Origin: Sulfuracidifex tepidarius
GTDB taxonomy: Archaea > Thermoproteota > Thermoprotei_A > Sulfolobales > Sulfolobaceae
Direction: 5' to 3'
DNA length: 64,000 nt
Assembly: GCF_008326425.1 (NCBI RefSeq)
Contig: NZ_AP018929.1
Span: forward strand, 2,308,875-2,372,874
Shown: one piece after another, positions 1 through 64,000 of the stretch
Numbering within the stretch: position 1 is the first letter of the stretch
How the letters are laid out: the number at the start of each line of letters is the position of its first letter
The notes under the pieces: generated by a model
Databases searched by the model: none
What the model was told of the DNA's origin: nothing
The model's input: the letters and a program-made list of their open reading frames with translations, nothing else
Program-made: the position numbers and the translations under genes

Positions 1-242
1 TTTCATCGTAATTCAAGTTATTTTTCTCGCCCACTAAGATAAAAGTAATGTCATTTCAGTTCTACTTTAGCTCTTCTTTTGAAACGTTCTTATTTCATTG
101 CAATTACAGTTAGTTTAGTTTTTCTTTATAGTTAAATATTAAGAATCAATGTCTATTGTACCAGAACTCTTTCTCAGGTCGAAGTTACAAGGAAGAAGCC
201 TCTAACATTCCTTAGGATACATAATAAATAGAGAAATATATA

Positions 243-252
243 GATATATATA
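243..252 (+). promoter_or_regulatory. TATA box of the MFS transporter gene
   Basis: An AT-only stretch (tatatataac) is centred about 28 nt upstream of the ATG at 276, the spacing expected for a leaderless Sulfolobales transcript. This supports 276 as the start, although a second in-frame ATG at 309 is also plausible. Confidence 0.45.
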
Positions 253-275
253 ACAATAAATAGAATATTTTCAAA

Positions 276-1742
276 ATGCTTAAATTCTATACGTTTCATA
301 TCGAGTTAATGAGACAAAATCCCTTCAAACCTTTAGACGAGACCAGACTGAACTTTTTCCACTTCAAGAATCTGTTCACTACTGGAATGGGCGTATTCAC
401 AGACGGGTACGATCTATCCTCCATAGGAATAGTGCTTGCAATAGTCTTGTCCTCTTATGGGATAAAACCGGGAAGTTCAACATACGTTTTTTACGACTCG
501 TTAGTTGCAGGATCTGCGTTGATAGGAGCGGCTGTTGGTTCAATAATCTTTGGTCAACTATCAAGAATGGGGAGAAAGAAGTTCTATGGAATAGATGTAG
601 CTTTAATGACTGTAGGTGCATTGCTACAAGCCTTCGCGCCTAATGCTCCTACGTTAATAGCTATCAGATTTCTCCTGGGTATGGGTGTTGGAGCTGACTA
701 CGTTCTGTCCCCTATGATAATGGCTGAACATACTAACGCTAAGGACAGAGGGAAGATAATTGCGTTAGGCTTCGGAATGTTCTGGGGATTCGGAGCTACA
801 GTCGCAGCTGCAATAGCTTTGGTACTGGGATACCTCCATGTTTCTCCCGACCTTACCTGGAGGATCGTACTCGCTGCAGGGGCCATTCCAGCGGCTTCAG
901 TCATCTACCTCAGAAGGAAGATACCAGAGACTGCAAGGTTCTTGGGCAGAATAGAAGGCAACGTTGAGAAGGTAAAGGAAGTCGTAAAGGAAGTCGCGAA
1001 GAGCGAGGTCTCAATAGACGCTGACTTGAAAGATAACAACGGATTCGGATATTACTTCAGGAAGAACCTTAGGGTATTCTTTGGAGCTATGTTCCTCTGG
1101 TTCCTGTTCGATATAGCTGCATACTCTTCGATCTTGTTCGGGCCAACAAGTATAGCGAAAGTCTTGGGTCTTACCCCGTCTCTGTTTCAGTTTATGACCG
1201 AATTCGCGTTCACAGTTCCCGGAGGAATACTTGCAATACTGCTCATAGACCGCGTTGGGAGGAAACCCATGCAAATAGCAGGATTCTTAGGAATGGCAGC
1301 GTTCCTCCTTGCCTTCAGCCTTTACCTCTCTTCAACCGGGACTTCTTATGATCTGAAGACTGGAGCACTAGTTATAGGTCCAGCCTTCTCTCCTCTCCTT
1401 GGAATATTGTTGTTCGGAATGTTTAACTTCATGGAACAAGCGGGTCCAGGCTCCATAAGTGCCTCAGGAATGTTGGGCGTTGAACTGGCCCCTACTAAGA
1501 TAAGGGGACAAGTACAATCCTTCACAGTTTCTGCAGGCAGAATAGGAGCATCATTCTCGTCTTTCGTCTTCCCCTCTCTCTTGGCGACATACGGACTGTC
1601 ATTCGCGATCACCTTCCTATCTGTGCTCATGTTCATAGCTGCAGCGGTTACGTTCTTCATGATTCCTGAGACTAAAGGTAAGCCTCTGGAAGTATCCTCA
1701 GGAGAAATAACGGAGATAGAACAAGGACAAAACAAGACATAA
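276..1742 (+). CDS. MFS transporter, phosphate/sugar-type
   Basis: A polytopic major facilitator superfamily secondary transporter of 488 residues, about 12 membrane segments, in the cytoplasmic membrane. Visible signatures are the loop 2-3 motif around residues 93-103 ([13 protein letters not shown]), the arginine-rich start of TM4 ([12 protein letters not shown]) and the second-half repeat DRVGRKP. The N-terminal TDGYDL motif before TM1 resembles the phosphate:proton symporter (PHS) and sugar porter branches, so phosphate, an organic acid or a sugar is possible; the substrate cannot be read. It stands alone with its own TATA box. An in-frame ATG at 309 gives a protein 11 residues shorter and is the main alternative start. 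Confidence 0.85.
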
Positions 1743-1747
1743 AAGAA

Positions 1748-1770
1748 GTTTTTCCTCTTCTCTTATTTTT
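1748..1770 (+). terminator. T-rich terminator after MFS gene
   Basis: Two runs of five T residues, separated by a C/T-rich spacer, lie within 30 nt of the transporter stop codon. Oligo-T tracts are the usual intrinsic termination signal in Sulfolobales. No stable hairpin is seen. Confidence 0.4.
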
Positions 1771-1858
1771 ACCTTTAACTTATAACTTCTTTTTAGAATT
1801 TCTATAATATTTTTGATATCAGATCATAACTTCTTATTTAGAGCTCTTCAGATTATTT

Positions 1859-2290
1859 TTATATTCCCTTCTTGCGGTCGAAAGCCATCTTCAAGATCTG
1901 TCTAACGTTCTCATATGTATCTAGTTGGTCAATCTCTTGATAAGAGAACCACTTCCCCTCAGACAGCTCCCCTCCTATCCTTTTGACGAGAAATATCATG
2001 TCATAGTGGAGATGAGTGACGTCTGGGTAATTCACGGTTTCCATGGAAATGGTAATTGGTAACGGTTCCGGAGAAACTAAAGGGTCATTGGTTTCGAACT
2101 TATCGCCTATAACGTTCACCCTTAATCCAGTCTCCTCCAGGAACTCCCTCTCAGCTGCTTCATGAGGGGTCTCGTTCTCCTCTACATGTCCTCCTGGATA
2201 TAACCATTTTCCAAGCTTCTTGTGTTTTATGAGCAGAACCTTATCGTCTTCTATAAGTATACCTCCAGCTACAATACATTTCTTTACCAT
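1859..2290 (-). CDS. Nudix hydrolase
   Basis: A 143-residue Nudix-fold pyrophosphohydrolase that hydrolyses a nucleoside diphosphate linked to another moiety. The Nudix box is intact: G34, E40, R48-E49, E52-E53 and G55 match GX5EX7REUXEEXGU, which binds the catalytic Mg2+ or Mn2+. The N-terminal part starts directly with the first beta strand, so this is a single-domain enzyme, and the segment just before the box (KLGKWLYPGG) is close to the MutT/NUDT family. The substrate is not predictable; sanitation of oxidised or noncanonical nucleotides is one option. It is divergent from the next gene at 2519 and lies alone. Confidence 0.88.
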   Translation of the reverse strand: MVKKCIVAGGILIEDDKVLLIKHKKLGKWLYPGGHVEENETPHEAAEREFLEETGLRVNVIGDKFETNDPLVSPEPLPITISMETVNYPDVTHLHYDMIFLVKRIGGELSEGKWFSYQEIDQLDTYENVRQILKMAFDRKKGI

Positions 2291-2485
2291 GAGATGTGTA
2301 AAAGAGAAAGCTAGAAATAAGCGTTGTGCCTCACTCCTTTCATTAGGTTACTTTTCTAGGATTTTCTTAGCAATTTTTGAGAAAAAATGGCTTCAATAAG
2401 AATTCGCTCGTGAACTGCGAAAACTTCACCTATTTTTTACGAAATCGAAGATAGAGATTATCAATCATTTTCACTTCCTTAAAGT

Positions 2486-2496
2486 TAAATATTTAA
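2486..2496 (+). promoter_or_regulatory. TATA box for the FAH-family gene
   Basis: The sequence taaatatttaa is centred about 28 nt upstream of the GTG at 2519. Because an ATG two bases earlier is followed at once by TGA, this spacing is the main support for the GTG start. Confidence 0.5.
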
Positions 2497-2518
2497 CTTC
2501 TGCTTTACCCCTACTCAT

Positions 2519-3397
2519 GTGAAAATAGGTTACGCCATACTTGACGAAGGAAAAGGAGTCGTACTTTTGAAAGATGGAAAGGTATACCAGCCTGAGAATG
2601 AAGCTTTTTCATGCGTTTTTCAAGACACCTCAAAGGTGATCTCAGGATTCGAGGAGGTTAAGTCACTTAAAATGAAGGAGGTAAGGGTGAAGAAATTCCT
2701 TCCTCCGGTATATCCAGAGAAGATATTTCTCCCAGCGGTTAACTTCAGATCTCACTCTAAGGAGTCCTCCATGGCTCCTCCAAGCGAACCGTACTTCTTC
2801 ACGAAGTTCAGGAACGCCTTGATCGGAATAGGAGATCCCATAGTTATCCCCCATTACCTCAAGAAAGTAGATTATGAAGGGGAGATAGGCATAGTCATAG
2901 GAAGGAAATGTAAGGATGTTGAAAAGCATGACGCTATGGAATGCGTCTTCGGGTTCACGGTAGTGAACGACGTCAGCTTCAGGGATTATCAGTTCCCCGG
3001 TATTCCGCATTACGGTCTGAACTGGGTGAAAGGGAAGGGACTGGACAAGGGACTCCCAGTAGGTCCTTGGGTAGTCTCCCTTGACGAGGTTAACGTTGAC
3101 AGCCTGAGGATAATCACCAAGGTGAACGGAAGGAAAGTGCAAGACGGAGGGATAGAGGACATGATATTCGATATACCTTCTTTGATATCCTACTTGAGCA
3201 AGGGGATCACATTACTCCCAGGGGATCTAATCACTACAGGTACTCCAGCAGGTGTAGGAGAGTTCGGAGAGAAGAACTACCTCAAGGACGGGGATGTAGT
3301 TTCAGTTGAGGTACCACAAGTAGGTTTGTTGTGGAATATAGTAAAGGAAGATAAGGGAAAGGGGAAAGGGGAAGGAGGAGCTTCTAGTAATATTTAG
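2519..3397 (+). CDS. Fumarylacetoacetate hydrolase-family protein
   Basis: A 292-residue member of the FAH superfamily, whose enzymes hydrolyse, decarboxylate or isomerise C-C bonds in acylpyruvates and 2-oxo acids. The metal site is intact (E120 and E122 in YEGEIGIVIG, D151 in VNDVSFRD), and the catalytic lid pair H79/E82 is present in NFRSHSKE. It resembles the FAHD1/HpcE-like branch rather than the sugar 2-keto-3-deoxyarabinonate dehydratase of Sulfolobus. GTG start at 2519. The C-terminus ends in a low-complexity Lys/Gly/Glu tail encoded by a purine run near 3350-3380. Its 3' end overlaps the convergent gene at 3384 by 14 bp. Confidence 0.85.
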   Translation: MKIGYAILDEGKGVVLLKDGKVYQPENEAFSCVFQDTSKVISGFEEVKSLKMKEVRVKKFLPPVYPEKIFLPAVNFRSHSKESSMAPPSEPYFFTKFRNALIGIGDPIVIPHYLKKVDYEGEIGIVIGRKCKDVEKHDAMECVFGFTVVNDVSFRDYQFPGIPHYGLNWVKGKGLDKGLPVGPWVVSLDEVNVDSLRIITKVNGRKVQDGGIEDMIFDIPSLISYLSKGITLLPGDLITTGTPAGVGEFGEKNYLKDGDVVSVEVPQVGLLWNIVKEDKGKGKGEGGASSNI

Positions 3398-3956
3398 AGT
3401 AGAGTTTAAAGTACTCTGAGAACCCCTCTAACATTCTCTTTTCATAATACAAAGATATCAAAACGGTAGCTGTGGATAAACCAGCGAAAAACATTGAAAT
3501 TGCGGGAAACATTAAAACGAACAGAAGAAGGCTAACTGTAGTCAGAAACATTGATGAGGAAGAAGAAACCAGTGTGTAGTAATAGCTATTCTCGAAGTTC
3601 CTCATCAGAAATCCTATTCTCCTTTCGACGTTCATAAGAGAGGATAAGCTACCTAACCTCTTCCTCAACTTTGGCCAACGTTTCTCGAGCTCCTTCATGA
3701 AGACATCTCCGTCTATTTTCATACTTGCCCCGATTATTGACTCCTCAATTAGGGAGGAAGCCTCCTCAGACGAGAGAAAGCTTATTAAGCTCTTGAACGT
3801 GAGGAAGACCAGTTTATCTTCCAATTTTTCATTTTCCTCCCTTATTGAGGTTAACCTTTTCCTTACGTAATAAAGGAAAATTGATGAAACTATAGTGAGA
3901 AATGTAGGGATCAGCAGAAACATGAAATCGGGACTATTCATTAACCAAATCTTCAT
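3384..3956 (-). CDS. Membrane protein of unknown function, 190 aa
   Basis: I do not recognise this protein. One hydrophobic segment lies near residues 11-30, a charged central region with a short coiled-coil-like stretch (residues 35-50) follows, then two more membrane segments near 131-150 and 152-170, and a basic/aromatic C-terminus. The pattern suggests an inner membrane protein with a soluble helical domain of about 90 residues. It lies downstream of, and overlaps by 23 bp, a winged-helix regulator gene (3934-4224), so the two are probably co-transcribed. A start five codons later (Met6) is possible. Its 3' end overlaps the FAH gene on the other strand. Confidence 0.7.
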   Translation of the reverse strand: MKIWLMNSPDFMFLLIPTFLTIVSSIFLYYVRKRLTSIREENEKLEDKLVFLTFKSLISFLSSEEASSLIEESIIGASMKIDGDVFMKELEKRWPKLRKRLGSLSSLMNVERRIGFLMRNFENSYYYTLVSSSSSMFLTTVSLLLFVLMFPAISMFFAGLSTATVLISLYYEKRMLEGFSEYFKLYSKYY

Positions 3957-4224
3957 TTATAGAGTTTAAAAGTGTTACCAATTCAGTTTCTAGAGATCTT
4001 ATTTTCCGTAAGTTTTCAAGCAGTCTCTTACCTTTGCTGGTTATCCTATACTCTCCGTCCTTTTCCTCAACAAGACCATTGCTTATCATCATATTGACGT
4101 ATTTTTTTGTTAAAGTGAAGCTTAAATTGGCATTCTTCATAAGGGAGGAGGTCTTGTTGTAACCCTTGTCTATTACCTCTAATATATCACCAACTATCTC
4201 CGCATTTGATCTCTTAACTCTCAT
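3934..4224 (-). CDS. Sso10a-type winged-helix DNA-binding protein
   Basis: A 96-residue protein with the HTH_45/Sso10a pattern: a winged helix (residues about 8-65, with the recognition stretch SFTLTKKYVNMM and the wing EEKDGEYRIT) followed by a C-terminal helix (residues 65-90) that in this family forms an antiparallel coiled-coil dimer. Family members are abundant small chromatin-associated or regulatory proteins in Sulfolobales. It is the promoter-proximal gene of a pair with the membrane protein at 3384-3956, overlapping it by 23 bp. A TATA-like tttaaa lies about 33 nt upstream on the minus strand. Regulation of its own operon is an inference. Confidence 0.75.
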   Translation of the reverse strand: MRVKRSNAEIVGDILEVIDKGYNKTSSLMKNANLSFTLTKKYVNMMISNGLVEEKDGEYRITSKGKRLLENLRKIRSLETELVTLLNSINEDLVNE

Positions 4225-4411
4225 TATTATCTTATTGAATATGTGAGTTTGTCTTTTTAAATCTTTTCTATATACGCTTTAGAATTAAGAGATTAATTTC
4301 TCCTGCGATTTTTAATCAGATAGAAAAGAAATATAATACATATATATAACCTATATATCTATATTCATTAAAACTTCAAATTAATTATAAAAATTGAAGA
4401 TTTACGAGTTC

Positions 4412-5065
4412 TTACTGCTGGCCTGACTCTCCTTGATTCTTTGGCTGAGCGTTTTCTTCCTGCTGTTTTTTCTTTTGTTCCTCACTCGCGTAAAGCTTGT
4501 CGAGGACTAGCTTAAGCTTCTCAGCGTCCTTTTCTCCGCGGTATCTTGAAACTAGCTTCATGAGGATTTCAAGTTCCCTCTTCGAAGGTTTACCTTCCAA
4601 AAGTGGAACTAACTTCGACAGGAAGTCTCTATTTATTGCGTCCACTATGTCAAGGTATTCTGGCACAGTCAAAGACGGAGAGCTCTTCAACAAGCTTAAA
4701 ATGGAGTTGGAAATCAGGATTGAGACTTCCTTCACCGAGTTAAGGATAGCCTCAGCTTTGTCCTTGTCCTGATTCTTGGACAGTTCCTTTAACTCCTCCA
4801 GCTTCTCAGCTAACTTGTACTTCTGAAGCTCGAGAGCTATCATGGATTCCCTGATATCCTTTGACGCTACATAACGTATCTCATTGCCGTCCCTGAGAAT
4901 GTTGACACTTCCGTCGAAATAGAGGTCTTCTAGAACATGAGACAGTGTTTCCTTGCTCATCACCAAGTTCATGCTCTGGAAGAGGTCGTCCTTATCTATC
5001 CCTGCAGGACCTCCTTGGGCTATACTCATGACAACAATTCTATGTTTCTTATCGAGAAATTCCAT
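4412..5065 (-). CDS. Winged-helix-like protein with helical C-terminus
   Basis: A 217-residue protein that I do not recognise by family. The first 70 residues have the alternation and the Gly/Asp turn of a winged helix (segment YFDGSVNILRDGNEIRYVA looks like a wing). Residues about 75-190 are strongly helical and charged, rich in Leu/Lys/Glu, with likely coiled coils. The last 25 residues are a disordered Gln/Lys/Glu tail. No membrane segment. It is divergent from the phosphomevalonate kinase gene with only 36 bp between start codons, and its TATA box abuts that gene's start. A DNA-binding or chromatin role is a guess. Confidence 0.75.
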   Translation of the reverse strand: MEFLDKKHRIVVMSIAQGGPAGIDKDDLFQSMNLVMSKETLSHVLEDLYFDGSVNILRDGNEIRYVASKDIRESMIALELQKYKLAEKLEELKELSKNQDKDKAEAILNSVKEVSILISNSILSLLKSSPSLTVPEYLDIVDAINRDFLSKLVPLLEGKPSKRELEILMKLVSRYRGEKDAEKLKLVLDKLYASEEQKKKQQEENAQPKNQGESGQQ

Positions 5066-5067
5066 CG

Positions 5068-5096
5068 CTTAATTATTAAGGACACTACTTAAATTA
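5068..5096. promoter_or_regulatory. Back-to-back divergent promoters in a 36-bp spacer
   Basis: The plus-strand TATA (cttaattatta, 5068-5078) lies about 28 nt from the GTG at 5102 and abuts the minus-strand start codon. The minus-strand TATA (5087-5096, reverse complement of acttaaatta) lies about 26 nt from the ATG at 5065 and abuts the plus-strand start. Both transcripts would be leaderless. Confidence 0.5.
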
Positions 5097-5101
5097 TTGT
5101 C

Positions 5102-6064
5102 GTGAGATCGTTTTCATTTTCTTCCCCAGGGAAGGTGCTCTGGATAGGGAGTTACACAGTAGTCTTTGGGGGAATTTCCCATTCAGTGGCTATAGACAGG
5201 AGGGTGAGGTGTACCTTAACGGAAGGTAAAAAGAACGTGTTCGATACGTCATACGGTAAGTTCAGAGAAGGAGAGAACCCTGTCATAGACTCTGTTCTGT
5301 CAGTGGTGAGAGAACACTTAGGAGATGTGAAAGGAGTTCAAGTTAGTCTGAAAAACGACGAAGACTTCTCTTTCATGGGAAGAAAGACAGGACTGGGAAG
5401 CTCATCAGCGTCTACAGTTTCCTTAACCGGATGTCTTTACTACTACATGAGAGAGAGGATCGATCTGGATGAGATACACTTCCTCTCCCAGAAGGCAAAT
5501 TACGTCAGACAGGGAGGAATAGGTAGCGGGTTCGACATAGCTACTGCAGTGTACGGTAGCGTGAAGTACAGGAGGTTCACCACCCCTGACTCAAGGGATT
5601 GGAATGTAGAGAAGGTAGAGTTTCCCACGGGTTACGAGATACTTCTGGGGTTCACGGGCAGGAGCGCTGACACGGTGAACTTAGTTAGGGAGTTCAGTAA
5701 GGCAAAAGACACTGACTACTTCAGGGAGTCATTCCGAGAAATAGAGAAAGAAAACGAGATGGCAGTGAAGTATCTAGAGAAGGGAGACCTCATAAGCGCT
5801 ATACCTCACGTGAAGATGGCTAGGACTGAACTGAACTTGCTCGCGGAAAAGGTGGGAGTGAAACTGGAGAGTCAACAGGAAAGAAAGATCCTTCGCGAAA
5901 CGGAGAAGAGAGGGGCTTTGATAGCTTTCTCCCCTGGGGCTGGAGGAGGCGACTCTCTCCTGGCTATAGGAAAGGAAATGGAACAAGTGAAGTCTTTCTG
6001 GGAGAGCGTCGGGATCAAGGTTATAAAAGTGAAAGAAGATAGGGGACTGACTAAGGATGCTTGA
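5102..6064 (+). CDS. Phosphomevalonate kinase
   Basis: A GHMP-superfamily kinase of 320 residues that phosphorylates 5-phosphomevalonate to the diphosphate in the classical mevalonate route to archaeal isoprenoid lipids. The phosphate-binding loop is GLGSSSAST at residues 97-105, the active-site region QGGIGSGFDIAT at 137-148 contains the probable catalytic Asp145, and the third GHMP motif is GAGGGDSLLAIG near residue 285. The assignment as phosphomevalonate rather than mevalonate kinase rests on the sequence style and on the immediate downstream partner, diphosphomevalonate decarboxylase, which overlaps its 3' end by 8 bp. Start is GTG at 5102. Confidence 0.85.
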   Translation: MRSFSFSSPGKVLWIGSYTVVFGGISHSVAIDRRVRCTLTEGKKNVFDTSYGKFREGENPVIDSVLSVVREHLGDVKGVQVSLKNDEDFSFMGRKTGLGSSSASTVSLTGCLYYYMRERIDLDEIHFLSQKANYVRQGGIGSGFDIATAVYGSVKYRRFTTPDSRDWNVEKVEFPTGYEILLGFTGRSADTVNLVREFSKAKDTDYFRESFREIEKENEMAVKYLEKGDLISAIPHVKMARTELNLLAEKVGVKLESQQERKILRETEKRGALIAFSPGAGGGDSLLAIGKEMEQVKSFWESVGIKVIKVKEDRGLTKDA

Positions 6065-7049
6065 AGGAGAGGCTGAAGCACCTTCCAACATAGCCATAGT
6101 GAAATATTGGGGGAAGAGGAACTCAGCACTTAACTTACCCCTAAACGATTCCCTATCCATTTCCTTGGAGGCGTTAAAGGTAAGAAGCAAGGTAGTCTTC
6201 GATCCCGAGTTAAGCAAGGACAAAGTGAGAGTTAACGGAGTTAAGCTATCCGACGAGGAAGTTAAGTCCTATGCTTCAAGAGTCTTGGACAGAATGAGAG
6301 AAATCTCTGGAAAGAGTATATATGCCGTAGTGGATTCGTGGTCTAACTTCCCTTCCTCTGCTGGGTTAGCCTCATCTGCGGCTGGTATAGCTGCTCTTAC
6401 CTTAGCTTCATCAGACGCCCTAGGGCTTAAAATGGATCCCAAGGAATTGTCTAAGATAGCTAGACTTGGATCTGGTAGCGCATGCAGGAGCGTTTACGGC
6501 GGTTTTGTCATATGGCACTCTGGTGCCAGGGACGACGGTGAGGACTCCTTCTGCGAACAAATTTTCACTCACGACCATTGGAGAGATCTAGTAGACTTGA
6601 TACCTATCTTCACCGACGAGAAGAAACGCATTTCATCCAGAAAGGGGATGAGTGTCTCGGTAGAAACATCAAATCTAATGAAATGTAGATTGGAGTTCGT
6701 TAGGGAAACTTTACCTTCTGTATTAGATTCGATCAGAAATAGAGATGCTAAGAAGTTCTTTGAGATGACGATCAGGCACAGCAACAGCATGCATGCGATC
6801 ATGATGGACTCCTTCCCTCCTCTGATCTACTTGAACGCAATGTCTTTGAAGGTAATTGATAGCTTTGGGGACGGAAAGATAGCTGGATATACCTTCGATG
6901 CAGGTCCGAATCCTCACGTTTTCACGTTAAGAAAGGACGCAGAAAGCGTAGAGAAGACGTTGATTGAGCTGGGAGCTACCAAAGTAATTAAGTCTGACAT
7001 ATCCGCTGGACCGAGAGTAGGGAAAAAGGGAGTGGACGAGAATAATTGA
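6057..7049 (+). CDS. mvaD: Diphosphomevalonate decarboxylase
   Basis: A 330-residue GHMP-fold enzyme that converts diphosphomevalonate, with ATP, to isopentenyl diphosphate and CO2. Recognition is firm: the N-terminal NIAIVKYWGKR at residues 11-21, the phosphate loop PSSAGLASSAAG at 99-110, the family signature LGSGSACRSVYGG at 137-149 with the active-site Arg, and FDAGPN near the C-terminus with the catalytic Asp. Length matches the eukaryotic-type enzyme. It overlaps the phosphomevalonate kinase gene by 8 bp, a translationally coupled pair. Together they provide the ATP-dependent last steps of the classical mevalonate pathway, which Sulfolobales retain while most archaea use another route. 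Confidence 0.93.
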   Translation: MLEGEAEAPSNIAIVKYWGKRNSALNLPLNDSLSISLEALKVRSKVVFDPELSKDKVRVNGVKLSDEEVKSYASRVLDRMREISGKSIYAVVDSWSNFPSSAGLASSAAGIAALTLASSDALGLKMDPKELSKIARLGSGSACRSVYGGFVIWHSGARDDGEDSFCEQIFTHDHWRDLVDLIPIFTDEKKRISSRKGMSVSVETSNLMKCRLEFVRETLPSVLDSIRNRDAKKFFEMTIRHSNSMHAIMMDSFPPLIYLNAMSLKVIDSFGDGKIAGYTFDAGPNPHVFTLRKDAESVEKTLIELGATKVIKSDISAGPRVGKKGVDENN

Positions 7050-7385
7050 TAATTGAAAGAAGTAACAGTCTAAATTTAATTTTGAGTTTCATAGACCACA
7101 AATCGGAGATTGTTCAGTTCATGTAACTTTTTCTCTTATTTTCTCTTATAAATAGAAAATATTTCAGGTTACATTCAAACTGATCCGTCAAGCCCAATCC
7201 TCTGATATATGAGAAAGTGGTAAATCCCGATTCACCTTCAGAGACTTATGAAGCGTGAACAGAATCAAGAGGAGATCAGTTAGCATTTCAACGTCAAGGA
7301 TAGGGCAGTTTAAAATCACATGATGATAACATGGCAGTTTTAATATCCATATTCATTTTTAAGACAACAAGAGTCAAACTCTCGA
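7050..7385. other. Intergenic region, 336 bp
   Basis: Between two plus-strand genes. Pyrimidine-rich T tracts at about 7128-7150 probably terminate the mevalonate operon. The only other feature seen is the TATA box of the next gene at 7356-7363. An ATGATGA at 7320 resembles a box C but no box D is found near it. Confidence 0.5.
7356..7363 (+). promoter_or_regulatory. TATA box of the GS-like gene
   Basis: The sequence tttttaag is centred about 26 nt upstream of the ATG at 7386, the normal distance for a leaderless transcript. It drives the GS-like/alcohol dehydrogenase pair. Confidence 0.5.
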
Positions 7386-8672
7386 ATGGTGTCAAACTTG
7401 TCTAGAGGAGACGTTTTAGATCAGTTAAAGAGCGGCAACATAGATTACATCAGAGTTGAGTTCATAGACGTCTTGGGAAACACTAGGGCTAGGTCGTTGA
7501 GGAGGGCCGAATTCGAGGAAATATCTAATGGATTGAAGGGGGTTCTCTTTCCTGAGAGCTTGCTCCTTCTAGATTATCAGGATAGGCCCATAAGGTCAAA
7601 ATACGATGACATAGTTGCAATTCCAGACCTAAGCACCTTCGTGTTAATACCTTATCTGGAGAGAACAGCCAGAGTTCTATCTTTCATAAACATGCCTGAC
7701 GGAAGTTCATCACCTTTCTGCACGAGAACAATACTCAAAAAGGCAACTGAAGCTTTAGAGGAATTAGGATACAAGCTACAGGTAGCGTTTGAGCCTACGT
7801 TCTACCTTCTGAAAGAAAATACCATGGAGCCCGCTGACGTGGCAAAGGCCTTCTCTCCCGAAGGGTTAATGGAGGAACAGAACTTCCTCAGAAACATGAT
7901 AAAGAACTTGGAGAGCGTAGGCGTCCAAGTAGAGCTTATAAACAAACACTACGGTCCAGGGCAATACGAGGTGTCTTTCGCTAAAGGAGATGCTATGGAG
8001 GCTTCGGATTCCCTAATAGCGGCTAGGGAGGTCATAAGGGACACTACCAGAATTTTCCATATGTATTCTACTTTCATGCCCAAGCCTTTCAAAGAACACC
8101 CAGGGAGTAGTATGGATGTTTACTTCTCCCTTACTTCCCTAGACGGTAAGGACGTGCTCTACGACGGCAATGACAAGAACGGCTTCAGTTCCACAGCTTA
8201 CTCCTTCCTCGGAGGGATAATGGAACACCTGCCTTCAATCATGGCTTTCGCTGCACCTACTGTAAACTCTTACAAGAGATTCAGAGAAGTGTTCACTCCT
8301 AGTGTCCCGGGTGTGGGTAACGAAAGGCACTTCATGATAAGAATACCAAGTAACTTCAGGGAGTCGAGAAGCCTGGAGTTCCGTCTAGCAGACCCATTGA
8401 CTAACTCATATTTGTTCCTTGCATCGTTGATTTATGCAGGGATAGACGGTCTTAAGAGGGGACTTACGGTGGAGGTCAACACGTACACTAATCAGTTGCC
8501 TTCCACGTTGGGTGAATCGCTAAACAAGCTTGAAAACGACAGTTACATGATGTACTCTTTGGGACAGGAGATCCACAGTGCGTACTTGGAACTCAAGAAC
8601 TCAGAAATAGAGACATATGAAAGGGAGATAACTCCTTGGGAACACAACACATACCTTAAGGCTGGATGGTAA
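7386..8672 (+). CDS. Glutamine synthetase-like protein with altered metal ligands
   Basis: A 428-residue protein of the glutamine synthetase I/GlnA-like superfamily with both the beta-grasp N-domain and the catalytic C-domain. Conserved parts include GPGQYEVSF (190-198, Glu195), NSYKRF (294-299) and LEFRLADP (330-337, Glu331, Arg333). Several canonical ligands are changed: the usual EPEF is EPTF (Thr138), the usual acidic residue before GPGQ is Lys187/His188, and the usual GSGMHxH is GSSMDVY (Asp244, Tyr246). By family logic the n1 metal site is largely lost and n2 has His to Asp. It may ligate another amine or lack activity. The gene overlaps an alcohol dehydrogenase. Confidence 0.8.
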
Positions 8673-9682
8673 TGAGGGCAGCGGTCTTCCACGAAGAGGG
8701 AAAACCGTTATCACTGGAGGAAGTACCATACCCAGAGAGAAAGGAAGGAGAGGTCATACTCAAGGTTAGGGCTGCGGGACTCTGTCACGGAGATGTCCAC
8801 TTGGTACTAGGAGAGTGGAGCGGAGACCTTCAGATCTCCCCTCCCGTGATTTTAGGCCACGAGATAGTTGGAGACGTGGTTGAGGGAGGAAAGAAGTTCA
8901 AGGACGGAGACCGAGTCATTCTGTACAGCAGTATAGGCTGTGGTAAATGTAAGTATTGCCTCTCAGGTAAACCGCAATTCTGTGAAAGAGTAAGCGTCGT
9001 TGGAGTCCAAAGGAACGGCGGATTTGCAGAATACGTTTCAGTCCCAGAGGACTATCTATTCAAAGTTGATGGAGACCCTATTCACCTAGCTCCGTTAGCT
9101 GATGCAGGTATCACTGCATACAGCGCTGTTAAGGGGATTAAGAGGGGCGATTCTGTGGCTGTAATAGGAACCGGAGCGGTTGCTATGATCGCGTCCCAGA
9201 TGTTGAAAAGTAATGGAGCTGACGTCATAATGGGTGGGAGGAACCCATCCAAGTTAGCCAAAGCCGAGGAGATGGGTATACCCACCGTAATGATGAAGAG
9301 AAAAGACAACATGAACATGTCACAAACCTTGTTTTCCTACAGTCAAAAGAAATTCGATTACGTACTCGATTTCGTCGGATCACAGTCCACCCTTCAGGAC
9401 TCAATGTGGTTGCTTTCAAGAGAAGGAGAGCTTAGAATAGTCGGAGAATTCGGAGGCTACCTGAACGTTCCAGAACAGCTGATAGTACTGAGGGGATTGA
9501 AAGTTAAGGGCGTCCTTTACGGGAGCTTTGAGGATATGAATGGGATCATCAAGTCGTACCAAGAAGGGAAGTTCAATACAATGCCTGTACCTTACAAGCT
9601 TGAAGAAATAAATGATGCAATAAACGACTTAATAGAAGACAAAATCATAGGAAGGGCAGTGATTACTCCTTCCTCTGACTAG
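8672..9682 (+). CDS. Zinc-dependent alcohol dehydrogenase family protein
   Basis: A medium-chain dehydrogenase/reductase of about 336 residues that oxidises alcohols or reduces aldehydes with NAD(P). Counting from the upstream in-frame ATG at 8666, catalytic zinc ligands are Cys40 and His65 in the GHE motif; the structural zinc loop has Cys92, Cys95, Cys98 and Cys106. The coenzyme-binding Rossmann motif is VIGTGAVAM. The ATG at 8672 overlaps the stop codon of the preceding GS-like gene (TAATG) and gives the normal MRAAVF start; it is preferred over 8666. Close coupling with the GS-like gene suggests a shared pathway, for example amine or amino-alcohol metabolism (inference). The 3' end overlaps L13e by 20 bp. 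Confidence 0.88.
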   Translation: MRAAVFHEEGKPLSLEEVPYPERKEGEVILKVRAAGLCHGDVHLVLGEWSGDLQISPPVILGHEIVGDVVEGGKKFKDGDRVILYSSIGCGKCKYCLSGKPQFCERVSVVGVQRNGGFAEYVSVPEDYLFKVDGDPIHLAPLADAGITAYSAVKGIKRGDSVAVIGTGAVAMIASQMLKSNGADVIMGGRNPSKLAKAEEMGIPTVMMKRKDNMNMSQTLFSYSQKKFDYVLDFVGSQSTLQDSMWLLSREGELRIVGEFGGYLNVPEQLIVLRGLKVKGVLYGSFEDMNGIIKSYQEGKFNTMPVPYKLEEINDAINDLIEDKIIGRAVITPSSD

Positions 9683-9965
9683 CCTTCTTCTTTTCAGCCT
9701 TTCTCTTGTTCTTCTCCATCTTTTTCTTCTTAGCTTGTTCTAGCTTCTCCTTACCTTCTTCCTTTATTTTCTTCAAGGCCTCTACGTTCACATCATATAC
9801 TGATTTCCTCTTTATATCGACGTTAACATTGAGCGTCCTAACTTCGCTCTTAGTCAAACCCGCTTTAGCCAACTCTCCTAGACTAAATCCTCTTCCCTTC
9901 TTCTCCTTATCTACCCTATTAGGGTTCTCAAAATGGTAATAAGGCCTCTTTACTATAGGCTCCAT
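9663..9965 (-). CDS. rpl13e: 50S ribosomal protein L13e
   Basis: A 100-residue, very basic ribosomal protein of the large subunit, present in crenarchaea and eukaryotes but not in euryarchaea. The recognisable core is RGFSLGELAKAGLTKSEVR (residues 25-43) followed by a short conserved RKSVYDVNVEALK region; the last 35 residues are an almost pure Lys/Glu/Arg/Ala helix. Length fits crenarchaeal L13e. It is a marker for a crenarchaeal genome. Convergent with the alcohol dehydrogenase, sharing 20 bp at the 3' ends. Confidence 0.88.
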   Translation of the reverse strand: MEPIVKRPYYHFENPNRVDKEKKGRGFSLGELAKAGLTKSEVRTLNVNVDIKRKSVYDVNVEALKKIKEEGKEKLEQAKKKKMEKNKRKAEKKKASQRKE

Positions 9966-10363
9966 ATCTGATCAATAGTCCTCTGCTTCCTCTGTAATAA
10001 AAATCTGACTTCTCTTTATGTCCCATAGAATCAAAAACGCACACGTATGCATCATGTAATGCACAAGCTTCTCTTAGAATGGCTTGACCATAGTCTTACG
10101 TATAGTGTCCCTTGCCTTATTTTAAGGCGTTATTATACCGAGGTCCAAAAGCTTCATGTGTTTGACGAAAACCCTACTTACGGTTTTCTGAAATACTAAA
10201 GATAATATCTCTTTATAATATATTTTTATTTATGTGTGTAAATATAGATATTGCATATGACTAGAGAGGTAAGAAGGGGAAATCATGAAAAATATGGAAA
10301 AAATAAAGGACGTTACGTAAATTTTCACACTCAAAAATTGTACTATGTCTCCCCCTTTGTCAC
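9966..10363. other. Intergenic region, 398 bp
   Basis: Upstream of L13e and downstream of the GH15 gene. It holds L13e's promoter region, an AT-rich block at 10200-10256, and a possible 36-codon plus-strand frame (10257-10367). I see no RNA gene or repeat in it. Confidence 0.5.
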
Positions 10364-10367
10364 CTAA
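10257..10367 (+). CDS. Possible 36-aa basic peptide
   Basis: An ATG-initiated frame of 36 codons encoding a Lys/Arg/Tyr-rich peptide (begins MTREVRRGNHEKYG, ends SPFVT). A TATA-like tttataatat lies about 40 nt upstream. It overlaps the stop end of the convergent GH15 gene by 4 bp, a habit of real genes in this window. No family is recognised; it may be chance. Confidence 0.25.
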   Translation: MTREVRRGNHEKYGKNKGRYVNFHTQKLYYVSPFVT

Positions 10368-12049
10368 ATCTTAGATTTTCCATTTATCTCTTCAATAGCA
10401 AGCAAAATTTGTGCATGAGTGAAAACTTGTGGATAATTTCCTGTATATTCCATTTTATCTACATCGATATGCTCACCAATCAGATACAGATTACTAGAAG
10501 GCCGAGTCAAGTTCTTTATCAGCTTAATTGCTTCCTCTTCCCTCCCTAGTCTAGCGTATATTCTGGCCAACCAAACGTTAGCTAATGTAAAAGGATGAAC
10601 TGCCTCACCCATGAAGTCTTTCCTATACCTCTTCACGAATCCGTTCTTAAGGAGATCAGTCTCAACTTTCCTTAAGGTATTCATGAAAACTGGGTCTCTT
10701 ACATCAACGAAGCCGTAAATTGGCAAGGTAAGGAGATTAGCGTCAACTTCTTCTGATCCGGCATATCTTACGAAATAACTATCTTTCACGCAGTTCTCAA
10801 TTATCCATTGTCTCAACTTTTCCTTGCTGGAAGTCGACACTTTCTTTCCTATTTCTTTCCCCATCTTCTCTATTCTGTCTAAGGCTATCCACATCATGAC
10901 TTTCGAATGAGTGTAATGTTGTGGCCTTCCCCTGTCCTCCCATATCCCGGCGTCTTTCAATTTCCAATTCTTTGAGACCCATTCATGAATATACTCCAGT
11001 TTAACCCAATTTTCCCTCAAGAACTCGGCGTCTCCCGTTTTCAGATAATATTGATAAACAGCTTCCACAAAGAAACCCTCTATGTCTAGTTGAACCTGAG
11101 AAGCCGCACCGTTTCCGACCCTCACTGGTTTAGACCCTTTAAACCCGGATAACCACTTAATTTCCCTTTCTGGTGGAGGGTCTCCTCCGTCCACAGTATA
11201 GAGAGGATGAAGGAAGGGTTTCGAGGAGAAAGTCATTGACCCTAAGAGGAAATTGATTATTCTCCTCGATTCAACTATATACCCGGTTGAAAGTAGGGCC
11301 TCCGAAACCATGGAGGAGTCCCTAACCCATGTATATCTGTAATCCCAGTTCCTTCCCCCACCCTCAATCTCAGGCAGGGAAGTGGTAGGAGCAGCGATAG
11401 AAGCTCCAGTGGGGGAGTATATTGAACTCAGAAGTACCATCAAACTTACTTCCCTTATCCTGTCAGTTTCATCTGTACCTTTGAAAGGAACCTTCCTTTC
11501 CCAGTAGTTGAGAGTAGCTCTAAGCGACTTCTCAGCTTTCCTTTCTATCCTCTTTTTGAAAGGACCGTAATCTCGAGCTGTAGAATAGATTAGATATAAC
11601 GTTGCTCCAGGCGGGGATATGACGTGCAAGTTGGGGGTCAAAGCTAAGCATTCCCTAGACTTTGGGTTCATGAACCTCACTCCTTCCTCATGTTCCTCCA
11701 CTATAGGCTTGTAAAGCCCGTAATGGAACATAGGCTTAACTTTCACCTTCAAAGGAATGGTTGTCCTCACGACCCTCACCAGCGACCTCTCTCCAATGGG
11801 CATTACATCCATGATCTCAGCCTCTCCTTGACCACACCGAAATTTAGTTGATAACACGTTAGCGTTCACGTAAGAGACTGAGACGTCACACTCGTCTTCG
11901 GGGAATATAGAAAACTCTCCTCCTTCGTCGTCTAGGAGCTTGCCAAATATCGAGGGGGAATCGAATCTAGGGAAAACCAACCATACCACTGATCCATTAT
12001 CTATTAAGGCACTCGTTAAGCCGTTACTTATAAACCCTAAAGGTCTCAT
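10364..12049 (-). CDS. GH15 glucoamylase/trehalase-type glycoside hydrolase
   Basis: A glycoside hydrolase family 15 protein of about 561 residues: an N-terminal beta-sandwich (starts MRPLGFISNG and continues through WLVFPRFDSPS) and a C-terminal (alpha/alpha)6 barrel with the substrate-binding RNWDYRYTWVRD motif and the WEDRGRPQHYTHSK segment carrying a probable catalytic Glu. Archaeal GH15 proteins of this length hydrolyse maltooligosaccharides or trehalose; both activities exist in Sulfolobus and cannot be separated here. No signal peptide, so cytoplasmic. The start at 12049 is preferred over 12088 because a TATA (ttataaaag) lies about 24 nt upstream and the conserved N-terminus begins there. 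Confidence 0.87.
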   Translation of the reverse strand: MRPLGFISNGLTSALIDNGSVVWLVFPRFDSPSIFGKLLDDEGGEFSIFPEDECDVSVSYVNANVLSTKFRCGQGEAEIMDVMPIGERSLVRVVRTTIPLKVKVKPMFHYGLYKPIVEEHEEGVRFMNPKSRECLALTPNLHVISPPGATLYLIYSTARDYGPFKKRIERKAEKSLRATLNYWERKVPFKGTDETDRIREVSLMVLLSSIYSPTGASIAAPTTSLPEIEGGGRNWDYRYTWVRDSSMVSEALLSTGYIVESRRIINFLLGSMTFSSKPFLHPLYTVDGGDPPPEREIKWLSGFKGSKPVRVGNGAASQVQLDIEGFFVEAVYQYYLKTGDAEFLRENWVKLEYIHEWVSKNWKLKDAGIWEDRGRPQHYTHSKVMMWIALDRIEKMGKEIGKKVSTSSKEKLRQWIIENCVKDSYFVRYAGSEEVDANLLTLPIYGFVDVRDPVFMNTLRKVETDLLKNGFVKRYRKDFMGEAVHPFTLANVWLARIYARLGREEEAIKLIKNLTRPSSNLYLIGEHIDVDKMEYTGNYPQVFTHAQILLAIEEINGKSKI

Positions 12050-12068
12050 ACTGATTATTACGCCATAA

Positions 12069-12078
12069 TTATAAAAGA
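12069..12078 (-). promoter_or_regulatory. TATA box for GH15 gene
   Basis: On the minus strand ctttta-taatt is centred about 24 nt upstream of the ATG at 12049, which fits a leaderless mRNA and argues against the upstream ATG at 12088. Confidence 0.4.
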
Positions 12079-12367
12079 TGTTTCGCATCTCAGTTCAATT
12101 AAGTATGAGAAAAGATCTCAACATAGGGCAAAAATGATTCTTGCAATGATCTATGAAAATAATCCTAATAATTAAGTATATAGTAATTAGTTTACTTATC
12201 TGGCTCTTTATTTCAAGTTAGTTAAATTAATTAAAACAACTGTGCCCATCCAGATCATAATCACTGTTTTTTCAATTAACTTATCTATTTGTTCTAAATG
12301 AATAAAAGTGTTTTAAAAAATTTAGTAAGAAAAAATATTAGTATTTTTTGAACATTATAGTATACAA

Positions 12368-12375
12368 TTTAAATA
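12368..12375 (+). promoter_or_regulatory. TATA box for membrane polyferredoxin gene
   Basis: A consensus TTTAAATA is centred 28 nt upstream of the ATG at 12399. It decides the start: the in-frame TTG at 12348 would lie upstream of the promoter. Confidence 0.6.
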
Positions 12376-12398
12376 CTTCATTTATCATTACGTTTATT

Positions 12399-14345
12399 AT
12401 GGATTATCTCCAGTTAGCCATAATTATATATATTGCAGGAATGATGTTCACTGACCTTTTTCTCCTATATTTGCTGTACAGAAGCTCAAACGCATCTAGA
12501 AGAGCTGTTCTCTTCACTTCTTCCATATTCTTCTATATGTCAGCTGAAGCTATAGACATAGGATACATACTCTTTCAACACGGCTCAGTCCTTGTTGAGC
12601 CTATTAGCCTCATGCTAGCGTCGATTCCAATATTCCTTTCCTTGGCAGTGAAAGACAAGGGTTTCTGGAAAGAGGACTGGGTATCTTCTACTTTCCTAGC
12701 ATTAACCTTGGTGATAGACGAGCTGGCAATGGGGTACTCTTACTCTGCAGCCTTCGGGCCTCACATGAATCCTTTAGTTTCAGCCGTTAGTAACCCAGCG
12801 TTCGGAATAATGATGCTCATTGACGCTTCCTTCTTCCTGACAATGAGCAGGCATAACATCAACGTGAAGGAGGTCTCGTTATTCACATTCGCTGTCTCAA
12901 TGGCGTTCATGCCAAACATTTTCAGAACTTTCGAGTCTTCAATTCAGCTAGTTGGTGCTGTTCTTTCTTCTATAATAATGATAGTGAATATAGTGACATT
13001 ATACCTCCTACAAATGAGGAGGATCTCTCTGAACGCACAGGTCCTATCATTATCTTTAGCTGGTTTCGATTTCATCATGATGTTAGGTCTTTCAATTTTC
13101 GCCTCATCCTCGGATCTAACTTTCCTGTCGTTATCGATGATAGCTTCAATGGTTTGGTACTTTGTTCTTATTTTCTATAGGTTTTCAGATAAAAAGATCA
13201 CTTATGGACTTAAGATCCCTATCCTTTTCGTCTTCCTTATTAACATGGCAGAACTCACCATGGGTTTCGGAGACAGCGTGATGGGGTTCAACATAACTAA
13301 TGATATTTTCTCCGCTCATATGATGAATCATGGTAGCTCTATGATGAGGAGCCCCCACACGAATCCGTTCTGGTGGATTTTCCCCATGAACCCACTATCA
13401 ATGACTTTAATGAGCTTCCATTCCGTTTTGATGGTTTCACATAATCTACTGTTGTCATCTTTCTGGGGTTCATACATTTTAGTCATGATGACTACTATGA
13501 TGCCGTTCTACGTCTTGATGATGGGGGCCGAAATGCTCTTCCTAGTCTATGAAAGATACAAGAGATCCAGACCTTCGTGTGTAAAGAGATGGGCTTTAGC
13601 TATAATTGTGGCTATGCCTATCTTCGTATGGCTAATTCCGTATTATACCAACTTTTACATTTTCGGTATGAGCGGAATGCTTGTCCCCGTAACTCTCTTG
13701 GGCTTCTCGTTGTCCATGATCGCGATTTCTGTGGCTTCAATCATCTTCGGAAGAAGAGCATTCTGTAATACCATGTGCATGTCAGCCCACATGTGGACTA
13801 ACGTATATTACGATCAGTTCAAGGCTAAGAAGTCCTCAAAGTTCTGGGAATACTTCAGGTGGGTTCCCCTAGCTGTAATGATAGGTTTCTTCTCCTATTG
13901 GGTCGCAGGAGAGATGGGAATTGTTCAGTTCCTAAAGCTTGGAAGCTCTATACTAAATCCTCTGGATCTTTTCGGAATGTTCACCCTAAATTACGTCTGG
14001 TGGTTCTTCTTCTTCATGACCCCGGTTTTCGGGACTTACTCATGTGCAAGACAAGGATGGTGTGGGTATGGAACTTTCACCGGACTCTTCAACAAGGTCA
14101 TCTTCAAGGTGAAGTCTAAGGATGTGGAAGTGTGCAGGTCTTGCAATAGCGTCTCATGTGAATCTTCATGTCCTTCCAAGATAGATATCAGGAAAGACGT
14201 GTTGAGCAAAGGGTTCTCAAACAGAATTTCCTGTGTAGGATGCGGTGACTGTATTGAGGCTTGTCCCTTCAACAACCTCTACATACAAGATATCAGGAAC
14301 GTGTTTAGAAAGCAACCTAACAATGGAGTTAGGGGCACTACATGA
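12399..14345 (+). CDS. Membrane polyferredoxin with Met/His-rich segment
   Basis: A protein of about 648 residues: a long polytopic membrane part (roughly a dozen segments) then a C-terminal NosR/NapH/CcoG-like module. Near residue 455 a CNTMCMSAH motif follows a transmembrane helix; near 549-555 two more Cys occur (CARQGWCGYG); the tail carries CRSCNSVSCESSCP and a classic CVGCGDCIEACP, so probably two [4Fe-4S] clusters on the cytoplasmic side. A central stretch near residues 304-325 is unusually rich in Met and His (AHMMNHGSSMMRSPH), suggestive of metal, perhaps copper, handling. Transmembrane electron transfer to a metalloprotein is a reasonable inference. Stands alone with its own TATA. 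Confidence 0.75.
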   Translation: MDYLQLAIIIYIAGMMFTDLFLLYLLYRSSNASRRAVLFTSSIFFYMSAEAIDIGYILFQHGSVLVEPISLMLASIPIFLSLAVKDKGFWKEDWVSSTFLALTLVIDELAMGYSYSAAFGPHMNPLVSAVSNPAFGIMMLIDASFFLTMSRHNINVKEVSLFTFAVSMAFMPNIFRTFESSIQLVGAVLSSIIMIVNIVTLYLLQMRRISLNAQVLSLSLAGFDFIMMLGLSIFASSSDLTFLSLSMIASMVWYFVLIFYRFSDKKITYGLKIPILFVFLINMAELTMGFGDSVMGFNITNDIFSAHMMNHGSSMMRSPHTNPFWWIFPMNPLSMTLMSFHSVLMVSHNLLLSSFWGSYILVMMTTMMPFYVLMMGAEMLFLVYERYKRSRPSCVKRWALAIIVAMPIFVWLIPYYTNFYIFGMSGMLVPVTLLGFSLSMIAISVASIIFGRRAFCNTMCMSAHMWTNVYYDQFKAKKSSKFWEYFRWVPLAVMIGFFSYWVAGEMGIVQFLKLGSSILNPLDLFGMFTLNYVWWFFFFMTPVFGTYSCARQGWCGYGTFTGLFNKVIFKVKSKDVEVCRSCNSVSCESSCPSKIDIRKDVLSKGFSNRISCVGCGDCIEACPFNNLYIQDIRNVFRKQPNNGVRGTT

Positions 14346-14372
14346 AGAAAGAAGTTTCTTGCCGAAAATAAG

Positions 14373-14388
14373 TTTTTTATATTTTTTC
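14373..14388 (+). terminator. Oligo-T terminator
   Basis: Two runs of six T residues (14373-14378 and 14383-14388) begin 28 nt after the polyferredoxin stop codon, a typical archaeal intrinsic termination signal. Confidence 0.5.
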
Positions 14389-14477
14389 TCTATACATAAA
14401 GAATAGTAAATTTTTAGAATAAAGTATTCAGAAGCTTCTCTTCAGAAGCCCGAGATATCCGTTGATTTTCATTTTAC

Positions 14478-15155
14478 TCACTTATTCCCAGGATCATTTT
14501 GAGTTAACTCGATGACCTCTGAAGCATCCTGAATCCTGAAAGCCTGAGGGACGAACCCTCCTTGATCGATGAAGGGAACGTACTCTATCGAATCTCTAGT
14601 CTTGACCTCTACACCTTGAAGCTTGAAGAGGGATCTTGGGTCTTCCACGTCGTCCTTCCATACGTGTATGTGAAAACCCCTTTTGGTGGTTATCACCAGC
14701 CTGGACTTTATTCCGCTTAGTTGGGTCAACAAGCCCTTTTCCTTAGAGTCTATATCTATCATGAAAATTCTGAAGTCTATGTTCTTTGGCATCTCAGAGT
14801 GGTATATTTTCATCACGTCGGCTTTCTCACCGCACATGTCCACATATCTGGACGCGGTCTTTCTGGAGGTCTTAACGAAATTCACCGGGTTCAAGACGAA
14901 CATTATCTTAACCCATTCCTTCTTGACAGGATAACCCTTCACCGTGAAGACTTCGCTCCTCTCCCTTATAGCCTTCATTATTTCCGTAGCCCTCTTAGGG
15001 TTGACTTCGATTATTCTGAAAAGTACTTTATCGACGCTTGTACCAAGTTCTTCCTTCGCTTCCTTATCCCTTGATATCAAGTATAACAAGTAATACTCTT
15101 CATCGTTCAGTTTCGGAAGGTAGTTGAAGAAATCGTCTAATGAAATGGGTTCCAT
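14478..15155 (-). CDS. Stand-alone PrimPol/AEP-like protein
   Basis: A 225-residue protein, cytoplasmic. Residues 85-205 carry three features of archaeo-eukaryotic primase catalytic domains in order: a DxD at D134-I-D136 after a hydrophobic strand (FRIFMIDID), a TTKRGFHIHVW strand with His162/His164 like the sGRGxH motif, and GVEVKTRDSIEYVPF (181-195) like the third motif of PrimPol domains. The N-terminal 80 residues are helical. It is not the replicative PriS, which is larger with zinc ligands. No plasmid or transposon genes surround it. Assignment comes from motif reading only; a nuclease or a noncatalytic relative is possible. Confidence 0.55.
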   Translation of the reverse strand: MEPISLDDFFNYLPKLNDEEYYLLYLISRDKEAKEELGTSVDKVLFRIIEVNPKRATEIMKAIRERSEVFTVKGYPVKKEWVKIMFVLNPVNFVKTSRKTASRYVDMCGEKADVMKIYHSEMPKNIDFRIFMIDIDSKEKGLLTQLSGIKSRLVITTKRGFHIHVWKDDVEDPRSLFKLQGVEVKTRDSIEYVPFIDQGGFVPQAFRIQDASEVIELTQNDPGNK

Positions 15156-15482
15156 ATATGGTTTAAGCTCTCTAGTAAATAACTGTAAGAAATATTTAGT
15201 CTACCTCATTCTCAGAGAACACCTTATTTCTCCCCTCGTCATTCTCTTATATTCTCTTTTTTTCAGAAAATATCTAATTAGTATAAAAGTCAAAACTAGA
15301 TAGTCCTTTCGGTTGAGATATTTCCTGCGCGTCTATGTCGGCTCTATTCCTTTTAGAACTGACCTTAAGCTCTAAAGAAGGACGGACTAAACTTTTAACA
15401 TTTTTTATTAATTACGAATCAAAAGAATTCAACTTTAAACTATAGTAGAAATATTTAAAGATTCTCACTGAGATATGATGTT
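15156..15482. other. Divergent intergenic region, 327 bp
   Basis: Between the PrimPol-like gene and the flavoprotein gene. It carries a tataaaag at about 15279-15286 that could start a further plus-strand transcript, and the TATA box of the flavoprotein at 15451-15460. No open frame of note or clear RNA structure is seen. Confidence 0.5.
15451..15460 (+). promoter_or_regulatory. TATA box for flavoprotein gene
   Basis: The sequence atatttaaag is centred 27 nt upstream of the ATG at 15483, supporting a leaderless transcript and that start. Confidence 0.6.
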
Positions 15483-16451
15483 ATGAAAGTCGTAATAATA
15501 GGCGGAGGATTTGCAGGATTATCTGCTCATAAAGTTCACGATTCCCTTCTTATAGACGAGAAGGATTACTTCACTTTAACACACAAGTTGGTAGATGTCT
15601 TCAGGAGTGGAAACCCTGATGTCGCCAAGATACCTTATCAGGGAAAGGCAATGAAGAGCAGAGTTAGGAATGTAGACTTCAGGAGAAAGAAAGTGATAAC
15701 TGACTCCGGATCGTTCGACTACGACAAGCTCCTGATCGCTTGCGGATATTCACAGAAGGTGATTCCGAACACGTACAAGATAGAGAACGTAGAAGACGCC
15801 CTAAACCTTCACCAAAAAGTCCTAGGAGCTAAAAGCGTCACAATACTTGGAGGCGGACTTCTAGGAGTGGAGTTGGCTAGCGTTTCTAGGGAGATGGGAA
15901 AAGAGGTCTATCTAGTGGAGGGAAGTGATAGGCTGTTGAATTTTATGACAAGGGAGTCTTCAGATTTCGCACTGAGGGAGCTAAGGGAAATGGGAGTTCA
16001 CGTAATTTTAAAAGAAAAGGTCGAAGGAATAGAGAAGAACAAGGTCAAGACAAATAACATGGAAATAGAGAGCGATGTTGTAGTCTCGTCTATAGGTTTC
16101 AAGGGACCTTCACTGATACAAGAGCTTGGTTTAACTAACACGAACGGAAGGATGGTTGTAGATGAATACTTGCGTTCGGTTGATTACGACGACGTCTTCG
16201 GTGCAGGAGACTCTGCTACCATGAAGAAGTTCGTTCCTATGTCTGCACAAGTAGCAGTACAAGCTGGCAACGTTGCGATGAGGAACATGATTGGGGCATC
16301 TGAGGAACCATTTCAGTATAAGCAATATGCTGTCATAGCTAAAGTGAACGGAAAATACTTCGGAGACCTAATGGGTAGATTCGTGAAGGGAAGGCTAGCG
16401 GAGATAGCGGAAAAAATGGGTATCACAAAAACTGTAATGCTAGTAAAGTAA
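15483..16451 (+). CDS. NDH-2-like FAD/NAD-linked oxidoreductase
   Basis: A 322-residue pyridine nucleotide-disulfide oxidoreductase-fold protein. The FAD dinucleotide motif GGGFAG is at residues 7-12, the NAD(P) motif ILGGGLLGVELA lies near 120-131, and the second FAD contact GAGDSA is near residue 240. There is no CxxxxC redox disulfide, which excludes lipoamide or thioredoxin reductases and favours a type II NADH:quinone dehydrogenase or a sulfide:quinone-like enzyme. It lacks the long C-terminal membrane anchor of full NDH-2 and is shorter than most, so the acceptor is uncertain. Monocistronic, followed by an 8-T terminator. Confidence 0.75.
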   Translation: MKVVIIGGGFAGLSAHKVHDSLLIDEKDYFTLTHKLVDVFRSGNPDVAKIPYQGKAMKSRVRNVDFRRKKVITDSGSFDYDKLLIACGYSQKVIPNTYKIENVEDALNLHQKVLGAKSVTILGGGLLGVELASVSREMGKEVYLVEGSDRLLNFMTRESSDFALRELREMGVHVILKEKVEGIEKNKVKTNNMEIESDVVVSSIGFKGPSLIQELGLTNTNGRMVVDEYLRSVDYDDVFGAGDSATMKKFVPMSAQVAVQAGNVAMRNMIGASEEPFQYKQYAVIAKVNGKYFGDLMGRFVKGRLAEIAEKMGITKTVMLVK

Positions 16452-16453
16452 AG

Positions 16454-16461
16454 TTTTTTTT
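16454..16461 (+). terminator. 8-T terminator
   Basis: A run of eight T residues starts two bases after the flavoprotein stop codon and is followed by a second T-rich stretch, a strong archaeal termination signal. Confidence 0.6.
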
Positions 16462-16555
16462 CAATATAATTTTTTATTACCTGACAGCGGAAGCTATCGT
16501 TAAGCTTATTCGAATGTAATACCTTTAAGCTTGAAGAAAAAATACTACGAAAAGA

Positions 16556-16564
16556 CTTTAAAAC
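16556..16564 (+). promoter_or_regulatory. TATA box for surface-protein gene
   Basis: The sequence ctttaaaac is centred 26 nt upstream of the ATG at 16586, as expected for a leaderless mRNA. Confidence 0.55.
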
Positions 16565-16585
16565 GATCAACTTTTCTTCTCAAGC

Positions 16586-17359
16586 ATGGAGAAAAGCAAA
16601 CTAGTTATGAGCATTATGTTGACAGTCATTGTTATATCAGCCGTGATCTCCGCAATCTCTTTCTTAAACTTTGAAAATGCAAGGGACTCAATTATCGGAA
16701 AGACAATAGTTGTCACGCTTCCAAATGCGAACAATGAAATGCTCTCCAAGCATAATGTAAGAACTCAAGGATATCTTGTCGTATGCAACGGAACTAAGCT
16801 AATAATGAAAGAGCCTAGCACGGTTGGAGATATTCTCATTCACCTGAAAGTTGAGAATGCCTCAGGCCCACGCGCGTCAGTAGTCATGATAGCAAGTTGG
16901 GAGAACGGTTCAATGTTAGTTAAGGGCGAAGTTTATCCTTTCTGGGACTCGGGTTTAGGAGCAGAAAGCGTACTGAAAAATGGGACTATGATACCTGATC
17001 CCTTGGGTTCAGTAATCACTAATGCTACGTTAAAAGATCTACAGGAAGCAGTAGCAAACAAGGCTTGGGCATACCCTAGCAGCCAGCCTTCTTATATGGG
17101 AAGATGGATTAACTTTTCCTTCACGTATACAGTTTACAATGCCAGCGGATATCATATCTCTGAAGGAACTGATGCGTTCGCAGCAGGATCACAGTACAGC
17201 CTTTATTACACGTTTTATTATAATTCAAGTGGACCGGTTCCAGTTTCAGGGGAACCGAACCAACTGATTTACACGATGATCCAAATGACGATGAAAGAAC
17301 TTGGGCTGAACATTAATCCAAACGATGTCTACTCTCCATTGACGGGTATGTTCTATTAG
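16586..17359 (+). CDS. Membrane-anchored, glycosylation-rich surface protein
   Basis: I do not recognise the family. The 257-residue protein has an N-terminal membrane segment (about residues 6-28, after a short basic start) that can be a signal anchor. The rest is an extracellular-looking domain rich in Tyr, Ser, Asn and Gly with at least seven N-x-S/T sequons (NGT, NAS, NGS, NGT, NAT, NFS, NAS, NSS), typical of the heavily N-glycosylated surface proteins of Sulfolobales. No Cys-rich or catalytic motif is apparent. Its neighbours are a flavoprotein and a glycosyltransferase on the other strand; no operon partner. Confidence 0.65.
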   Translation: MEKSKLVMSIMLTVIVISAVISAISFLNFENARDSIIGKTIVVTLPNANNEMLSKHNVRTQGYLVVCNGTKLIMKEPSTVGDILIHLKVENASGPRASVVMIASWENGSMLVKGEVYPFWDSGLGAESVLKNGTMIPDPLGSVITNATLKDLQEAVANKAWAYPSSQPSYMGRWINFSFTYTVYNASGYHISEGTDAFAAGSQYSLYYTFYYNSSGPVPVSGEPNQLIYTMIQMTMKELGLNINPNDVYSPLTGMFY

Positions 17360-17453
17360 GCTATAACTCTAATCTCTTGAAAAATATCCTGATTGTTTTT
17401 TATTTATATATTATATTTCTAACTTATATATATTCTAACTTCCTCCATCTCGC

Positions 17454-17470
17454 AGAGCTTTCGGTGCTCT
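17454..17470. other. Small inverted repeat between convergent genes
   Basis: AGAGC and GCTCT arms separated by seven bases form a short hairpin between the surface-protein gene and the convergent glycosyltransferase. It could help termination on either strand; evidence is weak. Confidence 0.3.
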
Positions 17471-17525
17471 ATAATAAATTGAATCTAAATATTTTCTAAA
17501 ATTATAACAACTTTCCTAAAGATTC

Positions 17526-18578
17526 CTAAAAATTACTAATCTTCTTTAAGAATTCGTTATAGGAACGTGCCGTGATGTCCCAGTCGTACTTCAAAGAGCT
17601 ATCGTAACTCCTTTTCGACATGTATTTCATGACCGACTCGTCCATGAGGTAGTCCAGAGCTTTGGCTGCTGACTCGTAGTCTTTATAGTTGACTACGAAA
17701 CCGTTCTCCCCGTCTTTGACAACCTCAGGCAATGAGCCAGACCTATACACCACCGCAGGAGTTCCGCATGCGTTCCCCTCAACTATGGTCATTCCCCATC
17801 CCTCTATGAAGGAGGTAGAGAGGATGGCCCATGACCTTTGATATAAATTCACTTTATCCTTCTCGCTCACCCTCCCCAAGTACTTCACGCCGTGCCTTTC
17901 AGCCTCTGTCGAGAACTTCTCGGACATTTCCCCCGAGCCTACTACTACAATTTCCGCTTTCGTCTTCATTCTCTTCTTTATCTCAAAGATGTCGAATGGG
18001 TTCTTATACGATTTCATCCTACCTATCCAAAGTATCATAGGTTCCCTGCTCTTTTCCCCTGGCTTGAACTTGTCGTGATCTACACCGTTATATATCACCT
18101 TCACTTTAGATTCGTCAACGTTCAACTTAGTCTTTAGATCGCTCTTGGTTGTACACGAAACAGCGATCAGGTAATCATACCTCTTGACTTGTCTCTCCAT
18201 GAACTTGACCAAGGCTCTGGAGAAGGTTCCAAGTTCTAGCTGAACTACGTCCTGATGTATATGGTGTATTAAAGCCACAGTTTTTCTGTTGACTGTAAAT
18301 GAAAAGAAGGGTACTGCATGTGCTACACTGTCCACTACTATTTCGTGCTTCCTGGCCTCCAGAATAGAGTACACGTGAACAGAAGCCCTTCCTCCCCTTC
18401 TCTTTAACGTTATTCCCTCATAGCTCTCTACAGACGGTCTTCCTTTCACTTCCTCGGAAAACCAGGTAACCTGATCTCCAAGGGAAACTAGCCTCCTCCC
18501 CACCTCCTTTATGACCTCTTCTGCTCCCCCAGCTTGAGGATGGTAAATGTCTCTGTGGTTGACGAAAAGTATATCCAC
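17526..18578 (-). CDS. Glycosyltransferase family 4
   Basis: A 350-residue GT-B fold glycosyltransferase. The N-terminal domain begins with the acceptor-side MDILFVNHRDIYHPQAGGAE signature of GT4 enzymes. The C-terminal domain has the nucleotide-sugar site: ILWIGRMKSYKNP near residue 205, then the EGWGMTIVEGNACGTPAVVY stretch near 265-284 with the EX7E-type pair that binds the donor. No membrane segment, so it acts at the cytoplasmic face, probably on a lipid-linked or soluble acceptor in N-glycan or exopolysaccharide assembly. The donor sugar is not readable. It is not in an operon with other glycan genes here. Confidence 0.87.
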   Translation of the reverse strand: MDILFVNHRDIYHPQAGGAEEVIKEVGRRLVSLGDQVTWFSEEVKGRPSVESYEGITLKRRGGRASVHVYSILEARKHEIVVDSVAHAVPFFSFTVNRKTVALIHHIHQDVVQLELGTFSRALVKFMERQVKRYDYLIAVSCTTKSDLKTKLNVDESKVKVIYNGVDHDKFKPGEKSREPMILWIGRMKSYKNPFDIFEIKKRMKTKAEIVVVGSGEMSEKFSTEAERHGVKYLGRVSEKDKVNLYQRSWAILSTSFIEGWGMTIVEGNACGTPAVVYRSGSLPEVVKDGENGFVVNYKDYESAAKALDYLMDESVMKYMSKRSYDSSLKYDWDITARSYNEFLKKISNF

Positions 18579-18822
18579 AGCAGATATAGTAATTAGCTAT
18601 GAAAATAAGACTGATCTCAAGCATCAAAGGGGAGAAAGGGAGGAAGGCTTAACACGCAAAAATTAAGATGCAGAGAGTAGGAAGAGAAGGAGAAATACAC
18701 TCAGAAGCGTTTCAGTGTATATTTGAAGTCTGATAGATACGGAAATAATCTCCGGTTTTTTATTTTTATATATATAACATTATTGTTTTTCTCTTTCTGA
18801 ACCTGCTCTAACATAGAACTTG

Positions 18823-19533
18823 CTATACCGCTATCTCTCTTTCAGAGTTATTTACTTTTATTTTCCCTATTGAGTTGAAACCTTTCCCTACTCTCTCCCT
18901 CGAGAGATCCTTGCATAAATATGCGAGGGAGGAGGAGTAGACTGCGATCCCGTCGCTTGTATCGATGTAGAGATGATAATAAGGTCTGTCGTGATGAGGC
19001 GCTACGTAATTGAGGTACCTGAGTTCTGCTTCCTGGGTGTATCTATCTATCTTAACATAAAAGAGATTGAGGGCGGTCTCTGTATAGTCTTTCAGTGTTT
19101 CTATATCTCCAGTATTTATAAGGTATTTAAACGCTAGTTCCGAATCGACGAAACCTTGATCCTCAATTCCCATCTTTTGAGCTAACCTCCTCTTATTGAT
19201 AGTCCCATTGTGCGCAAAGAAATGGGTACCGCTTTCGTTAGTCTCCATGTAAGGATGTGAGAACTGTGAACCTACAAGACCAGTTGTAGCTTTCCTCGCG
19301 TGAAATATAGCTATCATGTCTTCGTCGTCCAGGAAAACAGGAATGGTTTCCTTAAATATGGGCTTTCCTGACCTATAGTAACTGATCGAGTCCTTCTTTA
19401 TCAGAACGTATCCCCATCCACTATCATGAGACGCACCGTTAAGCGGGTCCTTCTCAGATGATAACTTCAGGCAGGATATGAGCTCGTTTAACCTCCTAGA
19501 GGAAGATCCGAAATAAGCTAACATTCTACACAT
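18823..19533 (-). CDS. Class II glutamine amidotransferase
   Basis: A 236-residue stand-alone Ntn-type glutaminase domain. The sequence starts MCRMLAYFG, so removal of Met exposes Cys2, the catalytic nucleophile. The HARKATTG and HPYMETNESGTHFFAHNGTI stretches match the glutamine-binding parts of the YafJ/GAT2 family. Without a synthase domain it cannot by itself be GlmS or PurF; YafJ-like proteins are of uncertain role, possibly delivering ammonia or hydrolysing gamma-glutamyl compounds. The leaderless start at 19533 is supported by a TATA at 19558-19567. Alone on its strand. Confidence 0.83.
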   Translation of the reverse strand: MCRMLAYFGSSSRRLNELISCLKLSSEKDPLNGASHDSGWGYVLIKKDSISYYRSGKPIFKETIPVFLDDEDMIAIFHARKATTGLVGSQFSHPYMETNESGTHFFAHNGTINKRRLAQKMGIEDQGFVDSELAFKYLINTGDIETLKDYTETALNLFYVKIDRYTQEAELRYLNYVAPHHDRPYYHLYIDTSDGIAVYSSSLAYLCKDLSRERVGKGFNSIGKIKVNNSEREIAV

Positions 19534-19836
19534 TAGGAAGTGTTATATCTTCATAGTTTTTAAAGCTTTTGAGAATTTTATGAAAAAATATTAATGAACA
19601 AACGTGTTTTATTTAAAAAATATTTACAGAACCATGAATGAGAGACCCATAAGGCTATGACTATAGTTACCCTCAGAATCTCACTCTAAATCATGTTAAC
19701 AGTTTGACCCAAAAGAAAACATATAGCGAGACCTTGTCATTTCTCTCTTATATTAAGAGGAAAACACGAGTTTATTATTATATATATAATCAGATAAGGA
19801 AAATTATAAAAAGGGAAAATAATAAAGACTATACCA
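19534..19836. other. Intergenic region, 303 bp
   Basis: Contains the amidotransferase promoter at one end and, at the other, the 3' side of the 134-aa gene. AT-rich tracts at 19600-19620 and 19770-19830 are present. No credible gene or RNA is seen. Confidence 0.5.
19558..19567 (-). promoter_or_regulatory. TATA box for amidotransferase gene
   Basis: On the minus strand gctttaaaaa is centred about 29 nt upstream of the ATG at 19533, consistent with a leaderless transcript. Confidence 0.5.
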
Positions 19837-20241
19837 TTATACTACTGGTTCTCCTTTTGCTATCGCTTCAAGCTTCTTCAAAAGATCTCCTTCAACGTGA
19901 GAGTTCCACAACATCTCAGGAACGTCTACGACCAGGAAAAGCTCTGACAGCAAAATAGCCTCAATTGCGGTGACTCCAAGGTTCTGAAGCCATTTCCCTA
20001 CTCCTACATTTACTAAAATCTCTTGAGGCCCTGTCTGTTCCATTGTGAAGGTTAGTGCTCTGTCAGCGGTGAATATGTCTCTAAGTATTCCGGCTTTCTG
20101 TGCCTGAACTACTGCCTTTCCTGCCCCAACACTATTCTGAACTTTCCATCCTTGGCCCCTTAGATATGAAGAAAAAGACTCAACAAGTTGCTGTAGAGGG
20201 ACTGTTGTCATGATCCTTTTTTCTTTTTTAAATAGACCCAT
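19837..20241 (-). CDS. Conserved-looking hypothetical protein, 134 aa
   Basis: I do not recognise the family. The protein has a short basic N-terminus, a predicted helix (VPLQQLVESFSSYLRGQGW) and then alternating strands, followed by a hydrophobic segment near residues 84-105 (VGKWLQNLGVTAIEAILLSE) that reads as an amphipathic or buried helix rather than a membrane span, and a helical C-terminus. It looks like a small alpha/beta cytoplasmic protein, comparable in style to lipid- or ligand-binding domains. A TATA at 20263-20271 lies 27 nt upstream of the ATG at 20241, supporting this start over the in-frame ATG at 20211. Confidence 0.65.
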   Translation of the reverse strand: MGLFKKEKRIMTTVPLQQLVESFSSYLRGQGWKVQNSVGAGKAVVQAQKAGILRDIFTADRALTFTMEQTGPQEILVNVGVGKWLQNLGVTAIEAILLSELFLVVDVPEMLWNSHVEGDLLKKLEAIAKGEPVV

Positions 20242-20738
20242 ATATTACTACATTCTATACCGTATTAAAATCTATTCGAATGTCTAACTCTTTAATGTAA
20301 TAGAGTTAGGAAAACGAGCAGGTGAAATGAGATTTAAATTTTTAGTTGAAATACCATGAATTTATGTTCTAAAAACCTCAAACCCTTAGGTCTCCAGAAA
20401 TAATCGATTCATAACTCTAAGGCTGTAAGGCTACATGTTCTCTCTTTACCTCATGATACCAGGTCTATTTCTATGTAATCCTAAGTACAACATTACAAGC
20501 ATTTCTAGAATCTAGTTATTTCATTTCTCGCACATGACACTTTATACTTTACATGAAGAGAGGTATAACTCTAGAAAGCGGACTACCCCCTAATTGTCGG
20601 CTTCTCTGACGGGAACGTCAACCCCCTCAACCCTCAGGGAAATAAATGGAGTTCAACTTACATCTTCACAACCGAGGTCTCTGAAACGCTAACTCAGAAT
20701 CATTTAAATATGAAACAACTGATTGTATTGCGAGAAAA
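20242..20738. other. Intergenic region, 497 bp, with a possible gene relic
   Basis: Upstream of inorganic pyrophosphatase. Apart from two promoters, it contains a 54-codon open stretch without a start codon (20578-20742) that is GC-richer than its surroundings and ends in a TGA overlapping the pyrophosphatase ATG. The rest shows no gene or RNA. Confidence 0.45.
20702..20710 (+). promoter_or_regulatory. TATA box of inorganic pyrophosphatase gene
   Basis: The sequence atttaaata is centred about 33 nt upstream of the ATG at 20739, an acceptable distance for a leaderless or very short 5' end. Confidence 0.5.
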
Positions 20739-21245
20739 ATGAAAGTCTCAGTCGGAAAGGACTTTCCTAAATTAATTAATGTTTTTATAGAAATTCCTAT
20801 GGGATCAAACGTGAAATACGAATACGACGAAGAGGAGGAAGTAGTCAAGGTCGATAGAGTCCTCTACACTTCCATGGTATATCCGTTCAACTACGGTTTC
20901 GTGCCGGGCACTAAGGCCGACGATGGAGACCCAATAGATGTGTTAGTGATCAGCAACATGCCTTTTTACCCTGGTACAGTAGTAGAAGCCAGACCCGTAG
21001 GTATGATAAGGATGACAGATGAGGAAGGAGTTGACACAAAGATAATAGCGGTTCCAAAAGACAAGATAGACCCAACTTTCTCCAACATACGAGAGATAAC
21101 CGACATTCCAGATGCGCTCAAGAACAAGATGGTTCACTTCTTCGAACACTACAAGGAATTAGAGCCCGGAAAGTGGGTTAAGATATCAGGGTGGGGAACA
21201 TCGAGCGAAGCAATGGAAAACATTAAAAAAGCTATGAAAAGTTAA
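20739..21245 (+). CDS. ppa: Inorganic pyrophosphatase
   Basis: A family I soluble inorganic pyrophosphatase of 168 residues that hydrolyses PPi to phosphate in the cytoplasm and pulls biosynthetic reactions forward. The family signature DGDPIDVLV (residues 61-69) holds the metal-binding aspartates; upstream are the [12 protein letters not shown] substrate region and [11 protein letters not shown]. Length equals the archaeal hexameric enzyme of Sulfolobus. It is followed after nine bases by a glycosyltransferase gene, so the two are likely co-transcribed; nucleotide-sugar-dependent synthesis benefits from PPi removal, but the link may be fortuitous. Confidence 0.95.
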
Positions 21246-21254
21246 TAAATCGCT

Positions 21255-22388
21255 GTGCTGTCTTTTATCACCGTTCTCTCGTTATTTCTCTTCGTCCTAA
21301 TCTTACCTTCGTCATTTTGGAACCTCTTACAATTCATTTACGTTAAGGTAAGCGGGAGAGCGGAAGAGAACCTCAACCTTGAAAGGAGGAAGAGGCTCAG
21401 TGTCATAGTTGCGATCAAGGGGGAGAGCCCTAGAATGGTGAAAGAACTCTTAGAGAACATGTCGAAACAGACCTACAAGAACTTCGAAGTAATAATAGTA
21501 TCTGATGACGATGAGAGAATTTTTCGTGAAGTAGAAAAAATAGCACGGGAATTTCCCTTCGCTAGGTTAGTGAAAGGTAAAGGAAAAGGACTGAAAGCTG
21601 GCGCTCTCAACCTTGGTTCGAAGCTAGCAAGCGGAGAATTCTTGGTTTTCCTGGACGTGGAAGCTAGGGTCGAAGATGACTTCCTTGAGAGGGCATCTTC
21701 TTTACAAGGAGATGCTTTCGCATTCAGACTGAAGATAAGGAGAAATTTCTCATCCGCGCTGGAGGACACTTACCACGCTATGACCGAATTCTCAATGAAC
21801 GCCTTATTCAGAGGAAGAAGCTCCCTGGGTCTGCCTATATTTCCAAATGGGTCTGCCTTCATGATCAGGAAAGAAGTCCTTTCCAGGGTAGGGGGTTTCA
21901 AGGAAGGTGCTTATGCGGAGGACTTGGAGATAGGAATAAGGCTCTTCATTCATGGGATTAAAGTCAATTATAACAATGATATTCCTGTTTATACTATATC
22001 AACGCCAGACGAAAGGGCACTCAGGAGTCAAATATCGAGATGGGCTTACGGATCCGCAGAGCTATTATACGAATCGCTCTCCATGATCAAGAAGGGTTTA
22101 AGGGGCATAGAAGGTTTCATGTACTCTCAACAATGGGGACTTTACTTCATGCCTTTCATCGTACTCGCGATTGAGATAGCGTTAATACCTCTATTAGGCC
22201 CTCTTCCGTTCCTCTCATCGTTAGCAGTTTTCATCGTCATGTCAATTCCGCTAATACTAGTGAATAAGAGTGCGAAGACTAGCTATGGAACTTACTTCCT
22301 CATAGCAATAATGGATGGATACCTGAGGGGATTGCTGAGAATAAGATACGAATGGCGCGTCACACCAAAGGAAGTTATAGATAGATAA
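21255..22388 (+). CDS. Membrane glycosyltransferase family 2
   Basis: A 377-residue GT2 (GT-A fold) enzyme with an N-terminal membrane helix (residues about 2-22), a catalytic domain with LSVIVAIKGESPRM, the donor-binding DxD-like VFLDVEARV near residue 130, an ED acid motif in GAYAEDLEIG, and the QxxRW-type motif SQISRWAYG near residue 260. C-terminal membrane segments follow (about 300-360). This layout is that of processive or polyisoprenyl-linked GT2 enzymes such as cellulose synthase-like or dolichol-phosphate sugar synthases. GTG start nine bases after the pyrophosphatase stop. Product unknown, probably cell-surface glycan. Confidence 0.85.
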   Translation: MLSFITVLSLFLFVLILPSSFWNLLQFIYVKVSGRAEENLNLERRKRLSVIVAIKGESPRMVKELLENMSKQTYKNFEVIIVSDDDERIFREVEKIAREFPFARLVKGKGKGLKAGALNLGSKLASGEFLVFLDVEARVEDDFLERASSLQGDAFAFRLKIRRNFSSALEDTYHAMTEFSMNALFRGRSSLGLPIFPNGSAFMIRKEVLSRVGGFKEGAYAEDLEIGIRLFIHGIKVNYNNDIPVYTISTPDERALRSQISRWAYGSAELLYESLSMIKKGLRGIEGFMYSQQWGLYFMPFIVLAIEIALIPLLGPLPFLSSLAVFIVMSIPLILVNKSAKTSYGTYFLIAIMDGYLRGLLRIRYEWRVTPKEVIDR

Positions 22389-22559
22389 GTGAAACGGAAA
22401 ATTCAACTAGTCATAATTGATGTTAATGACACAGAGAAGAGCGATTCTTTATCAATGTTAAAAAGTTCTAGATATAATAATCACTTCTGCGTATAGTTTA
22501 TAGATTTCCTTCGTAAGGCTTAAACCTAGAGATATTATCCTCCCTCTCTTATCACACTC

Positions 22560-23096
22560 TTACTTTGTGGTCGAGTCAAGCATTTCTAACACGATGTTCT
22601 TTACCTTGCTTAGGAAAGGATCGTCAAGCATTTTATTTATTTCAGGGATATAGGTCTCTATAATTTTGCCCACGTCATACCCTCTTTTCATGAGTCTATT
22701 TGCCTCCATTGAAGTTGAAAGCCTGTCCGATAGCTTAGCTACCTTAGCCTCCAGAGTTGTACCTTCCTTAAGCTCAGCGAAGAGTCCCTCACCGATCCCA
22801 ATTTCCCTGAACGCTTCCTTTTCGGCTTCCCTCTTGTCAAGCCTCAATGAAGCCCACTTAGGTAGATCCCCCAGGAGGGACTCACCCAGATCGTGGAAGA
22901 GAGCTATTGACGCTGCATGGTCAGAGTTAACTTGGACTCCCATTTCCCTCAATTTCTCCGAGATATAATACGCAATAACAGCTGCCTCAAAGGAGTGGGA
23001 AGCCACGGTATCACCCATGGTAGGTGGGACTCCGCACTGCATCCAACCCGTCCTTACCAGATTTTTACATGCAGATAACGTGTTTCTAATCATCAT
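22560..23096 (-). CDS. HD-domain 5'-nucleotidase-like protein (HDDC2/YfbR-type)
   Basis: A 178-residue HD-fold phosphohydrolase. The metal ligands are visible: His34 in VASHSFEAA, His68-Asp69 in LFHDLGESLLGD, with Glu72 and Asp77 completing the YfbR/HDDC2 pattern. Enzymes of this type dephosphorylate deoxyribonucleoside 5'-monophosphates with Co2+ or Mn2+. It ends two bases before... upstream the bifunctional ThiD-ThiN gene stops at 23099, so the two are likely co-transcribed with the MoaD-MoaE gene. Nucleotide-pool control is the family role; the specific substrate is not readable. Confidence 0.82.
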   Translation of the reverse strand: MMIRNTLSACKNLVRTGWMQCGVPPTMGDTVASHSFEAAVIAYYISEKLREMGVQVNSDHAASIALFHDLGESLLGDLPKWASLRLDKREAEKEAFREIGIGEGLFAELKEGTTLEAKVAKLSDRLSTSMEANRLMKRGYDVGKIIETYIPEINKMLDDPFLSKVKNIVLEMLDSTTK

Positions 23097-23098
23097 TT

Positions 23099-24448
23099 TT
23101 ACTCACTTAAGAGTAACTTCAAGGTTCTAATTAGCCCATCTATTCCCAGCGACCATATCCTAATCATCGCTTCCTTCCCTTTCACCCCTCTATCGAACGC
23201 AACGCTGGCTTTCTCTTTCGAGGATATCTCGGCTATCCAGTCCATTGTCCTCTCCTCACCCCAAGATGGTTCGTTCTCTCTGAATATCTCGACAACTGAA
23301 TACCCTTCGTCAGAGAGCTTGCGTATGAGCCTCTCATCGAACCTCACGTTAATCAGGGAGTCAGCCAGAACCCCCCTCTTTATGAGCCCGTTCAGGAGTC
23401 TAACAGTATGCGTTGGATTGCCGAAAACTGCGGGGAAACCTACCCTAACCTTGCCGTCCCATTCCTTGATTATCCTCCCCTGATATGTTGCAATGTCCTC
23501 TAAACCATCAACTAGATTTGGAGGGATTGAGTGGGCCAAATTAGATTGAACTTCAGGTATGAGTTTCGAGAAGCCCTTCTCTTCACTTATGAATTTAGCG
23601 AATTCCCTCATCTCCTCAAGTACATGATACTTATGAAAGTCCTTCCTCATTTTAACTAAAGGATCTATAGGACCTATTCCCTTACCCACATGGAGGCCGT
23701 GTTTTATTCCCCAGTACACTACCGTCTTGGCTTCAGACACAGCATTCACCATATTACTGCCCTTGAGGTAAGAGGACAGGAGGGCTGAGGCAAAGACGCT
23801 CCCCGTACCGTGAGTATCGGTGTTTTCCAGCCTCGGAAGAATGTATTCAGCGTGCCCTCCTCTCCAGCAAAGGACATCTCTCGCCTTTTCCCCTGGTATA
23901 TGGCCTCCCTTTAGAACCACGTATTTAGACCCGAAACTGTTGAGGAGTTCCCTGCATGCTGAGACGGGATCTTCTACCTCTTTACCCCCTCCCATAAGCA
24001 ATGAGGCTTCTACCGCGTTAGGAGTTACGACTAATGCCCTCCTCAATAGTTGTTTGAAGTGTTCCACGTCCTTTATGAGCGGAGTTCCGTCCTTTGCGAA
24101 GATCACGGGATCGACTACCAATGGCACGTGATGGCTTGCAGCCTCTAGTCTGTCTACCTCCTCGAGCACAACGTCCACTTGGTCTGCACTATAGATCATC
24201 CCTGTCTTTATCCCAGAGACGTGAAAATCCTCCACTATCGTCCTTATTTGATGCCTTAATTCCTCTGCCTTAACGGGATAAATCCCTTTTACCCCCGTAG
24301 TGTTCTGAGCTGTAATCGCCGTTATAGCCCCCGCTCCGTGGAAACCGAAAAAGTCGAAAACCTTAAGATCCGTCTCGACTCCTGCTCCGTTTCCAGAGTC
24401 ATATCCTGCTATTGAAAGGAGCGTATCACGCGAATCAACTCTCTGCAT
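23099..24448 (-). CDS. thiDN: Bifunctional HMP(-P) kinase/thiamine-phosphate synthase (ThiD-ThiN)
   Basis: A 449-residue fusion for thiamine synthesis. The N-terminal ribokinase-fold ThiD domain (about 1-265) has [12 protein letters not shown] at residues 12-23 and the anion-hole [13 protein letters not shown] near 210; it phosphorylates hydroxymethylpyrimidine and its phosphate. The C-terminal ThiN domain (about 270-449) joins HMP-PP and thiazole phosphate, replacing ThiE as in many archaea; it shows the conserved [15 protein letters not shown]-like region. One ThiD Gly is Asn here (DSGNGAG for DSGGGAG). The gene overlaps the MoaD-MoaE gene by 14 bp. Confidence 0.9.
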
Positions 24449-25130
24449 CTCCCTTCTTCACCCTCGTGTTACCTGCAACCACCCAGTAATCACCGTCGTC
24501 TCTCTTCTCTAACTTCCATATTCCCGTGGTATGCTTCACCAGTTCCACAGTTTCCTTCACTGCATCTATGGAGTCCTTCCTTCCCCTCCCGAGCGCCATA
24601 ATTACCATCACGTCTTCACCGGGTTTCATCGAATCTATAGCATGTACTATCTTGAGGTCAATAAGGTCCTTATATTTCTCTTTCATGGATCCCTCGATTT
24701 CATGAAACCTTTTCCTGGTGTACTCTTCGTAACTCTCGTAATCGAGTTCTCTCACTTGATGACCTTCTACATTACCCTTGACGAAGCCAACATATACAAC
24801 CAGGGAGCCTGCGTCTAGTGGCGCTGAACTCCTGAATTTCCTGATTTCCTCCATGATGTCTATTTTTCCTTTCACTAAGTCTCCTCCTGCTGGAGGAGGC
24901 ATGAGGGCCACTTCATCGCCTTCCTTTATTTCGCGACCAGTCTCTCCGTTAACAAGAAATATCACTTTAACCCCTTTTCTCCCGTTAACTAAATTTGAAA
25001 AAGATGCACCCCATCTCCTAGAGAGCTCCTCCTTCAGGCACTCGACGTCCTTACAGTCCGTCTCGATGTATTCCTCCTGCTTTCCCGTTATGTCCTTCAA
25101 CAAGGCAAAGTAAAGCACCTTTATTCTCAT
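24435..25130 (-). CDS. MoaD-MoaE fusion, molybdopterin synthase
   Basis: A 231-residue natural fusion of the two molybdopterin synthase subunits. Residues 1-83 are a ubiquitin-like MoaD ending in MPPPAGG (Gly82-Gly83); residues 84-231 are MoaE, with YESYEEYT (131-138) and the active-site [10 protein letters not shown] (200-209, Lys206 and Lys209). In the separate system MoaD's C-terminal Gly must be free for adenylation and thiocarboxylation. Here Asp84 follows, so the precursor must be cut after Gly83, as shown for the mycobacterial fusion MoaX. It supplies the pterin for the molybdenum hydroxylase encoded elsewhere in the window. First gene of the ThiD-ThiN/HD operon. Confidence 0.9.
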
Positions 25131-25357
25131 CTATTTTCAGGAAAATGTTGCTTTCGCTCTTTTTATGTTCTTTGAGCAAAACGTTCTCAGAGAAGTTACC
25201 GTGATCACAAAGGAGAGTTTTAAGAATTTGTTTCTATCTTGGTCTATAATTGACTTTTAACTTAAAGGAGTAATGAAACCAAGGTCCCATCAAAAGGGCA
25301 GGGTAGTTTACGTCTTAAAAATGTAAATTTTATATCAACTTTAATTTCCTTTACTGC

Positions 25358-27634
25358 CTAGAGATACGCCGCTTCCGCGAGAGCGTCGCTTATTATGGTA
25401 GGCGATACAATTGTCTTTGAAATTTTGCTTAAAGCTTCCACGAATTCCTTTGAATTCACCACGTCAGACATACTGTACTCCAAGTTTTGCGATTGAAGTA
25501 TCTTCTTCTGCAACTCTGTGACCACGGAGGAGAAATCTTGGTGCGAAATTATCTCAGATATAGACTTTATTTTCTCATCGAAAAGAGGCTTATTAACTAT
25601 TATTTCTCTTGTTGCTTCTTTTACTTCTTTATTTTTAGTTATATTTTCAAAGAGAATTTTATAGAAGTATTTTTTCGCTATTGAAGAGGAAATAAGAACG
25701 AAGTACTGTGACCCTCCTGCCTTCCAGAAGTAAACTTTGCCAGCTATTTCGTCTGCTGCAGCTAGCAAGGACCTATTTATTGAATCGATAATAACGTTTA
25801 GAAGATCAGTGTCGTTAAAGTTGCTCTTTGAGGTCTCCTGTCTATTCTCATCTTTAATTATGAACTTGCTGTATACCGACGTGGTTCCAAATTTCCATGT
25901 AGAGAAAGGACAGATCGTCAGATAATTCTTTATGTTTATTGGAAAGCTCTTTCCCTTATATGTCATAGTCCATATGCCCGCACATTCGGAGTGTTTGCCT
26001 TCTATCCCCAGCTTCCTTGCCCAACAGCCTGCGTGAACTTCGCCTTCACCGACGCTATCCTTTACTACGTCATATGCAAGTACTCCCTTGTCCCCGCTAA
26101 GTTTATTGTATACGTAAAGTCCTTCAGGGCAGAGAAAGTACACCCCCTGAGCCCCCAATTGATCCTTTAGAACCTTGATTTTGTCTACATACTTCTTGGC
26201 TTCACTCTCGTTCCCTGAGACGTAATCGGCGAAACCGCAACATTCTCCATCCATGAGGGACACTCTAGGAGAAAGTCCTGAAGGCAAGTTCCCGTTAGAG
26301 GAGCTTAGAAATCCTAAGAAGCCTTTCAGACCCAGAGGATCGTATTTTGTAGAACATCCGGCGAAAAGTAGGAAAACCGGTCTGTTCTTGTACCTGGTTT
26401 CTAGGTCTGCCACAAGCTGTTTAATGTCTGCATCCGCCTTTGGTGTCTCTACGAAAAGTTTCTCGAACTCTTCGTTGTATTTGGGTATGGTCTCGGTAAT
26501 TGATGATATTGGAATACCCACTGGACAAGCGTCTTCGCATTCCTTGCACCCAAAGCAGTAATCAGCGTTTGCCTCATTTAGCATTCTCCCGAACCTTCCC
26601 GGAGGAGAATAGAGAGGATTCTTGGTGACTCTGAAGGATAAACATGAATCCAGGCAAGCCCCGCAGTTAACACATCTCATTCCCTCTTCGAACTCATTCC
26701 TCATCTTGACAAGTCTCTTCGGAACCTTAATTTCAGCCTTCTTCACCTTGGAAATTATCAACTTGTGGACCTCGTCATATTCCTGAAGAGCTGGCCACGG
26801 ATAGACGTCGGGGTTCTCCTTAAGGAAAGACAGGATTTCCGGTACCCTGGTCTCCTCAATTGAACCCAAGAGCACACCGTACTTCACAGGTGAGTTGTAA
26901 TTTACTACATAACCCAAGCTATATTCCATATTAATAGAAGACCTAACCTTAGGCAGTTTCTCCATGGTAGACCTAACAATGAGGGGAACGTAACCTCTTT
27001 TCACTGTCTTTGACGCTCTGTCATCTATCTCTTTGATCAACTTCCATGTATCCACGCTAGCCCTCTCACCGCTGGGTATCAGAGAGGAGTAAAATGCAGG
27101 GGAATAGAAGGTTACACTTCCATCGTCTTGCATGATGCCACTCCAAGCATGATAGTTCTCATCCTTAGTTTCAATTAGCTCTGTGTATTTAGCTACCATT
27201 AGATATGCAAGGTCGTTTTCCAGGGAGTGGACGTTCTTTTTATAACTCACGAAGCCGAACCTATAGCTCCCGAAGCCGGATCCATTAGTAGCGATAAACC
27301 CTCCTACCGTTCCCTTCAGGTATACAGGGAATAGAACCGGGAACAATCCAAGCTTGTTCAATTCCTCCATGACGTTTTTAAAGGTTGCTCCTGAAGGTGT
27401 TTCTACCTGAGAGTAGACGCTGTTTATCTCCTTTGTTACCCTCACTACTTTGCCGTCTTCGAACTTATCAGGAACAGACCTGACCTTAACCCCTCCGTAT
27501 TGTAGAGTGCTCCCAGTCATTGAGGTAAGCCTTCCTAGTACTACCTCACTTCCTTCCTTGTTCTGTATCTTCTTTAGTTCACTAACATCTAGAAATTTTA
27601 TCGCTCTACTGAAAATAGAGGCGTCTAGAATCAA
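25358..27634 (-). CDS. Flavin/Fe-S fusion oxidoreductase with CCG domain
   Basis: A 758-residue fusion of the GlcD/GlcF or LldE-type. The N-terminal part carries a reduced PCMH-type FAD motif GTVGGFIATNGSGFGS (108-123). Near residues 315-330 and 360-375 are two [4Fe-4S] motifs, CVNCGACLDSC and CFGCKECEDACP. Then two CCG-like segments follow, one with AGCSTKYDP and ECCGFADY (about 410-470) and one with HAGCWARKLG (about 545), probably binding a noncubane cluster. The C-terminal 170 residues are unassigned. The first part of a normal FAD domain is poorly conserved. 2-hydroxyacid oxidation, such as glycolate or lactate, is the nearest family function. Start is TTG. Confidence 0.7.
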   Translation of the reverse strand: MILDASIFSRAIKFLDVSELKKIQNKEGSEVVLGRLTSMTGSTLQYGGVKVRSVPDKFEDGKVVRVTKEINSVYSQVETPSGATFKNVMEELNKLGLFPVLFPVYLKGTVGGFIATNGSGFGSYRFGFVSYKKNVHSLENDLAYLMVAKYTELIETKDENYHAWSGIMQDDGSVTFYSPAFYSSLIPSGERASVDTWKLIKEIDDRASKTVKRGYVPLIVRSTMEKLPKVRSSINMEYSLGYVVNYNSPVKYGVLLGSIEETRVPEILSFLKENPDVYPWPALQEYDEVHKLIISKVKKAEIKVPKRLVKMRNEFEEGMRCVNCGACLDSCLSFRVTKNPLYSPPGRFGRMLNEANADYCFGCKECEDACPVGIPISSITETIPKYNEEFEKLFVETPKADADIKQLVADLETRYKNRPVFLLFAGCSTKYDPLGLKGFLGFLSSSNGNLPSGLSPRVSLMDGECCGFADYVSGNESEAKKYVDKIKVLKDQLGAQGVYFLCPEGLYVYNKLSGDKGVLAYDVVKDSVGEGEVHAGCWARKLGIEGKHSECAGIWTMTYKGKSFPINIKNYLTICPFSTWKFGTTSVYSKFIIKDENRQETSKSNFNDTDLLNVIIDSINRSLLAAADEIAGKVYFWKAGGSQYFVLISSSIAKKYFYKILFENITKNKEVKEATREIIVNKPLFDEKIKSISEIISHQDFSSVVTELQKKILQSQNLEYSMSDVVNSKEFVEALSKISKTIVSPTIISDALAEAAYL

Positions 27635-27689
27635 TACTATCTATAACTACTATTTTAAGAGGTCTATTAATCCTTTCTATTGATAGTTA

Positions 27690-28430
27690 ATGGTTTTAGT
27701 TAGAGTTCCTCTCTCTGTATCAGCCCTTTGGTACCCTGTGATAGGTAATACAACTTCAGAAAGCGGATCAATAGGAATCTCGATCACCTTAGAGCCTGCT
27801 CTGATAGCGGAAGTGAGAAAAGGAGAAGGCGTGAAACTGAACGGAAATGAAGTCCACGTACCTAACCTCAATTTCCTCGAGAGGAAGCTCGGAAAGGTTA
27901 GAATGGAAGTTTTCTCGAGGGTCCCCCTCGGGTATGGCTACGGCATGAGCGGGGCAATGAGCCTAGCCTACGCCCTTGGGATATCAGAGATTTCCGGAAT
28001 AAAGACAGAGAATGCAGTAGAGGTAGCACATGAAAGCGAGGTGATAACTGGTAACGGCTTAGGGGATGTCCTGTCAGAGCTACACGGGGGAGTAGTATGT
28101 AGAGAGAACGCTGGGTCTCCATCTAAGGCTACTTTCCACAATTTCTATCCCGAGGATCGAATTATCTTAACTAAGACTGTAGAGAAGCTTCCCACAAAGT
28201 CCATACTGTCCAGAGTTGAATGGGTTCCTTCCTCGGTGAAGAATCTGTGTAATTCACTTAATATTGAGAGAATATTTAATGAAGCTAGACGCTTCACCGA
28301 GGCGTTAGGCTTCGTCTCCCCTTATGCTGACTCGTACAGAAAGAAGGGAATAATAGTTAAAATGGGGAACTTTGAAAGTGGAGTGTGGACAGTCCATACG
28401 ATAGCGAGAAAGGGGGCATCAGTAGTTTAG
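27690..28430 (+). CDS. Pantoate kinase
   Basis: A 246-residue archaeal GHMP-type kinase (COG1829) that makes 4-phosphopantoate in the archaeal variant of coenzyme A synthesis, replacing the bacterial order of steps. The glycine-rich motif PLGYGYGMSGAMSLAYALG (residues 73-91) is the characteristic archaeal version of the GHMP loop, and the third motif lies around [13 protein letters not shown] near the C-terminus. It overlaps the next gene, phosphopantothenate synthetase, by 46 bp, which places the two enzymes of the pathway in one operon. The convergent panB gene follows. Length is at the short end for the family. Confidence 0.87.
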   Translation: MVLVRVPLSVSALWYPVIGNTTSESGSIGISITLEPALIAEVRKGEGVKLNGNEVHVPNLNFLERKLGKVRMEVFSRVPLGYGYGMSGAMSLAYALGISEISGIKTENAVEVAHESEVITGNGLGDVLSELHGGVVCRENAGSPSKATFHNFYPEDRIILTKTVEKLPTKSILSRVEWVPSSVKNLCNSLNIERIFNEARRFTEALGFVSPYADSYRKKGIIVKMGNFESGVWTVHTIARKGASVV

Positions 28431-29185
28431 TCCCTGAAAACCACCCAAGAAGGGAGTCACTTCTATTGAGGGAAAGGCTCACTGAGTCTATGCGTGAGGG
28501 GAGCGTAGTACCTCAAGGTCTAATAGCTCACGGCAGGGGAGAGTGTTTCGATTATCTCCTCGGCGAGAGGACTAACGACTTCGCCATGAAGAGCATAAAC
28601 GCTTCTGCAGCCTTACTTTTGATCTCGTCTCACCCAGTGATCTCAGTAAACGGAAACATGGCTGCGCTGACGGCGCGCGAGTTGGTGAAACTCTCTAAGG
28701 AAATTAAGGCTCCTCTAGAGGTAAACTTGTTTTACAGGAACCATGAGAGAGAGGTCAAAATAGAGAGAACATTGAAGGAAGCTGGGGCCGAAGAGGTCCT
28801 AGGTGTAGGTAATGACGCATCAGCTACAATACCGGAATTATTCAGTGAGAGGAGAAGAGTTAGTCCAAGAGGAATACTGGTAGCTGACACAGTGTTTTTA
28901 GCAATGGAAGACGGTGACAGGACCGAGGCTTTGACGAGAATTGGAAAGAAAGTGATCGCAGTGGACCTAAACCCTCTTTCCAGAACATCATTGAAGGCCT
29001 CGATAACAATAGTGGACAACGTAATTAGAGTAGTTCCCCTTCTGATTAAGAGAATCGAGGAGTTAAAGGGAAAAGGAAAGGATGAGCTAGTTCAAATTGT
29101 CAATTCATTTGACAATAGGAAAAATCTGAGGGAAGCTCTCCAGTTCATGTCGGAGAGGCTGAATCAACTGGCCCTCTCTTTATAG
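28385..29185 (+). CDS. 4-phosphopantoate--beta-alanine ligase (phosphopantothenate synthetase)
   Basis: A 266-residue COG1701 enzyme that condenses 4-phosphopantoate with beta-alanine, ATP-dependent, giving 4'-phosphopantothenate. The N-terminal [16 protein letters not shown] signature, the [13 protein letters not shown] region and the DLNPLSRTS region match the archaeal family. The start is not obvious: only GTG at 28385 lies upstream of the conserved core, giving a 46-bp overlap with pantoate kinase and about 17 extra residues. The gene overlaps panB on the other strand by 22 bp. With its neighbours it forms a CoA synthesis block. Confidence 0.88.
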
Positions 29186-29964
29186 TTTTCTTTCCCCGGG
29201 AACTTGCCAGACCTCACGTCATCCACGTAAGCTGAGACCGCTTTTCTTATTTCGCTCTTGAGGTCAAGATAAGCCTTGGCAAAGTAGGGTCTCATCTCAC
29301 TCAAACCCAGAAGGTCATGTATCACCAGGACTTGTCCGTCGCAGGATAAACCAGCACCTATGCATATTGTTGGCATTGAAAGAGATCTAGTTACCTTCTC
29401 CGCTACGTCAGCGTAAGTGTTCTCTATTACTATCGAGAACGCTCCTGCCTCCTCAAGTGCTTTAGCGTCCTCCACGATGGAGTCCGACTCTGCATCACTC
29501 TTCCCCACCACCCTGAAACCTCCAAGCTTCAAGTACCTCTGAGGCGTCATCCCTATGTGCCCCATGACGGGAATCCCAGCGTTTATGATCGCCCTAACTA
29601 CGTCCACGATTTCCCTGCCTCCCTCGAGTTTCACAGCATCAGCTCCGGCTTTCACAAGAAGACCCGCGTTCCTCACAGCTTCCTCCCTGCTCACTTCATA
29701 GGAGAGAAAAGGCATATCAGCGACTATAAGTTGCGGCGGATTGGCTCTGCTCACCGCTGACGTGTGCCTTATCATGTCTTCCATATCGACCTTCTGAGTG
29801 CTCTGATACCCTAAAACCACCATCCCCAATGAATCACCTACGAGGATAGAGTCGATCTCAGTCTCAGAGATTATCCTCGCCACTGGGTAATCGTATGCCG
29901 TCAACATAGTTATTTTCTCTTTTCCTTTCTTCTTGAGCAAATCTCTTGCTGTTACTTTTTTCAT
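29164..29964 (-). CDS. panB: Ketopantoate hydroxymethyltransferase PanB
   Basis: A 266-residue TIM-barrel enzyme that transfers a hydroxymethyl group to 2-oxoisovalerate, giving ketopantoate, the first committed step toward pantoate. Signatures seen: [15 protein letters not shown] (20-34), the metal ligand region [12 protein letters not shown] (42-53), GHIGMTPQ and VVGKSDAES. The start [20 protein letters not shown] is the family-typical N-terminus. It is convergent with phosphopantothenate synthetase (22-bp overlap) and its 5' end lies inside the preceding unknown gene (101 bp overlap), so translational coupling is likely. Confidence 0.93.
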
Positions 29965-30520
29965 TCATTCTCATAGCAACAGACTTTGCCATGTTTATTA
30001 CTTTTTTTATCCTTTCGGCGATCTCCTGGGTCTCCTCGTACTGTACCGCATCGTTATAGACTTTGACGAAAAGGGGTAACTCCTCAAAGGAGAACTGCCT
30101 GAAGATTCTCCTGTCTACCTCGGAGAACGAGACCTTCTTCATCATGATAGATAGCTTCCTCTCTACTCCTTCCATATCGAGGCTCTGTGCCTGAACTTTG
30201 ACCACGGATATCGCGGGGTCCTCTTCCTCTCCTGAAGATAGGGCTTCCTCGACTTGCTCTCTATCTAGAAATTTCCACCAGTGTTGGTTAGCTGACTTGT
30301 AACTAGTCTCGGTGATCCCGAAGTCTTTCTCTAAGGAACGGAGAAGCATCTTCGGGTCAAAGCTTTGCCCTCTCTCTGCCAGCTTTTCCTGAACACATCT
30401 GTAGCTGAAATCTCCGAGCTGGTTCGGTTCGCACGTCAGGGCTACGTTCAGAACCACAGCTCCCCTGTCTCCGAACTTCAGGAGAAACTCCGTAGTTCTA
30501 TCCCTGACGTTACCGACCAT
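29864..30520 (-). CDS. Unknown protein, possible winged helix, 218 aa
   Basis: I do not recognise the family by name. The first 90 residues look like a winged-helix or related DNA-binding unit ([29 protein letters not shown] resembles archaeal regulators with an aromatic Tyr-Lys-Ser/QHWWKF pattern). The middle is helical and acidic, and the last 40 residues are charged and probably disordered, which is where it overlaps panB by 101 bp. No membrane segment or catalytic motif. It probably shares a transcript with panB. Regulation of CoA synthesis is a speculation. Confidence 0.65.
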
Positions 30521-30538
30521 GAGGTCATTATATGAATA

Positions 30539-30549
30539 TAATAATATAT
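30539..30549 (+). promoter_or_regulatory. TATA-like box for ABC transporter operon
   Basis: The AT-only stretch taataatatat is centred 29 nt upstream of the ATG at 30573, which supports that start over an in-frame ATG at 30519. Confidence 0.45.
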
Positions 30550-30572
30550 CATATCCAGTAATAACAGATTGT

Positions 30573-31334
30573 ATGATCGAGAGTGAAACCGTCGTTGATG
30601 TTACCGACCTGAAGAAGCGTTTCGGTCAAAAGTATGTCTTGAAGAAGGTGTCTTTCAAGGTCTTCTCAGGGGAAGTCTTCGGGATAGTAGGACCTAACGG
30701 GGCCGGAAAGACGACCACATTGAGAATACTAGCAGGGATAATAAGGTCTTTTGAGGGCAAGGTTGAGCTCAGCGGTACCACGCCTGAGAAAGCAAGAGAG
30801 AAGGGGTTAATAGCTTACATGCCGGAGGACACTTTCCCGTACGATAGGTTGACCGGGATAGAGAACTTGAGGTTTTACGCTGAACTGTACGCTAAGGGCG
30901 ATAAGAGGAAGGTCGAGGAGTACGTTGAGACCGCGATAAAGATAGCTGACCTAGGGGACAGAATAGAGGACAGAGCTTCCGAATACAGCAGAGGAATGAA
31001 GAGGAGGCTGATCATAGCGAGGACTCTCATGACCAGCCCTAGGTTGGCAATTTTAGACGAACCGACCTCTGCCCTAGACGTGGAGTCTGCAATCAACGTC
31101 AGACATAAGATCACCGACATAGCCAGAGAGAAAGGGGTCACAGTCCTCCTCTCATCTCACAACATGTTGGAGGTAGAGTACCTTTGCAACCGAGTGGTGA
31201 TGATAGAAGGAGGGAAGACTTTCCTTGAGGGTACTCCTAAGGAACTCGTATCTAAGATGGGGGTCCAGAACTTGGAAGAGGCGTTCATAAAGATGACCAA
31301 GATGAATGAGGGGACTCAGCAAAAGTCATTTTAG
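30573..31334 (+). CDS. ABC transporter ATP-binding protein
   Basis: A 253-residue nucleotide-binding domain (counted from ATG 30573). Walker A is GPNGAGKTT (40-48), the signature is YSRGMKRRL, Walker B is [12 protein letters not shown], and the switch His is in LSSHNM. It resembles the CcmA/NatA type of exporters that pair with an ABC-2 permease, and the next gene encodes such a permease. An upstream in-frame ATG at 30519 would add 18 residues before the conserved core, but the TATA-like box lies just after it. Drug, lipid or polysaccharide export are all possible. Confidence 0.9.
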
Positions 31335-31379
31335 CGTCGCGGGGGATCATGAAATCTAAAGGTGTCGTTTTTGAGCTTA

Positions 31380-32555
31380 ATGACTTTACTGAGGAAGGAA
31401 TGGATAGACATAAAGAGGGACAAGAAACTCCTTATAGGTACCCTGATCCTTCCATTCTTCATTCTCCCTCTCATAGGTGTGATACTGTACGCTTCAGTCG
31501 TATCACAGCCTCCGGTCATAGAACTGGTAAACCAGTCTCCATCAAATTCGGTTTATGTGGACGAAATAGCCTCTTATATAACATCCCACGGAGGGCAAGT
31601 GATAAACTCGAGCGATTCTAACGTTACTCCTGACGTTATCCTCACGTTCCCTGCAGGGTTCTATAAGAACATGACGTCGCTGGGAGGAAAAGGGGAAGTA
31701 TACATGACCATAGAGATTTCCTCCAACACAAAGGCGCAAGACCTTGTAGACAACGCGCTCTACAACGTCCTCTATAACGTGTCCTTGTCGAGGATATCCC
31801 ATCTCATAAACGCGTCTCACCTCAACGTGAGCCCTTCTAACGTAAGGGAACCTCTAGAGGTCGTTTACACTTACATTACCCCAACTCACCACGTCACGAC
31901 TCAAGCTAGGGATCAACTGGTAGAGCTCGCCAGGATAATAGCCTTAGTACTTTTCCCTAGTGCTACTCCCGTGATCTTCTTCATTACTGACGGGATAACT
32001 GGAGAGAAGGAAAGGAAGACATTGGAGTCGCTCTTGGCTTCTCCCATATCGCCAATGGAGTTCATAGTTTCCAAACTCGTAGTGTCAATGTTTCTAGGTC
32101 TCATGTCTTCCTTAGGAGACCTGATAGGCATTTCCGTGTTCTCCCTGTTCGCATCAACCATCTTCGGTATATCACTCTCACTTTCTGCGTCCTTCGCTTC
32201 TCTCATAGTAGGTATTTACGTAGAGACGGTTCTACTCACAGCTGCAATCAGCCTCATACTTCTCCTAATTTTCGGAGGGTCGACGAGGAACATACAGATA
32301 ATAAACTTCCTGGTATTGAGCTTCGGCATGATAGCTTCCTTCACTGCACTTTTCATCAACTTAGCTCAGGTTACTTTCCCCCTGTCTTTAATATACATGA
32401 TACCTTACGAACAGTTAAGTGCCTCGCTTCTGTTCTATGTATTCGGATTGCCTGGAGAATCCATATTCTATCTATCAGTAACGTTAATTGCATCTATAGT
32501 TCTGCTATTTATATCATCTAAGCTGTTCAACCCTGAGAGACTACTTTTAAAATAA
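31380..32555 (+). CDS. ABC-2 type transporter permease
   Basis: A 391-residue membrane permease of the ABC-2/NatB type. Residues about 15-35 form the first membrane segment, then a large extracytoplasmic domain of about 150 residues (with several N-x-S/T sequons such as NQS, NSS, NMT), then five to six membrane helices from about 180 onward. It is the partner of the ATP-binding protein 45 bp upstream. ATG at 31380 is taken as start (MTLLRKEWIDIK, the usual cytoplasmic N-terminal helix); a GTG at 31362 is the alternative. Na+ or drug export are family functions; no substrate can be stated. Confidence 0.85.
   Translation: MTLLRKEWIDIKRDKKLLIGTLILPFFILPLIGVILYASVVSQPPVIELVNQSPSNSVYVDEIASYITSHGGQVINSSDSNVTPDVILTFPAGFYKNMTSLGGKGEVYMTIEISSNTKAQDLVDNALYNVLYNVSLSRISHLINASHLNVSPSNVREPLEVVYTYITPTHHVTTQARDQLVELARIIALVLFPSATPVIFFITDGITGEKERKTLESLLASPISPMEFIVSKLVVSMFLGLMSSLGDLIGISVFSLFASTIFGISLSLSASFASLIVGIYVETVLLTAAISLILLLIFGGSTRNIQIINFLVLSFGMIASFTALFINLAQVTFPLSLIYMIPYEQLSASLLFYVFGLPGESIFYLSVTLIASIVLLFISSKLFNPERLLLK
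32545..32554 (+). promoter_or_regulatory. TATA-like box before Lrp-type gene
   Basis: The sequence ttttaaaata overlaps the permease stop codon and lies 36 nt before the ATG at 32585. It gives a separate short transcript for the next gene. Confidence 0.4.
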
Positions 32556-32584
32556 GACTAAGAGAAATAGTAATGGGCTATTAA

Positions 32585-32818
32585 ATGGCAGAAAGATACG
32601 CTGCGTATGTTTTGGTTGTAACTTCCGTGGGTAAAGAGCAGGAAGTTGCGGAGCAATTGAAACAGTTAAACTACGTTAAGAGGGTGGAAAACGTTTACGG
32701 AGAATATGACCTTGTTATAGAGGTGGAAGCTCCTAACTCTGGGGAACTTAAGAACGTCCTAGAACAAGTAAGGAGAAACTCCTCAATAATGAGGACGGTT
32801 ACTCTAATAATGATGTAA
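32585..32818 (+). CDS. Stand-alone Lrp/AsnC ligand-binding domain (RAM)
   Basis: A 77-residue protein comprising only the RAM/AsnC ligand-binding fold: strand YAAYVLVVTS, helix KEQEVAEQLKQ, then VKRVENVYGEYDLVIEVEAP and NSSIMRTVTLIMM. There is no helix-turn-helix, so it can sense amino acids or another small ligand as an oligomer, and may hetero-oligomerise with full Lrp regulators, as proposed for similar stand-alone domains in archaea. Follows the ABC permease by 29 bp; whether it acts on the transporter is unknown. Confidence 0.88.
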   Translation: MAERYAAYVLVVTSVGKEQEVAEQLKQLNYVKRVENVYGEYDLVIEVEAPNSGELKNVLEQVRRNSSIMRTVTLIMM

Positions 32819-32830
32819 ATTCAAGGAAAA

Positions 32831-32841
32831 TTTTTTAAAAG
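32831..32841 (+). promoter_or_regulatory. TATA box preceding the candidate RNA
   Basis: The sequence ttttttaaaag lies about 25 nt upstream of the first G of the structured region at 32861, the spacing expected for transcription starting at or near this G. Confidence 0.45.
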
Positions 32842-32860
32842 TTTATTCCGATCTTTTTTT

Positions 32861-32934
32861 GGGTCCGTGTGAAATGCTCCTGTGTCCCAGGAGCTAGTGA
32901 GCACGGAAGGGTCCCCTCTGGACTTCCTCGTTTT
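32861..32934 (+). ncRNA. Candidate structured small RNA with K-turn-like loop
   Basis: Between an Lrp-type gene and a ribbon-helix-helix gene lies a GC-rich island. TCCGTG (32864-32869) can pair with CACGGA (32902-32907); inside, GCTCCTG and CAGGAGC form a 7-bp stem with a 5-nt loop. The internal loop (TGAAAT versus TAGTGA) contains a GA step on each strand in the arrangement of a kink-turn. A second short hairpin (GTCC/GGAC) and a TTTT run follow. A TATA box is correctly placed. It is not a tRNA, and no box C/D pair is seen; an L7Ae-binding RNA is one idea. Confidence 0.45.
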
Positions 32935-33107
32935 AAGATGTTAGAGACGGCATGTATTGTATTACTCAGTTATTTTTCCTATCTCGTTCAGATTATTTCA
33001 GGGTAGAAGATAATTCGTATACTAAGGCCTAGATATATACTTCATGGATAAAAGATAGGATAAGGAGAGAACTCTGTGAGCTAGAGAAATAGTTTCAAAC
33101 ATGTTTC

Positions 33108-33392
33108 CTATTTATCTACTACTTCCACGTCTTCCTTGTCTTCCTCCATCATTTGCATCTTTCTCAGGAGCTCGTAAACTATTGCGTCCAGCTGAGCAAC
33201 TTTAGCTTCTAAAAAGGCTATGCTCTCTTCATACTTTCCTTTCTCTTCGTCTTTTTCGTTGTCTGTATTACCCTCTACTCCATCTTTTATATACATCTTT
33301 ACAAGGTCTGTCATTTGTATGCCCATTTCCTCAGCCTTCCTCTTCAGTTCGTCATACATCCACTCGGGCAAAGACAAATGTATAGTTGGCAA
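33108..33392 (-). CDS. Ribbon-helix-helix protein with coiled-coil tail
   Basis: A 94-residue protein. Residues 1-45 form a CopG/MetJ-type ribbon-helix-helix: strand PTIHLSLPEWMYDELKRKAE, then the turn and helix MTDLVKMYIKDGVEG. The C-terminal half is acidic and heptad-like (EESIAFLEAKVAQLDAIVYELL), forming a coiled coil. The start is TTG, with a GAGGAG Shine-Dalgarno eight bases upstream on this strand. It is divergent from a second RHH gene 147 bp away, which suggests a small pair of regulators or antitoxins, though no toxin-like partner is visible. Confidence 0.82.
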   Translation of the reverse strand: MPTIHLSLPEWMYDELKRKAEEMGIQMTDLVKMYIKDGVEGNTDNEKDEEKGKYEESIAFLEAKVAQLDAIVYELLRKMQMMEEDKEDVEVVDK

Positions 33393-33539
33393 TGTATTTT
33401 CTCCTCAATACAACTATTGCAAAAGGAATATTTTAGTCTTATTCTTGATGTAGTCTTCCTCTTTGAATAGGAATACGGTGTTACCGCTCCACATAATATT
33501 TAAGCCTAACGAGAGAAAGAAGTATATTTAGATGCAAAA

Positions 33540-33716
33540 ATGAGAGTTGTTACGTTTAAAGTAGAGGAGGATTTACTAGAGCTACTAGATAGATACGCTA
33601 TAAGGTACGGTCTAAATAGAAGTGAAGCAATAAGGAAAGCCATCGAGAAAGTCGTAAATGAGGAGATAAGTAAAGATACGGTACCATTGGCGAAAGTGGA
33701 AAAAATCAAGTTATAA
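33540..33716 (+). CDS. Small CopG-family ribbon-helix-helix protein
   Basis: A 58-residue protein, easy to overlook because of its length. Translation starts [16 protein letters not shown], then [20 protein letters not shown]: an RHH with the basic strand (RVVTFKV), helix 1, the GLNRSEAI turn and helix 2. The family binds operator DNA as a dimer and often autoregulates. Two upstream ATG-initiated tries end at once (TGA at 33541), so ATG 33540 is the start. Its stop overlaps by 6 bp the MBL-fold gene on the other strand. Divergent partner of the RHH gene at 33108. Confidence 0.82.
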
Positions 33717-34337
33717 ATAAAACAATTTACCCTTGATATTAGTTTCGTCAAGATTTGCGTTTTTAGGACATATTTTGTTTATTTCAAATTTGTTTTTCTC
33801 TAATTCTAGAAAGCTTTCCACTGGATCCAAAGGCATGTAATGACCCTTCGTCCAGTAGTGAAGTGGGATAATTGCTTCAGGTTCAAGTTGCTCCACAAGC
33901 TCTGAGGCCTCCTTTGAATCTATGGTTATTATCCCACCTACTGGTAATGCCAAGAGATTTGCGCCCCTCAACTCCTTCATAAGCTCATCGTTAAGCGAAT
34001 GGCCTAGGTCCCCCATGTGGACTAGAGTGAAATTATCACTCTTCCTCTTTATCTTGTAAATGACGTTCTTTCCTCTCCTTTTTCCATTCTCCTTGTCGTG
34101 AAAGGATTTGTATCCAGTAATAAGATAAGAGCCGAGGTCGAAAGTGCCTATCTGCTGTTCTTTTAGGACCTCATATTTCACTATCTGATATGCATTGTGG
34201 TCGTAATGATCGTGAGTAACAAGCACCAACTTCACTTCTGGATAGTCAGGAACTTGAAGTCCAATGCTTCCTCCGTCATGAGGATCGAGTAGAATCGAGT
34301 CAAATAAAAGAGCTGAATGACCAAAATACCTTATCAT
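33711..34337 (-). CDS. MBL-fold metal-dependent hydrolase
   Basis: A 208-residue metallo-beta-lactamase superfamily protein of the UPF0173/UlaG-like, short type. The metal site is visible: THDHYDHNA (HxHxDH) near residue 42-48, the second His in HMGDLGH near 107, and LHYW near 160. Hydrolase of a phosphodiester or lactone is expected; no substrate can be read. It shares 6 bp with the convergent RHH gene, and lies nine bases after the stop side of the LeuA-type gene upstream, so these two may be co-transcribed. Confidence 0.85.
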
Positions 34338-34345
34338 GGTTTAAA

Positions 34346-35461
34346 CTAATGGGCCACGTATTTAAGGGCTATCCGCCTAGCGTCTTCCGATGTTATCTTC
34401 TCTCCCTTATCTGCCATAGCTTTGATCTCTGAGAGGACTTCCCTGAGGGAATTGTCGTCTAGAGATATTCCCTGGTCTTCGAGTATCTTCTTGAGCCCAT
34501 GTATCCCACTGTGTTTACCCAGCTCTATCCTCCTGAAGTTCCCTACTTCCTCTGGAGTAAGGGGTTCGTATGTTGAAGGGTTCTCCAGAACTCCATGAAC
34601 GTGGATTCCCGCCTCATGCCCGAAGGCGTTGTCGCCGACTATTGCCTTGAAGTAAGGTACGGGGACTCCAGTCAGTTCTGACACCATCTTGCTCGTCTCG
34701 TACAGCATCCATGTTTTCACGTTGACGTCGAAACCGAAGAGCTTCTTCGCACCCATAACAACCTCCTCCAGCGAAGCGTTTCCAGCCCTCTCCCCTATTC
34801 CGTTAACTGTAACGTGAACTTGTCTGGCACCAGCGTATACGCCTGCCAAAGAGTTAGCAGTAGCCAAGCCGAAATCGTTATGACAGTGGACGCTTACCAC
34901 TTTATCTCCAGCTACGCTCACCACTTTCTTGATGAGGTCATAGAACTTGAAAGGTTGCATTGTACCTACAGTGTCGGGAATGTTAATCCTGTCAGCTCCC
35001 GCTTCAATTGCAGTCCTGACTGCAGTCAACAGGAAGTCCTCGTCTGTCCTCGTAGCGTCCTCGGGGCTATACTCCACAACCAAACCATGGTCTTTAGCAT
35101 ACCTCACGTTGTCGTAAATCCTATCCAACACCTCTTGCCTGCTCATCCTCAGCTTGTATTTCAAGTGTATGTCTGAAGTAGCTATGAACACGTGTATACT
35201 TCCTAGCCCGCTTTGGATTGTCTTATCTATGTCGTTCTTATTTGCTCTGGATAGACCTATCACCTCTGTGTTATCGCCCACTTCCTCCAAAATCTTCTTT
35301 GTTGATATGAATTCCCCTTCAGAAGACGCAGGGAAACCGGCTTCTATCACGTCTACGCCCATATCGGATAGACGCTTAGCTATCTTAACCTTCTGCTCTA
35401 CAGTTAAGTCTATCCCTGGGGCTTGCTCACCGTCCCTTAAAGTTGTATCAAAAATTCTAAC
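34346..35461 (-). CDS. 2-isopropylmalate/homocitrate synthase-type enzyme, start unresolved
   Basis: A DRE-TIM metallolyase of the LeuA family, which condenses acetyl-CoA with a 2-oxoacid. The conserved N-terminal [18 protein letters not shown] begins at 35461 and is in frame with the rest, ending with [14 protein letters not shown] and GIGERAGN. The short version here lacks the C-terminal regulatory domain. There is no ATG, GTG or TTG in frame upstream of the core before a stop at about 35525; the only nearby starts (TTG, GTG and ATG at 35477) are in another frame that ends after six codons. Translating from ATG 35362 would lose the metal-binding motif. An indel or frameshift is suspected. 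Confidence 0.75.
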
Positions 35462-35501
35462 CGTGGAGAATACGCATCCCTTTTTGCACCAATGTTTTCT
35501 A

Positions 35502-35512
35502 CTATTTATACC
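35502..35512 (-). promoter_or_regulatory. TATA box for the LeuA-type gene
   Basis: On the minus strand TATAAATAG is centred about 29 nt upstream of the ATG at 35477, the leaderless position. This ATG is out of frame with the enzyme, so the promoter sharpens the start puzzle. Confidence 0.5.
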
Positions 35513-35521
35513 ATTTAAATC

Positions 35522-36100
35522 TTACGTTAGAGAGTCGGCAAGACTCACCTTATTGTTAATGAGGTATATAACTTCCTTCGCTATACCAAGTTTGATCTTC
35601 TTCCTGAGATTTATGGGTACGTCTGCCTGAAAGTAAGGTTTCGAATACATACCTATCAAGTTGCTATCAAGATCCATGGCATAGAGTCTCACGGAAGATG
35701 CTCCTCCAACTAGAGACAACAAAACTGCCCTATCTCCATCGGTAAACCCTCCGTAGAGTTTTGCCCTACCAGTGTTAGCTACTTGACATGTACCTACTAC
35801 CTTCTTGAGCTCTAACAATCGTTCGAGTTTGTCCATGTTGTCTCCATGAGCGTGAACCACATAGATTGGGCTTCTGTTCGGTTTGACTATCCCGTCAAGG
35901 TCAGTCACTACGATGTCCGGAACTCTTACGTGGGCCTCTAGAAACCTTGAGGCTCCATCTGCAGCAACTATCACTTCCTCTTCGATATGGCTTAAGTTAG
36001 ATAGTGAAGGTCCTGCACCTACTACTGCGACTCTCTTATGCCTTATAACGTTCAGAAGATCTTCCTCCAGATCATCGAACAGAAACTGATTGAGCTTCAT
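35522..36100 (-). CDS. 6-hydroxymethylpterin diphosphokinase MptE-like
   Basis: A 192-residue DUF115/MptE-type protein that in archaea transfers diphosphate to 6-hydroxymethyl-7,8-dihydropterin, in place of bacterial FolK. Visible: a Rossmann-like VAVVGAGPSLSNL (24-36), VIVAADGASRFLE (43-55), PDIVVTDLDGIV with acidic metal ligands, and VVHAHGDN. The pterin context supports this role: a PTPS-family enzyme and a dihydropteroate-synthase-related gene lie within 4 kb. Last-but-one gene of a minus-strand cluster with the HEPN operon upstream (62 bp gap) and the LeuA-type gene downstream. Confidence 0.8.
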   Translation of the reverse strand: MKLNQFLFDDLEEDLLNVIRHKRVAVVGAGPSLSNLSHIEEEVIVAADGASRFLEAHVRVPDIVVTDLDGIVKPNRSPIYVVHAHGDNMDKLERLLELKKVVGTCQVANTGRAKLYGGFTDGDRAVLLSLVGGASSVRLYAMDLDSNLIGMYSKPYFQADVPINLRKKIKLGIAKEVIYLINNKVSLADSLT

Positions 36101-36162
36101 GCATGATAAATAGTCATCCCTTTCACTTATCCTTAGATATCCTCTTATCTTAGAATAAAATC

Positions 36163-36357
36163 CTATCCAGAACTCTTTATCTTGAAATAAATTTGATCAC
36201 CGTCGTCCTTTACTACCTCTATCCCCATGTTCACTATATCGTGATAAAGGGGATTTCTCTTTGAAATTTTAAAAATAACTTGTTCTTTTAAATAATTTAT
36301 GGCTTCTATCGGGTCTGAAGAACACGTATCGGAATCTAGGTCAATTATGGAACTCAT
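36163..36357 (-). CDS. Small conserved-looking protein, 64 aa
   Basis: I do not recognise it. The 64 residues contain an acidic N-terminus with DSDTCSSDP, a helix (PIEAINYLKEQVIFKI), and a C-terminal strand pair (GIEVVKDDGDQIYFKI). The ATG overlaps the stop region of the HEPN gene by 17 bp, the arrangement of translationally coupled genes, and the run of three such overlaps (36747-36766, 36341-36357) is the main reason to regard it as real. Operon third gene. Confidence 0.6.
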   Translation of the reverse strand: MSSIIDLDSDTCSSDPIEAINYLKEQVIFKISKRNPLYHDIVNMGIEVVKDDGDQIYFKIKSSG

Positions 36358-36766
36358 CGAAGATCACGTTGATCTTGTCGAACAAGGAAGTGATCTCGTT
36401 CATTATTATCTCTGCCTCCTTATGCCTGATTACTACCGACGGAGTCTTGAGGGAAGATTCGTCGACTACGGTTGATGGAAACAGCTTAGCCTCTATTTCC
36501 TGAAGTTTAGATATAACTTCCTTCGTCTTCTCATCTAAGTCTTTGTCTCTTTTCAGGTACTCTAATGACACGGCGTTACCACTTGAAGACTTGGAATAGA
36601 TCCCATATAGAGACAGCAATGCCTTGCTCATGTTCTCCACAGATTCATACAGCCTTATTGCTGTGTAAAGTAGATCTCCGTCATCAAATGCCATCTTTGC
36701 TTCCTTAAGAGTCCTGTTAGTCCTTAAGATGTATTCCGATGCTATTTCACTGTTGTTCAATATCAA
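36341..36766 (-). CDS. HEPN-domain protein
   Basis: A 141-residue all-helical protein. The segment LLYTAIRLYESVENMSKALLSLYG (residues about 33-56) is a HEPN signature, seen in nucleotidyltransferase partners and toxins of prokaryotes. The catalytic R-x4-6-H of RNase HEPN proteins is not obvious (R-H occurs adjacent in VVIRHKEA), so it may be a noncatalytic or partner-binding member. Overlaps the upstream gene by 20 bp and the downstream one by 17 bp. Such a HEPN domain often pairs with a minimal nucleotidyltransferase; the upstream 140-residue protein may be a very diverged one. Confidence 0.7.
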   Translation of the reverse strand: MILNNSEIASEYILRTNRTLKEAKMAFDDGDLLYTAIRLYESVENMSKALLSLYGIYSKSSSGNAVSLEYLKRDKDLDEKTKEVISKLQEIEAKLFPSTVVDESSLKTPSVVIRHKEAEIIMNEITSLFDKINVIFDEFHN

Positions 36767-37169
36767 CTACCTCTCCTTTCTTGATGTCTGCTAAAAGTAA
36801 AATTTTCTTTTCGCTCTCCTCTATGGTCCTGAATTCCTTGCTGAACAGTTTATCTGGATCATATAGAACCTTTCCGAACATAGAAACGTAAATCAAGTAA
36901 GGTATGCTGAGTCTAGCTTCCTTGTCGGAGAATATAACCACCTGGATCTTTGTGTCTCGGTCCACGGGAGTGTCCTTTAATGCCCTCCTCATGAAGAACC
37001 ATGATATCTCACCTCTTGAAGTGAATGAGACTCCAGATACCTCCTTGAGCACTATAACCAGGACTGGAACTTCCTCTTCTATATCTATGGCTGCAGCCCT
37101 GAAAGTGGTGCCGTACCACTTTATCATGTCCGACAATATTTTCTCAGATAGAGAAAACACTTGATTCAT
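36747..37169 (-). CDS. Unknown protein, possible diverged nucleotidyltransferase, 140 aa
   Basis: A 140-residue alpha/beta protein that I cannot assign. An early GTT (residues 20-22), strands FRAAAIDI and VPVLVIVLKEV, and a later strand pair (TKIQVVIFSD) would suit a nucleotidyltransferase fold, yet there is no GS...DxD motif, so catalytic MNT activity is unlikely. Its overlap with the HEPN gene (20 bp) suggests an obligate pair. The leaderless start at 37169 has a TATA on the minus strand at 37191-37198, which abuts the divergent gene's start codon. Confidence 0.55.
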   Translation of the reverse strand: MNQVFSLSEKILSDMIKWYGTTFRAAAIDIEEEVPVLVIVLKEVSGVSFTSRGEISWFFMRRALKDTPVDRDTKIQVVIFSDKEARLSIPYLIYVSMFGKVLYDPDKLFSKEFRTIEESEKKILLLADIKKGEVVDIEQQ

Positions 37170-37170
37170 G

Positions 37171-37198
37171 TTTAATATTTTCGATTCTAAGATATAAG
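37171..37198. promoter_or_regulatory. Back-to-back divergent promoters in a 30-bp spacer
   Basis: The plus-strand TATA TTTAATATT (37171-37179) is centred 25 nt from the GTG at 37200 and directly abuts the minus-strand start. The minus-strand TATA, gatataag (37191-37198) read in reverse, is centred about 25 nt from the ATG at 37169 and abuts the plus-strand start. Both cannot be occupied together. Confidence 0.5.
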
Positions 37199-37199
37199 T

Positions 37200-37709
37200 G
37201 TGAACTCCGCTGAAAGATCGTTCCTAGAAAAGACGCCCAACATGAAGATAGAGGTAGTTGAGGAGAACGTTCCATGTTCTACTGAGTGTCTAAGGAAGTC
37301 AGAACTAGCGGAAGTATTGAACGACGAGTCCTTTAGGGAACAGATAGAGATACTCGACAGCATAATCTCGCTCATTAGAGATAACGTTAGCTCACTGAAA
37401 ATGAAGGTGAAAGACATTCTAGGTGAGGAAGGAATCAGCTTGGAAAATGCAACCTACACTATCTATCACTTGGTAGAAGAGGGAGGAGATGTAGTTTTCG
37501 GCACTAACTACCTCAAATACAACGAAAGGCTAATTTTTGAAGGGGACTTCAACAGCATGAACTCGGTTTATAAGAAAATCTCCTCCATGAGGGAAGACCC
37601 AGACGTGAGGGCTCTTTGCGACCAGATAAGGAACCTCTGCGAGGCGACTTGGAGGCATGTTAATAAGAACCTGAGGAAGATGTTTACAAGTGAATCAAAT
37701 GAAAGTTAA
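37200..37709 (+). CDS. Unknown protein in pterin block, 169 aa
   Basis: Not recognised. Residues 1-60 are acidic with two cysteines (VPCSTECLRK), the centre is helical with a wHTH-like EGISLENATYTIYHLVEEGGD pattern, followed by a strand-turn (GTNYLKYNERL), and the C-terminal part carries ALCDQIRNLC and a basic end. It could be a small regulator or RNA-binding protein. GTG start at 37200; Met15 is an alternative. It overlaps the downstream PTPS-family gene by 20 bp, so a common transcript is likely, and it is divergent from the HEPN operon. Confidence 0.6.
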   Translation: MNSAERSFLEKTPNMKIEVVEENVPCSTECLRKSELAEVLNDESFREQIEILDSIISLIRDNVSSLKMKVKDILGEEGISLENATYTIYHLVEEGGDVVFGTNYLKYNERLIFEGDFNSMNSVYKKISSMREDPDVRALCDQIRNLCEATWRHVNKNLRKMFTSESNES

Positions 37710-38115
37710 AATCGGAATGGAAGGTTTCACGATAGACTCGGCACACTATACTCCTTCCTCTCCAGGGAATGAACAGATACATGGCCACACGTACGAAGTA
37801 TCTGTGGAGGTAGAAGGAGAGGTAGACGAGAAGACCGGATTCGTAATAGACTTCGATATATTCAAAGGAATAGTTCAGGACGTAGTTAGAGAGTACGACC
37901 ATAAGCTCCTGATCCCCAGGAAAGACGCGGACAAAATAGAAATGAAAGGACCCTTCGTAGTACTCACGAAGGTAATAGACCATCCCTTTGCCACCGTGGA
38001 GTACATAGGCCAGGATATAGCAAAGAAGTTACATGAGAAGCTAAAGGGGAGTTACCAGATACGTTTGAAGATAAGCGAAGGCAAGGGAGCTTACGCGGTC
38101 ATAGAGTACCCTTAA
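37690..38115 (+). CDS. 6-pyruvoyltetrahydropterin synthase family enzyme
   Basis: A 141-residue T-fold enzyme. The three zinc histidines are H19 (DSAHY) and H31/H33 (IHGH). The catalytic pair D70-H71 is in YDHKL, and Glu129 is the pterin anchor. The catalytic Cys expected four residues before HGH is absent; Glu28 lies three residues before it (NEQIHGH), like the PTPS-III enzymes that release 6-hydroxymethyl-dihydropterin from dihydroneopterin triphosphate. That fits the nearby MptE and dihydropteroate-synthase-like genes and argues against QueD. GTG at 37690 or ATG at 37699. Convergent with the next gene by 17 bp. Confidence 0.82.
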   Translation: MNQMKVKIGMEGFTIDSAHYTPSSPGNEQIHGHTYEVSVEVEGEVDEKTGFVIDFDIFKGIVQDVVREYDHKLLIPRKDADKIEMKGPFVVLTKVIDHPFATVEYIGQDIAKKLHEKLKGSYQIRLKISEGKGAYAVIEYP

Positions 38116-38542
38116 TATGTCTTATCCCAATGTTGTCGATCCAGAGGGAAGCCTCTAGATTGGAGGAATGAAAACATATTCCCGGAGTACCTAGACATTC
38201 CTCCCTTTCTTCCATGATAGCTCGTTTAACTTCTTCAACCCTGGTTATCTTCCCCTGATTGTTCATTTTTTTGACATACCCCCTCTTTTCAAACCTGACA
38301 ATTGGGCTGTCCTCCCTGAAAATGAAAACTCCGCCGAAGATAACTGTATAGCAGAATCTAGGTTGAGCCTTACAGAGGTCTTCATAGCGGTCTTCTTTCG
38401 CACCCAGGAGAAGTTTCCTCTCCATATCATTTGAGTTCTCTAGTGTTACTATTGGAGGTATTACTGACACTGTGAGATAATAGTCGGCGTCATCTCCTTC
38501 CAGTCTAGCTTCGATGAACTTAGGTATCGATATTCTCTCCAT
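38099..38542 (-). CDS. Unknown protein near DHPS-like gene, 147 aa
   Basis: I do not recognise it. The protein is a mixed alpha/beta sequence with several Cys residues (LCKAQPRFCYTV, ECLGTPGICFHSS), two of them in pairs that could bind metal. The start at 38542 (MERISIPKF) is preferred over the upstream in-frame ATG at 38590 because it reduces the overlap with the dihydropteroate-synthase-related gene to 23 bp. The 3' end overlaps the PTPS-family gene by 17 bp. Being locked between two pterin genes suggests, without proof, a linked role. Confidence 0.6.
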   Translation of the reverse strand: MERISIPKFIEARLEGDDADYYLTVSVIPPIVTLENSNDMERKLLLGAKEDRYEDLCKAQPRFCYTVIFGGVFIFREDSPIVRFEKRGYVKKMNNQGKITRVEEVKRAIMEEREECLGTPGICFHSSNLEASLWIDNIGIRHIKGTL

Positions 38543-40010
38543 TTGGAATCCTCTTAAATAACGGTTTGTCTTGAATATAATTTTTATCAATTGAAAGTGC
38601 TACCTCAGCCTTGGACAGCTCATATCCTATGTAAAGAGCATGCTCTAGGGAAGGCTTGACGCCTCTCTTCTCCAGTTCCCTGATTAGGCTCCTTCCCAAG
38701 CTGAGTGCGTCTTTCCCGTGTAGCTTTATTTCACCGCCTTCTCCCATCCACTCTACGACTATGTCTTCATCAGATAGGTATATCCTTGAAAAGCCTCTAT
38801 CCATGGTTGGCTCATTCCTTCCTATTTCGATACCTCTGCTTGGCTCCCTTGGGATTCTTCTCTTATCCTTAAGTATTAACAAGTCTATACCGACGTCCTT
38901 TGGTAACTTAGACTTGGACATGGCTATTGACATCATCTTCCCAGCTTCCCTTGTCTCCCATGCGCTCCACTTAGTCTTTCCCTTATCCATGGTTAACAGA
39001 CATGAAGCCCCCAACTCAGCTGCTATAGCTACCATCGATGCGTTCACCCCCACACTGTCTACATCAATCAACTCGGTGAAGTTGAGTATCCCCATCATGA
39101 TGGGGACGTCATTAATAGCTTCCCTCAGGCTGGAGTACTCCTTCACGCTATCCACGAAACCCTTCAGGGGCGGAGATAGGACAGGGTCTGCTATCATCCT
39201 GTCGAAACCCATCTCTTTAGCCTTCTTCAAAGTAGATAACACGACCTGACTCTTATTGTTAACTTCGTAAGGAGCAACAACGAAGCATGCATCCCTCTTA
39301 ACTTGAGATAGAGCTTCAATGTTTCTTTCGTTCATGTTAAAGACGAACATAGCCCCTGCCTTAACTCCCTCCACGAGCTCACTCGGAGAATCGCTGTCTA
39401 TTCCTACGGGCTTGCCTAACTCTATGGCTTCCTTAACTTTCCTTCTAACTTCGTCCCTATCCTCATGACCGACTGGAAAGCCTACAACTATCACGTCGAC
39501 ATATTTCTCTACCCTTCTAATGTCAGATAGTTCCTGTTTTTCAGCCACTTCTAGAAATATCCTAAACGGAGGCGGTCTTAAGGGAATTCTCAATCCTGAA
39601 ACCGTAAATGCTTCCCTGAAGTTGCTTTCAATTTCACGTAGATACTTTTCACTATCTCCCTTGGAGATGAACTTGTCAGCTGGGTCCCTAGGGGAAAGCG
39701 ATTTGCCTTGTAAGAGCGCTTCAACTGCTAAATTGATGTCCCATGCTTCCTCTGTTCCCTTTACTGTTGGGATCCCGGTGGCTCGCTCTACGAGAGTCGC
39801 ATCACCGAAAACCAAACCTGGAAGGATGATGTAATCATAACCTCTAACTCCCTTCAGCCTCTCAGCTATGTATCTAACGTTCATTAGCGCAGCTACGGGT
39901 ACGTCCATAGCAACTATGTCTATTTCAGCGTTCCTTATTGCCTTAACTGCTTCAGAGAGTATAGGGTAAGCCAATTTACCAGTAACTAAGAGAATCTTCA
40001 ACATGCTCAT
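38520..40010 (-). CDS. Dihydropteroate synthase-related protein
   Basis: An archaeal DHPS-related protein of about 496 residues (TIGR00284-like family). The N-terminal third is an alpha/beta domain (MSMLKILLVTGKLAYPI, then the DYIILPGLVFGD stretch) that looks like a Rossmann fold. The centre is a TIM-barrel resembling dihydropteroate synthase (VGIDSDSPSELVEG, FVVAPYEVNNKSQ, MIADPVLSPP, MGILNFTELIDVDSVGVNASM). The C-terminus is unassigned. In archaea it is proposed to condense pterin with the arylamine of methanopterin- or folate-like cofactors. Start at 40010 follows a TATA-poor region; the ATG at 40004 is an option. Confidence 0.8.
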   Translation of the reverse strand: MSMLKILLVTGKLAYPILSEAVKAIRNAEIDIVAMDVPVAALMNVRYIAERLKGVRGYDYIILPGLVFGDATLVERATGIPTVKGTEEAWDINLAVEALLQGKSLSPRDPADKFISKGDSEKYLREIESNFREAFTVSGLRIPLRPPPFRIFLEVAEKQELSDIRRVEKYVDVIVVGFPVGHEDRDEVRRKVKEAIELGKPVGIDSDSPSELVEGVKAGAMFVFNMNERNIEALSQVKRDACFVVAPYEVNNKSQVVLSTLKKAKEMGFDRMIADPVLSPPLKGFVDSVKEYSSLREAINDVPIMMGILNFTELIDVDSVGVNASMVAIAAELGASCLLTMDKGKTKWSAWETREAGKMMSIAMSKSKLPKDVGIDLLILKDKRRIPREPSRGIEIGRNEPTMDRGFSRIYLSDEDIVVEWMGEGGEIKLHGKDALSLGRSLIRELEKRGVKPSLEHALYIGYELSKAEVALSIDKNYIQDKPLFKRIPNGENIDT

Positions 40011-40312
40011 TTTATAGGAAGTGGTAAAAAAGAATACTTTCAAGTTGAATCTTTTAGCTCCAGACAAATGTTTTAATTCAATTTTCTTGTAGATTATCAA
40101 TATATTCTTAACTAATTAATACATATATATAAGTAATATATATATTATAGTAGAAACTAGATATTTAGGAATCGAGAACAATTATTTTTAAGAATCATGA
40201 GAAAGAATTAGTCTCTACTCTGAGAGTGCAGTCGTGTTAGAATCAACATCTTAACATTAATATCAAAAATCTAAAGGGAAAAAATTAAAGTCGCGTAAGA
40301 GTGATTTCTCTT

Positions 40313-41284
40313 ATGAGCTTACTACCAAAATCGTCAAATGTAAAACCAGGAGAGAAATTTGACGTTATAATAGTTGGATTAGGTCCCGCAGCTTACAGTG
40401 CTGCTCTATACTCAGCAAGGTATATCATGAAGACTCTCGTCATAGGTGAAACCCCTGGAGGACAGCTAACTGAAGCAGCTGACGTTGATGACTACTTAGG
40501 ACTAATAAACTTACCAGCCCAAAAGATGATTGAGACGTTCAATCAGCACATAGAGAGGTACAACGTACCAGTCTTAATCGATACAGTTGACTCAATAAAG
40601 AAAGAGGGAGATGAGTTCATAGTGAAGACAAAAAGGAAGGGGGAGTATAAGGCTTCCTCCGTAATCGTTGCGATCGGCGTAAAGAGGAGAAAGCTTAACG
40701 TGCCAGGAGAGGACAAGTTCACGGGTAGGGGAGTTTCATATTGCTCAGTTTGCGATGCTCCCCTATTCAAGAATAGGCCAGTGGTTATAGTAGGAGGAGG
40801 AGATTCCGCTCTAGAGGGAGCCGAACTTCTCTCAAGATACGCTACTAAAGTATATTTAGTACATAGAAGAGATGAATTCAGAGGTCAGCCGTATTATGTA
40901 GAGATAATAAAACAGAAGCCCAATGTCGAAATCATCCTTAACTCTACGGTCACCGAAATAAGAGGAGAGAAGATAGTCAATAAAGCCGTAGTTAAGAACC
41001 TGAAGACCGGTGAAACAAGAGAGCTCGACGTGAACGGAGTATTCGTGGAGATAGGTTTCGAGCCACCGATAGAGTTCGCCAGAACCAACGGAATAGAGAC
41101 TGACGAGAGAGGATACATAAAAGTCGACGAATGGATGAGGACTAACGTTAAGGGAATGTTTGCAGCCGGCGACTGTACTGGACTCTGGATGGGATTCAGA
41201 CAAGTGATAACAGCAACCGCACAGGGAGCTGTAGCGTCTCACGCAGTGTACACTTACTTGAACGAAAAGAAGGGAAAGAAATGA
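40313..41284 (+). CDS. trxB: Thioredoxin reductase
   Basis: A flavoprotein of about 323 residues, low-molecular-weight thioredoxin reductase. The FAD motif [14 protein letters not shown] is near the N-terminus, the redox disulfide is CSVCD (the family's CxxC, in the [10 protein letters not shown] segment), the NADPH motif [14 protein letters not shown] follows, and the last FAD contact is AAGDCTGLW. It reduces thioredoxin-like proteins in the cytoplasm. The ATG at 40313 is preferred to GTG 40301 because a TATA-like aaattaaag lies about 25 nt upstream of it. The last four bases overlap the inositol monophosphatase-type gene (ATGA), so the two are co-transcribed. Confidence 0.92.
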
Positions 41285-42036
41285 CTGATTTAAGGGAGAT
41301 CCTTTTATCCCTTTCTAAAGAGCTCTTCTCATACATGAATGAGATCAGAAGGGATCCTGACTCGTCTAGGATTGTTGGTTACCACGCTGGAGATACAAGT
41401 AGAATAGCTGACAGGGAAATAGAGACTTTCATATCACAATACTTCAGTAAGAGCGGGCTCAAAGTGAAAATGGTTACAGAGGAATCAGGAATCATCGACC
41501 CAGGGAACGCAGAATACATAGCTGTAGTGGATCCGTTAGACGGAAGCAGTAACTTCGTCATGGGAATACCTTGGTATTCTGTATCTATAGCAATGTTTGA
41601 CGCTGACTCTTCCTCTTTAAGAGAGTCTAAAGCTGGAATAGTAGCTAATCTAACGACGGGGAAAACTTACTCTTACGATGAGGAGAAGGCATATGTAGAA
41701 GGGAAGACTCCAGTCGATAGCCCAAACACAGTACTTGCATATTACGATATAGATCAGATAGATGAAGCAGTAGAGATCATGAGTAAGGTCAAGAGACCGT
41801 TTAAGGTGAGGACATTAGGCAGTGCGTCCCTTGACATGTCGCTAGTGTGTGAAGGAATGGCTTCACTTTACTTTGATATAAGAACTAAGCTGAGGAATGT
41901 TGACATAGCTGCTTCTACCAATTTCTGTACAAGAATGGGTTACCGTGTAGTTGATGATGAGGAAAATCCAATAAATGCCACAATCTCAGACGTAGTTAGA
42001 ATAAAGAATTGGGTAATAGTTACAAAAAAGGAATAG
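41281..42036 (+). CDS. Inositol monophosphatase-family sugar phosphatase
   Basis: A 251-residue Mg2+-dependent phosphatase of the IMPase/FBPase superfamily, whose archaeal members hydrolyse fructose-1,6-bisphosphate and inositol-1-phosphate. Metal-binding motifs are seen: VTEESG (66-71), then [17 protein letters not shown] (about 84-100), and the final conserved acidic DIAAST. The N-terminal DREIETF helix fits as well. Start ATG overlaps the thioredoxin reductase stop by 4 bp. Function is either gluconeogenic or in osmolyte synthesis; sequence alone does not separate them. Confidence 0.85.
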
Positions 42037-42352
42037 CGTGCATATATACATATTGCATATATATCTTTTATATCAGGTTAAAATAATTAATAGATTTATC
42101 TTTAACATAAAATACCTCAGCAAATTGGCTATTCATTCCCACTTCTGTTCACGAAGTTCCTTCCTACTATTCTTAACTCCTAAATAGAGCTTCTTATGGA
42201 CTATAGTATAACTCATTTTATAGACTGTTGTAACTACAAAATGATTTACTCAACTTCCTCTTTTATTCTATCATACTCAATATTATTTTTGCTTAATAAA
42301 TATAGGACTAAGAAGTGCTTGTAGGATATTTTTCTAGATGTCCGAGAAGTTT
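42037..42352. other. Intergenic region, 316 bp
   Basis: Between the IMPase-type gene and the end of the AAA ATPase gene on the other strand. AT-rich, with T-rich runs that may terminate transcription on both strands. No gene, repeat or RNA is seen. Confidence 0.5.
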
Positions 42353-44176
42353 TTAGTCAACTTTTGACTTGCTAGACTTCGTTACTTTTACCCTCTTCTT
42401 TTCTTTGTATGAGGGCTTTATCTTTCCGAGAGCCCACATCATATCGTCAAAAGTAAGCCTACGATCCTTATTCCCCTTTATTATTTCTTTCAAAACTACC
42501 ATCTTTGCCTCTCTCGCTATCGCGGTCAAATCTGCTCCGGTATAGCCATCCGTCATCTTCGCTATCTGAGAACAACCAACTCTATCGCACACATCCTTTC
42601 CTAGGTACTTCTCAAGTATGTCAAGCCTCTCGCTCTCATTAGGAAGAGGCATCTCAATTATTTTATCGAATCTACCGGGTCTAAGGAGAGCTGAGTCTAT
42701 TACGCTCATCCTATTAGTTGTCCCTATTACGACGACTTGTTTCAAACTCCTTATACCATCCATCTCGGTTAAAATCTGGTTTACGATCCTCGAAGATTCC
42801 GAAGCGTTCTTGTTTCTCTTAGATGCTATAGAGTCGAGTTCGTCGAGCAGGATTATTGAAGGCTTGTTCTCCCTTGCCCTGTTAAAGACCTCCTTTATTG
42901 CGGCTATAGCTCCCTCATATCCCTTGTACATTATCTCAGCTCCACTCAATGGGATGAGCTTGACGTTTAACGTCCTAGCTAGTGCACGCGACATCATGGT
43001 CTTGCCTACGCCAGGAGGGCCGTAAAGTAGAACTCCCCTTATTGGAGGGACCTTCAAGTCCTCTAGGAGTTTATAGTGGAAGAACTGCAGCTCCAAAAGC
43101 TCTTTCAGATCTGCCTTAACTTGATCGTATCCGCCAATGTCCTCCAGTGTGGACTCTGTCTTTTCCTCTATGTCTATTTCCCTGACAGACCTCCTTTCGA
43201 AGTCTAGTTTAAATTTCTCGTAGTCCTCTAGCATCTGAAGGGTTATGCTCGGCTTGTAGCTCTTTATGACATCGAGGAAATCCTTCATCTCTATTAACCT
43301 TTCCTTACCGCTCTCTATAACCTCAGCTGCCACCCTTCTAGCCACTTCTTGACATATGTTTGCTAGATCCGCCCCGCTATATCTCTCAGTCATCTCTGCT
43401 ATCTTCTTTAAGTCGACTTCAGGAGAGAGCGGTTTGGATTTACAATGAATGTTTAGGATTTCCATTCTTGCGTTTAAGTCAGGCGGGCTTACATAAAGTA
43501 ACTTATCAAACCTACCTGCCCTCAGAAGGGCCTTGTCCAACATTTGAGGTACGTTGGTGGAGCCCACTATGATCATGCCATCGTCTGATTGCATGCCGTC
43601 TATCTCGGAAAGCATGAGGGAAAGAAGTCTGGGAGTTACGGAGTCCCCTGTGTGGTTCTCCCTCTTTACACCTATCGTATCTATCTCGTCGAAGAAGAGT
43701 ATACAAGGAGCGTTCTTCCTAGCGTTAGCGAAGAGCTCTTTCATTCTTGCTTCGCTCTCGCCGTACCACTTGCTCATTATGTCGCTTATGTTAACGTATA
43801 TGAAGTTGATCTTGGCGTCGTTAGCCAAGGCCCTCATCATGAGAGTTTTACCGCAGCCAGGGGGACCGAATAGCAGAATCCCCTTAGGTGCTTTTAATCC
43901 GTACTTCTTTGCCACGTTCTCGTATTTCAGAGGCAGTTCTATGTAATCCCTTATTTCCTTCTTTAGGCCTTCGTAACCACCTATGTCATTCCAAGTTATC
44001 TTATTCTCTATCCCTAGTTTCTTCTGGTTTTTTGCTTGAAGCTGTATAGATTTCTCACTGTTAGCAAAGTTTGTCGTTGACTTACCGAACAGTTTCATGG
44101 CTATTACTACTATAATACTAAACGCTATTACTAATAAAATGCTCATAAAAGAATCGCTTCCATACATTCCTGTCAT
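42353..44176 (-). CDS. Membrane-anchored double AAA+ ATPase (CDC48/VCP-like)
   Basis: A 607-residue tandem AAA+ ATPase. A transmembrane helix at residues 11-29 replaces the N domain that folds the CDC48/VAT substrate adaptor. D1 has Walker A GPPGCGKT (104-111), Walker B ILFFDEID, and the second region GSTN...RAGRFD. D2 has Walker A GPPGVGKT (near 384), Walker B IILLDELD, and [20 protein letters not shown] with both arginine fingers. The hexamer would sit at the membrane, pulling out or unfolding membrane proteins. A TATA (44197-44205) supports the start. It is convergent/monocistronic relative to neighbours. Confidence 0.88.
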
Positions 44177-44196
44177 TTCATATATGGAAGAGCAGG

Positions 44197-44205
44197 TTTA
44201 AATAA
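44197..44205 (-). promoter_or_regulatory. TATA box of the AAA ATPase gene
   Basis: On the minus strand ttatttaaa is centred about 25 nt upstream of the ATG at 44176, the leaderless position. It also lies downstream of the next gene's stop at 44239. Confidence 0.55.
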
Positions 44206-44238
44206 CATTAATAAAGAAAACGAGAAAAATTCTTTCTT

Positions 44239-45777
44239 TCAAACACCTAAATCTTCTAAAACCGCGTGCGCGGCGTTGTAACCTGGAGCCCCGGTCACCC
44301 CTCCTCCTGGATGAGCTCCTGAGCCACACAGATAGAGTCCCTTGATAGGGGTTCTGTATCTGCTCATCCCCACGGTAGGTCTGAAAACGTAAAGCTGGTC
44401 TGGAGTCATGTCTACATGGAATATGTTTCCTTCCCATATCCCAAATCTTCTCTTTATATCGAGAGGAGTTATGACCTCGTATTTTATTGGCTTGAAGTTA
44501 GGCGCATATTCCCTTATTTTATCTATAGTTATGCCGGCTATTTTCTCCTTCATGTCGTCTAGTTTGTTGCTGAAAGGTAAATATTGCCCGAATATGGAGA
44601 AAACGTGCTTGCCTGAAGGTGCGACCGTAGGATCTACTGAGGTCTGGAAGTTGATGGATAGCCACGGTTCTCTTGAGTACCCTAATGTCCTAGCATCGTC
44701 GTATGCTTTCTCTATATAATCTACGTTTGGCATTATGAGCTCTGAAGCTACGTGTTCAGGGCTGAGAGAGGTGCCGTTCCCGAAGTCAGGCAGTTCCTCA
44801 GTATAACCTACAAGCTTGAATGAGACTCCCTTACTTTTGAGAGCTGAGATCCTCTTGGTCACATCGTTATCCACTTCTTTGACTAACCTCAGGAAGGTAG
44901 TCTTTGGGTCAGTGTTTGATAAGACTATCCTCGAATTTATTACCCTACCGTCCTTAGTCTTGACTCCCGTTACAGTATCGTCCTTTACGAGAATCTCTTC
45001 CACCTCGGTAGATGTGATTATGTCTACTCCAACTCTGACCGCAGCTTTCGCCATAGCTGAGGTAACTCCTCCCATCCCTCCCCTGACGTAGCCCCACATT
45101 CCCTTGATACCATTCACCTCTCCTATGACGTGATGTGCCAGGACGTAAGCCGTGCCAGGAGTTGAAGGGGACGCGAAAGTCCCTACCACTGAGTCTTCTA
45201 TAAGCGCTGACTTAACTTCATCGCTCTCGAAAAATTCGTCCAGAAACGACCTAGCATCCTGGAGGAAGGTCCGGCCTATCAAGGTGAGAGTTTCCTCGTC
45301 TATAGACCCCTTAAATCTATACAAGAGATCTCCTACTTCTGAGAGTGAGATAGGAGGGTTGAGCATGAAGAAATCTGCCATCTGATAGAAGGAGTCCCAG
45401 AACCTCACCCACTTACTATAAGATAAAGAGTCTTTCCTGGAGAACTTCTCTATTTCCTTCTGAGTCCTCTTCAAGTCGTTCCAAATATAGAGATTTTTCC
45501 TCCCACCTAAAGGTAAGAATAGACCGGGATCCTTGTTGTAAACGTAAAGCCCGTTCCCTTCGAGGTTCATGTCGTCTATTATCCTCTGTCTCAACAAGCT
45601 AAGCACGTAGGCACCTGTTGATACCTTTATGCCAGGCCAGAGCTCTTCAGTAACTGACGCCCCGCCTACAATTTCTCTTCTCTCCAGTATAGCTACCTTT
45701 AGACCCCTCCTTGCCAGATAAAAGGACGCTACCAGACCGTTATGACCTCCTCCAACTACGATAGCGTCGTAGTTCAT
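44239..45777 (-). CDS. Phytoene-desaturase/PYROXD2-like FAD oxidoreductase
   Basis: A 512-residue flavoprotein of the CrtI/PYROXD2 superfamily. The Rossmann FAD motif VVGGGHNGLVAS is at residues 7-18, followed by the GGASVTEELWPG second contact. The C-terminus has the CrtI-like GLYLCGSGAHPGGGVTGAPGYNAA motif. Function is unknown in archaea: carotenoid- or isoprenoid-chain (de)saturation is plausible. The ATG at 45777 overlaps the stop of a 42-residue membrane peptide (ATGA), so the pair is translationally coupled. An upstream ATG (45804) would give an extra 9 residues not typical for the family. Confidence 0.85.
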   Translation of the reverse strand: MNYDAIVVGGGHNGLVASFYLARRGLKVAILERREIVGGASVTEELWPGIKVSTGAYVLSLLRQRIIDDMNLEGNGLYVYNKDPGLFLPLGGRKNLYIWNDLKRTQKEIEKFSRKDSLSYSKWVRFWDSFYQMADFFMLNPPISLSEVGDLLYRFKGSIDEETLTLIGRTFLQDARSFLDEFFESDEVKSALIEDSVVGTFASPSTPGTAYVLAHHVIGEVNGIKGMWGYVRGGMGGVTSAMAKAAVRVGVDIITSTEVEEILVKDDTVTGVKTKDGRVINSRIVLSNTDPKTTFLRLVKEVDNDVTKRISALKSKGVSFKLVGYTEELPDFGNGTSLSPEHVASELIMPNVDYIEKAYDDARTLGYSREPWLSINFQTSVDPTVAPSGKHVFSIFGQYLPFSNKLDDMKEKIAGITIDKIREYAPNFKPIKYEVITPLDIKRRFGIWEGNIFHVDMTPDQLYVFRPTVGMSRYRTPIKGLYLCGSGAHPGGGVTGAPGYNAAHAVLEDLGV

Positions 45778-45902
45778 ACTCTCCCCTTCTTTCTCAGGAA
45801 CCACAAAGCTATCCCTGCACCAAATCCGAAAATTACTAGTCCCATAGCAACGTATGACAGATCTATAAGAAGCCCTACTAGCGAAGTTGAATCCATACCC
45901 AT
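45774..45902 (-). CDS. 42-aa single-span membrane peptide
   Basis: A small gene starting MGMDSTSLVGLLIDLSY, then VAMGLVIFGFGAGIALW and a basic end FLRKKGRV. It has one membrane helix (residues about 8-35) and a positively charged C-terminus, so the tail should be cytoplasmic. Its TGA overlaps the ATG of the PYROXD2-like gene (ATGA). It may anchor that flavoprotein to the membrane. The leaderless start is supported by a TATA at 45920-45929 on the minus strand. No homologue is recognised. Confidence 0.65.
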   Translation of the reverse strand: MGMDSTSLVGLLIDLSYVAMGLVIFGFGAGIALWFLRKKGRV

Positions 45903-45906
45903 AAAC

Positions 45907-45929
45907 GCTTAATTAATTAGAATAAATCT
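45907..45929. promoter_or_regulatory. Back-to-back divergent promoters in a 34-bp spacer
   Basis: The plus TATA (gcttaattaatta, 45907-45919) is centred about 25 nt from the ATG at 45937. The minus TATA (reverse of gaataaatct, 45920-45929) is about 23 nt from the ATG at 45902. Each abuts or nearly abuts the other gene's start. Confidence 0.45.
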
Positions 45930-45936
45930 TTATCCT

Positions 45937-47040
45937 ATGGATTTACGATATCCTGATTATTCGTCGGAAAACATCTACACGCTAGCGTGCGGCATATCCT
46001 CCTTCCTTGGGGTGGAGAGGAACTGCTTGGGAAAGATCGAAGTACACAGTAGAAGAGCGGCCTTGGTTCTTCTCGACGGACTGGGATGGAGTACGTTGGG
46101 CAAAGTCGGCATACCTAAAGAGGCGAGGAAGATTACCACAGTCTTTCCTTCCACTACTTCAACAGTTCTCACGACTCTATTCACCGCCATGACGCCGGGA
46201 GAGCACGGCGTGTTGGGGTACAACACATTCGTGAAGAGAATGGGAGGCGTGATAAACACCCTGAGGTTCACACATCCATCGGTGAAGGAGAGGGACTCCT
46301 TCAAGGACTCTATAGGTTTCGACAAGGTATTTCCGAACGTGAAGGGATACCTGAAGGAGGTAAAGGAAAAGAAGACCGTTGAAATAGTGCCTAGAGGTAT
46401 AGACGGAAACGAGTTCTCGAAGGCTACACATGAGAACACTACAGAGACTAAAACTTACTCCAATCTGTGGGATGCCCTTTACATTTTCTCAGATTCACTT
46501 CAAAAAGACTACGACTTCGTCTATCTTTACATCCCCGACGTTGACACCATGTCCCACAAGTATGGTCCTTATGTGGAGCCTACCGTCTCCACGGCTAAGG
46601 CTGTTTTCGAGGGAGTTTACAACGTTGCCAAGAACAACGCCGACAAGTTCTCCACCTTCATAACTGCAGATCACGGCCACGTCTCCGTATCAGAATCTTT
46701 GATTCTCATGGACGACAAGGAGCTCATGGACATGCTCGAAGTTCCTCCTTACGGGGACTCTAGAGCGCTCTTCATGAGGTCGAGGTATGATTTATCAACA
46801 TATATTTCCAGAAAGTACGAGACGTTGAAAATGTTTTCCAGGAATGAGGTGTTGGAGAAGTCCCTCCTCGGTAGAGTAGCGGACCAGTCTTACGTTCCAG
46901 ACTACATCGGCGTTCCAACTGACTATAAGTCATACATCTTTGATTACAAGGACAACGGAGAGTACGCTAAGCTCAAAGGTCATCATGGAGGACTCCTGCC
47001 CGAAGAATTCGAAATACCATTGGTGGTCTTAGGTGAATGA
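45937..47040 (+). CDS. Type I phosphodiesterase/nucleotide pyrophosphatase-family protein
   Basis: A 367-residue alkaline phosphatase-superfamily hydrolase. The metal-nucleophile region is LVLLDGLGWS (Asp47) followed by FPSTTSTVLTTLFT with the likely nucleophile Thr, then YIPDVDTMSHKYGP (Asp and His ligands) and ITADHGHVS. No signal peptide is evident, so it acts in the cytoplasm. In archaea such proteins hydrolyse nucleotides, phosphonates or phosphodiesters; the precise substrate is open. It overlaps the phosphoribosyltransferase gene by 8 bp, so the two form an operon. Confidence 0.85.
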   Translation: MDLRYPDYSSENIYTLACGISSFLGVERNCLGKIEVHSRRAALVLLDGLGWSTLGKVGIPKEARKITTVFPSTTSTVLTTLFTAMTPGEHGVLGYNTFVKRMGGVINTLRFTHPSVKERDSFKDSIGFDKVFPNVKGYLKEVKEKKTVEIVPRGIDGNEFSKATHENTTETKTYSNLWDALYIFSDSLQKDYDFVYLYIPDVDTMSHKYGPYVEPTVSTAKAVFEGVYNVAKNNADKFSTFITADHGHVSVSESLILMDDKELMDMLEVPPYGDSRALFMRSRYDLSTYISRKYETLKMFSRNEVLEKSLLGRVADQSYVPDYIGVPTDYKSYIFDYKDNGEYAKLKGHHGGLLPEEFEIPLVVLGE

Positions 47041-47593
47041 CTTCTACGTCCCTACTTGGGACGAGATAGAGAAAGCCACTCTCAACATAGCAGAGCAGGC
47101 CGTCGACTCGAACTTCATTCCAGACGTAATAGTTGCAATACCAACCGGGGGCTTAGTTCCCTCCAAGCTCCTGAAGGACGTAATGAACGTGGATAGAATT
47201 AGGTATATAGAAATAAAACTTTACAAGAACGTCGGACAAAAGGACGTAAAGCCGGTAGTGAAGTCGGTGTGTCTTGACGACGTGGAAGGCAGGGACGTCC
47301 TGGTAGTAGACGATGTGGCAGATAGCGGAGAAACGTTGGAGACCGTGTCCAACGTGATCGCCATGTTTTCTCCAAAATCGGTGAAATACGCTACAGTCTA
47401 CGTTAAGCCTTGGGCCAGGAAGTACCCAGACTTCTACTACAAACTTGTGGACAAATGGGTAATCTTCCCCTGGGACAAATGGGACGTGGTGAGGGAGAAG
47501 CCCGAAGTTAACGTAGACAACAAGGACATATACCTAAAGGTCGAGAAGAAAATGAAGGAAATTACAAACAAAAATAAGGATCTTAGAAGATAA
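47033..47593 (+). CDS. Purine phosphoribosyltransferase-type protein
   Basis: A 186-residue class I phosphoribosyltransferase with the PRPP-binding motif VLVVDDVADSGETL at residues 89-102 and the IPTGGLVPSK loop (36-45). Archaeal relatives are hypoxanthine/guanine or xanthine phosphoribosyltransferases; the sequence DKWVIFPWDKWD near the C-terminus matches the base-recognition hood of the xanthine-guanine type. GTG start at 47033, overlapping the phosphodiesterase by 8 bp. Co-occurrence suggests nucleotide salvage. Its 3' end overlaps the convergent mutase gene by 11 bp. Confidence 0.88.
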   Translation: MNDFYVPTWDEIEKATLNIAEQAVDSNFIPDVIVAIPTGGLVPSKLLKDVMNVDRIRYIEIKLYKNVGQKDVKPVVKSVCLDDVEGRDVLVVDDVADSGETLETVSNVIAMFSPKSVKYATVYVKPWARKYPDFYYKLVDKWVIFPWDKWDVVREKPEVNVDNKDIYLKVEKKMKEITNKNKDLRR

Positions 47594-49244
47594 TTGGTTC
47601 CTTATACTCTCCCCATATTTCCCTTAGGGTCTTGCTTGTCTCTCCTACGGTTGCTCCGGCCTTTATAGCGTTGTACATGTATGGGAACAAGTTCACGTCG
47701 TTATTCTCGGCCATCCTCCTCAGTTCGTTGAGGGAATCCCTGACCTTCATCTCGTCCCTCTCTGATCTATATCTCTTTAGTCTTTCCATTACAGTGTCCC
47801 TAACCTCAGGCTTGACCCTGAAAACTTCAGTGGTCCCTACCCAGTCAGGCTCATAATACATGTTTACTCCTACTTTCACCATCTCTCCTGTTTCAATCAT
47901 CTGCTGTATCCTGTAAGCGCTTTCAGCTATTTGGGACTGCGGATAACCTGCACTTATAGCCTTCAGCATTCCTCCCATAGAGTCTATGGTATCGATGATC
48001 TTCCAAGCTCTCTCTTCTATCTGGTCTGTCAGCCACTCAATATAGTAAGACCCCGCCAGGGGGTCTACAGTGTCAACTGCACCGCTCTCATGGGCAATTA
48101 TCTGTTGTACTCTTATAGCTATCTTAGCTGCCTTCTCGCTCGGTAAAGAAAGCGCCTCGTCGTAGGAGTTGACGTGTAGGCTCTGGGTTCCACCCATAAC
48201 TGCAGCCAAGGCTTGAAGTGTTGTCCTCACTATGTTGATTTCGGGCTGCTGGGCGGTAAGTTCAGCCCCTCCGGTTTGAGTGTGGAACCTAAGCATCAAT
48301 GAGTCGGGCTTCTTAGCATTGAACCTCTCCTTCATTATCTTTGCCCACATCCTCCTCGCAGCCCTGAACTTGGCCACTTCCTCGAAGACGTTCGTATACC
48401 CCGCAAAGAAGAATGAAAGATGAGATGCGAACTCGTCTACCGGTATTCCCCTCTCAGCGGTCTGCTTCACATATTCTATTCCGTCTGCTAGCGTAAACGC
48501 CACTTCTAGGGGAGCGTCAGCCCCCGCTTCCCTTATGTGGTACCCGCTTATACTTATGGGGTGCCATTTAGGCATGTTCTTCGCGGCATACTCTATCACA
48601 TCTATGGCATACCTCATCGACGGCTCCGGTTGGTAGATGAAGTTCTTCCTTGCTATGTATTCCTTCAAGATGTCGTTCTGAACAGTACCGTCAAGTACCT
48701 TTGCAGAGATCCCCCTGCTCTCAGCTGTAGCTGCGTACATGGAGACCAGCTCCATTGCGGTGGCGTTTATTGTCATGGAAGTTGATACTTTATCCAAGGG
48801 TATCTGGTCCATGACCCTATCCATTTCCTTCCAATGGAACATAGACACGCCGACCACTCCCACCTCACTCATCGCCAGGATATGGTCTGGGTCTAGCCCC
48901 AACTGAGTAGGCAAATCGAAAGCCATGCTCAGCCCGGTCTGTCCTGCAGCCAGGAGGCTCCTGAACCTCTTGTTTGTGTCATCAGCGGAACCAAAGCCTG
49001 CGTACTGCCTAATTGTCCATATCCTCCCTCTGTACATGTTAGGGTAAATTCCCCTAGTGAACGGATACTCACCTGGAAGCCCTATCTTATCCATGTAGTC
49101 TCCTTTCACATCTAGGGGAGTATAAAGCGGACTTACTTCAATCCCAGAAGGAGTTCTGAATATCTTCTTCCTCTCGGCTCTCTTGGCTACCCATGTTTTG
49201 TACACTTTCTCTTGCCATTCATTTATTTTATTTTCTATGTCCAC
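47583..49244 (-). CDS. Methylmalonyl-CoA mutase, large (catalytic) subunit
   Basis: A 553-residue TIM-barrel subunit of adenosylcobalamin-dependent methylmalonyl-CoA mutase, lacking the B12-binding C-terminal domain, which archaea encode separately. The signature YPFTRGIYPNMYRGRIWTIR region (residues about 59-78) with RQYAGFG, the TMTINATAME region and the QTGGAELTAQQPEINIVR stretch all match. Interconverts methylmalonyl-CoA and succinyl-CoA, a step in the Sulfolobales 3-hydroxypropionate/4-hydroxybutyrate cycle. Divergent from the epimerase gene, the arrangement also known in Metallosphaera. GTG start with TATA at 49268-49275. Confidence 0.95.
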   Translation of the reverse strand: MDIENKINEWQEKVYKTWVAKRAERKKIFRTPSGIEVSPLYTPLDVKGDYMDKIGLPGEYPFTRGIYPNMYRGRIWTIRQYAGFGSADDTNKRFRSLLAAGQTGLSMAFDLPTQLGLDPDHILAMSEVGVVGVSMFHWKEMDRVMDQIPLDKVSTSMTINATAMELVSMYAATAESRGISAKVLDGTVQNDILKEYIARKNFIYQPEPSMRYAIDVIEYAAKNMPKWHPISISGYHIREAGADAPLEVAFTLADGIEYVKQTAERGIPVDEFASHLSFFFAGYTNVFEEVAKFRAARRMWAKIMKERFNAKKPDSLMLRFHTQTGGAELTAQQPEINIVRTTLQALAAVMGGTQSLHVNSYDEALSLPSEKAAKIAIRVQQIIAHESGAVDTVDPLAGSYYIEWLTDQIEERAWKIIDTIDSMGGMLKAISAGYPQSQIAESAYRIQQMIETGEMVKVGVNMYYEPDWVGTTEVFRVKPEVRDTVMERLKRYRSERDEMKVRDSLNELRRMAENNDVNLFPYMYNAIKAGATVGETSKTLREIWGEYKEPIIF

Positions 49245-49267
49245 GAGAAATACCCATGTATGTTAAG

Positions 49268-49275
49268 TTTAAATA
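49268..49275 (-). promoter_or_regulatory. TATA box of methylmalonyl-CoA mutase gene
   Basis: TATTTAAA on the minus strand is centred 27 nt upstream of the GTG at 49244 and supports this non-ATG start in a leaderless message. Confidence 0.5.
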
Positions 49276-49302
49276 GTATATAATCTTTGCGTTTTTAAAC
49301 AA

Positions 49303-49311
49303 GCTTATAAG
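49303..49311 (+). promoter_or_regulatory. TATA box of methylmalonyl-CoA epimerase gene
   Basis: GCTTATAAG is centred 26 nt upstream of the ATG at 49333. Mutase and epimerase therefore have separate divergent promoters in an 88-bp spacer. Confidence 0.55.
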
Positions 49312-49332
49312 TCTAAATTGTTGATTTTCTCT

Positions 49333-49749
49333 ATGGAAACTCAGGACATTGACCACGTCGGAGTGGTCGTGGAGAATTTAGAAGAAGCAATAAAGTTCTA
49401 TGAAGAGAAACTCGGCATGAAGTGTGTATACAATGACGTCCTCAAGGACAGGGGGCTCAAGGTGGCCTTCTTGAAGGGAAAGGAAGGCGAAACGGCTGTG
49501 GAACTATTGGAACCAGTAGACCATAACGATATGAACAACACCGTGGCGAAGTTCCTCAAGAACAAGGGACAGGGAATGCACCACTTGGCAGTGAGGGTAT
49601 CCGACATAAGTGCCTCCCTGAAAGACTTAGAAGGAAAAGGGATATCCCTGATAGACAAGTCCCCCAGACCTGGAGCCATGGGACACACAGTGGCCTTCGT
49701 ACACCCTAAAAGCGTCATGGGTCTACTGCTAGAGCTAGTACAGCACTAG
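49333..49749 (+). CDS. mce: Methylmalonyl-CoA epimerase
   Basis: A 138-residue vicinal oxygen chelate-fold enzyme (counting from ATG 49333) that interconverts (S)- and (R)-methylmalonyl-CoA. The DIDHVGVVVENLEEAIKFYE repeat and the second half HHLAVRVSDISASLKDLE carry the His metal ligands; Glu residues in LLELV finish the site. The neighbouring mutase needs the (R)-isomer, so the pair acts in series in carbon fixation. A TTG at 49318 gives only five extra residues. Followed by an 8-T terminator. Confidence 0.95.
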   Translation: METQDIDHVGVVVENLEEAIKFYEEKLGMKCVYNDVLKDRGLKVAFLKGKEGETAVELLEPVDHNDMNNTVAKFLKNKGQGMHHLAVRVSDISASLKDLEGKGISLIDKSPRPGAMGHTVAFVHPKSVMGLLLELVQH

Positions 49750-49787
49750 GAATACAAAAAAGTAAATGAAATTAGGAAATATCCAAA

Positions 49788-49795
49788 TTTTTTTT
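49788..49795 (+). terminator. 8-T terminator after epimerase
   Basis: Eight consecutive T residues 38 nt after the epimerase stop codon form a strong archaeal termination signal. Confidence 0.6.
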
Positions 49796-49980
49796 ATTCT
49801 AATAGTTGAGAAAACTTATAGTTGTAATTCAGTCTCTATATCTCCTTATTCTGAGATCCACATAGCCTATTGGTACTGTTCTTTAAATCCAAAAAGAGTC
49901 TTACCTTACATACTTAGCTTTTACGAAGCTTTCCTTATCTAGGTTTAAACTAGCATTGGATATTAGCATATTCAAGATAG

Positions 49981-49992
49981 AAAATTTTAAGT
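49981..49992 (+). promoter_or_regulatory. TATA-like box for Hsp20 gene
   Basis: The AT-rich aaaattttaagt lies about 38 nt upstream of the ATG at 50025, with a GTGAT Shine-Dalgarno-like stretch eight bases before it. The short leader fits an inducible Hsp20 gene with a Shine-Dalgarno. Confidence 0.4.
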
Positions 49993-50024
49993 CTTTGCAA
50001 TTCAACACTATTTCAGTGATCAAC

Positions 50025-50540
50025 ATGCCCGTAAAGAGAAGAAGTATATTTGATATAATGGACGAGATAATGGCTGAAATGGACGAGGAGTTCAGGAGGC
50101 TAGAAAGAGAATTCATGAGAGGGATTTCAAAGGAACCAGGCGAAAACGGTCCTTACATTTACGGAGTAAAGATAAGCGTCGGACCGGACGGAACTCCTAA
50201 AATTGAAGAGTTCGGAAACGTCAAAAAAGCTCAAGGAAGACCAATTGTGAGCGACCAAATAGAGCCACTTGTGGACGTGTTAGAGAAAGGAGAAGAGGTA
50301 AAAGTAGTAGCTGAGGTACCAGGGATAAGCAAGGACGACGTGAAGCTTAAGATAGTGGGACAGAAACTAGTGTTGTACACCTCAGACTCAGCTCCAAAGA
50401 AGTACTATGCTGAAGTAGAACTTCCAGCAGAGGTGGATGAGAACTCTGCCAAAGCCAACTACAAGAATGGAATAGTCGAGATAACATTGAAGAAGAAGAA
50501 TCCTAAGGCTATGGAGGGGAAGGAGATAAAAATCGAGTGA
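50025..50540 (+). CDS. Small heat shock protein Hsp20
   Basis: A 171-residue alpha-crystallin-family chaperone (counted from ATG 50025). The N-terminal 50 residues are an acidic/basic helical arm (FDIMDEIMAEMDEEFRRLE), then the alpha-crystallin domain from about residue 75: VKVVAEVPGISKDDVKLKIVGQ, ending in GIVEITLKKKNP and the hydrophobic C-terminal IEIK-like anchor. It holds unfolded proteins as an oligomer, ATP-independently. A longer form starting at 49956 would overlap the promoter. The 3' end overlaps the ZPR1-like gene by 32 bp. Confidence 0.9.
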   Translation: MPVKRRSIFDIMDEIMAEMDEEFRRLEREFMRGISKEPGENGPYIYGVKISVGPDGTPKIEEFGNVKKAQGRPIVSDQIEPLVDVLEKGEEVKVVAEVPGISKDDVKLKIVGQKLVLYTSDSAPKKYYAEVELPAEVDENSAKANYKNGIVEITLKKKNPKAMEGKEIKIE

Positions 50541-50979
50541 CCTTGGTCTTCTCGTTCTTTATGAAGCTCAATCCAGATCCATCCTCTATAATTAAAGTGA
50601 ATTTCATTTTTCCGTCCATTGCCTCCCTTATATCTTGGGTGTCCATCAGGTTACCTATTTGATCCAGGAATATCTCGAGAAGACCCCTCACGGTTGTAAC
50701 TGCACCTGTCCCGTTTAAAGGCTCAGCCTCAAAATCTAACTCTGGGATATATACCTTGGCGAAAGACGATCTGTAGACCAAGGAACTCATGTCGTTCTCG
50801 TCTTCTACTAACAACTCTAACCTCTTCGGCTCAGAGCTCTCGTACGGTTTAACGTCCCTGAACTTGTACCCGCAGGAGGAACACTCCCAGTTAGACAGAA
50901 CTACTTTTCCCTCCTCTGGAACCTCGTAAAGGTAGTCCTTTGCGTCTAGAGTATCATTTCCGCATATTGGGCACTTCAT
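50509..50979 (-). CDS. ZPR1-type zinc-binding protein
   Basis: A 156-residue archaeal ZPR1-domain protein (counted from ATG 50979). The zinc finger ligands are Cys3 and Cys6 (CPICG) and Cys33 and Cys36 (CSSCG), followed by the ZPR1 beta-rich double domain (RLELLVEDENDMSSLVYRSS and TTVRGLLE). The eukaryotic family binds EF-1A and assists its folding; the archaeal role is unknown. Start at 50979 places the zinc finger at the extreme N-terminus, as in relatives; an upstream ATG at 51009 is less likely. Convergent with hsp20 over 32 bp. Confidence 0.83.
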   Translation of the reverse strand: MKCPICGNDTLDAKDYLYEVPEEGKVVLSNWECSSCGYKFRDVKPYESSEPKRLELLVEDENDMSSLVYRSSFAKVYIPELDFEAEPLNGTGAVTTVRGLLEIFLDQIGNLMDTQDIREAMDGKMKFTLIIEDGSGLSFIKNEKTKVTRFLSPSPP

Positions 50980-51070
50980 GGTTTCTCTATAGATTAGGAT
51001 AGGCTCCAAAGTAACACCAATTAAGGTTTATTTACGACTTTCGTTATTTATAATTTGTGCAAGTGGTTTA

Positions 51071-52639
51071 ATGAAGTATCCACGCGAGAACGACATAGGC
51101 AAAATAGAATATAAGCTTATCCTTTCTTCTCTTGATGAGGACAGGCTCGAGTCCTTGGCTACCCAAATGAGGTTTAGGCTTGAGGAAGGTAACGGAGAGG
51201 CGTTCTACGTGCTCGGGGTCAGCAACGAAGGAGATGTAATAGGGATGACAGAGGAAGAGATGAGGTTAAGCCTCGAAGTCCTGGAGAGAGTAGCAGAGCT
51301 GATAAACGCCAGGATAGTTTACAAGAGGACAGTGGAGGTCAGGAAAGGAAGACAAGTAGCAGAAGTGATGATCCGTCTGTTCAAGGAACAAGTCCCCATA
51401 GAGATAAACATCGCAGTTATGGGACATGTAAACGCGGGGAAGAGCACTCTGACGGGAGTACTGATCTCAGGGAAATACGATGACGGTAACGGTTCCCTCA
51501 GGGCTGTAGTGGCTAGACACCTCCACGAGGTCATCTCTGGAAGGACGTCATCCATAAGCATGAGGCTACTTGGATTTGATGACAATGGTGAGGTAGTAAA
51601 CAGATACGTTAGAGATCCATTGGACGAGGCCGACATAACGATGAAGAGCTCCAAGGTAGTGAGGTTAATCGACCTTGGAGGTCATGAGAGGTACCTGAGA
51701 ACTACTCTGAAGGGTTTGCTGGGATATGATGTAAATTACGTCATGCTAGTAGTAGGTGCAGATGACGGGCTCAGCATAATGGGGAGAGAACACCTCGCAA
51801 TAGCTTCAATACTCAAGTTTCCCGTCTTCGTGGTCATCACTAAGGTAGACAAGTACCCCAGAGAAAGGATAGATCAAATAATAAATGACGTGAAGTCAGT
51901 ACTTAAGATACCCGGAATCAATAGGCTGGCTTTAGAGGTGGAAGACGAAGGAGACCTCCTTAACTCTATTCTTGCAATGAGAACTGGTAGGGTAGTGCCG
52001 ATATTCAAAGTGTCTAACGTTACCGGCGAAGGGATAGACTTACTAGTTAAGCTTCTGAACGTGTTACCTCCCTCAAGTAGAAAGATGAACGAAGACCTTC
52101 CTTTAGTCTACATAGATGAGATATACAATGTGACTGGTGTAGGGACTGTGGTATTGGGCTCCGTTGTGAGAGGGTCAGTGTCATCAAACGAGGACTTCTT
52201 CATAGGCCCTGACAAGGTAGGGGAATTCTATCAAGTTAAGGTAAAGAGCATACAACTAAATAGAATATTTGTAGACAAAGTGAAAGAAGGCTACATTGCA
52301 ACGTTCGCCATTCAAGGGTTAAACAAGGAATCTCTGAGGAAAGGGATGATCATGTCCAAGGGAAGGAAGACTGCGGTTAGAAGGTTTAAAGCAAGGATAT
52401 TCATTCTGCACCACCCCACCACGATAAGGGAAGGTTACGTAGCCACTATGCATCTCTATACAATAAGACAAGCCGTTAGGTTCGAAAAGATTTACAAGAA
52501 CGTGTTGAGGAGCGGTGATTCGAGTGAGGTCATCCTTCATTTCCTCTACAATCCAGAGTACATAGAGAAAGGACAGATATTCGTGTTCAGGGAAGGAAGA
52601 ACTAGGGGAATAGGTGTAGTGTTGGAACCCCTAGCTTAA
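51071..52639 (+). CDS. GTPBP1-like translational GTPase
   Basis: A 522-residue GTPase in the EF-Tu/GTPBP1 group. The first 110 residues are family-specific. G1 is GHVNAGKST (residues 118-126), G3 is DLGGHERY (DxxGH), G4 is TKVD (the NKXD version with Thr), and domain II/III barrels follow (LPLVYIDEIYNVTGVGTVV and HPTTIREGYVATMHLYTI). Eukaryotic GTPBP1/2 rescue stalled ribosomes or act on mRNA; a comparable role with tRNA or exosome in archaea is conjecture. Alone on its strand, 9 bp overlap with the convergent CoxG-type gene. Confidence 0.88.
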   Translation: MKYPRENDIGKIEYKLILSSLDEDRLESLATQMRFRLEEGNGEAFYVLGVSNEGDVIGMTEEEMRLSLEVLERVAELINARIVYKRTVEVRKGRQVAEVMIRLFKEQVPIEINIAVMGHVNAGKSTLTGVLISGKYDDGNGSLRAVVARHLHEVISGRTSSISMRLLGFDDNGEVVNRYVRDPLDEADITMKSSKVVRLIDLGGHERYLRTTLKGLLGYDVNYVMLVVGADDGLSIMGREHLAIASILKFPVFVVITKVDKYPRERIDQIINDVKSVLKIPGINRLALEVEDEGDLLNSILAMRTGRVVPIFKVSNVTGEGIDLLVKLLNVLPPSSRKMNEDLPLVYIDEIYNVTGVGTVVLGSVVRGSVSSNEDFFIGPDKVGEFYQVKVKSIQLNRIFVDKVKEGYIATFAIQGLNKESLRKGMIMSKGRKTAVRRFKARIFILHHPTTIREGYVATMHLYTIRQAVRFEKIYKNVLRSGDSSEVILHFLYNPEYIEKGQIFVFREGRTRGIGVVLEPLA

Positions 52640-53041
52640 CGCTCCTGACTTTTGCAAACTGCAGTTGATTATGTCTTTAGCTACTTTCTCAGCTTGACTG
52701 TCGATGATCTTCTTGAACGACTGGGCAAGCCCTCCCTCAGCCTGATACTCCACTTTCCACTTCAGAATCATTTTTTCAACTTCCAGAGTAGTTTTAACCG
52801 TTATCTCCATTCCTGCTCCTTGAATTTCTATCACATTAATAAACTTGTTTCCGTCTACTTGAAAGTCCTTTATTTCTCCCTTCAGCTCAAGCGAAATGAA
52901 ACCGACCTTAGTTTTACTCAGAAATTTATCACCGTCCTTTTCTACCACGCCGGGTATACAACATATTAGGTTCTCCTTTTTTGATAAAAATTCTATTAGC
53001 TTAGTATCATCCTTGATCTTCTCTTCTCCCTGAAGTTCCAT
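52631..53041 (-). CDS. CoxG-like SRPBCC protein
   Basis: A 136-residue START/SRPBCC domain of the CO dehydrogenase subunit G type. Features: helical start, CIPGVVEKDGDKF-like turn, the series of amphipathic strands ELKGEIKDFQVDGNKFINVIEI, and the terminal helix AQSFKKIIDSQAEKVAKDI. CoxG proteins help recruit molybdenum hydroxylases to the membrane or their maturation. A second, diverged copy follows 108 bp upstream on the same strand. Several Cys residues (LICCIPG) are unusual. Start at 53041. Confidence 0.75.
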   Translation of the reverse strand: MELQGEEKIKDDTKLIEFLSKKENLICCIPGVVEKDGDKFLSKTKVGFISLELKGEIKDFQVDGNKFINVIEIQGAGMEITVKTTLEVEKMILKWKVEYQAEGGLAQSFKKIIDSQAEKVAKDIINCSLQKSGALS

Positions 53042-53149
53042 AATGATGGATTATAGGAAAGGCATTATAAAAATATAGGCAAACAGCGTCGCACCGCTTA
53101 TACCCTTTGGATGCCTAGAGATTAGAATTTTCTCTTGTAAAGATGTTAA

Positions 53150-53575
53150 TTACTTCTTCTCTATCTCTTTTTTAAAACACGAAAATAGATCGTTAACTAT
53201 CCCTTCTATGGCGCTTCCCATCATTCTGGCACCTACCGTGGCGAGAGTTCCAGATACTTTCACATCAGCGGAATATTTTATCAAGTTATCCTGTACTTCT
53301 ATGCTAGCGTCTATGTCCACGTTACTGTTCATACCTTTTCCCTTAGCTATCATCTTCAAGTTAGTATCATTAACCTTGTCTATCTTAACGTTGGCTTTGT
53401 AATCTCCCCTTATGAAACCTATTCCTACGCTACCTACAACGTCATAGGAACCGTCTTGGTTCTTCGTAAATTGCTTTATTTTAGGGAAACAAGGAACGAG
53501 CTTCTCTATATTGTCCATATAGGACATTATTTCCTGCCTTGTAGCGTTCACGTTTACTTGACCTTCATATTTCAT
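53150..53575 (-). CDS. CoxG-type SRPBCC protein
   Basis: A 141-residue SRPBCC protein of the CoxG family, with strand MKYEGQVNVNATRQEIMSYM, a helix, VPCFPKIKQFTKNQDGSYDVVGSVGIGFIRGDYKANV, and the terminal AMMGSAIEGIVNDLFSCF-type helix. It resembles the classical CoxG more than its neighbour at 52631. Close to the MocA-type cytidylyltransferase (divergent by 34 bp) and the small/medium hydroxylase subunits, it probably belongs with assembly of a molybdenum hydroxylase. Confidence 0.8.
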   Translation of the reverse strand: MKYEGQVNVNATRQEIMSYMDNIEKLVPCFPKIKQFTKNQDGSYDVVGSVGIGFIRGDYKANVKIDKVNDTNLKMIAKGKGMNSNVDIDASIEVQDNLIKYSADVKVSGTLATVGARMMGSAIEGIVNDLFSCFKKEIEKK

Positions 53576-53609
53576 GATAATAGATAAACAAGACGGAAAA
53601 ATAAGTCAT
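53576..53609. promoter_or_regulatory. Compact divergent spacer, 34 bp
   Basis: The minus-strand TATA-like cttattttt (53597-53605) is about 26 nt from the ATG at 53575. A plus-strand match (gataatagataaac) near 53576-53588 is weak. The spacing is the same as in three other divergent spacers in the window. Confidence 0.35.
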
Positions 53610-54152
53610 ATGGACGTCGGAGCCGTGGTTCTAGCTGCGGGAGAGGGAAAGAGGTTCGGGGGAAATAAACTTCTCTCCCCCTTTGACGGGGAACCAATCC
53701 TCAAGAGGGTTCTCCTCTCCCTTGAAGGAGTAGATAGAGTGTTAGTAATTGGGAGATACGCAGAGGAAATTCTTAAGGAATTGAAAAATGAGGTCATGAT
53801 CTATAACCCAAAGTGGCAAGAAGGTATGAGCACATCAATAAAGCTCGGAGTGAGGTTCATGAAGGATCACGAATACGTTCTCATAGCCTTAGGTGATATG
53901 CCCCTCGTTACCAGAGAGGACGTGAAGAAGATACTTTCTATGGAGGTGAAAGACGCTGTGATCCCCACTCATGGTGGGAAAAAGGGAAACCCTGTTCTAT
54001 TTAGGACTTCTTCCTTGATGAAGTTCCTTGATAGGATTTCAGGAGATGAGGGGATGAGAAATGTCTTGAGGGAAATGGAAACGTCGACTGTAGAGTGTGG
54101 GATAGGAGTTGTCAAGGACGTAGATACGAGAGACGACCTCAGTCTGTCTTAG
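53610..54152 (+). CDS. Molybdenum cofactor cytidylyltransferase-like (MocA/CoxD-type)
   Basis: A 180-residue nucleotidyltransferase of the MobA/MocA type (counted from ATG 53610). The N-terminal [16 protein letters not shown] loop binds CTP, and ALGDMPLVT holds the metal-binding Asp; GKKGNPVLF follows. In aldehyde oxidoreductases it attaches CMP to molybdopterin. It sits among hydroxylase genes and the MoaD-MoaE fusion is in the same window. An ATG at 53574 would overlap the divergent CoxG start and is unlikely. Confidence 0.85.
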
Positions 54153-54636
54153 AGTTCATCTTTTCCGACGCGTATTTTATCGCTTCAACTATGTTTTGAT
54201 ACCCAGTACACCTACACAGATTGCCTGATATTCCTTCCCTTATCTCCTCCTCCGTCGGATGAGGATTCTCCTTCAACAAGAAATATGCTTCCATTATCAT
54301 ACCAGGTGTGCAATACCCGCACTGAAGCCCATGCTTCTCCCAAAATCCCTCCTGAATCGGGTGTAACTTCCCGTCCTTCTCTAACCCCTCTATCGTAAGT
54401 ATATCGGCTCCGTTAGCTTCTACTGCAAGCAATGTACAAGACTTCACTGATTTACCGTTCATTATAACTGTGCAGGCTCCGCAATTTGACGAATCACATC
54501 CTACATGAACCCCTGTGAACCCCAGGTCCCTGAGAGCATGTACTAGGAGCTTTCTCGGCTCAACTACGTCTTCATAGTCCTTCCCATTTATTCTGAGTTT
54601 TATTGATACTTTCTCGTTTGCGTTGACCACTTTCAT
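54139..54636 (-). CDS. Molybdenum hydroxylase [2Fe-2S] small subunit
   Basis: A 165-residue small subunit of a xanthine dehydrogenase/CO dehydrogenase-type enzyme. The first plant-type [2Fe-2S] cluster has [13 protein letters not shown] (residues 40-52) with a further Cys in SCTLL, and the second cluster has CGYCTPGM and CRCTG. It accepts electrons from the Mo site. Overlap of ATGA with the FAD subunit gene makes a translation-coupled pair. In Sulfolobales this subunit belongs to a glyceraldehyde or aldehyde oxidoreductase (CutC); the Mo-bearing large subunit is not adjacent. 3' overlap of 14 bp with the MocA-like gene. Confidence 0.92.
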
Positions 54637-55463
54637 TTTCTCACCTTCTTCAAAGCCCTCTCAGTCATAACTTTTACCATTTTCTTTTTGTATTCTGCCG
54701 AACCTCTGATGTCTGAAGAGGGATTGGCATACTCTACCGCTGCGCTTGCGGCTTTCGATATCAAATCGTCGGAAAGTGCGTTATTCATCAAGATTTCCTC
54801 TGAAGACTTCGCTCTCATAGCCTTGTTATTAACTGCCGTGAGGCCTATCCTTACATCTTTCACCACACCCTCCTCTTCCTTTATTGCTACAGCAACACCT
54901 ACTATAGCGTAATCTCCTGCCTTCCTCTCTAGCTTCTCGTAATCAGTGCGATACCCGTCCATGGCTGGCACTACGACTTCCTTTACTAACTCACCCTGCG
55001 ACAAGTCTGTAGTGAACATGTCCTTTTGGAACTGATCGAAGGGAACTGACCTCTCTCCTCTCTTTGAGATGACCACAACCTTAGCGTTAGTTGCAATGAG
55101 TGGGGCTGGGTAATCCGACAGAGGGTCGGCGTTAGATATACTACCTCCTATAGTCCCCATATTTCTAACCTGAGGGTCAGCGATAACCGAGGCGGTCTGG
55201 CTGAGTAAAGGTATTCCGCTTTTAGATATCTCGTAATGAGTAGTTAATGCACCGATTCTGTACTCACTACCTTTCTTAATCCCCTGAAGGTCTTTGAGGG
55301 TCTTTAACTCCACTAAGTAAGAGGGACGTATTATTCTGAGCTTCAGCATCGGTATTAGAGAATGTCCTCCAGCTAAAGGTCTGGAATCATCGTGGCTTTC
55401 CAAGAATTCCATTGCTTCATGAATGTTCTCGGGTATTACGTAACCAAATTTTGGAGGATACAC
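54633..55463 (-). CDS. Molybdenum hydroxylase FAD-binding medium subunit
   Basis: A 276-residue medium subunit, PCMH-type FAD fold, of a molybdenum hydroxylase. FAD contacts are visible in [13 protein letters not shown] (32-44) and [17 protein letters not shown] (about 104-120). The terminal domain is CO dehydrogenase flavoprotein-like. It passes electrons from the iron-sulfur subunit to the acceptor. GTG start at 55463. Co-transcribed with the small subunit; the large catalytic subunit (CutA/CoxL-type) is not encoded in this window, which is discussed as a finding. Confidence 0.9.
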
Positions 55464-55491
55464 GTGAATAGATAGTGAAACGAGTTAATAA

Positions 55492-56199
55492 CTATTGATT
55501 GAAGGACAGGGATACGACCTCGCCTACTACTATGATTGAAGGTGAGGAGACATGACCTTCTTTTACCAGCTCAGATAATTTCATCAACGTTCCAGTAATT
55601 ACCCTCTGCTTTGGCGTTGAAGCGCTTTCTATTATGGCCACCTTTTCGTCTCCTCTTCTCTTCATAAGGATGACCCTCTGCACCTCCTCTATGTCGTGTA
55701 TGCCCATGAGGACTATCAGAGTGCCTTTTTCAGGAATGAAGTCCGGATCCAACTCACCTTTCGCTCGTGTCCCAGATATCACTGTGAATCCAGATGCAGC
55801 GACTATCCTGCTTGTAACCGGAATTCCCGCTAGCTCAGGCCCTGCAATCGCACTAGTCAATCCCGGTATAATCTCGCAGGAGATTCCTTCTCTTAGTGCG
55901 AAAATGCATTCCTCTTCTCCTCTGCCGAACACCGTGGGGTCTCCCCCTTTGGCTCTGACTACTCTCTTTCCCTTCTTAGCTTCCTCAACCAACTTCCTGT
56001 TTATCTCTTCTTGTTTCCATGCCTCACCTATGCTCTTGCCAACGTAAATCTTCTCTCCTTGGCATAGACTCAAAATTTCTTCGCTTACTAATCTGTCGTA
56101 GAGTATCACGTCCGCATCCTTCAAAACCTTAAGTGCCTTGACAGTTACCAACTCTGGGTCTCCCGGACCCACACCTACTATGAAGACCTTGCCCTTCAG
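55492..56199 (-). CDS. Uroporphyrinogen-III C-methyltransferase
   Basis: A SUMT-type tetrapyrrole methylase that methylates uroporphyrinogen III at C2 and C7 to precorrin-2, for cobalamin or siroheme. The GxGPGDPE motif, DVILYDRLVS, VRAKGGDPTVFGRGEEE and TLIVLMGIHD are classic. The frame supports KGKVFIVGVGPGDPE, which includes the first strand, but only a CTG at 56199 or a GTG at 56172 can start it; GTG would remove the first strand. The CTG overlaps the TGA stop of the membrane protein upstream (ctga). I list the longer form. It supports the B12 requirement of methylmalonyl-CoA mutase. Confidence 0.85.
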   Translation of the reverse strand: MKGKVFIVGVGPGDPELVTVKALKVLKDADVILYDRLVSEEILSLCQGEKIYVGKSIGEAWKQEEINRKLVEEAKKGKRVVRAKGGDPTVFGRGEEECIFALREGISCEIIPGLTSAIAGPELAGIPVTSRIVAASGFTVISGTRAKGELDPDFIPEKGTLIVLMGIHDIEEVQRVILMKRRGDEKVAIIESASTPKQRVITGTLMKLSELVKEGHVSSPSIIVVGEVVSLSFNQ

Positions 56200-56792
56200 A
56201 AACCCTTCACCTTCCTCATTATGTAATAGATTATTGACATTGCTTCAGGTACTATGACCAAGTATATCAAAGTGAGAACTACGCTTAAAATGTCGACTTG
56301 ATTAGCTCCTAAAGCAGTAGAATCTAGATATGCTATGATGATAGTAGACATACTACCCATCAATCCCAGGAGGTATAGAAGAGCCCTCTCTGTGAACTTT
56401 AAAGACGAAATTAGATACCCTATGATGAAACCTCCTATGAAAAGCGATATTGGGGCTAAAGCGAAAGAGAACGGATCGGAGAAAGTTGTTATAAATATTG
56501 ATGGGTCCTCCCACATTGCTATCAAAAGTATGGAGAGAGGAATTCCCACCAACGCTTTCCTCCTTAGCATGATGGACGCAGTGGGAACTGATTCGCCGTC
56601 AACCTCTATTACCTTGTCCTTCGGGTTATTGTAAATCAGGGTATACCAGCCTAGAAGACCGCCAGAGACTACAAGTCCCTGAAAAGTGAAAATTCTCAAA
56701 ATAGGACCGGCGAAACTATAAATAATCACAGAGATTGATGCTAGAAAAAAACCTACATATTTAGCTAAAATTACATAGTTCAAACTATACAC
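56196..56792 (-). CDS. Membrane protein of unknown function, 198 aa
   Basis: I do not recognise it. Five to six membrane segments are evident: residues about 7-25, 27-50, 75-92, 100-128, 133-155 and 165-190, with a short cytoplasmic loop carrying VIEVDGESVP. It lies between the 82-residue protein and SUMT, with stop and start overlapping the latter, so it is part of the same five-gene transcript starting at 57856. A transporter for a cobalamin-related compound is only a guess; no binding motif is visible. Confidence 0.68.
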   Translation of the reverse strand: MYSLNYVILAKYVGFFLASISVIIYSFAGPILRIFTFQGLVVSGGLLGWYTLIYNNPKDKVIEVDGESVPTASIMLRRKALVGIPLSILLIAMWEDPSIFITTFSDPFSFALAPISLFIGGFIIGYLISSLKFTERALLYLLGLMGSMSTIIIAYLDSTALGANQVDILSVVLTLIYLVIVPEAMSIIYYIMRKVKGF

Positions 56793-56793
56793 C

Positions 56794-57042
56794 TTATGGT
56801 AGATGAATCTTATATGCTATCACGTTACCTTCATCCTTCTTTTCCAGAACCTTTACCCCCTTCTCTTCCATTGCTATGCTCCACATTTCTACTTGATCTA
56901 CCTGAACCCCTTTAAGTGCCTTAATGATTACGTCCTTGTCTCCTCCGACTTCGACCCAGAACCTCATTATCCTAACTGAAGGGGAATCAGATCCACACTT
57001 GGTATCAGCTACGGTTAAGTCGAGTTCAGGTTCCTGTGTCAT
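56794..57042 (-). CDS. Small soluble protein, 82 aa
   Basis: Unrecognised small cytoplasmic alpha/beta protein with one Cys (VADTKCGSD), strand-helix-strand pattern VRIMRFWVEV, IIKALKGVQVDQVEMW, KVLEKKDEGNVIAYKI. It resembles a ferredoxin-like or TusA-like compact fold but has no CPxP motif. It overlaps the SIS-domain gene by 17 bp and stops one base before the membrane protein begins, hence strongly coupled within this operon. Confidence 0.6.
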   Translation of the reverse strand: MTQEPELDLTVADTKCGSDSPSVRIMRFWVEVGGDKDVIIKALKGVQVDQVEMWSIAMEEKGVKVLEKKDEGNVIAYKIHLP

Positions 57043-57856
57043 AATAAATCATAGCGGAACTGACGTTTAATATTTTTCTGCAGTCTAGAAAGAATATCTT
57101 GTCCCAACCAGTTTCCTTCATTCTCCTCAAGATAGAGTAAATGAGACTGAGTGCGTTAGTTAAAGGGTCGTGGATCTTGGTCAGAAACGCTGACGAACCT
57201 AACAGTTCCTTGAGTCTCTTCTCTCTTTCGGAGTTACCGAAAATGATAATTTGTCTATCTATAGATGAAAAAATTGGAGAGTGACAAAACTGCTCAGTCC
57301 TCTCAGCGTTTGAATACGCTCCAAATATCTCACTCATCTTCAAGTAAGCGTAGTAAGATATACCGTAGTTTCCCTTAGATCCGACAAAGAAGGGATGGTT
57401 ATCCAAGGGAAATACTATCGGATTCTCGTGTATCGGATTCACTCCTGCTATCTTTAGGATCGCGTATGTCGTCATGAGGAAAGAGAGAGTGCCCGGCATG
57501 GATTTAGTAGAAGAGTAAGGAATTTCAATTACATGGTCTACAGAGGAGGATAGCTTAGAACCTAGGTTTGACGTTAAAGCGAAGGTCTCAGTCTTCCCTT
57601 TCAATATCTGAGCTAATTTAACGTTGAATACGGGTTTGCCGGAGACCGAAATGAAAACGACTGGTTTGTCTGTAAGGGAGTAGCTAAGTCCTTCGTAAGG
57701 GTCCATAGCCTTAAATCTTCCTCCCGTCTCCCCTTCAGCTACCAACGCCGACGCGTAAGAATCGCCTGCCCCGACAACATAAGCCTCACTCAATCTGAGG
57801 TCAATATTTACCCTGAAGTCCTTCTTCATTTCGTTCTCTATCTCTTCAACGTACAT
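57026..57856 (-). CDS. SIS-domain sugar isomerase-like protein
   Basis: A 276-residue protein with one or two SIS domains. The first shows the sugar-phosphate loop YVVGAGDSYASALVAEGE (26-43) and VVFISVSGKPVFNV (66-79, typical S-x-S/T-G loop), then the ALTSN segment. The second half (after about 180) is a diverged repeat lacking the S-G loop. Family members isomerise sugar phosphates (phosphoheptose, glucosamine-fructose, bifunctional PGI/PMI) or bind them as regulators. First gene of the operon 57856-55492, overlap of 17 bp with the next. Confidence 0.78.
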   Translation of the reverse strand: MYVEEIENEMKKDFRVNIDLRLSEAYVVGAGDSYASALVAEGETGGRFKAMDPYEGLSYSLTDKPVVFISVSGKPVFNVKLAQILKGKTETFALTSNLGSKLSSSVDHVIEIPYSSTKSMPGTLSFLMTTYAILKIAGVNPIHENPIVFPLDNHPFFVGSKGNYGISYYAYLKMSEIFGAYSNAERTEQFCHSPIFSSIDRQIIIFGNSEREKRLKELLGSSAFLTKIHDPLTNALSLIYSILRRMKETGWDKIFFLDCRKILNVSSAMIYYDTGT

Positions 57857-57913
57857 GAAAGGTCACTTCAATCTGCTACAAACACTTAATTATTCCTAGG
57901 TTAATTACGTTGC

Positions 57914-59041
57914 ATGCAGATCTTGCTGAAATCAGGTGTCACAATCGGCTCTGATAAGCCGATGAGAAACGCCAACGTCGGAATAGAGGATGGAATAATC
58001 AAAGGTGTTTCTACGAAAGAGTTGGAGGGATTCGAATATCCAGATCTGGAAGTTGGTGGAAAGAACAGACTTGTCTCTCCAGCGATGGTTGTGATGAACT
58101 CTTTCCTGTACCTTTACCCCTTCAGGTATAGAGTGTTTACAGGGAAATTGAACCCGCAGAAGGTAATTGACTTGATGTCTTCAAACGACGTATACTACTT
58201 CGCCTTGGCAGGGGCTTATCACTTATTGAAGAGAGGGGTAGGAACAGTAGTCTTCTCTGGTCCGCATCTGGACTTGACTGCGAGAGCAGTATCAGAAGTC
58301 GGAATACGTCCAGTCCTAGCTGTGACTGTAGACGGAGAAAACGATTGGGAAAAGGAATTCTCGACCCTGTATAACAGATGGAGTTCTGGAGACGAGAATA
58401 GAGTAATACTTAGGCTCTGCGATCAAGAGTCAGTCCGAGACGTTTTAGATGTCTCTCGGAACTATCACATCCAAGTCTTGGTGGACAGAGACGTGGACCT
58501 ATCAAACGCGGATTTAACTGGTACACAGGTAATAGGCTTAGGTGGAGGATCAAGGAAAGACCTCAATAAGCTCGCAAACTCAGGGAGCTTGTCTTGGACA
58601 CCTTCATTCGAGGTATCCAACTTCCCTCTAAGCAAGTACAAGCCAAGCCTTTCCTTGGATCTCACTCCTTCGTTCGACCCACTTTTCGAACTGAAGCTAG
58701 CAGTTACGAGGCTCCTTCTGGTTCCTGAGGAAGCCTTCAACTCTGCCACGCTCTGGGGTTACTCTCAGCTAGGTAGACAGAAATACGGAAAGATAGAGGT
58801 AGGGTACATAGGTGACATTTCAATTTTTGAACTAAATGAACCTCCAGCCTTTCCTTTAGACTCCCTTACACCGTATGAGAGCATGATATTTTCCATAGGC
58901 TACCCAGAGACAGTAATAGTGAACGGAGACGCTGTACTGGATGGAGGGGCTCCTATAAACGTCGGGCTCAAGGAAATAGAGAGAATAAGGGATAAGGTTA
59001 ATGAGTTCGAGGGCACTGTCAGGGATATGGAAAAGAATTGA
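57914..59041 (+). CDS. Amidohydrolase-like protein lacking the HxH metal motif
   Basis: A 375-residue protein with the amidohydrolase superfamily layout: an N-terminal strand domain (ILLKSGVTIGSDKPMRNANV), a barrel, and the terminal YIGDISIFELNEP beta-domain segment. In functional members the HxH of PGxxNxHxH binds metal; at the same position this one has PAMVVMNSF (Asn62 and Phe64). I also see no obvious later His ligands, and LDLTPSFDPL replaces the usual acid segment. It is therefore probably noncatalytic or differently catalytic. TATA at about 57882-57890. Overlaps by 41 bp with the methyltransferase gene. Confidence 0.7.
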   Translation: MQILLKSGVTIGSDKPMRNANVGIEDGIIKGVSTKELEGFEYPDLEVGGKNRLVSPAMVVMNSFLYLYPFRYRVFTGKLNPQKVIDLMSSNDVYYFALAGAYHLLKRGVGTVVFSGPHLDLTARAVSEVGIRPVLAVTVDGENDWEKEFSTLYNRWSSGDENRVILRLCDQESVRDVLDVSRNYHIQVLVDRDVDLSNADLTGTQVIGLGGGSRKDLNKLANSGSLSWTPSFEVSNFPLSKYKPSLSLDLTPSFDPLFELKLAVTRLLLVPEEAFNSATLWGYSQLGRQKYGKIEVGYIGDISIFELNEPPAFPLDSLTPYESMIFSIGYPETVIVNGDAVLDGGAPINVGLKEIERIRDKVNEFEGTVRDMEKN

Positions 59042-59771
59042 AATAGTAGGAGACGTGGCCATAATAGGAATACCCTTTAACATGTCTCCAGAAGAGGTCA
59101 GGCCATTTGCGATGGACGTAATGAGGGAGAACTCTAAGGTTAGGGCAGTATGGGGGAGACCTAGGGGAACTGAGGGAAATTTCAGACTCTCACATTACGT
59201 TCACATCTGCGGTGAGATGAGAAGTGAGACCCTATACAGAGAGAACGGAGCGACGTTCTTATTAGACTTCAGGAAAGTCTTCTTCTCCCAAACTCTGTCC
59301 TATGAACACAGGAGGATATCTAGCTTGGTGAGAAGAGGTGAAACTGTCATAAACATGTTCTCTGGCTACGGGCCCTTCTCTATTCTGTCTAAGATCCACG
59401 GGGCTGGAAAGGTGTACTCTATGGATATTAATCCTTATGCTTATTACTATACAATGGTCAACGTGGAACTTAACAAAGCCTATGGGGTTCTTCCAATCCT
59501 CGGAGACGCGTTTAAGCGAATCTACGAGGTCGAGAAAGCCGACAGGATAATATGCCCCTTGCCTGAAAGGGACGAGGAGGCATTTGAGGTAGCCAAACAG
59601 AGAGTCAAAGGTGGAGGAGAGTCTTTCATACATGTTTTCGCAGAAGTGAAGGTGAATAAAGGTGAGAACCCTGTGAAGGAGGCATTACGGAAGTTCAAAG
59701 GTGATTTCGCCCGCGTAGTCAGAAGCGTGAAGCCGGGGACATACCATGTCGTAGTTGACGTGAGGGTTTGA
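59001..59771 (+). CDS. Trm5-like class I SAM-dependent methyltransferase
   Basis: A 256-residue protein related to archaeal Trm5/Taw2, enzymes acting on G37 of tRNA or wyosine precursors. Residues 10-100 are Trm5 N-domain-like (IVGDVAIIGIP). The Rossmann methyltransferase has motif I VINMFSGYGPFSI near residues 113-125, acidic DINPYAYYY for the SAM ribose, and a fourth motif ICPLPERDEEA where standard Trm5 has a NPP/NLP sequence. It lacks an N-terminal D1 extension, so it is closer to a short Trm5b-type or Taw2-type protein. Overlaps the amidohydrolase-like gene by 41 bp. Confidence 0.78.
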   Translation: MSSRALSGIWKRIEIVGDVAIIGIPFNMSPEEVRPFAMDVMRENSKVRAVWGRPRGTEGNFRLSHYVHICGEMRSETLYRENGATFLLDFRKVFFSQTLSYEHRRISSLVRRGETVINMFSGYGPFSILSKIHGAGKVYSMDINPYAYYYTMVNVELNKAYGVLPILGDAFKRIYEVEKADRIICPLPERDEEAFEVAKQRVKGGGESFIHVFAEVKVNKGENPVKEALRKFKGDFARVVRSVKPGTYHVVVDVRV

Positions 59772-59773
59772 CG

Positions 59774-60010
59774 ATGGACGATCTACTCATCATGAGGTTG
59801 GGATACTATGTGTCTCAAGTCAAGTGCGTAAACGTTGGAGTATATACAATAAAATTCTCGAGAAGAAAGTCTAAGACATTCAGAAAGGACGGGATGATCT
59901 TGTATAGTGTAACAGTGCTAGAAGGGGAAAAGGAAATAAAGAAGGGTGTGTTCACGGAGTACTCTAACGCGGTCAGATTCGCTGGAGAAATCATGTATCA
60001 GTTTAGATAA
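59774..60010 (+). CDS. Unknown small protein after Trm5-like gene, 78 aa
   Basis: A basic protein beginning MDDLLIMRLGYYVSQVK, with alternating strands (VYTIKFSRRKSKTFRK, ILYSVTVLEGEKEIKKG) and an amphipathic C-terminal helix. Unrecognised. Its start ATG at 59774 (TTG at 59768 is possible) lies just after the methyltransferase stop at 59771, so it is co-transcribed. The basic middle could bind RNA or DNA, which would suit a tRNA-modification partner; this is inference only. Confidence 0.6.
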   Translation: MDDLLIMRLGYYVSQVKCVNVGVYTIKFSRRKSKTFRKDGMILYSVTVLEGEKEIKKGVFTEYSNAVRFAGEIMYQFR

Positions 60011-60211
60011 TGCATGCCTCCTTTCTTTGCTTATCGTCTTTTCCTTACCGATGTCAGTGTTATGATCTTTTAGATAGAATAACTTAGCATCATGTGACAT
60101 AGACAGGAATTTTTTGGAATTTTAGGCCGCTCTACTTATGAAAGTTTAGATAAGCTGCGGAATTCCCAAGAACGCTTTCACATACAAACATCAGTTCCTC
60201 ATTCGTTATGT

Positions 60212-61441
60212 CTACTTACACGATGAGATAATTCTCTCGAACTTAGAAACTCTATCCTTCATTTTTTCGTGATAAATCACGATCGCCTTCCTCAACTCCT
60301 TCATACTTTTAGCCACATTGGAGACCGTAGAAAACCTTTCCACATCATCTCCGTCGTAAATGAATATCGCTTCTTTTTCATCCTCTACATAGGGGACGTC
60401 AAAGAAGTCATGAAACATGATGAGTCCGTTGGTTTCTAGGGTTTCCTTGCTCAGCTCGTCTCTGATCCCAGTGCTCTCCAAACACGACTCAGAAATGTCC
60501 TTTTTAATCCTCCTGAACCCATTCCTCTCTATTAGTCCTTGATAGAACTCGCCTCCATCGTGCTGAAGCGAAGAAAGTATGTTGAACTCGTTGAGTTTCA
60601 ATAGGTCTGATGGAGAAGAAGGTATGCCCATGCGGTTTTCCCTCACAAGCTTAGATATCCCGTGAGTGAGGATTGCGTTATACATCCCCACTACGCTGTG
60701 GAAATATACGTTCTCATACATGTACATCCTAGCCAAAAGGAACTCCTCAACTATAGGGGTAGCTTTCTTCATTATAGCTAGCTTTCCATCTACGTAAACC
60801 ATGACACGCTTCAAGCGTTCTATGTCGAACTTTCCATAGTCTACACCAGCAAAGTACGAGTCCCTTAGTAGATAATCCGACCTATCAGCATCAAGGAGAC
60901 TGGATATCATTAGGGAGCCAAGTCTTTCCTCCTCTGTACGTGGATTCCCGGAGATTACGTTGACGACAAACTTCACGGGGTCTACTCTGGCGTATGAGAA
61001 CTCTCTCTCCAGTATATGAGAGAGTTCGTCCTGAATTATCCTTTCCCCCATGACTACGTGGGTCTTCTTGCCGTATTCTTCTACGTCAATTCCGTAAACT
61101 TTACTGAGAACGCTTAGAACGTTCTCGAACGTGTGCGAAAATGGCATGTGACCTATATCATGAAGTAAGCCGGCTATCGATATCAAGGACGTGATCTCTG
61201 GGGTCAGGAAATCGACCTCTGAATTCCTCCTAAGGAAAGAGCAGAACTCCTTAGCCAGATACATGGTACCCAGACTGTGTTCAAACCTCTTATGGGTCAT
61301 ACCCGGGTAAACCATGTATGCAACTCCGGTTTGCGTAACTTGCCTTAGACGTTGAAAGAAAGGGTTTGAGATTACGTGAAGGGTTTGCTCGTCCAGTTCT
61401 ATGTAACCGTGAACTGGGTCTCTTATCAGCTTCATTGTCAT
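60212..61441 (-). CDS. HD-domain phosphohydrolase, SAMHD1-like
   Basis: A 409-residue HD-fold protein resembling SAMHD1 and bacterial dGTPases. The N-terminal RDPVHGYIEL motif and NPFFQRLRQVTQTG segment are characteristic. The metal site has His55 in HKRFEHSLG, LLHDIGHMPFSH (His/Asp pair near residue 94), and DADRSDYLLRDS (Asp). A C-terminal 150-residue part is diverged. It probably hydrolyses dNTPs to nucleosides and triphosphate, controlling the pools and viral DNA synthesis. Start ambiguous between ATG 61441 and 61435. Downstream partner 11 bp upstream is MTA phosphorylase. Confidence 0.87.
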   Translation of the reverse strand: MTMKLIRDPVHGYIELDEQTLHVISNPFFQRLRQVTQTGVAYMVYPGMTHKRFEHSLGTMYLAKEFCSFLRRNSEVDFLTPEITSLISIAGLLHDIGHMPFSHTFENVLSVLSKVYGIDVEEYGKKTHVVMGERIIQDELSHILEREFSYARVDPVKFVVNVISGNPRTEEERLGSLMISSLLDADRSDYLLRDSYFAGVDYGKFDIERLKRVMVYVDGKLAIMKKATPIVEEFLLARMYMYENVYFHSVVGMYNAILTHGISKLVRENRMGIPSSPSDLLKLNEFNILSSLQHDGGEFYQGLIERNGFRRIKKDISESCLESTGIRDELSKETLETNGLIMFHDFFDVPYVEDEKEAIFIYDGDDVERFSTVSNVAKSMKELRKAIVIYHEKMKDRVSKFERIISSCK

Positions 61442-61451
61442 CTAATTAGTG

Positions 61452-62174
<723 letters not shown>

Positions 62175-62179
62175 TCAAT

Positions 62180-62692
62180 TTGAGGAAAATAACGCTAACT
62201 AGCCATTTTAAAGTACAGACGGGATATTTAACATGGAATGAATTGAGCATTGCGATCAAGTCATGGGACGAAAAACTAAGCTTAAGAGTGAGAAATCTTG
62301 ACCTTGAATTAGAGAATGAGGAGATAAGGGAGATAGTGAACAAAGTGAAAAAGATAGACCTAGGGATTAGGGAGTCTCAGCCTAAGGTAAGCAATGAAAT
62401 ATCTGAGTTCTGTTTCTCTTTCCCCAATATTGAAGTGAAGTTACTGGTAGACTGGACATCACAAGATACTAAATGTTTGATAAACGGAAAGGATGCATTC
62501 CTTAGTAGACTGTCCTGTTTCGGAGTGGAATGTACGTCACTGGGAATAATGTTCTCCAGAGATGTACAATTCCTCATTTTCTCTTTAAACGAGAGGAGGG
62601 CATTCCTCCATATCTTAGTTCTAGATATTAATTCGTTTATTAATGAGATAATATTCTATAAATTAAACAAGAAGTTTAAAGTGGCTGACTAA
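62180..62692 (+). CDS. Unknown protein, 170 aa, divergent from MTA phosphorylase
   Basis: I cannot assign this one. It has a strand-rich basic N-terminus, a helical and acidic middle (EEIREIVNKVKKID), a second strand region with paired Cys (CLINGKDAFLSRLSCFGVEC) and a hydrophobic end (AFLHILVLDINSFINEIIF). TTG at 62180 is the longest start but leaves only 14 bp to the divergent GTG at 62165, too short for a promoter; TTG at 62243, preceded by a TATA-like tttaaag at about 62207, is a plausible real start (149 residues). It has no partner downstream within 70 bp. Confidence 0.55.
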   Translation: MRKITLTSHFKVQTGYLTWNELSIAIKSWDEKLSLRVRNLDLELENEEIREIVNKVKKIDLGIRESQPKVSNEISEFCFSFPNIEVKLLVDWTSQDTKCLINGKDAFLSRLSCFGVECTSLGIMFSRDVQFLIFSLNERRAFLHILVLDINSFINEIIFYKLNKKFKVAD

Positions 62693-62735
62693 TTCTTAAA
62701 GTAGTTGTCCACTTTTTAAGGGAGTTGTGGAAAAG

Positions 62736-62744
62736 TTTTAAAAA
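62736..62744 (+). promoter_or_regulatory. TATA box of small-protein gene
   Basis: The sequence ttttaaaaa is centred 27 nt upstream of the ATG at 62767, fitting a leaderless transcript. Confidence 0.55.
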
Positions 62745-62766
62745 GAGAGAATGAAACTTCTATCTT

Positions 62767-62967
62767 ATGAAAGAGAGAGAAGTAGAAGCTAAGAGATTAG
62801 TTGGTAAGAAGACAGTCAGAGGTAAGGTCTACGAATACGAATACTATACTTTACCGCTCAACCTTTACATACCGAAATCGATGGTGGAGAAATTCGGAAC
62901 TAAGTTCTCTTTACATTACGACGAAGACAGCGGTACTATAACACTCAGACCTACCGATCTGAAATAA
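62767..62967 (+). CDS. Small AbrB-like basic protein, 66 aa
   Basis: A 66-residue protein. The N-terminal 25 residues are basic (KEREVEAKRLVGKKTVRGK); the rest, YEYEYYTLPLNLYIPKSMVEKFGTKFSL followed by YDEDSGTITLRP, reads like the swapped-hairpin AbrB/SpoVT fold (strand, PKSMVEKFG helix and two further strands), a fold common in small archaeal DNA-binding proteins and antitoxins. A leaderless promoter with a TATA box at 62736 precedes it. No toxin gene is adjacent; a transcription regulator is the simplest reading. Confidence 0.7.
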   Translation: MKEREVEAKRLVGKKTVRGKVYEYEYYTLPLNLYIPKSMVEKFGTKFSLHYDEDSGTITLRPTDLK

Positions 62968-63472
62968 TTTATTTTCTTTCATCACAAAGATAATTTTTGA
63001 TTTTAATTTTAGGCTCGGTATTACCAGATCTCGCTTATTTTGTATATCGTAGAACTCTATTGATTTCATCGGTGGAGAAACAAATAAACGTAGACGGCTT
63101 TAAGCCTCATCATGATAAACTCTTTTTACTCTAGGTGTTGTAAAGCTTCTCGAACTCGCTTGACCGCAGAAAAGGACAAAAAAAGTAAGGAAAAATAAGG
63201 ACATGTAGGTTTTCCTCTCACCTTATCTTATAGAGCTACAGTATTTACTATACAGTCGTTAACTTAAATCGAGTTGTCATAAGCTCCTTAACTCTAAGCG
63301 AAAGCCCAAAAACTCAAATCCGTGAAAGAACTCCAAGTTAGGGAAGTTAGTCTTGAGGAAAAGCTTACGTTAGTCCACCTCCCGTATCTATATAATACTT
63401 TGCAGAAATAAACAATGGTAATTCTATAGACAGGAAGACAACAGTTATAATGTACGAGGAAGACCTAATCAA
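62968..63472. other. Intergenic region, 505 bp
   Basis: Contains a near-palindrome GGCTTTAAGCC at 63096-63106, a TATA-like tctatataata at about 63390-63400 which could serve the 121-aa gene with a 55-nt leader, and several AT-rich tracts. An ATGATGA on the minus strand near 63107-63113 recalls box C but no box D follows. No gene is convincing. Confidence 0.45.
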
Positions 63473-63838
63473 ATGGAAAAATCGAATATGGAAAGAATAG
63501 TTAGAATCCCTCACTTTTCCAAAGACGGGAAACAGCCTAAGACTATGGAACTTTTGCTGGTAAGACCGACTACCAACACTAAGGGGTATATAGATGAAGG
63601 GAGGCTTGTATTGATGGTAGACGATGGAGGGAATAGAGTGGGCTTCCAATTGACTATAGCTGAAGCGTCATTGCTTTACCAAAGGTTGGGATATGCTCTA
63701 GGAATTCTTGCAGAGGATTTTCATAAAATGAATAAAGACAGGAAACCTTCTGCATCATCGCCAAGAAGACCAGGAAGGGAGGATGAACCCAGCCAAGACG
63801 AGTATAGCGACGATTACATGGACATGGATAAAATCTAG
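63473..63838 (+). CDS. Unknown small acidic-tailed protein, 121 aa
   Basis: Not recognised. Residues 1-85 have a strand-rich core (MERIVRIPHF, TMELLLVRPTTNT, RLVLMVDDGGNRVGFQLTI) followed by the helix EASLLYQRLGYALGILAEDFH, which looks like a compact globular domain. The last 35 residues are a hydrophilic tail rich in Pro, Ser, Asp and Glu (DEPSQDEYSDDYMDMD). A GAGGAAG Shine-Dalgarno-like sequence lies 11 bases upstream of the ATG. Met6 is an alternative start. An acidic tail on a small domain is reminiscent of single-strand or chromatin-interacting proteins, but this is only a resemblance. Confidence 0.65.
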   Translation: MEKSNMERIVRIPHFSKDGKQPKTMELLLVRPTTNTKGYIDEGRLVLMVDDGGNRVGFQLTIAEASLLYQRLGYALGILAEDFHKMNKDRKPSASSPRRPGREDEPSQDEYSDDYMDMDKI

Positions 63839-63841
63839 CTG

Positions 63842-63872
63842 TATGACGTGAATGAAAGACGTCTAGTCATAC
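63842..63872. other. Hairpin after last gene
   Basis: GTATGAC (63842-63848) and GTCATAC (63866-63872) are inverted repeats enclosing 17 bases with an internal GACGTC. A stem of seven pairs a few bases after the stop codon might assist termination or protect an RNA end. Confidence 0.35.
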
Positions 63873-64000
63873 TTCATCAGACTTTAAAGGGCAAGGGAAC
63901 TTCCTATTAGCGTCCCACTTTAAGGTGTCAAGTTTCATACAGACCTGAAATAAATCTTATCTTTTAAGGTTTGACAAGTATAAAAATAAAAGGTTGAATA

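Follow-up and report, generated by a model that had tools for sequence, protein, structure and literature searches.

A candidate H/ACA-like guide RNA without a lower stem in Sulfuracidifex tepidarius and its family, probably directed at helix 69 of 23S rRNA

The window that we analyzed is a stretch of 64,000 nucleotides from Sulfuracidifex tepidarius. In it, a short segment with its own predicted promoter is flanked by an lrp-like gene (32585-32818, + strand) and a convergent gene (33108-33392, - strand). The lrp-like protein contains the Lrp/AsnC ligand-binding domain (Pfam, E = 7e-11, above the cut-off). The convergent protein has only a sub-threshold match to a CopG antitoxin (Pfam, E = 5e-4), so labeling it as a ribbon-helix-helix protein is tentative.

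A first-pass annotation of this DNA had proposed a promoter-linked structured RNA with kink-turn geometry, and the elements that it named (an AT-rich box, two stems, GA on both strands of the loop between them, a second hairpin, and a T run) are all in the sequence. The TATA-like box has a BRE-like AAGGAAAA upstream of it. The annotation had put about 25 nt between this box and the stems. From the end of the box to the GGG that starts at 32861 there are 20 nt; TATA-like boxes lie about 25 nt before the GGG in the copies of the RNA that we inspected by eye. The higher GC content is also borne out (61% across 32861-32922). The locus (32831-32934) probably encodes an RNA of about 65-75 nt, as judged from its sequence. 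Its features are:

32831-32840, + strand: TATA-like promoter box TTTTTTAAAA, identical in the sister genome G026
32861-32923, + strand: core of the putative H/ACA-like guide RNA (hairpin and 3' guide tail); covariance model match, with homologs in 31/31 genomes of the family
32864-32870, + strand: 5' strand of P2 (the GA stem), pairing with 32901-32907; double changes at 5/7 pairs across 26 sequences
32871-32872, + strand: kink-turn GA, 5' strand; G.A with 32900 and A.G with 32899
32876-32894, + strand: P3 apical stem-loop, GCTCCTG-TGTCC-CAGGAGC; double changes at 4/6 modelled pairs
32899-32900, + strand: kink-turn GA, 3' strand; partner of 32871-32872
32901-32907, + strand: 3' strand of P2, with the same covariation as the 5' strand
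32909-32923, + strand: 3' guide tail GGGTCCCCTCTGGAC; proposed pairing with 23S helix 69 up to U1917 (E. coli numbering)

The two stems of the first-pass annotation correspond to most of P2 (TCCGTG/CACGGA, 32864-32869/32902-32907) and to P3 (GCTCCTG/CAGGAGC, 32876-32882/32888-32894). We built a covariance model, R1, from 26 sequences from the family, including the window's. R1 matches the window at 32861-32922 with 73 bits (E = 2.1e-19); the window's own sequence is among the 26 in R1. Across the alignment, 93.2% of the pair cells are standard pairs and 9 of the 13 pairs show double changes. Nine such pairs were reached by 23 of 500 shuffles, and none of the 500 equalled the covariation score; further pair types were fewer than in the shuffles (15 versus 18.9). 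In P2, the window differs on both sides from the commonest pair at three positions, with U-A, C-G, and G-C where most of the family has C-G, U-A, and A-U.

Between the stems, G11.A49 is found in 25/26 and A12.G48 in 26/26 of the family sequences, and this tandem sheared G.A/A.G geometry supports a kink-turn, as the first-pass annotation had suggested. The P3 loop mostly retains the pattern NGUNC. The GA stem has nine layers plus G3.U57 (15/26) or G3.A57 (11/26, including the window), so ten layers are attained only if a G.U or G.A is counted as a pair. The predicted minimum free energy of 32850-32945 is -33.5 kcal/mol (z = -2.57), and 4/200 shuffles were as stable. Folding by itself is weak evidence, because the reverse strand lies about as far from its own shuffles (z = -2.53; 2/200 as stable).

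A DNA search of the 31 genomes of the family gave clear matches only in the two sister genomes (E = 2e-35 and 7e-15), both from the window's genus; the next best (E = 0.007) was confined to the promoter of the query. Nonetheless, all 30 loci that we examined around the lrp ortholog hold an element with this pattern, and in the 31st genome (G005) the homolog came from the R1 search. The core adjoins the lrp-like gene in 31/31 genomes, at a distance of about 700 bases in G010. It lies on the same strand as lrp in 4/31 genomes (the three of the window's genus and G016) and on the opposite strand in 27/31. Comparison of 32585-33392 with L034-L060 gives the impression that the RNA was inverted in place. 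The GGGUC that follows P2 is invariant (26/26 sequences), and by inspection we saw no conservation 5' of the GGG within the family.

Two elements of the first-pass annotation are more local. The second hairpin (GGGTCC/GGACTT, 32909-32914/32920-32925) can form in the window but is not kept in other genera, some of which could form unrelated small hairpins in its place (by inspection). A better reading is that the guide tail folds back on itself here. The oligo-T (TTTT, 32931-32934) exists, but it is weak and is not kept outside of the genus.

In other genera (loci L034, L041, L046, L051, L059, and L293), the putative guide RNA is followed on the same strand by a gene that resembles a C/D box sRNA, with the layout TGATGT - (A/G)CAG(G/A)GACG - CTGA - C'-like box - CTGA. 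Its first guide is complementary to 16S ACGUCCCUGC, and in several cases its last CTGA touches the stop codon of lrp. This gene does not adjoin the RNA in the window's genus. We dropped the idea that GGGUC pairs with the neighboring C/D sRNA, as the GGGAC of that sRNA belongs to the 16S-complementary guide. An early idea that the RNA binds Shine-Dalgarno sequences was also dropped.

The covariance search that the first-pass annotation had proposed found the RNA well beyond the genus, with compensatory changes in both stems. R1 matches 31/31 genomes of the family and 165/197 genomes of the order (E up to 1), and the matches span the full model across the order. Some of the matches outside the family are to other RNAs of the same architecture. 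A scan of genome contigs gave 8 loci, of which three are in unrelated organisms and are probably due to chance.

The first-pass annotation had stated that no known class matches, and this needs to be revised: H/ACA-like pseudouridine guides fit, and this is the most likely class for the RNA. The closest known RNA is PyrR205 (sR205; Rfam RF02803), an H/ACA-like sRNA of Pyrobaculum, which matches related RNAs in neighboring families and not the window's copy. In a permissive Rfam search of 15 loci, PyrR205 was found at the R1 place in two (E = 4e-4 and 0.12). Across the class, there were 42 listed matches to RF02803 in 40/229 genomes, and at least 18 of these 42 coincide with R1 places. Three genomes in the class (G196, G190, and G226) passed the RF02803 cut-off; two of these coincide with R1 places and the third lay outside the R1 search set. 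Across the phylum, the cut-off was passed in 14/398 genomes. Conversely, R1 weakly recovers 5 of 13 Pyrobaculum-type loci (E = 0.007-0.41). RF02803 did not match the window's RNA or any copy from the family (three matches within the family sit elsewhere, off the RNA locus), so the chain from the window to the family, the order, and PyrR205 rests on intermediates. In the window as a whole, nothing in Rfam reached the gathering threshold, and there were two chance-level matches elsewhere (E up to 10). A tRNA search found no tRNA gene, and by inspection the conserved core has no RUGAUGA/CUGA pair of C/D boxes.

The window's RNA has no lower stem (P1). There is no 5' strand for one, because the GGG is at the start position that is expected from the TATA box. 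There is also no 5' guide arm in the family, and the 5' flank is unconserved both in the family and in 11 Pyrobaculum-type loci. Several other copies from outside the family have a conserved 5' flank, ACCCCGG (GUG-ACCCCGG), which could pair with their own tail (GUGACCC/GGGUCAC in L105, for example) and so hide the guide. Many of the outside copies also have one extra base (C) before the GGG, relative to the rule of 10 layers. According to PMC4652768, productive guides have an ANA 14-15 nt after the stem. An ANA box is absent from the window at 14-15 nt from the pocket. L101 and 7/11 Pyrobaculum-type loci have an ANA triplet at this distance from the stem (14-15 nt), at the end of the complementarity.

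Other RNAs turned up in these searches. L107, L110, L178, and L283 hold another H/ACA-like RNA that shares this architecture but ends in a different tail, GGCUCCACCCCUAGG; G037 and G087 carry it alongside the putative helix 69 guide. At L098, L100, and L104, a P-loop protein gene (MYIILLGTAGAGKSTLA by eye, in L098) is closely preceded by an H/ACA-like hairpin whose lower stem covaries (GGGGACC/GGUCCCC, GGGAUC/GAUCCC). This hairpin might act as a leader element, or it might be a further guide.

To look for targets, we compared each tail to the 23S segment of its own genome (a partial segment in genomes other than G000). Outside the family, the tails read GGGUCACUCCCGGCC, GGGUCACCCCCGGC, GGGUUACCCCGGCC, or close variants. 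Among the 199-461 U's in the segments from seven such genomes, U1917 ranked first in 7/7 at 13 and 15 nt and in 6/7 at 10 nt. In five of these seven genomes, just 2-25 of 2000 shuffled tails did as well anywhere. In 11 Pyrobaculum-type genomes, the tail would pair without a break over ten positions (one of them G.U) as far as U1917. Base 8 of the tail complements rRNA base 1909 in 30/30 outside genomes (16 U-A and 14 C-G). The pair changes within one family: G075 (f10, genus g36) has C-G and the other f10 genera that were read have U-A. A small number of events may underlie this match. In 19 of the 30, the C at tail base 5 is placed opposite A1912.

The count of 30 genomes left out G079, G064, G086, and G066, whose tails lack the GGGU[CU] pattern and were treated as other RNAs; the first matches of G037 and G087, which have another tail; G042 (tail GGGCCACCCCCGGC), which fits at base 8 and has a C at base 4 opposing A1913; and RNAs from genomes that yielded no helix 69 sequence, such as G102, G157, G149, G131, G061, G121, G114, G133, and G054. 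(The rRNA similarity searches gave no match for 10/26, 12/23, and 8/38 genomes.) In several relatives (L167, L188, L189, L190, L272, and L273), the 23S similarity stops after CTCTTAA, immediately 3' of helix 69, which is what rRNA introns at this place would produce.

For the window's tail, the 23S segment offers 472 U's; U1917 comes first among them at 13 and 15 nt and 80th, 18th, and 5th at 6, 8, and 10 nt. However, shuffled tails equalled this in 610 of 2000 cases, so the window's complementarity by itself is not above chance and we take its target from the orthologs. Across the family, U1917 is not the best U at 13 nt in 13/16 genomes. The outer pairs of the tail have decayed in the window's family, where only GGGUC is invariant. 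The modified base there may be U1917, or else U1923 through GGGUC:GACCC.

We also scored the tails against 16S, with the 16S of G000 as a stand-in. The best 15-nt scores were 21 for the window's tail (versus 23 for helix 69), 28 for the Desulfurococcales-type tail (versus 35), 25 for G032 (versus 31), and 21 for the Pyrobaculum-type tail. A scan of 30 of the 45 tRNA loci, taken with short flanks, gave U-adjacent matches of 5-7 nt. Helix 69 pseudouridines have been reported at 1915 and 1917 in Haloarcula, and helix 69 modification is known in archaea more generally, according to PMC2584109 and PMC7991803.

Could the same H/ACA-like guide modify U1923 instead? In this register, GGGUC(A) would pair with the (U)GACCC that immediately precedes U1923, and the 5' strand of helix 69 would be gripped by the outer tail, leaving the loop bulged out. 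The innermost bases of the tail favor this: at 6 nt, U1923 ranks first in 6/7 outside genomes (fourth in G199) and 1-6 in 16/16 genomes of the family. Tail base C5, which is invariant in the 26 family sequences, would pair with G1918, while in the U1917 register it opposes A1912. When full duplexes are compared, the bulged form comes out best for the window, G017, and G032; for G023, it is GGGUC:GACCC alone. But the Pyrobaculum-type tails have U5, which pairs with A1912 within their unbroken run to U1917, and for both these and the Desulfurococcales-type tails, the best full duplex is in the U1917 register. Also, tail base 2 would make a G.U with U1921 in 16/30 outside genomes, and in G061 this base is A, which fits U1915 and not C1921 (positions taken without G061's own helix 69). 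Overall, we consider U1923 to be the unlikely choice.

A quite different function is less probable still. The kink-turn RNP might hold helix 69 open during ribosome assembly, as a chaperone or antisense RNA, without modifying it. The long one-sided complementarity outside the family and the lack of an ANA box in the window would suit such a role, but the homology to PyrR205 and the position of the kink-turn match pseudouridine guides, and pseudouridines in helix 69 are known in archaea. It is very improbable that the element is a 3' UTR element or transcription terminator of the lrp-like or convergent gene. The RNA does come directly after lrp in the window's genus, and it is close after the convergent gene in many others. 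But its strand relative to lrp varies, TATA-like boxes precede it in the copies inspected by eye, and the copy from outside the family at L112 adjoins tRNA genes.

We propose that the locus is the family's counterpart of the PyrR205 guide and that its tail directs pseudouridine formation to helix 69, at U1917 or U1923. On the basis of the sequence comparisons, we consider this to be probable and no more than that, in view of the window's 3' guide, whose match does not exceed that of shuffled tails, and of the 5' flank in several outside copies that could pair with the tail. By analogy with H/ACA RNPs, L7Ae would bind the kink-turn, and Cbf5, Nop10, and Gar1 would join, with Cbf5 on P2. The tail would capture unfolded helix 69 by its 5' side and loop (about 1902-1916 in E. 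coli), which would place U1917 in the active site for isomerization to pseudouridine. The guide would be one-sided. It lacks a lower stem and, in the window's family, a 5' guide arm as well; relatives from outside the family would use the duplex between tail and rRNA, of up to 15 positions, in place of the lower stem. A more tentative idea is that one-sided guides for helix 69, with the rRNA strand standing in for the lower stem, extend through the order and into the Pyrobaculum lineage, and that the guide of the window's family has shrunk to some 5 invariant bases, with the target possibly shifted within helix 69 from 1917 to 1923.

Single 3' guides and missing ACA boxes were reportedly described by Bernick in 2012. 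According to PMC4652768, it was specifically in Pyrobaculum that H/ACA-like guides lacking a lower stem had been detected; the paper also proposes two candidates of this kind in Pyrococcus. PMC5539422 counts 2 H/ACA and 21 unknown sRNAs in S. acidocaldarius. In a literature search that did not extend to supplementary tables, we found no prior report of this RNA in Sulfolobales. Our proposal would carry the design without a lower stem into a further whole order, one that includes the family to which the genetically tractable Sulfolobus belongs. It would also supply a specific candidate target for the design: a pseudouridine in helix 69, which lies at the subunit interface and is a key contact point of the ribosome. 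The proposed rule is one 3' guide with no 5' arm.

The window's RNA shares with PyrR205 a kink-turn hairpin and a single 3' tail that starts with GGGU, and in intermediate genomes the matches to both are at the same places. It differs in its tail (GGGUCCCCUCUGGAC versus GGGUUACCCCGGCC), in lacking an ANA box, in falling below Rfam detection, and in a P2 without the 2-nt offset that is present in the Rfam consensus. Canonical archaeal H/ACA sRNAs, such as those with the 10/5/9 and 10/6/9 folds from Pyrococcus, are described in PMC4652768. The likeness to these is that the kink-turn would lie about 9-10 layers above the pocket and that the proposed 3' guide starts at the foot of the GA stem; unlike them, the window's RNA has no lower stem, 5' guide arm, or ANA box. 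The guide Sso1 (for Psi35 of tRNA-Tyr; Muller 2009, as described in PMC4652768) belongs to the same guide class and to Sulfolobales, but it has a canonical 10/5/9 fold and a tRNA target. Archaeal C/D box sRNAs are also a class of kink-turn RNAs, and they differ from the window's RNA in having a pair of C/D boxes.
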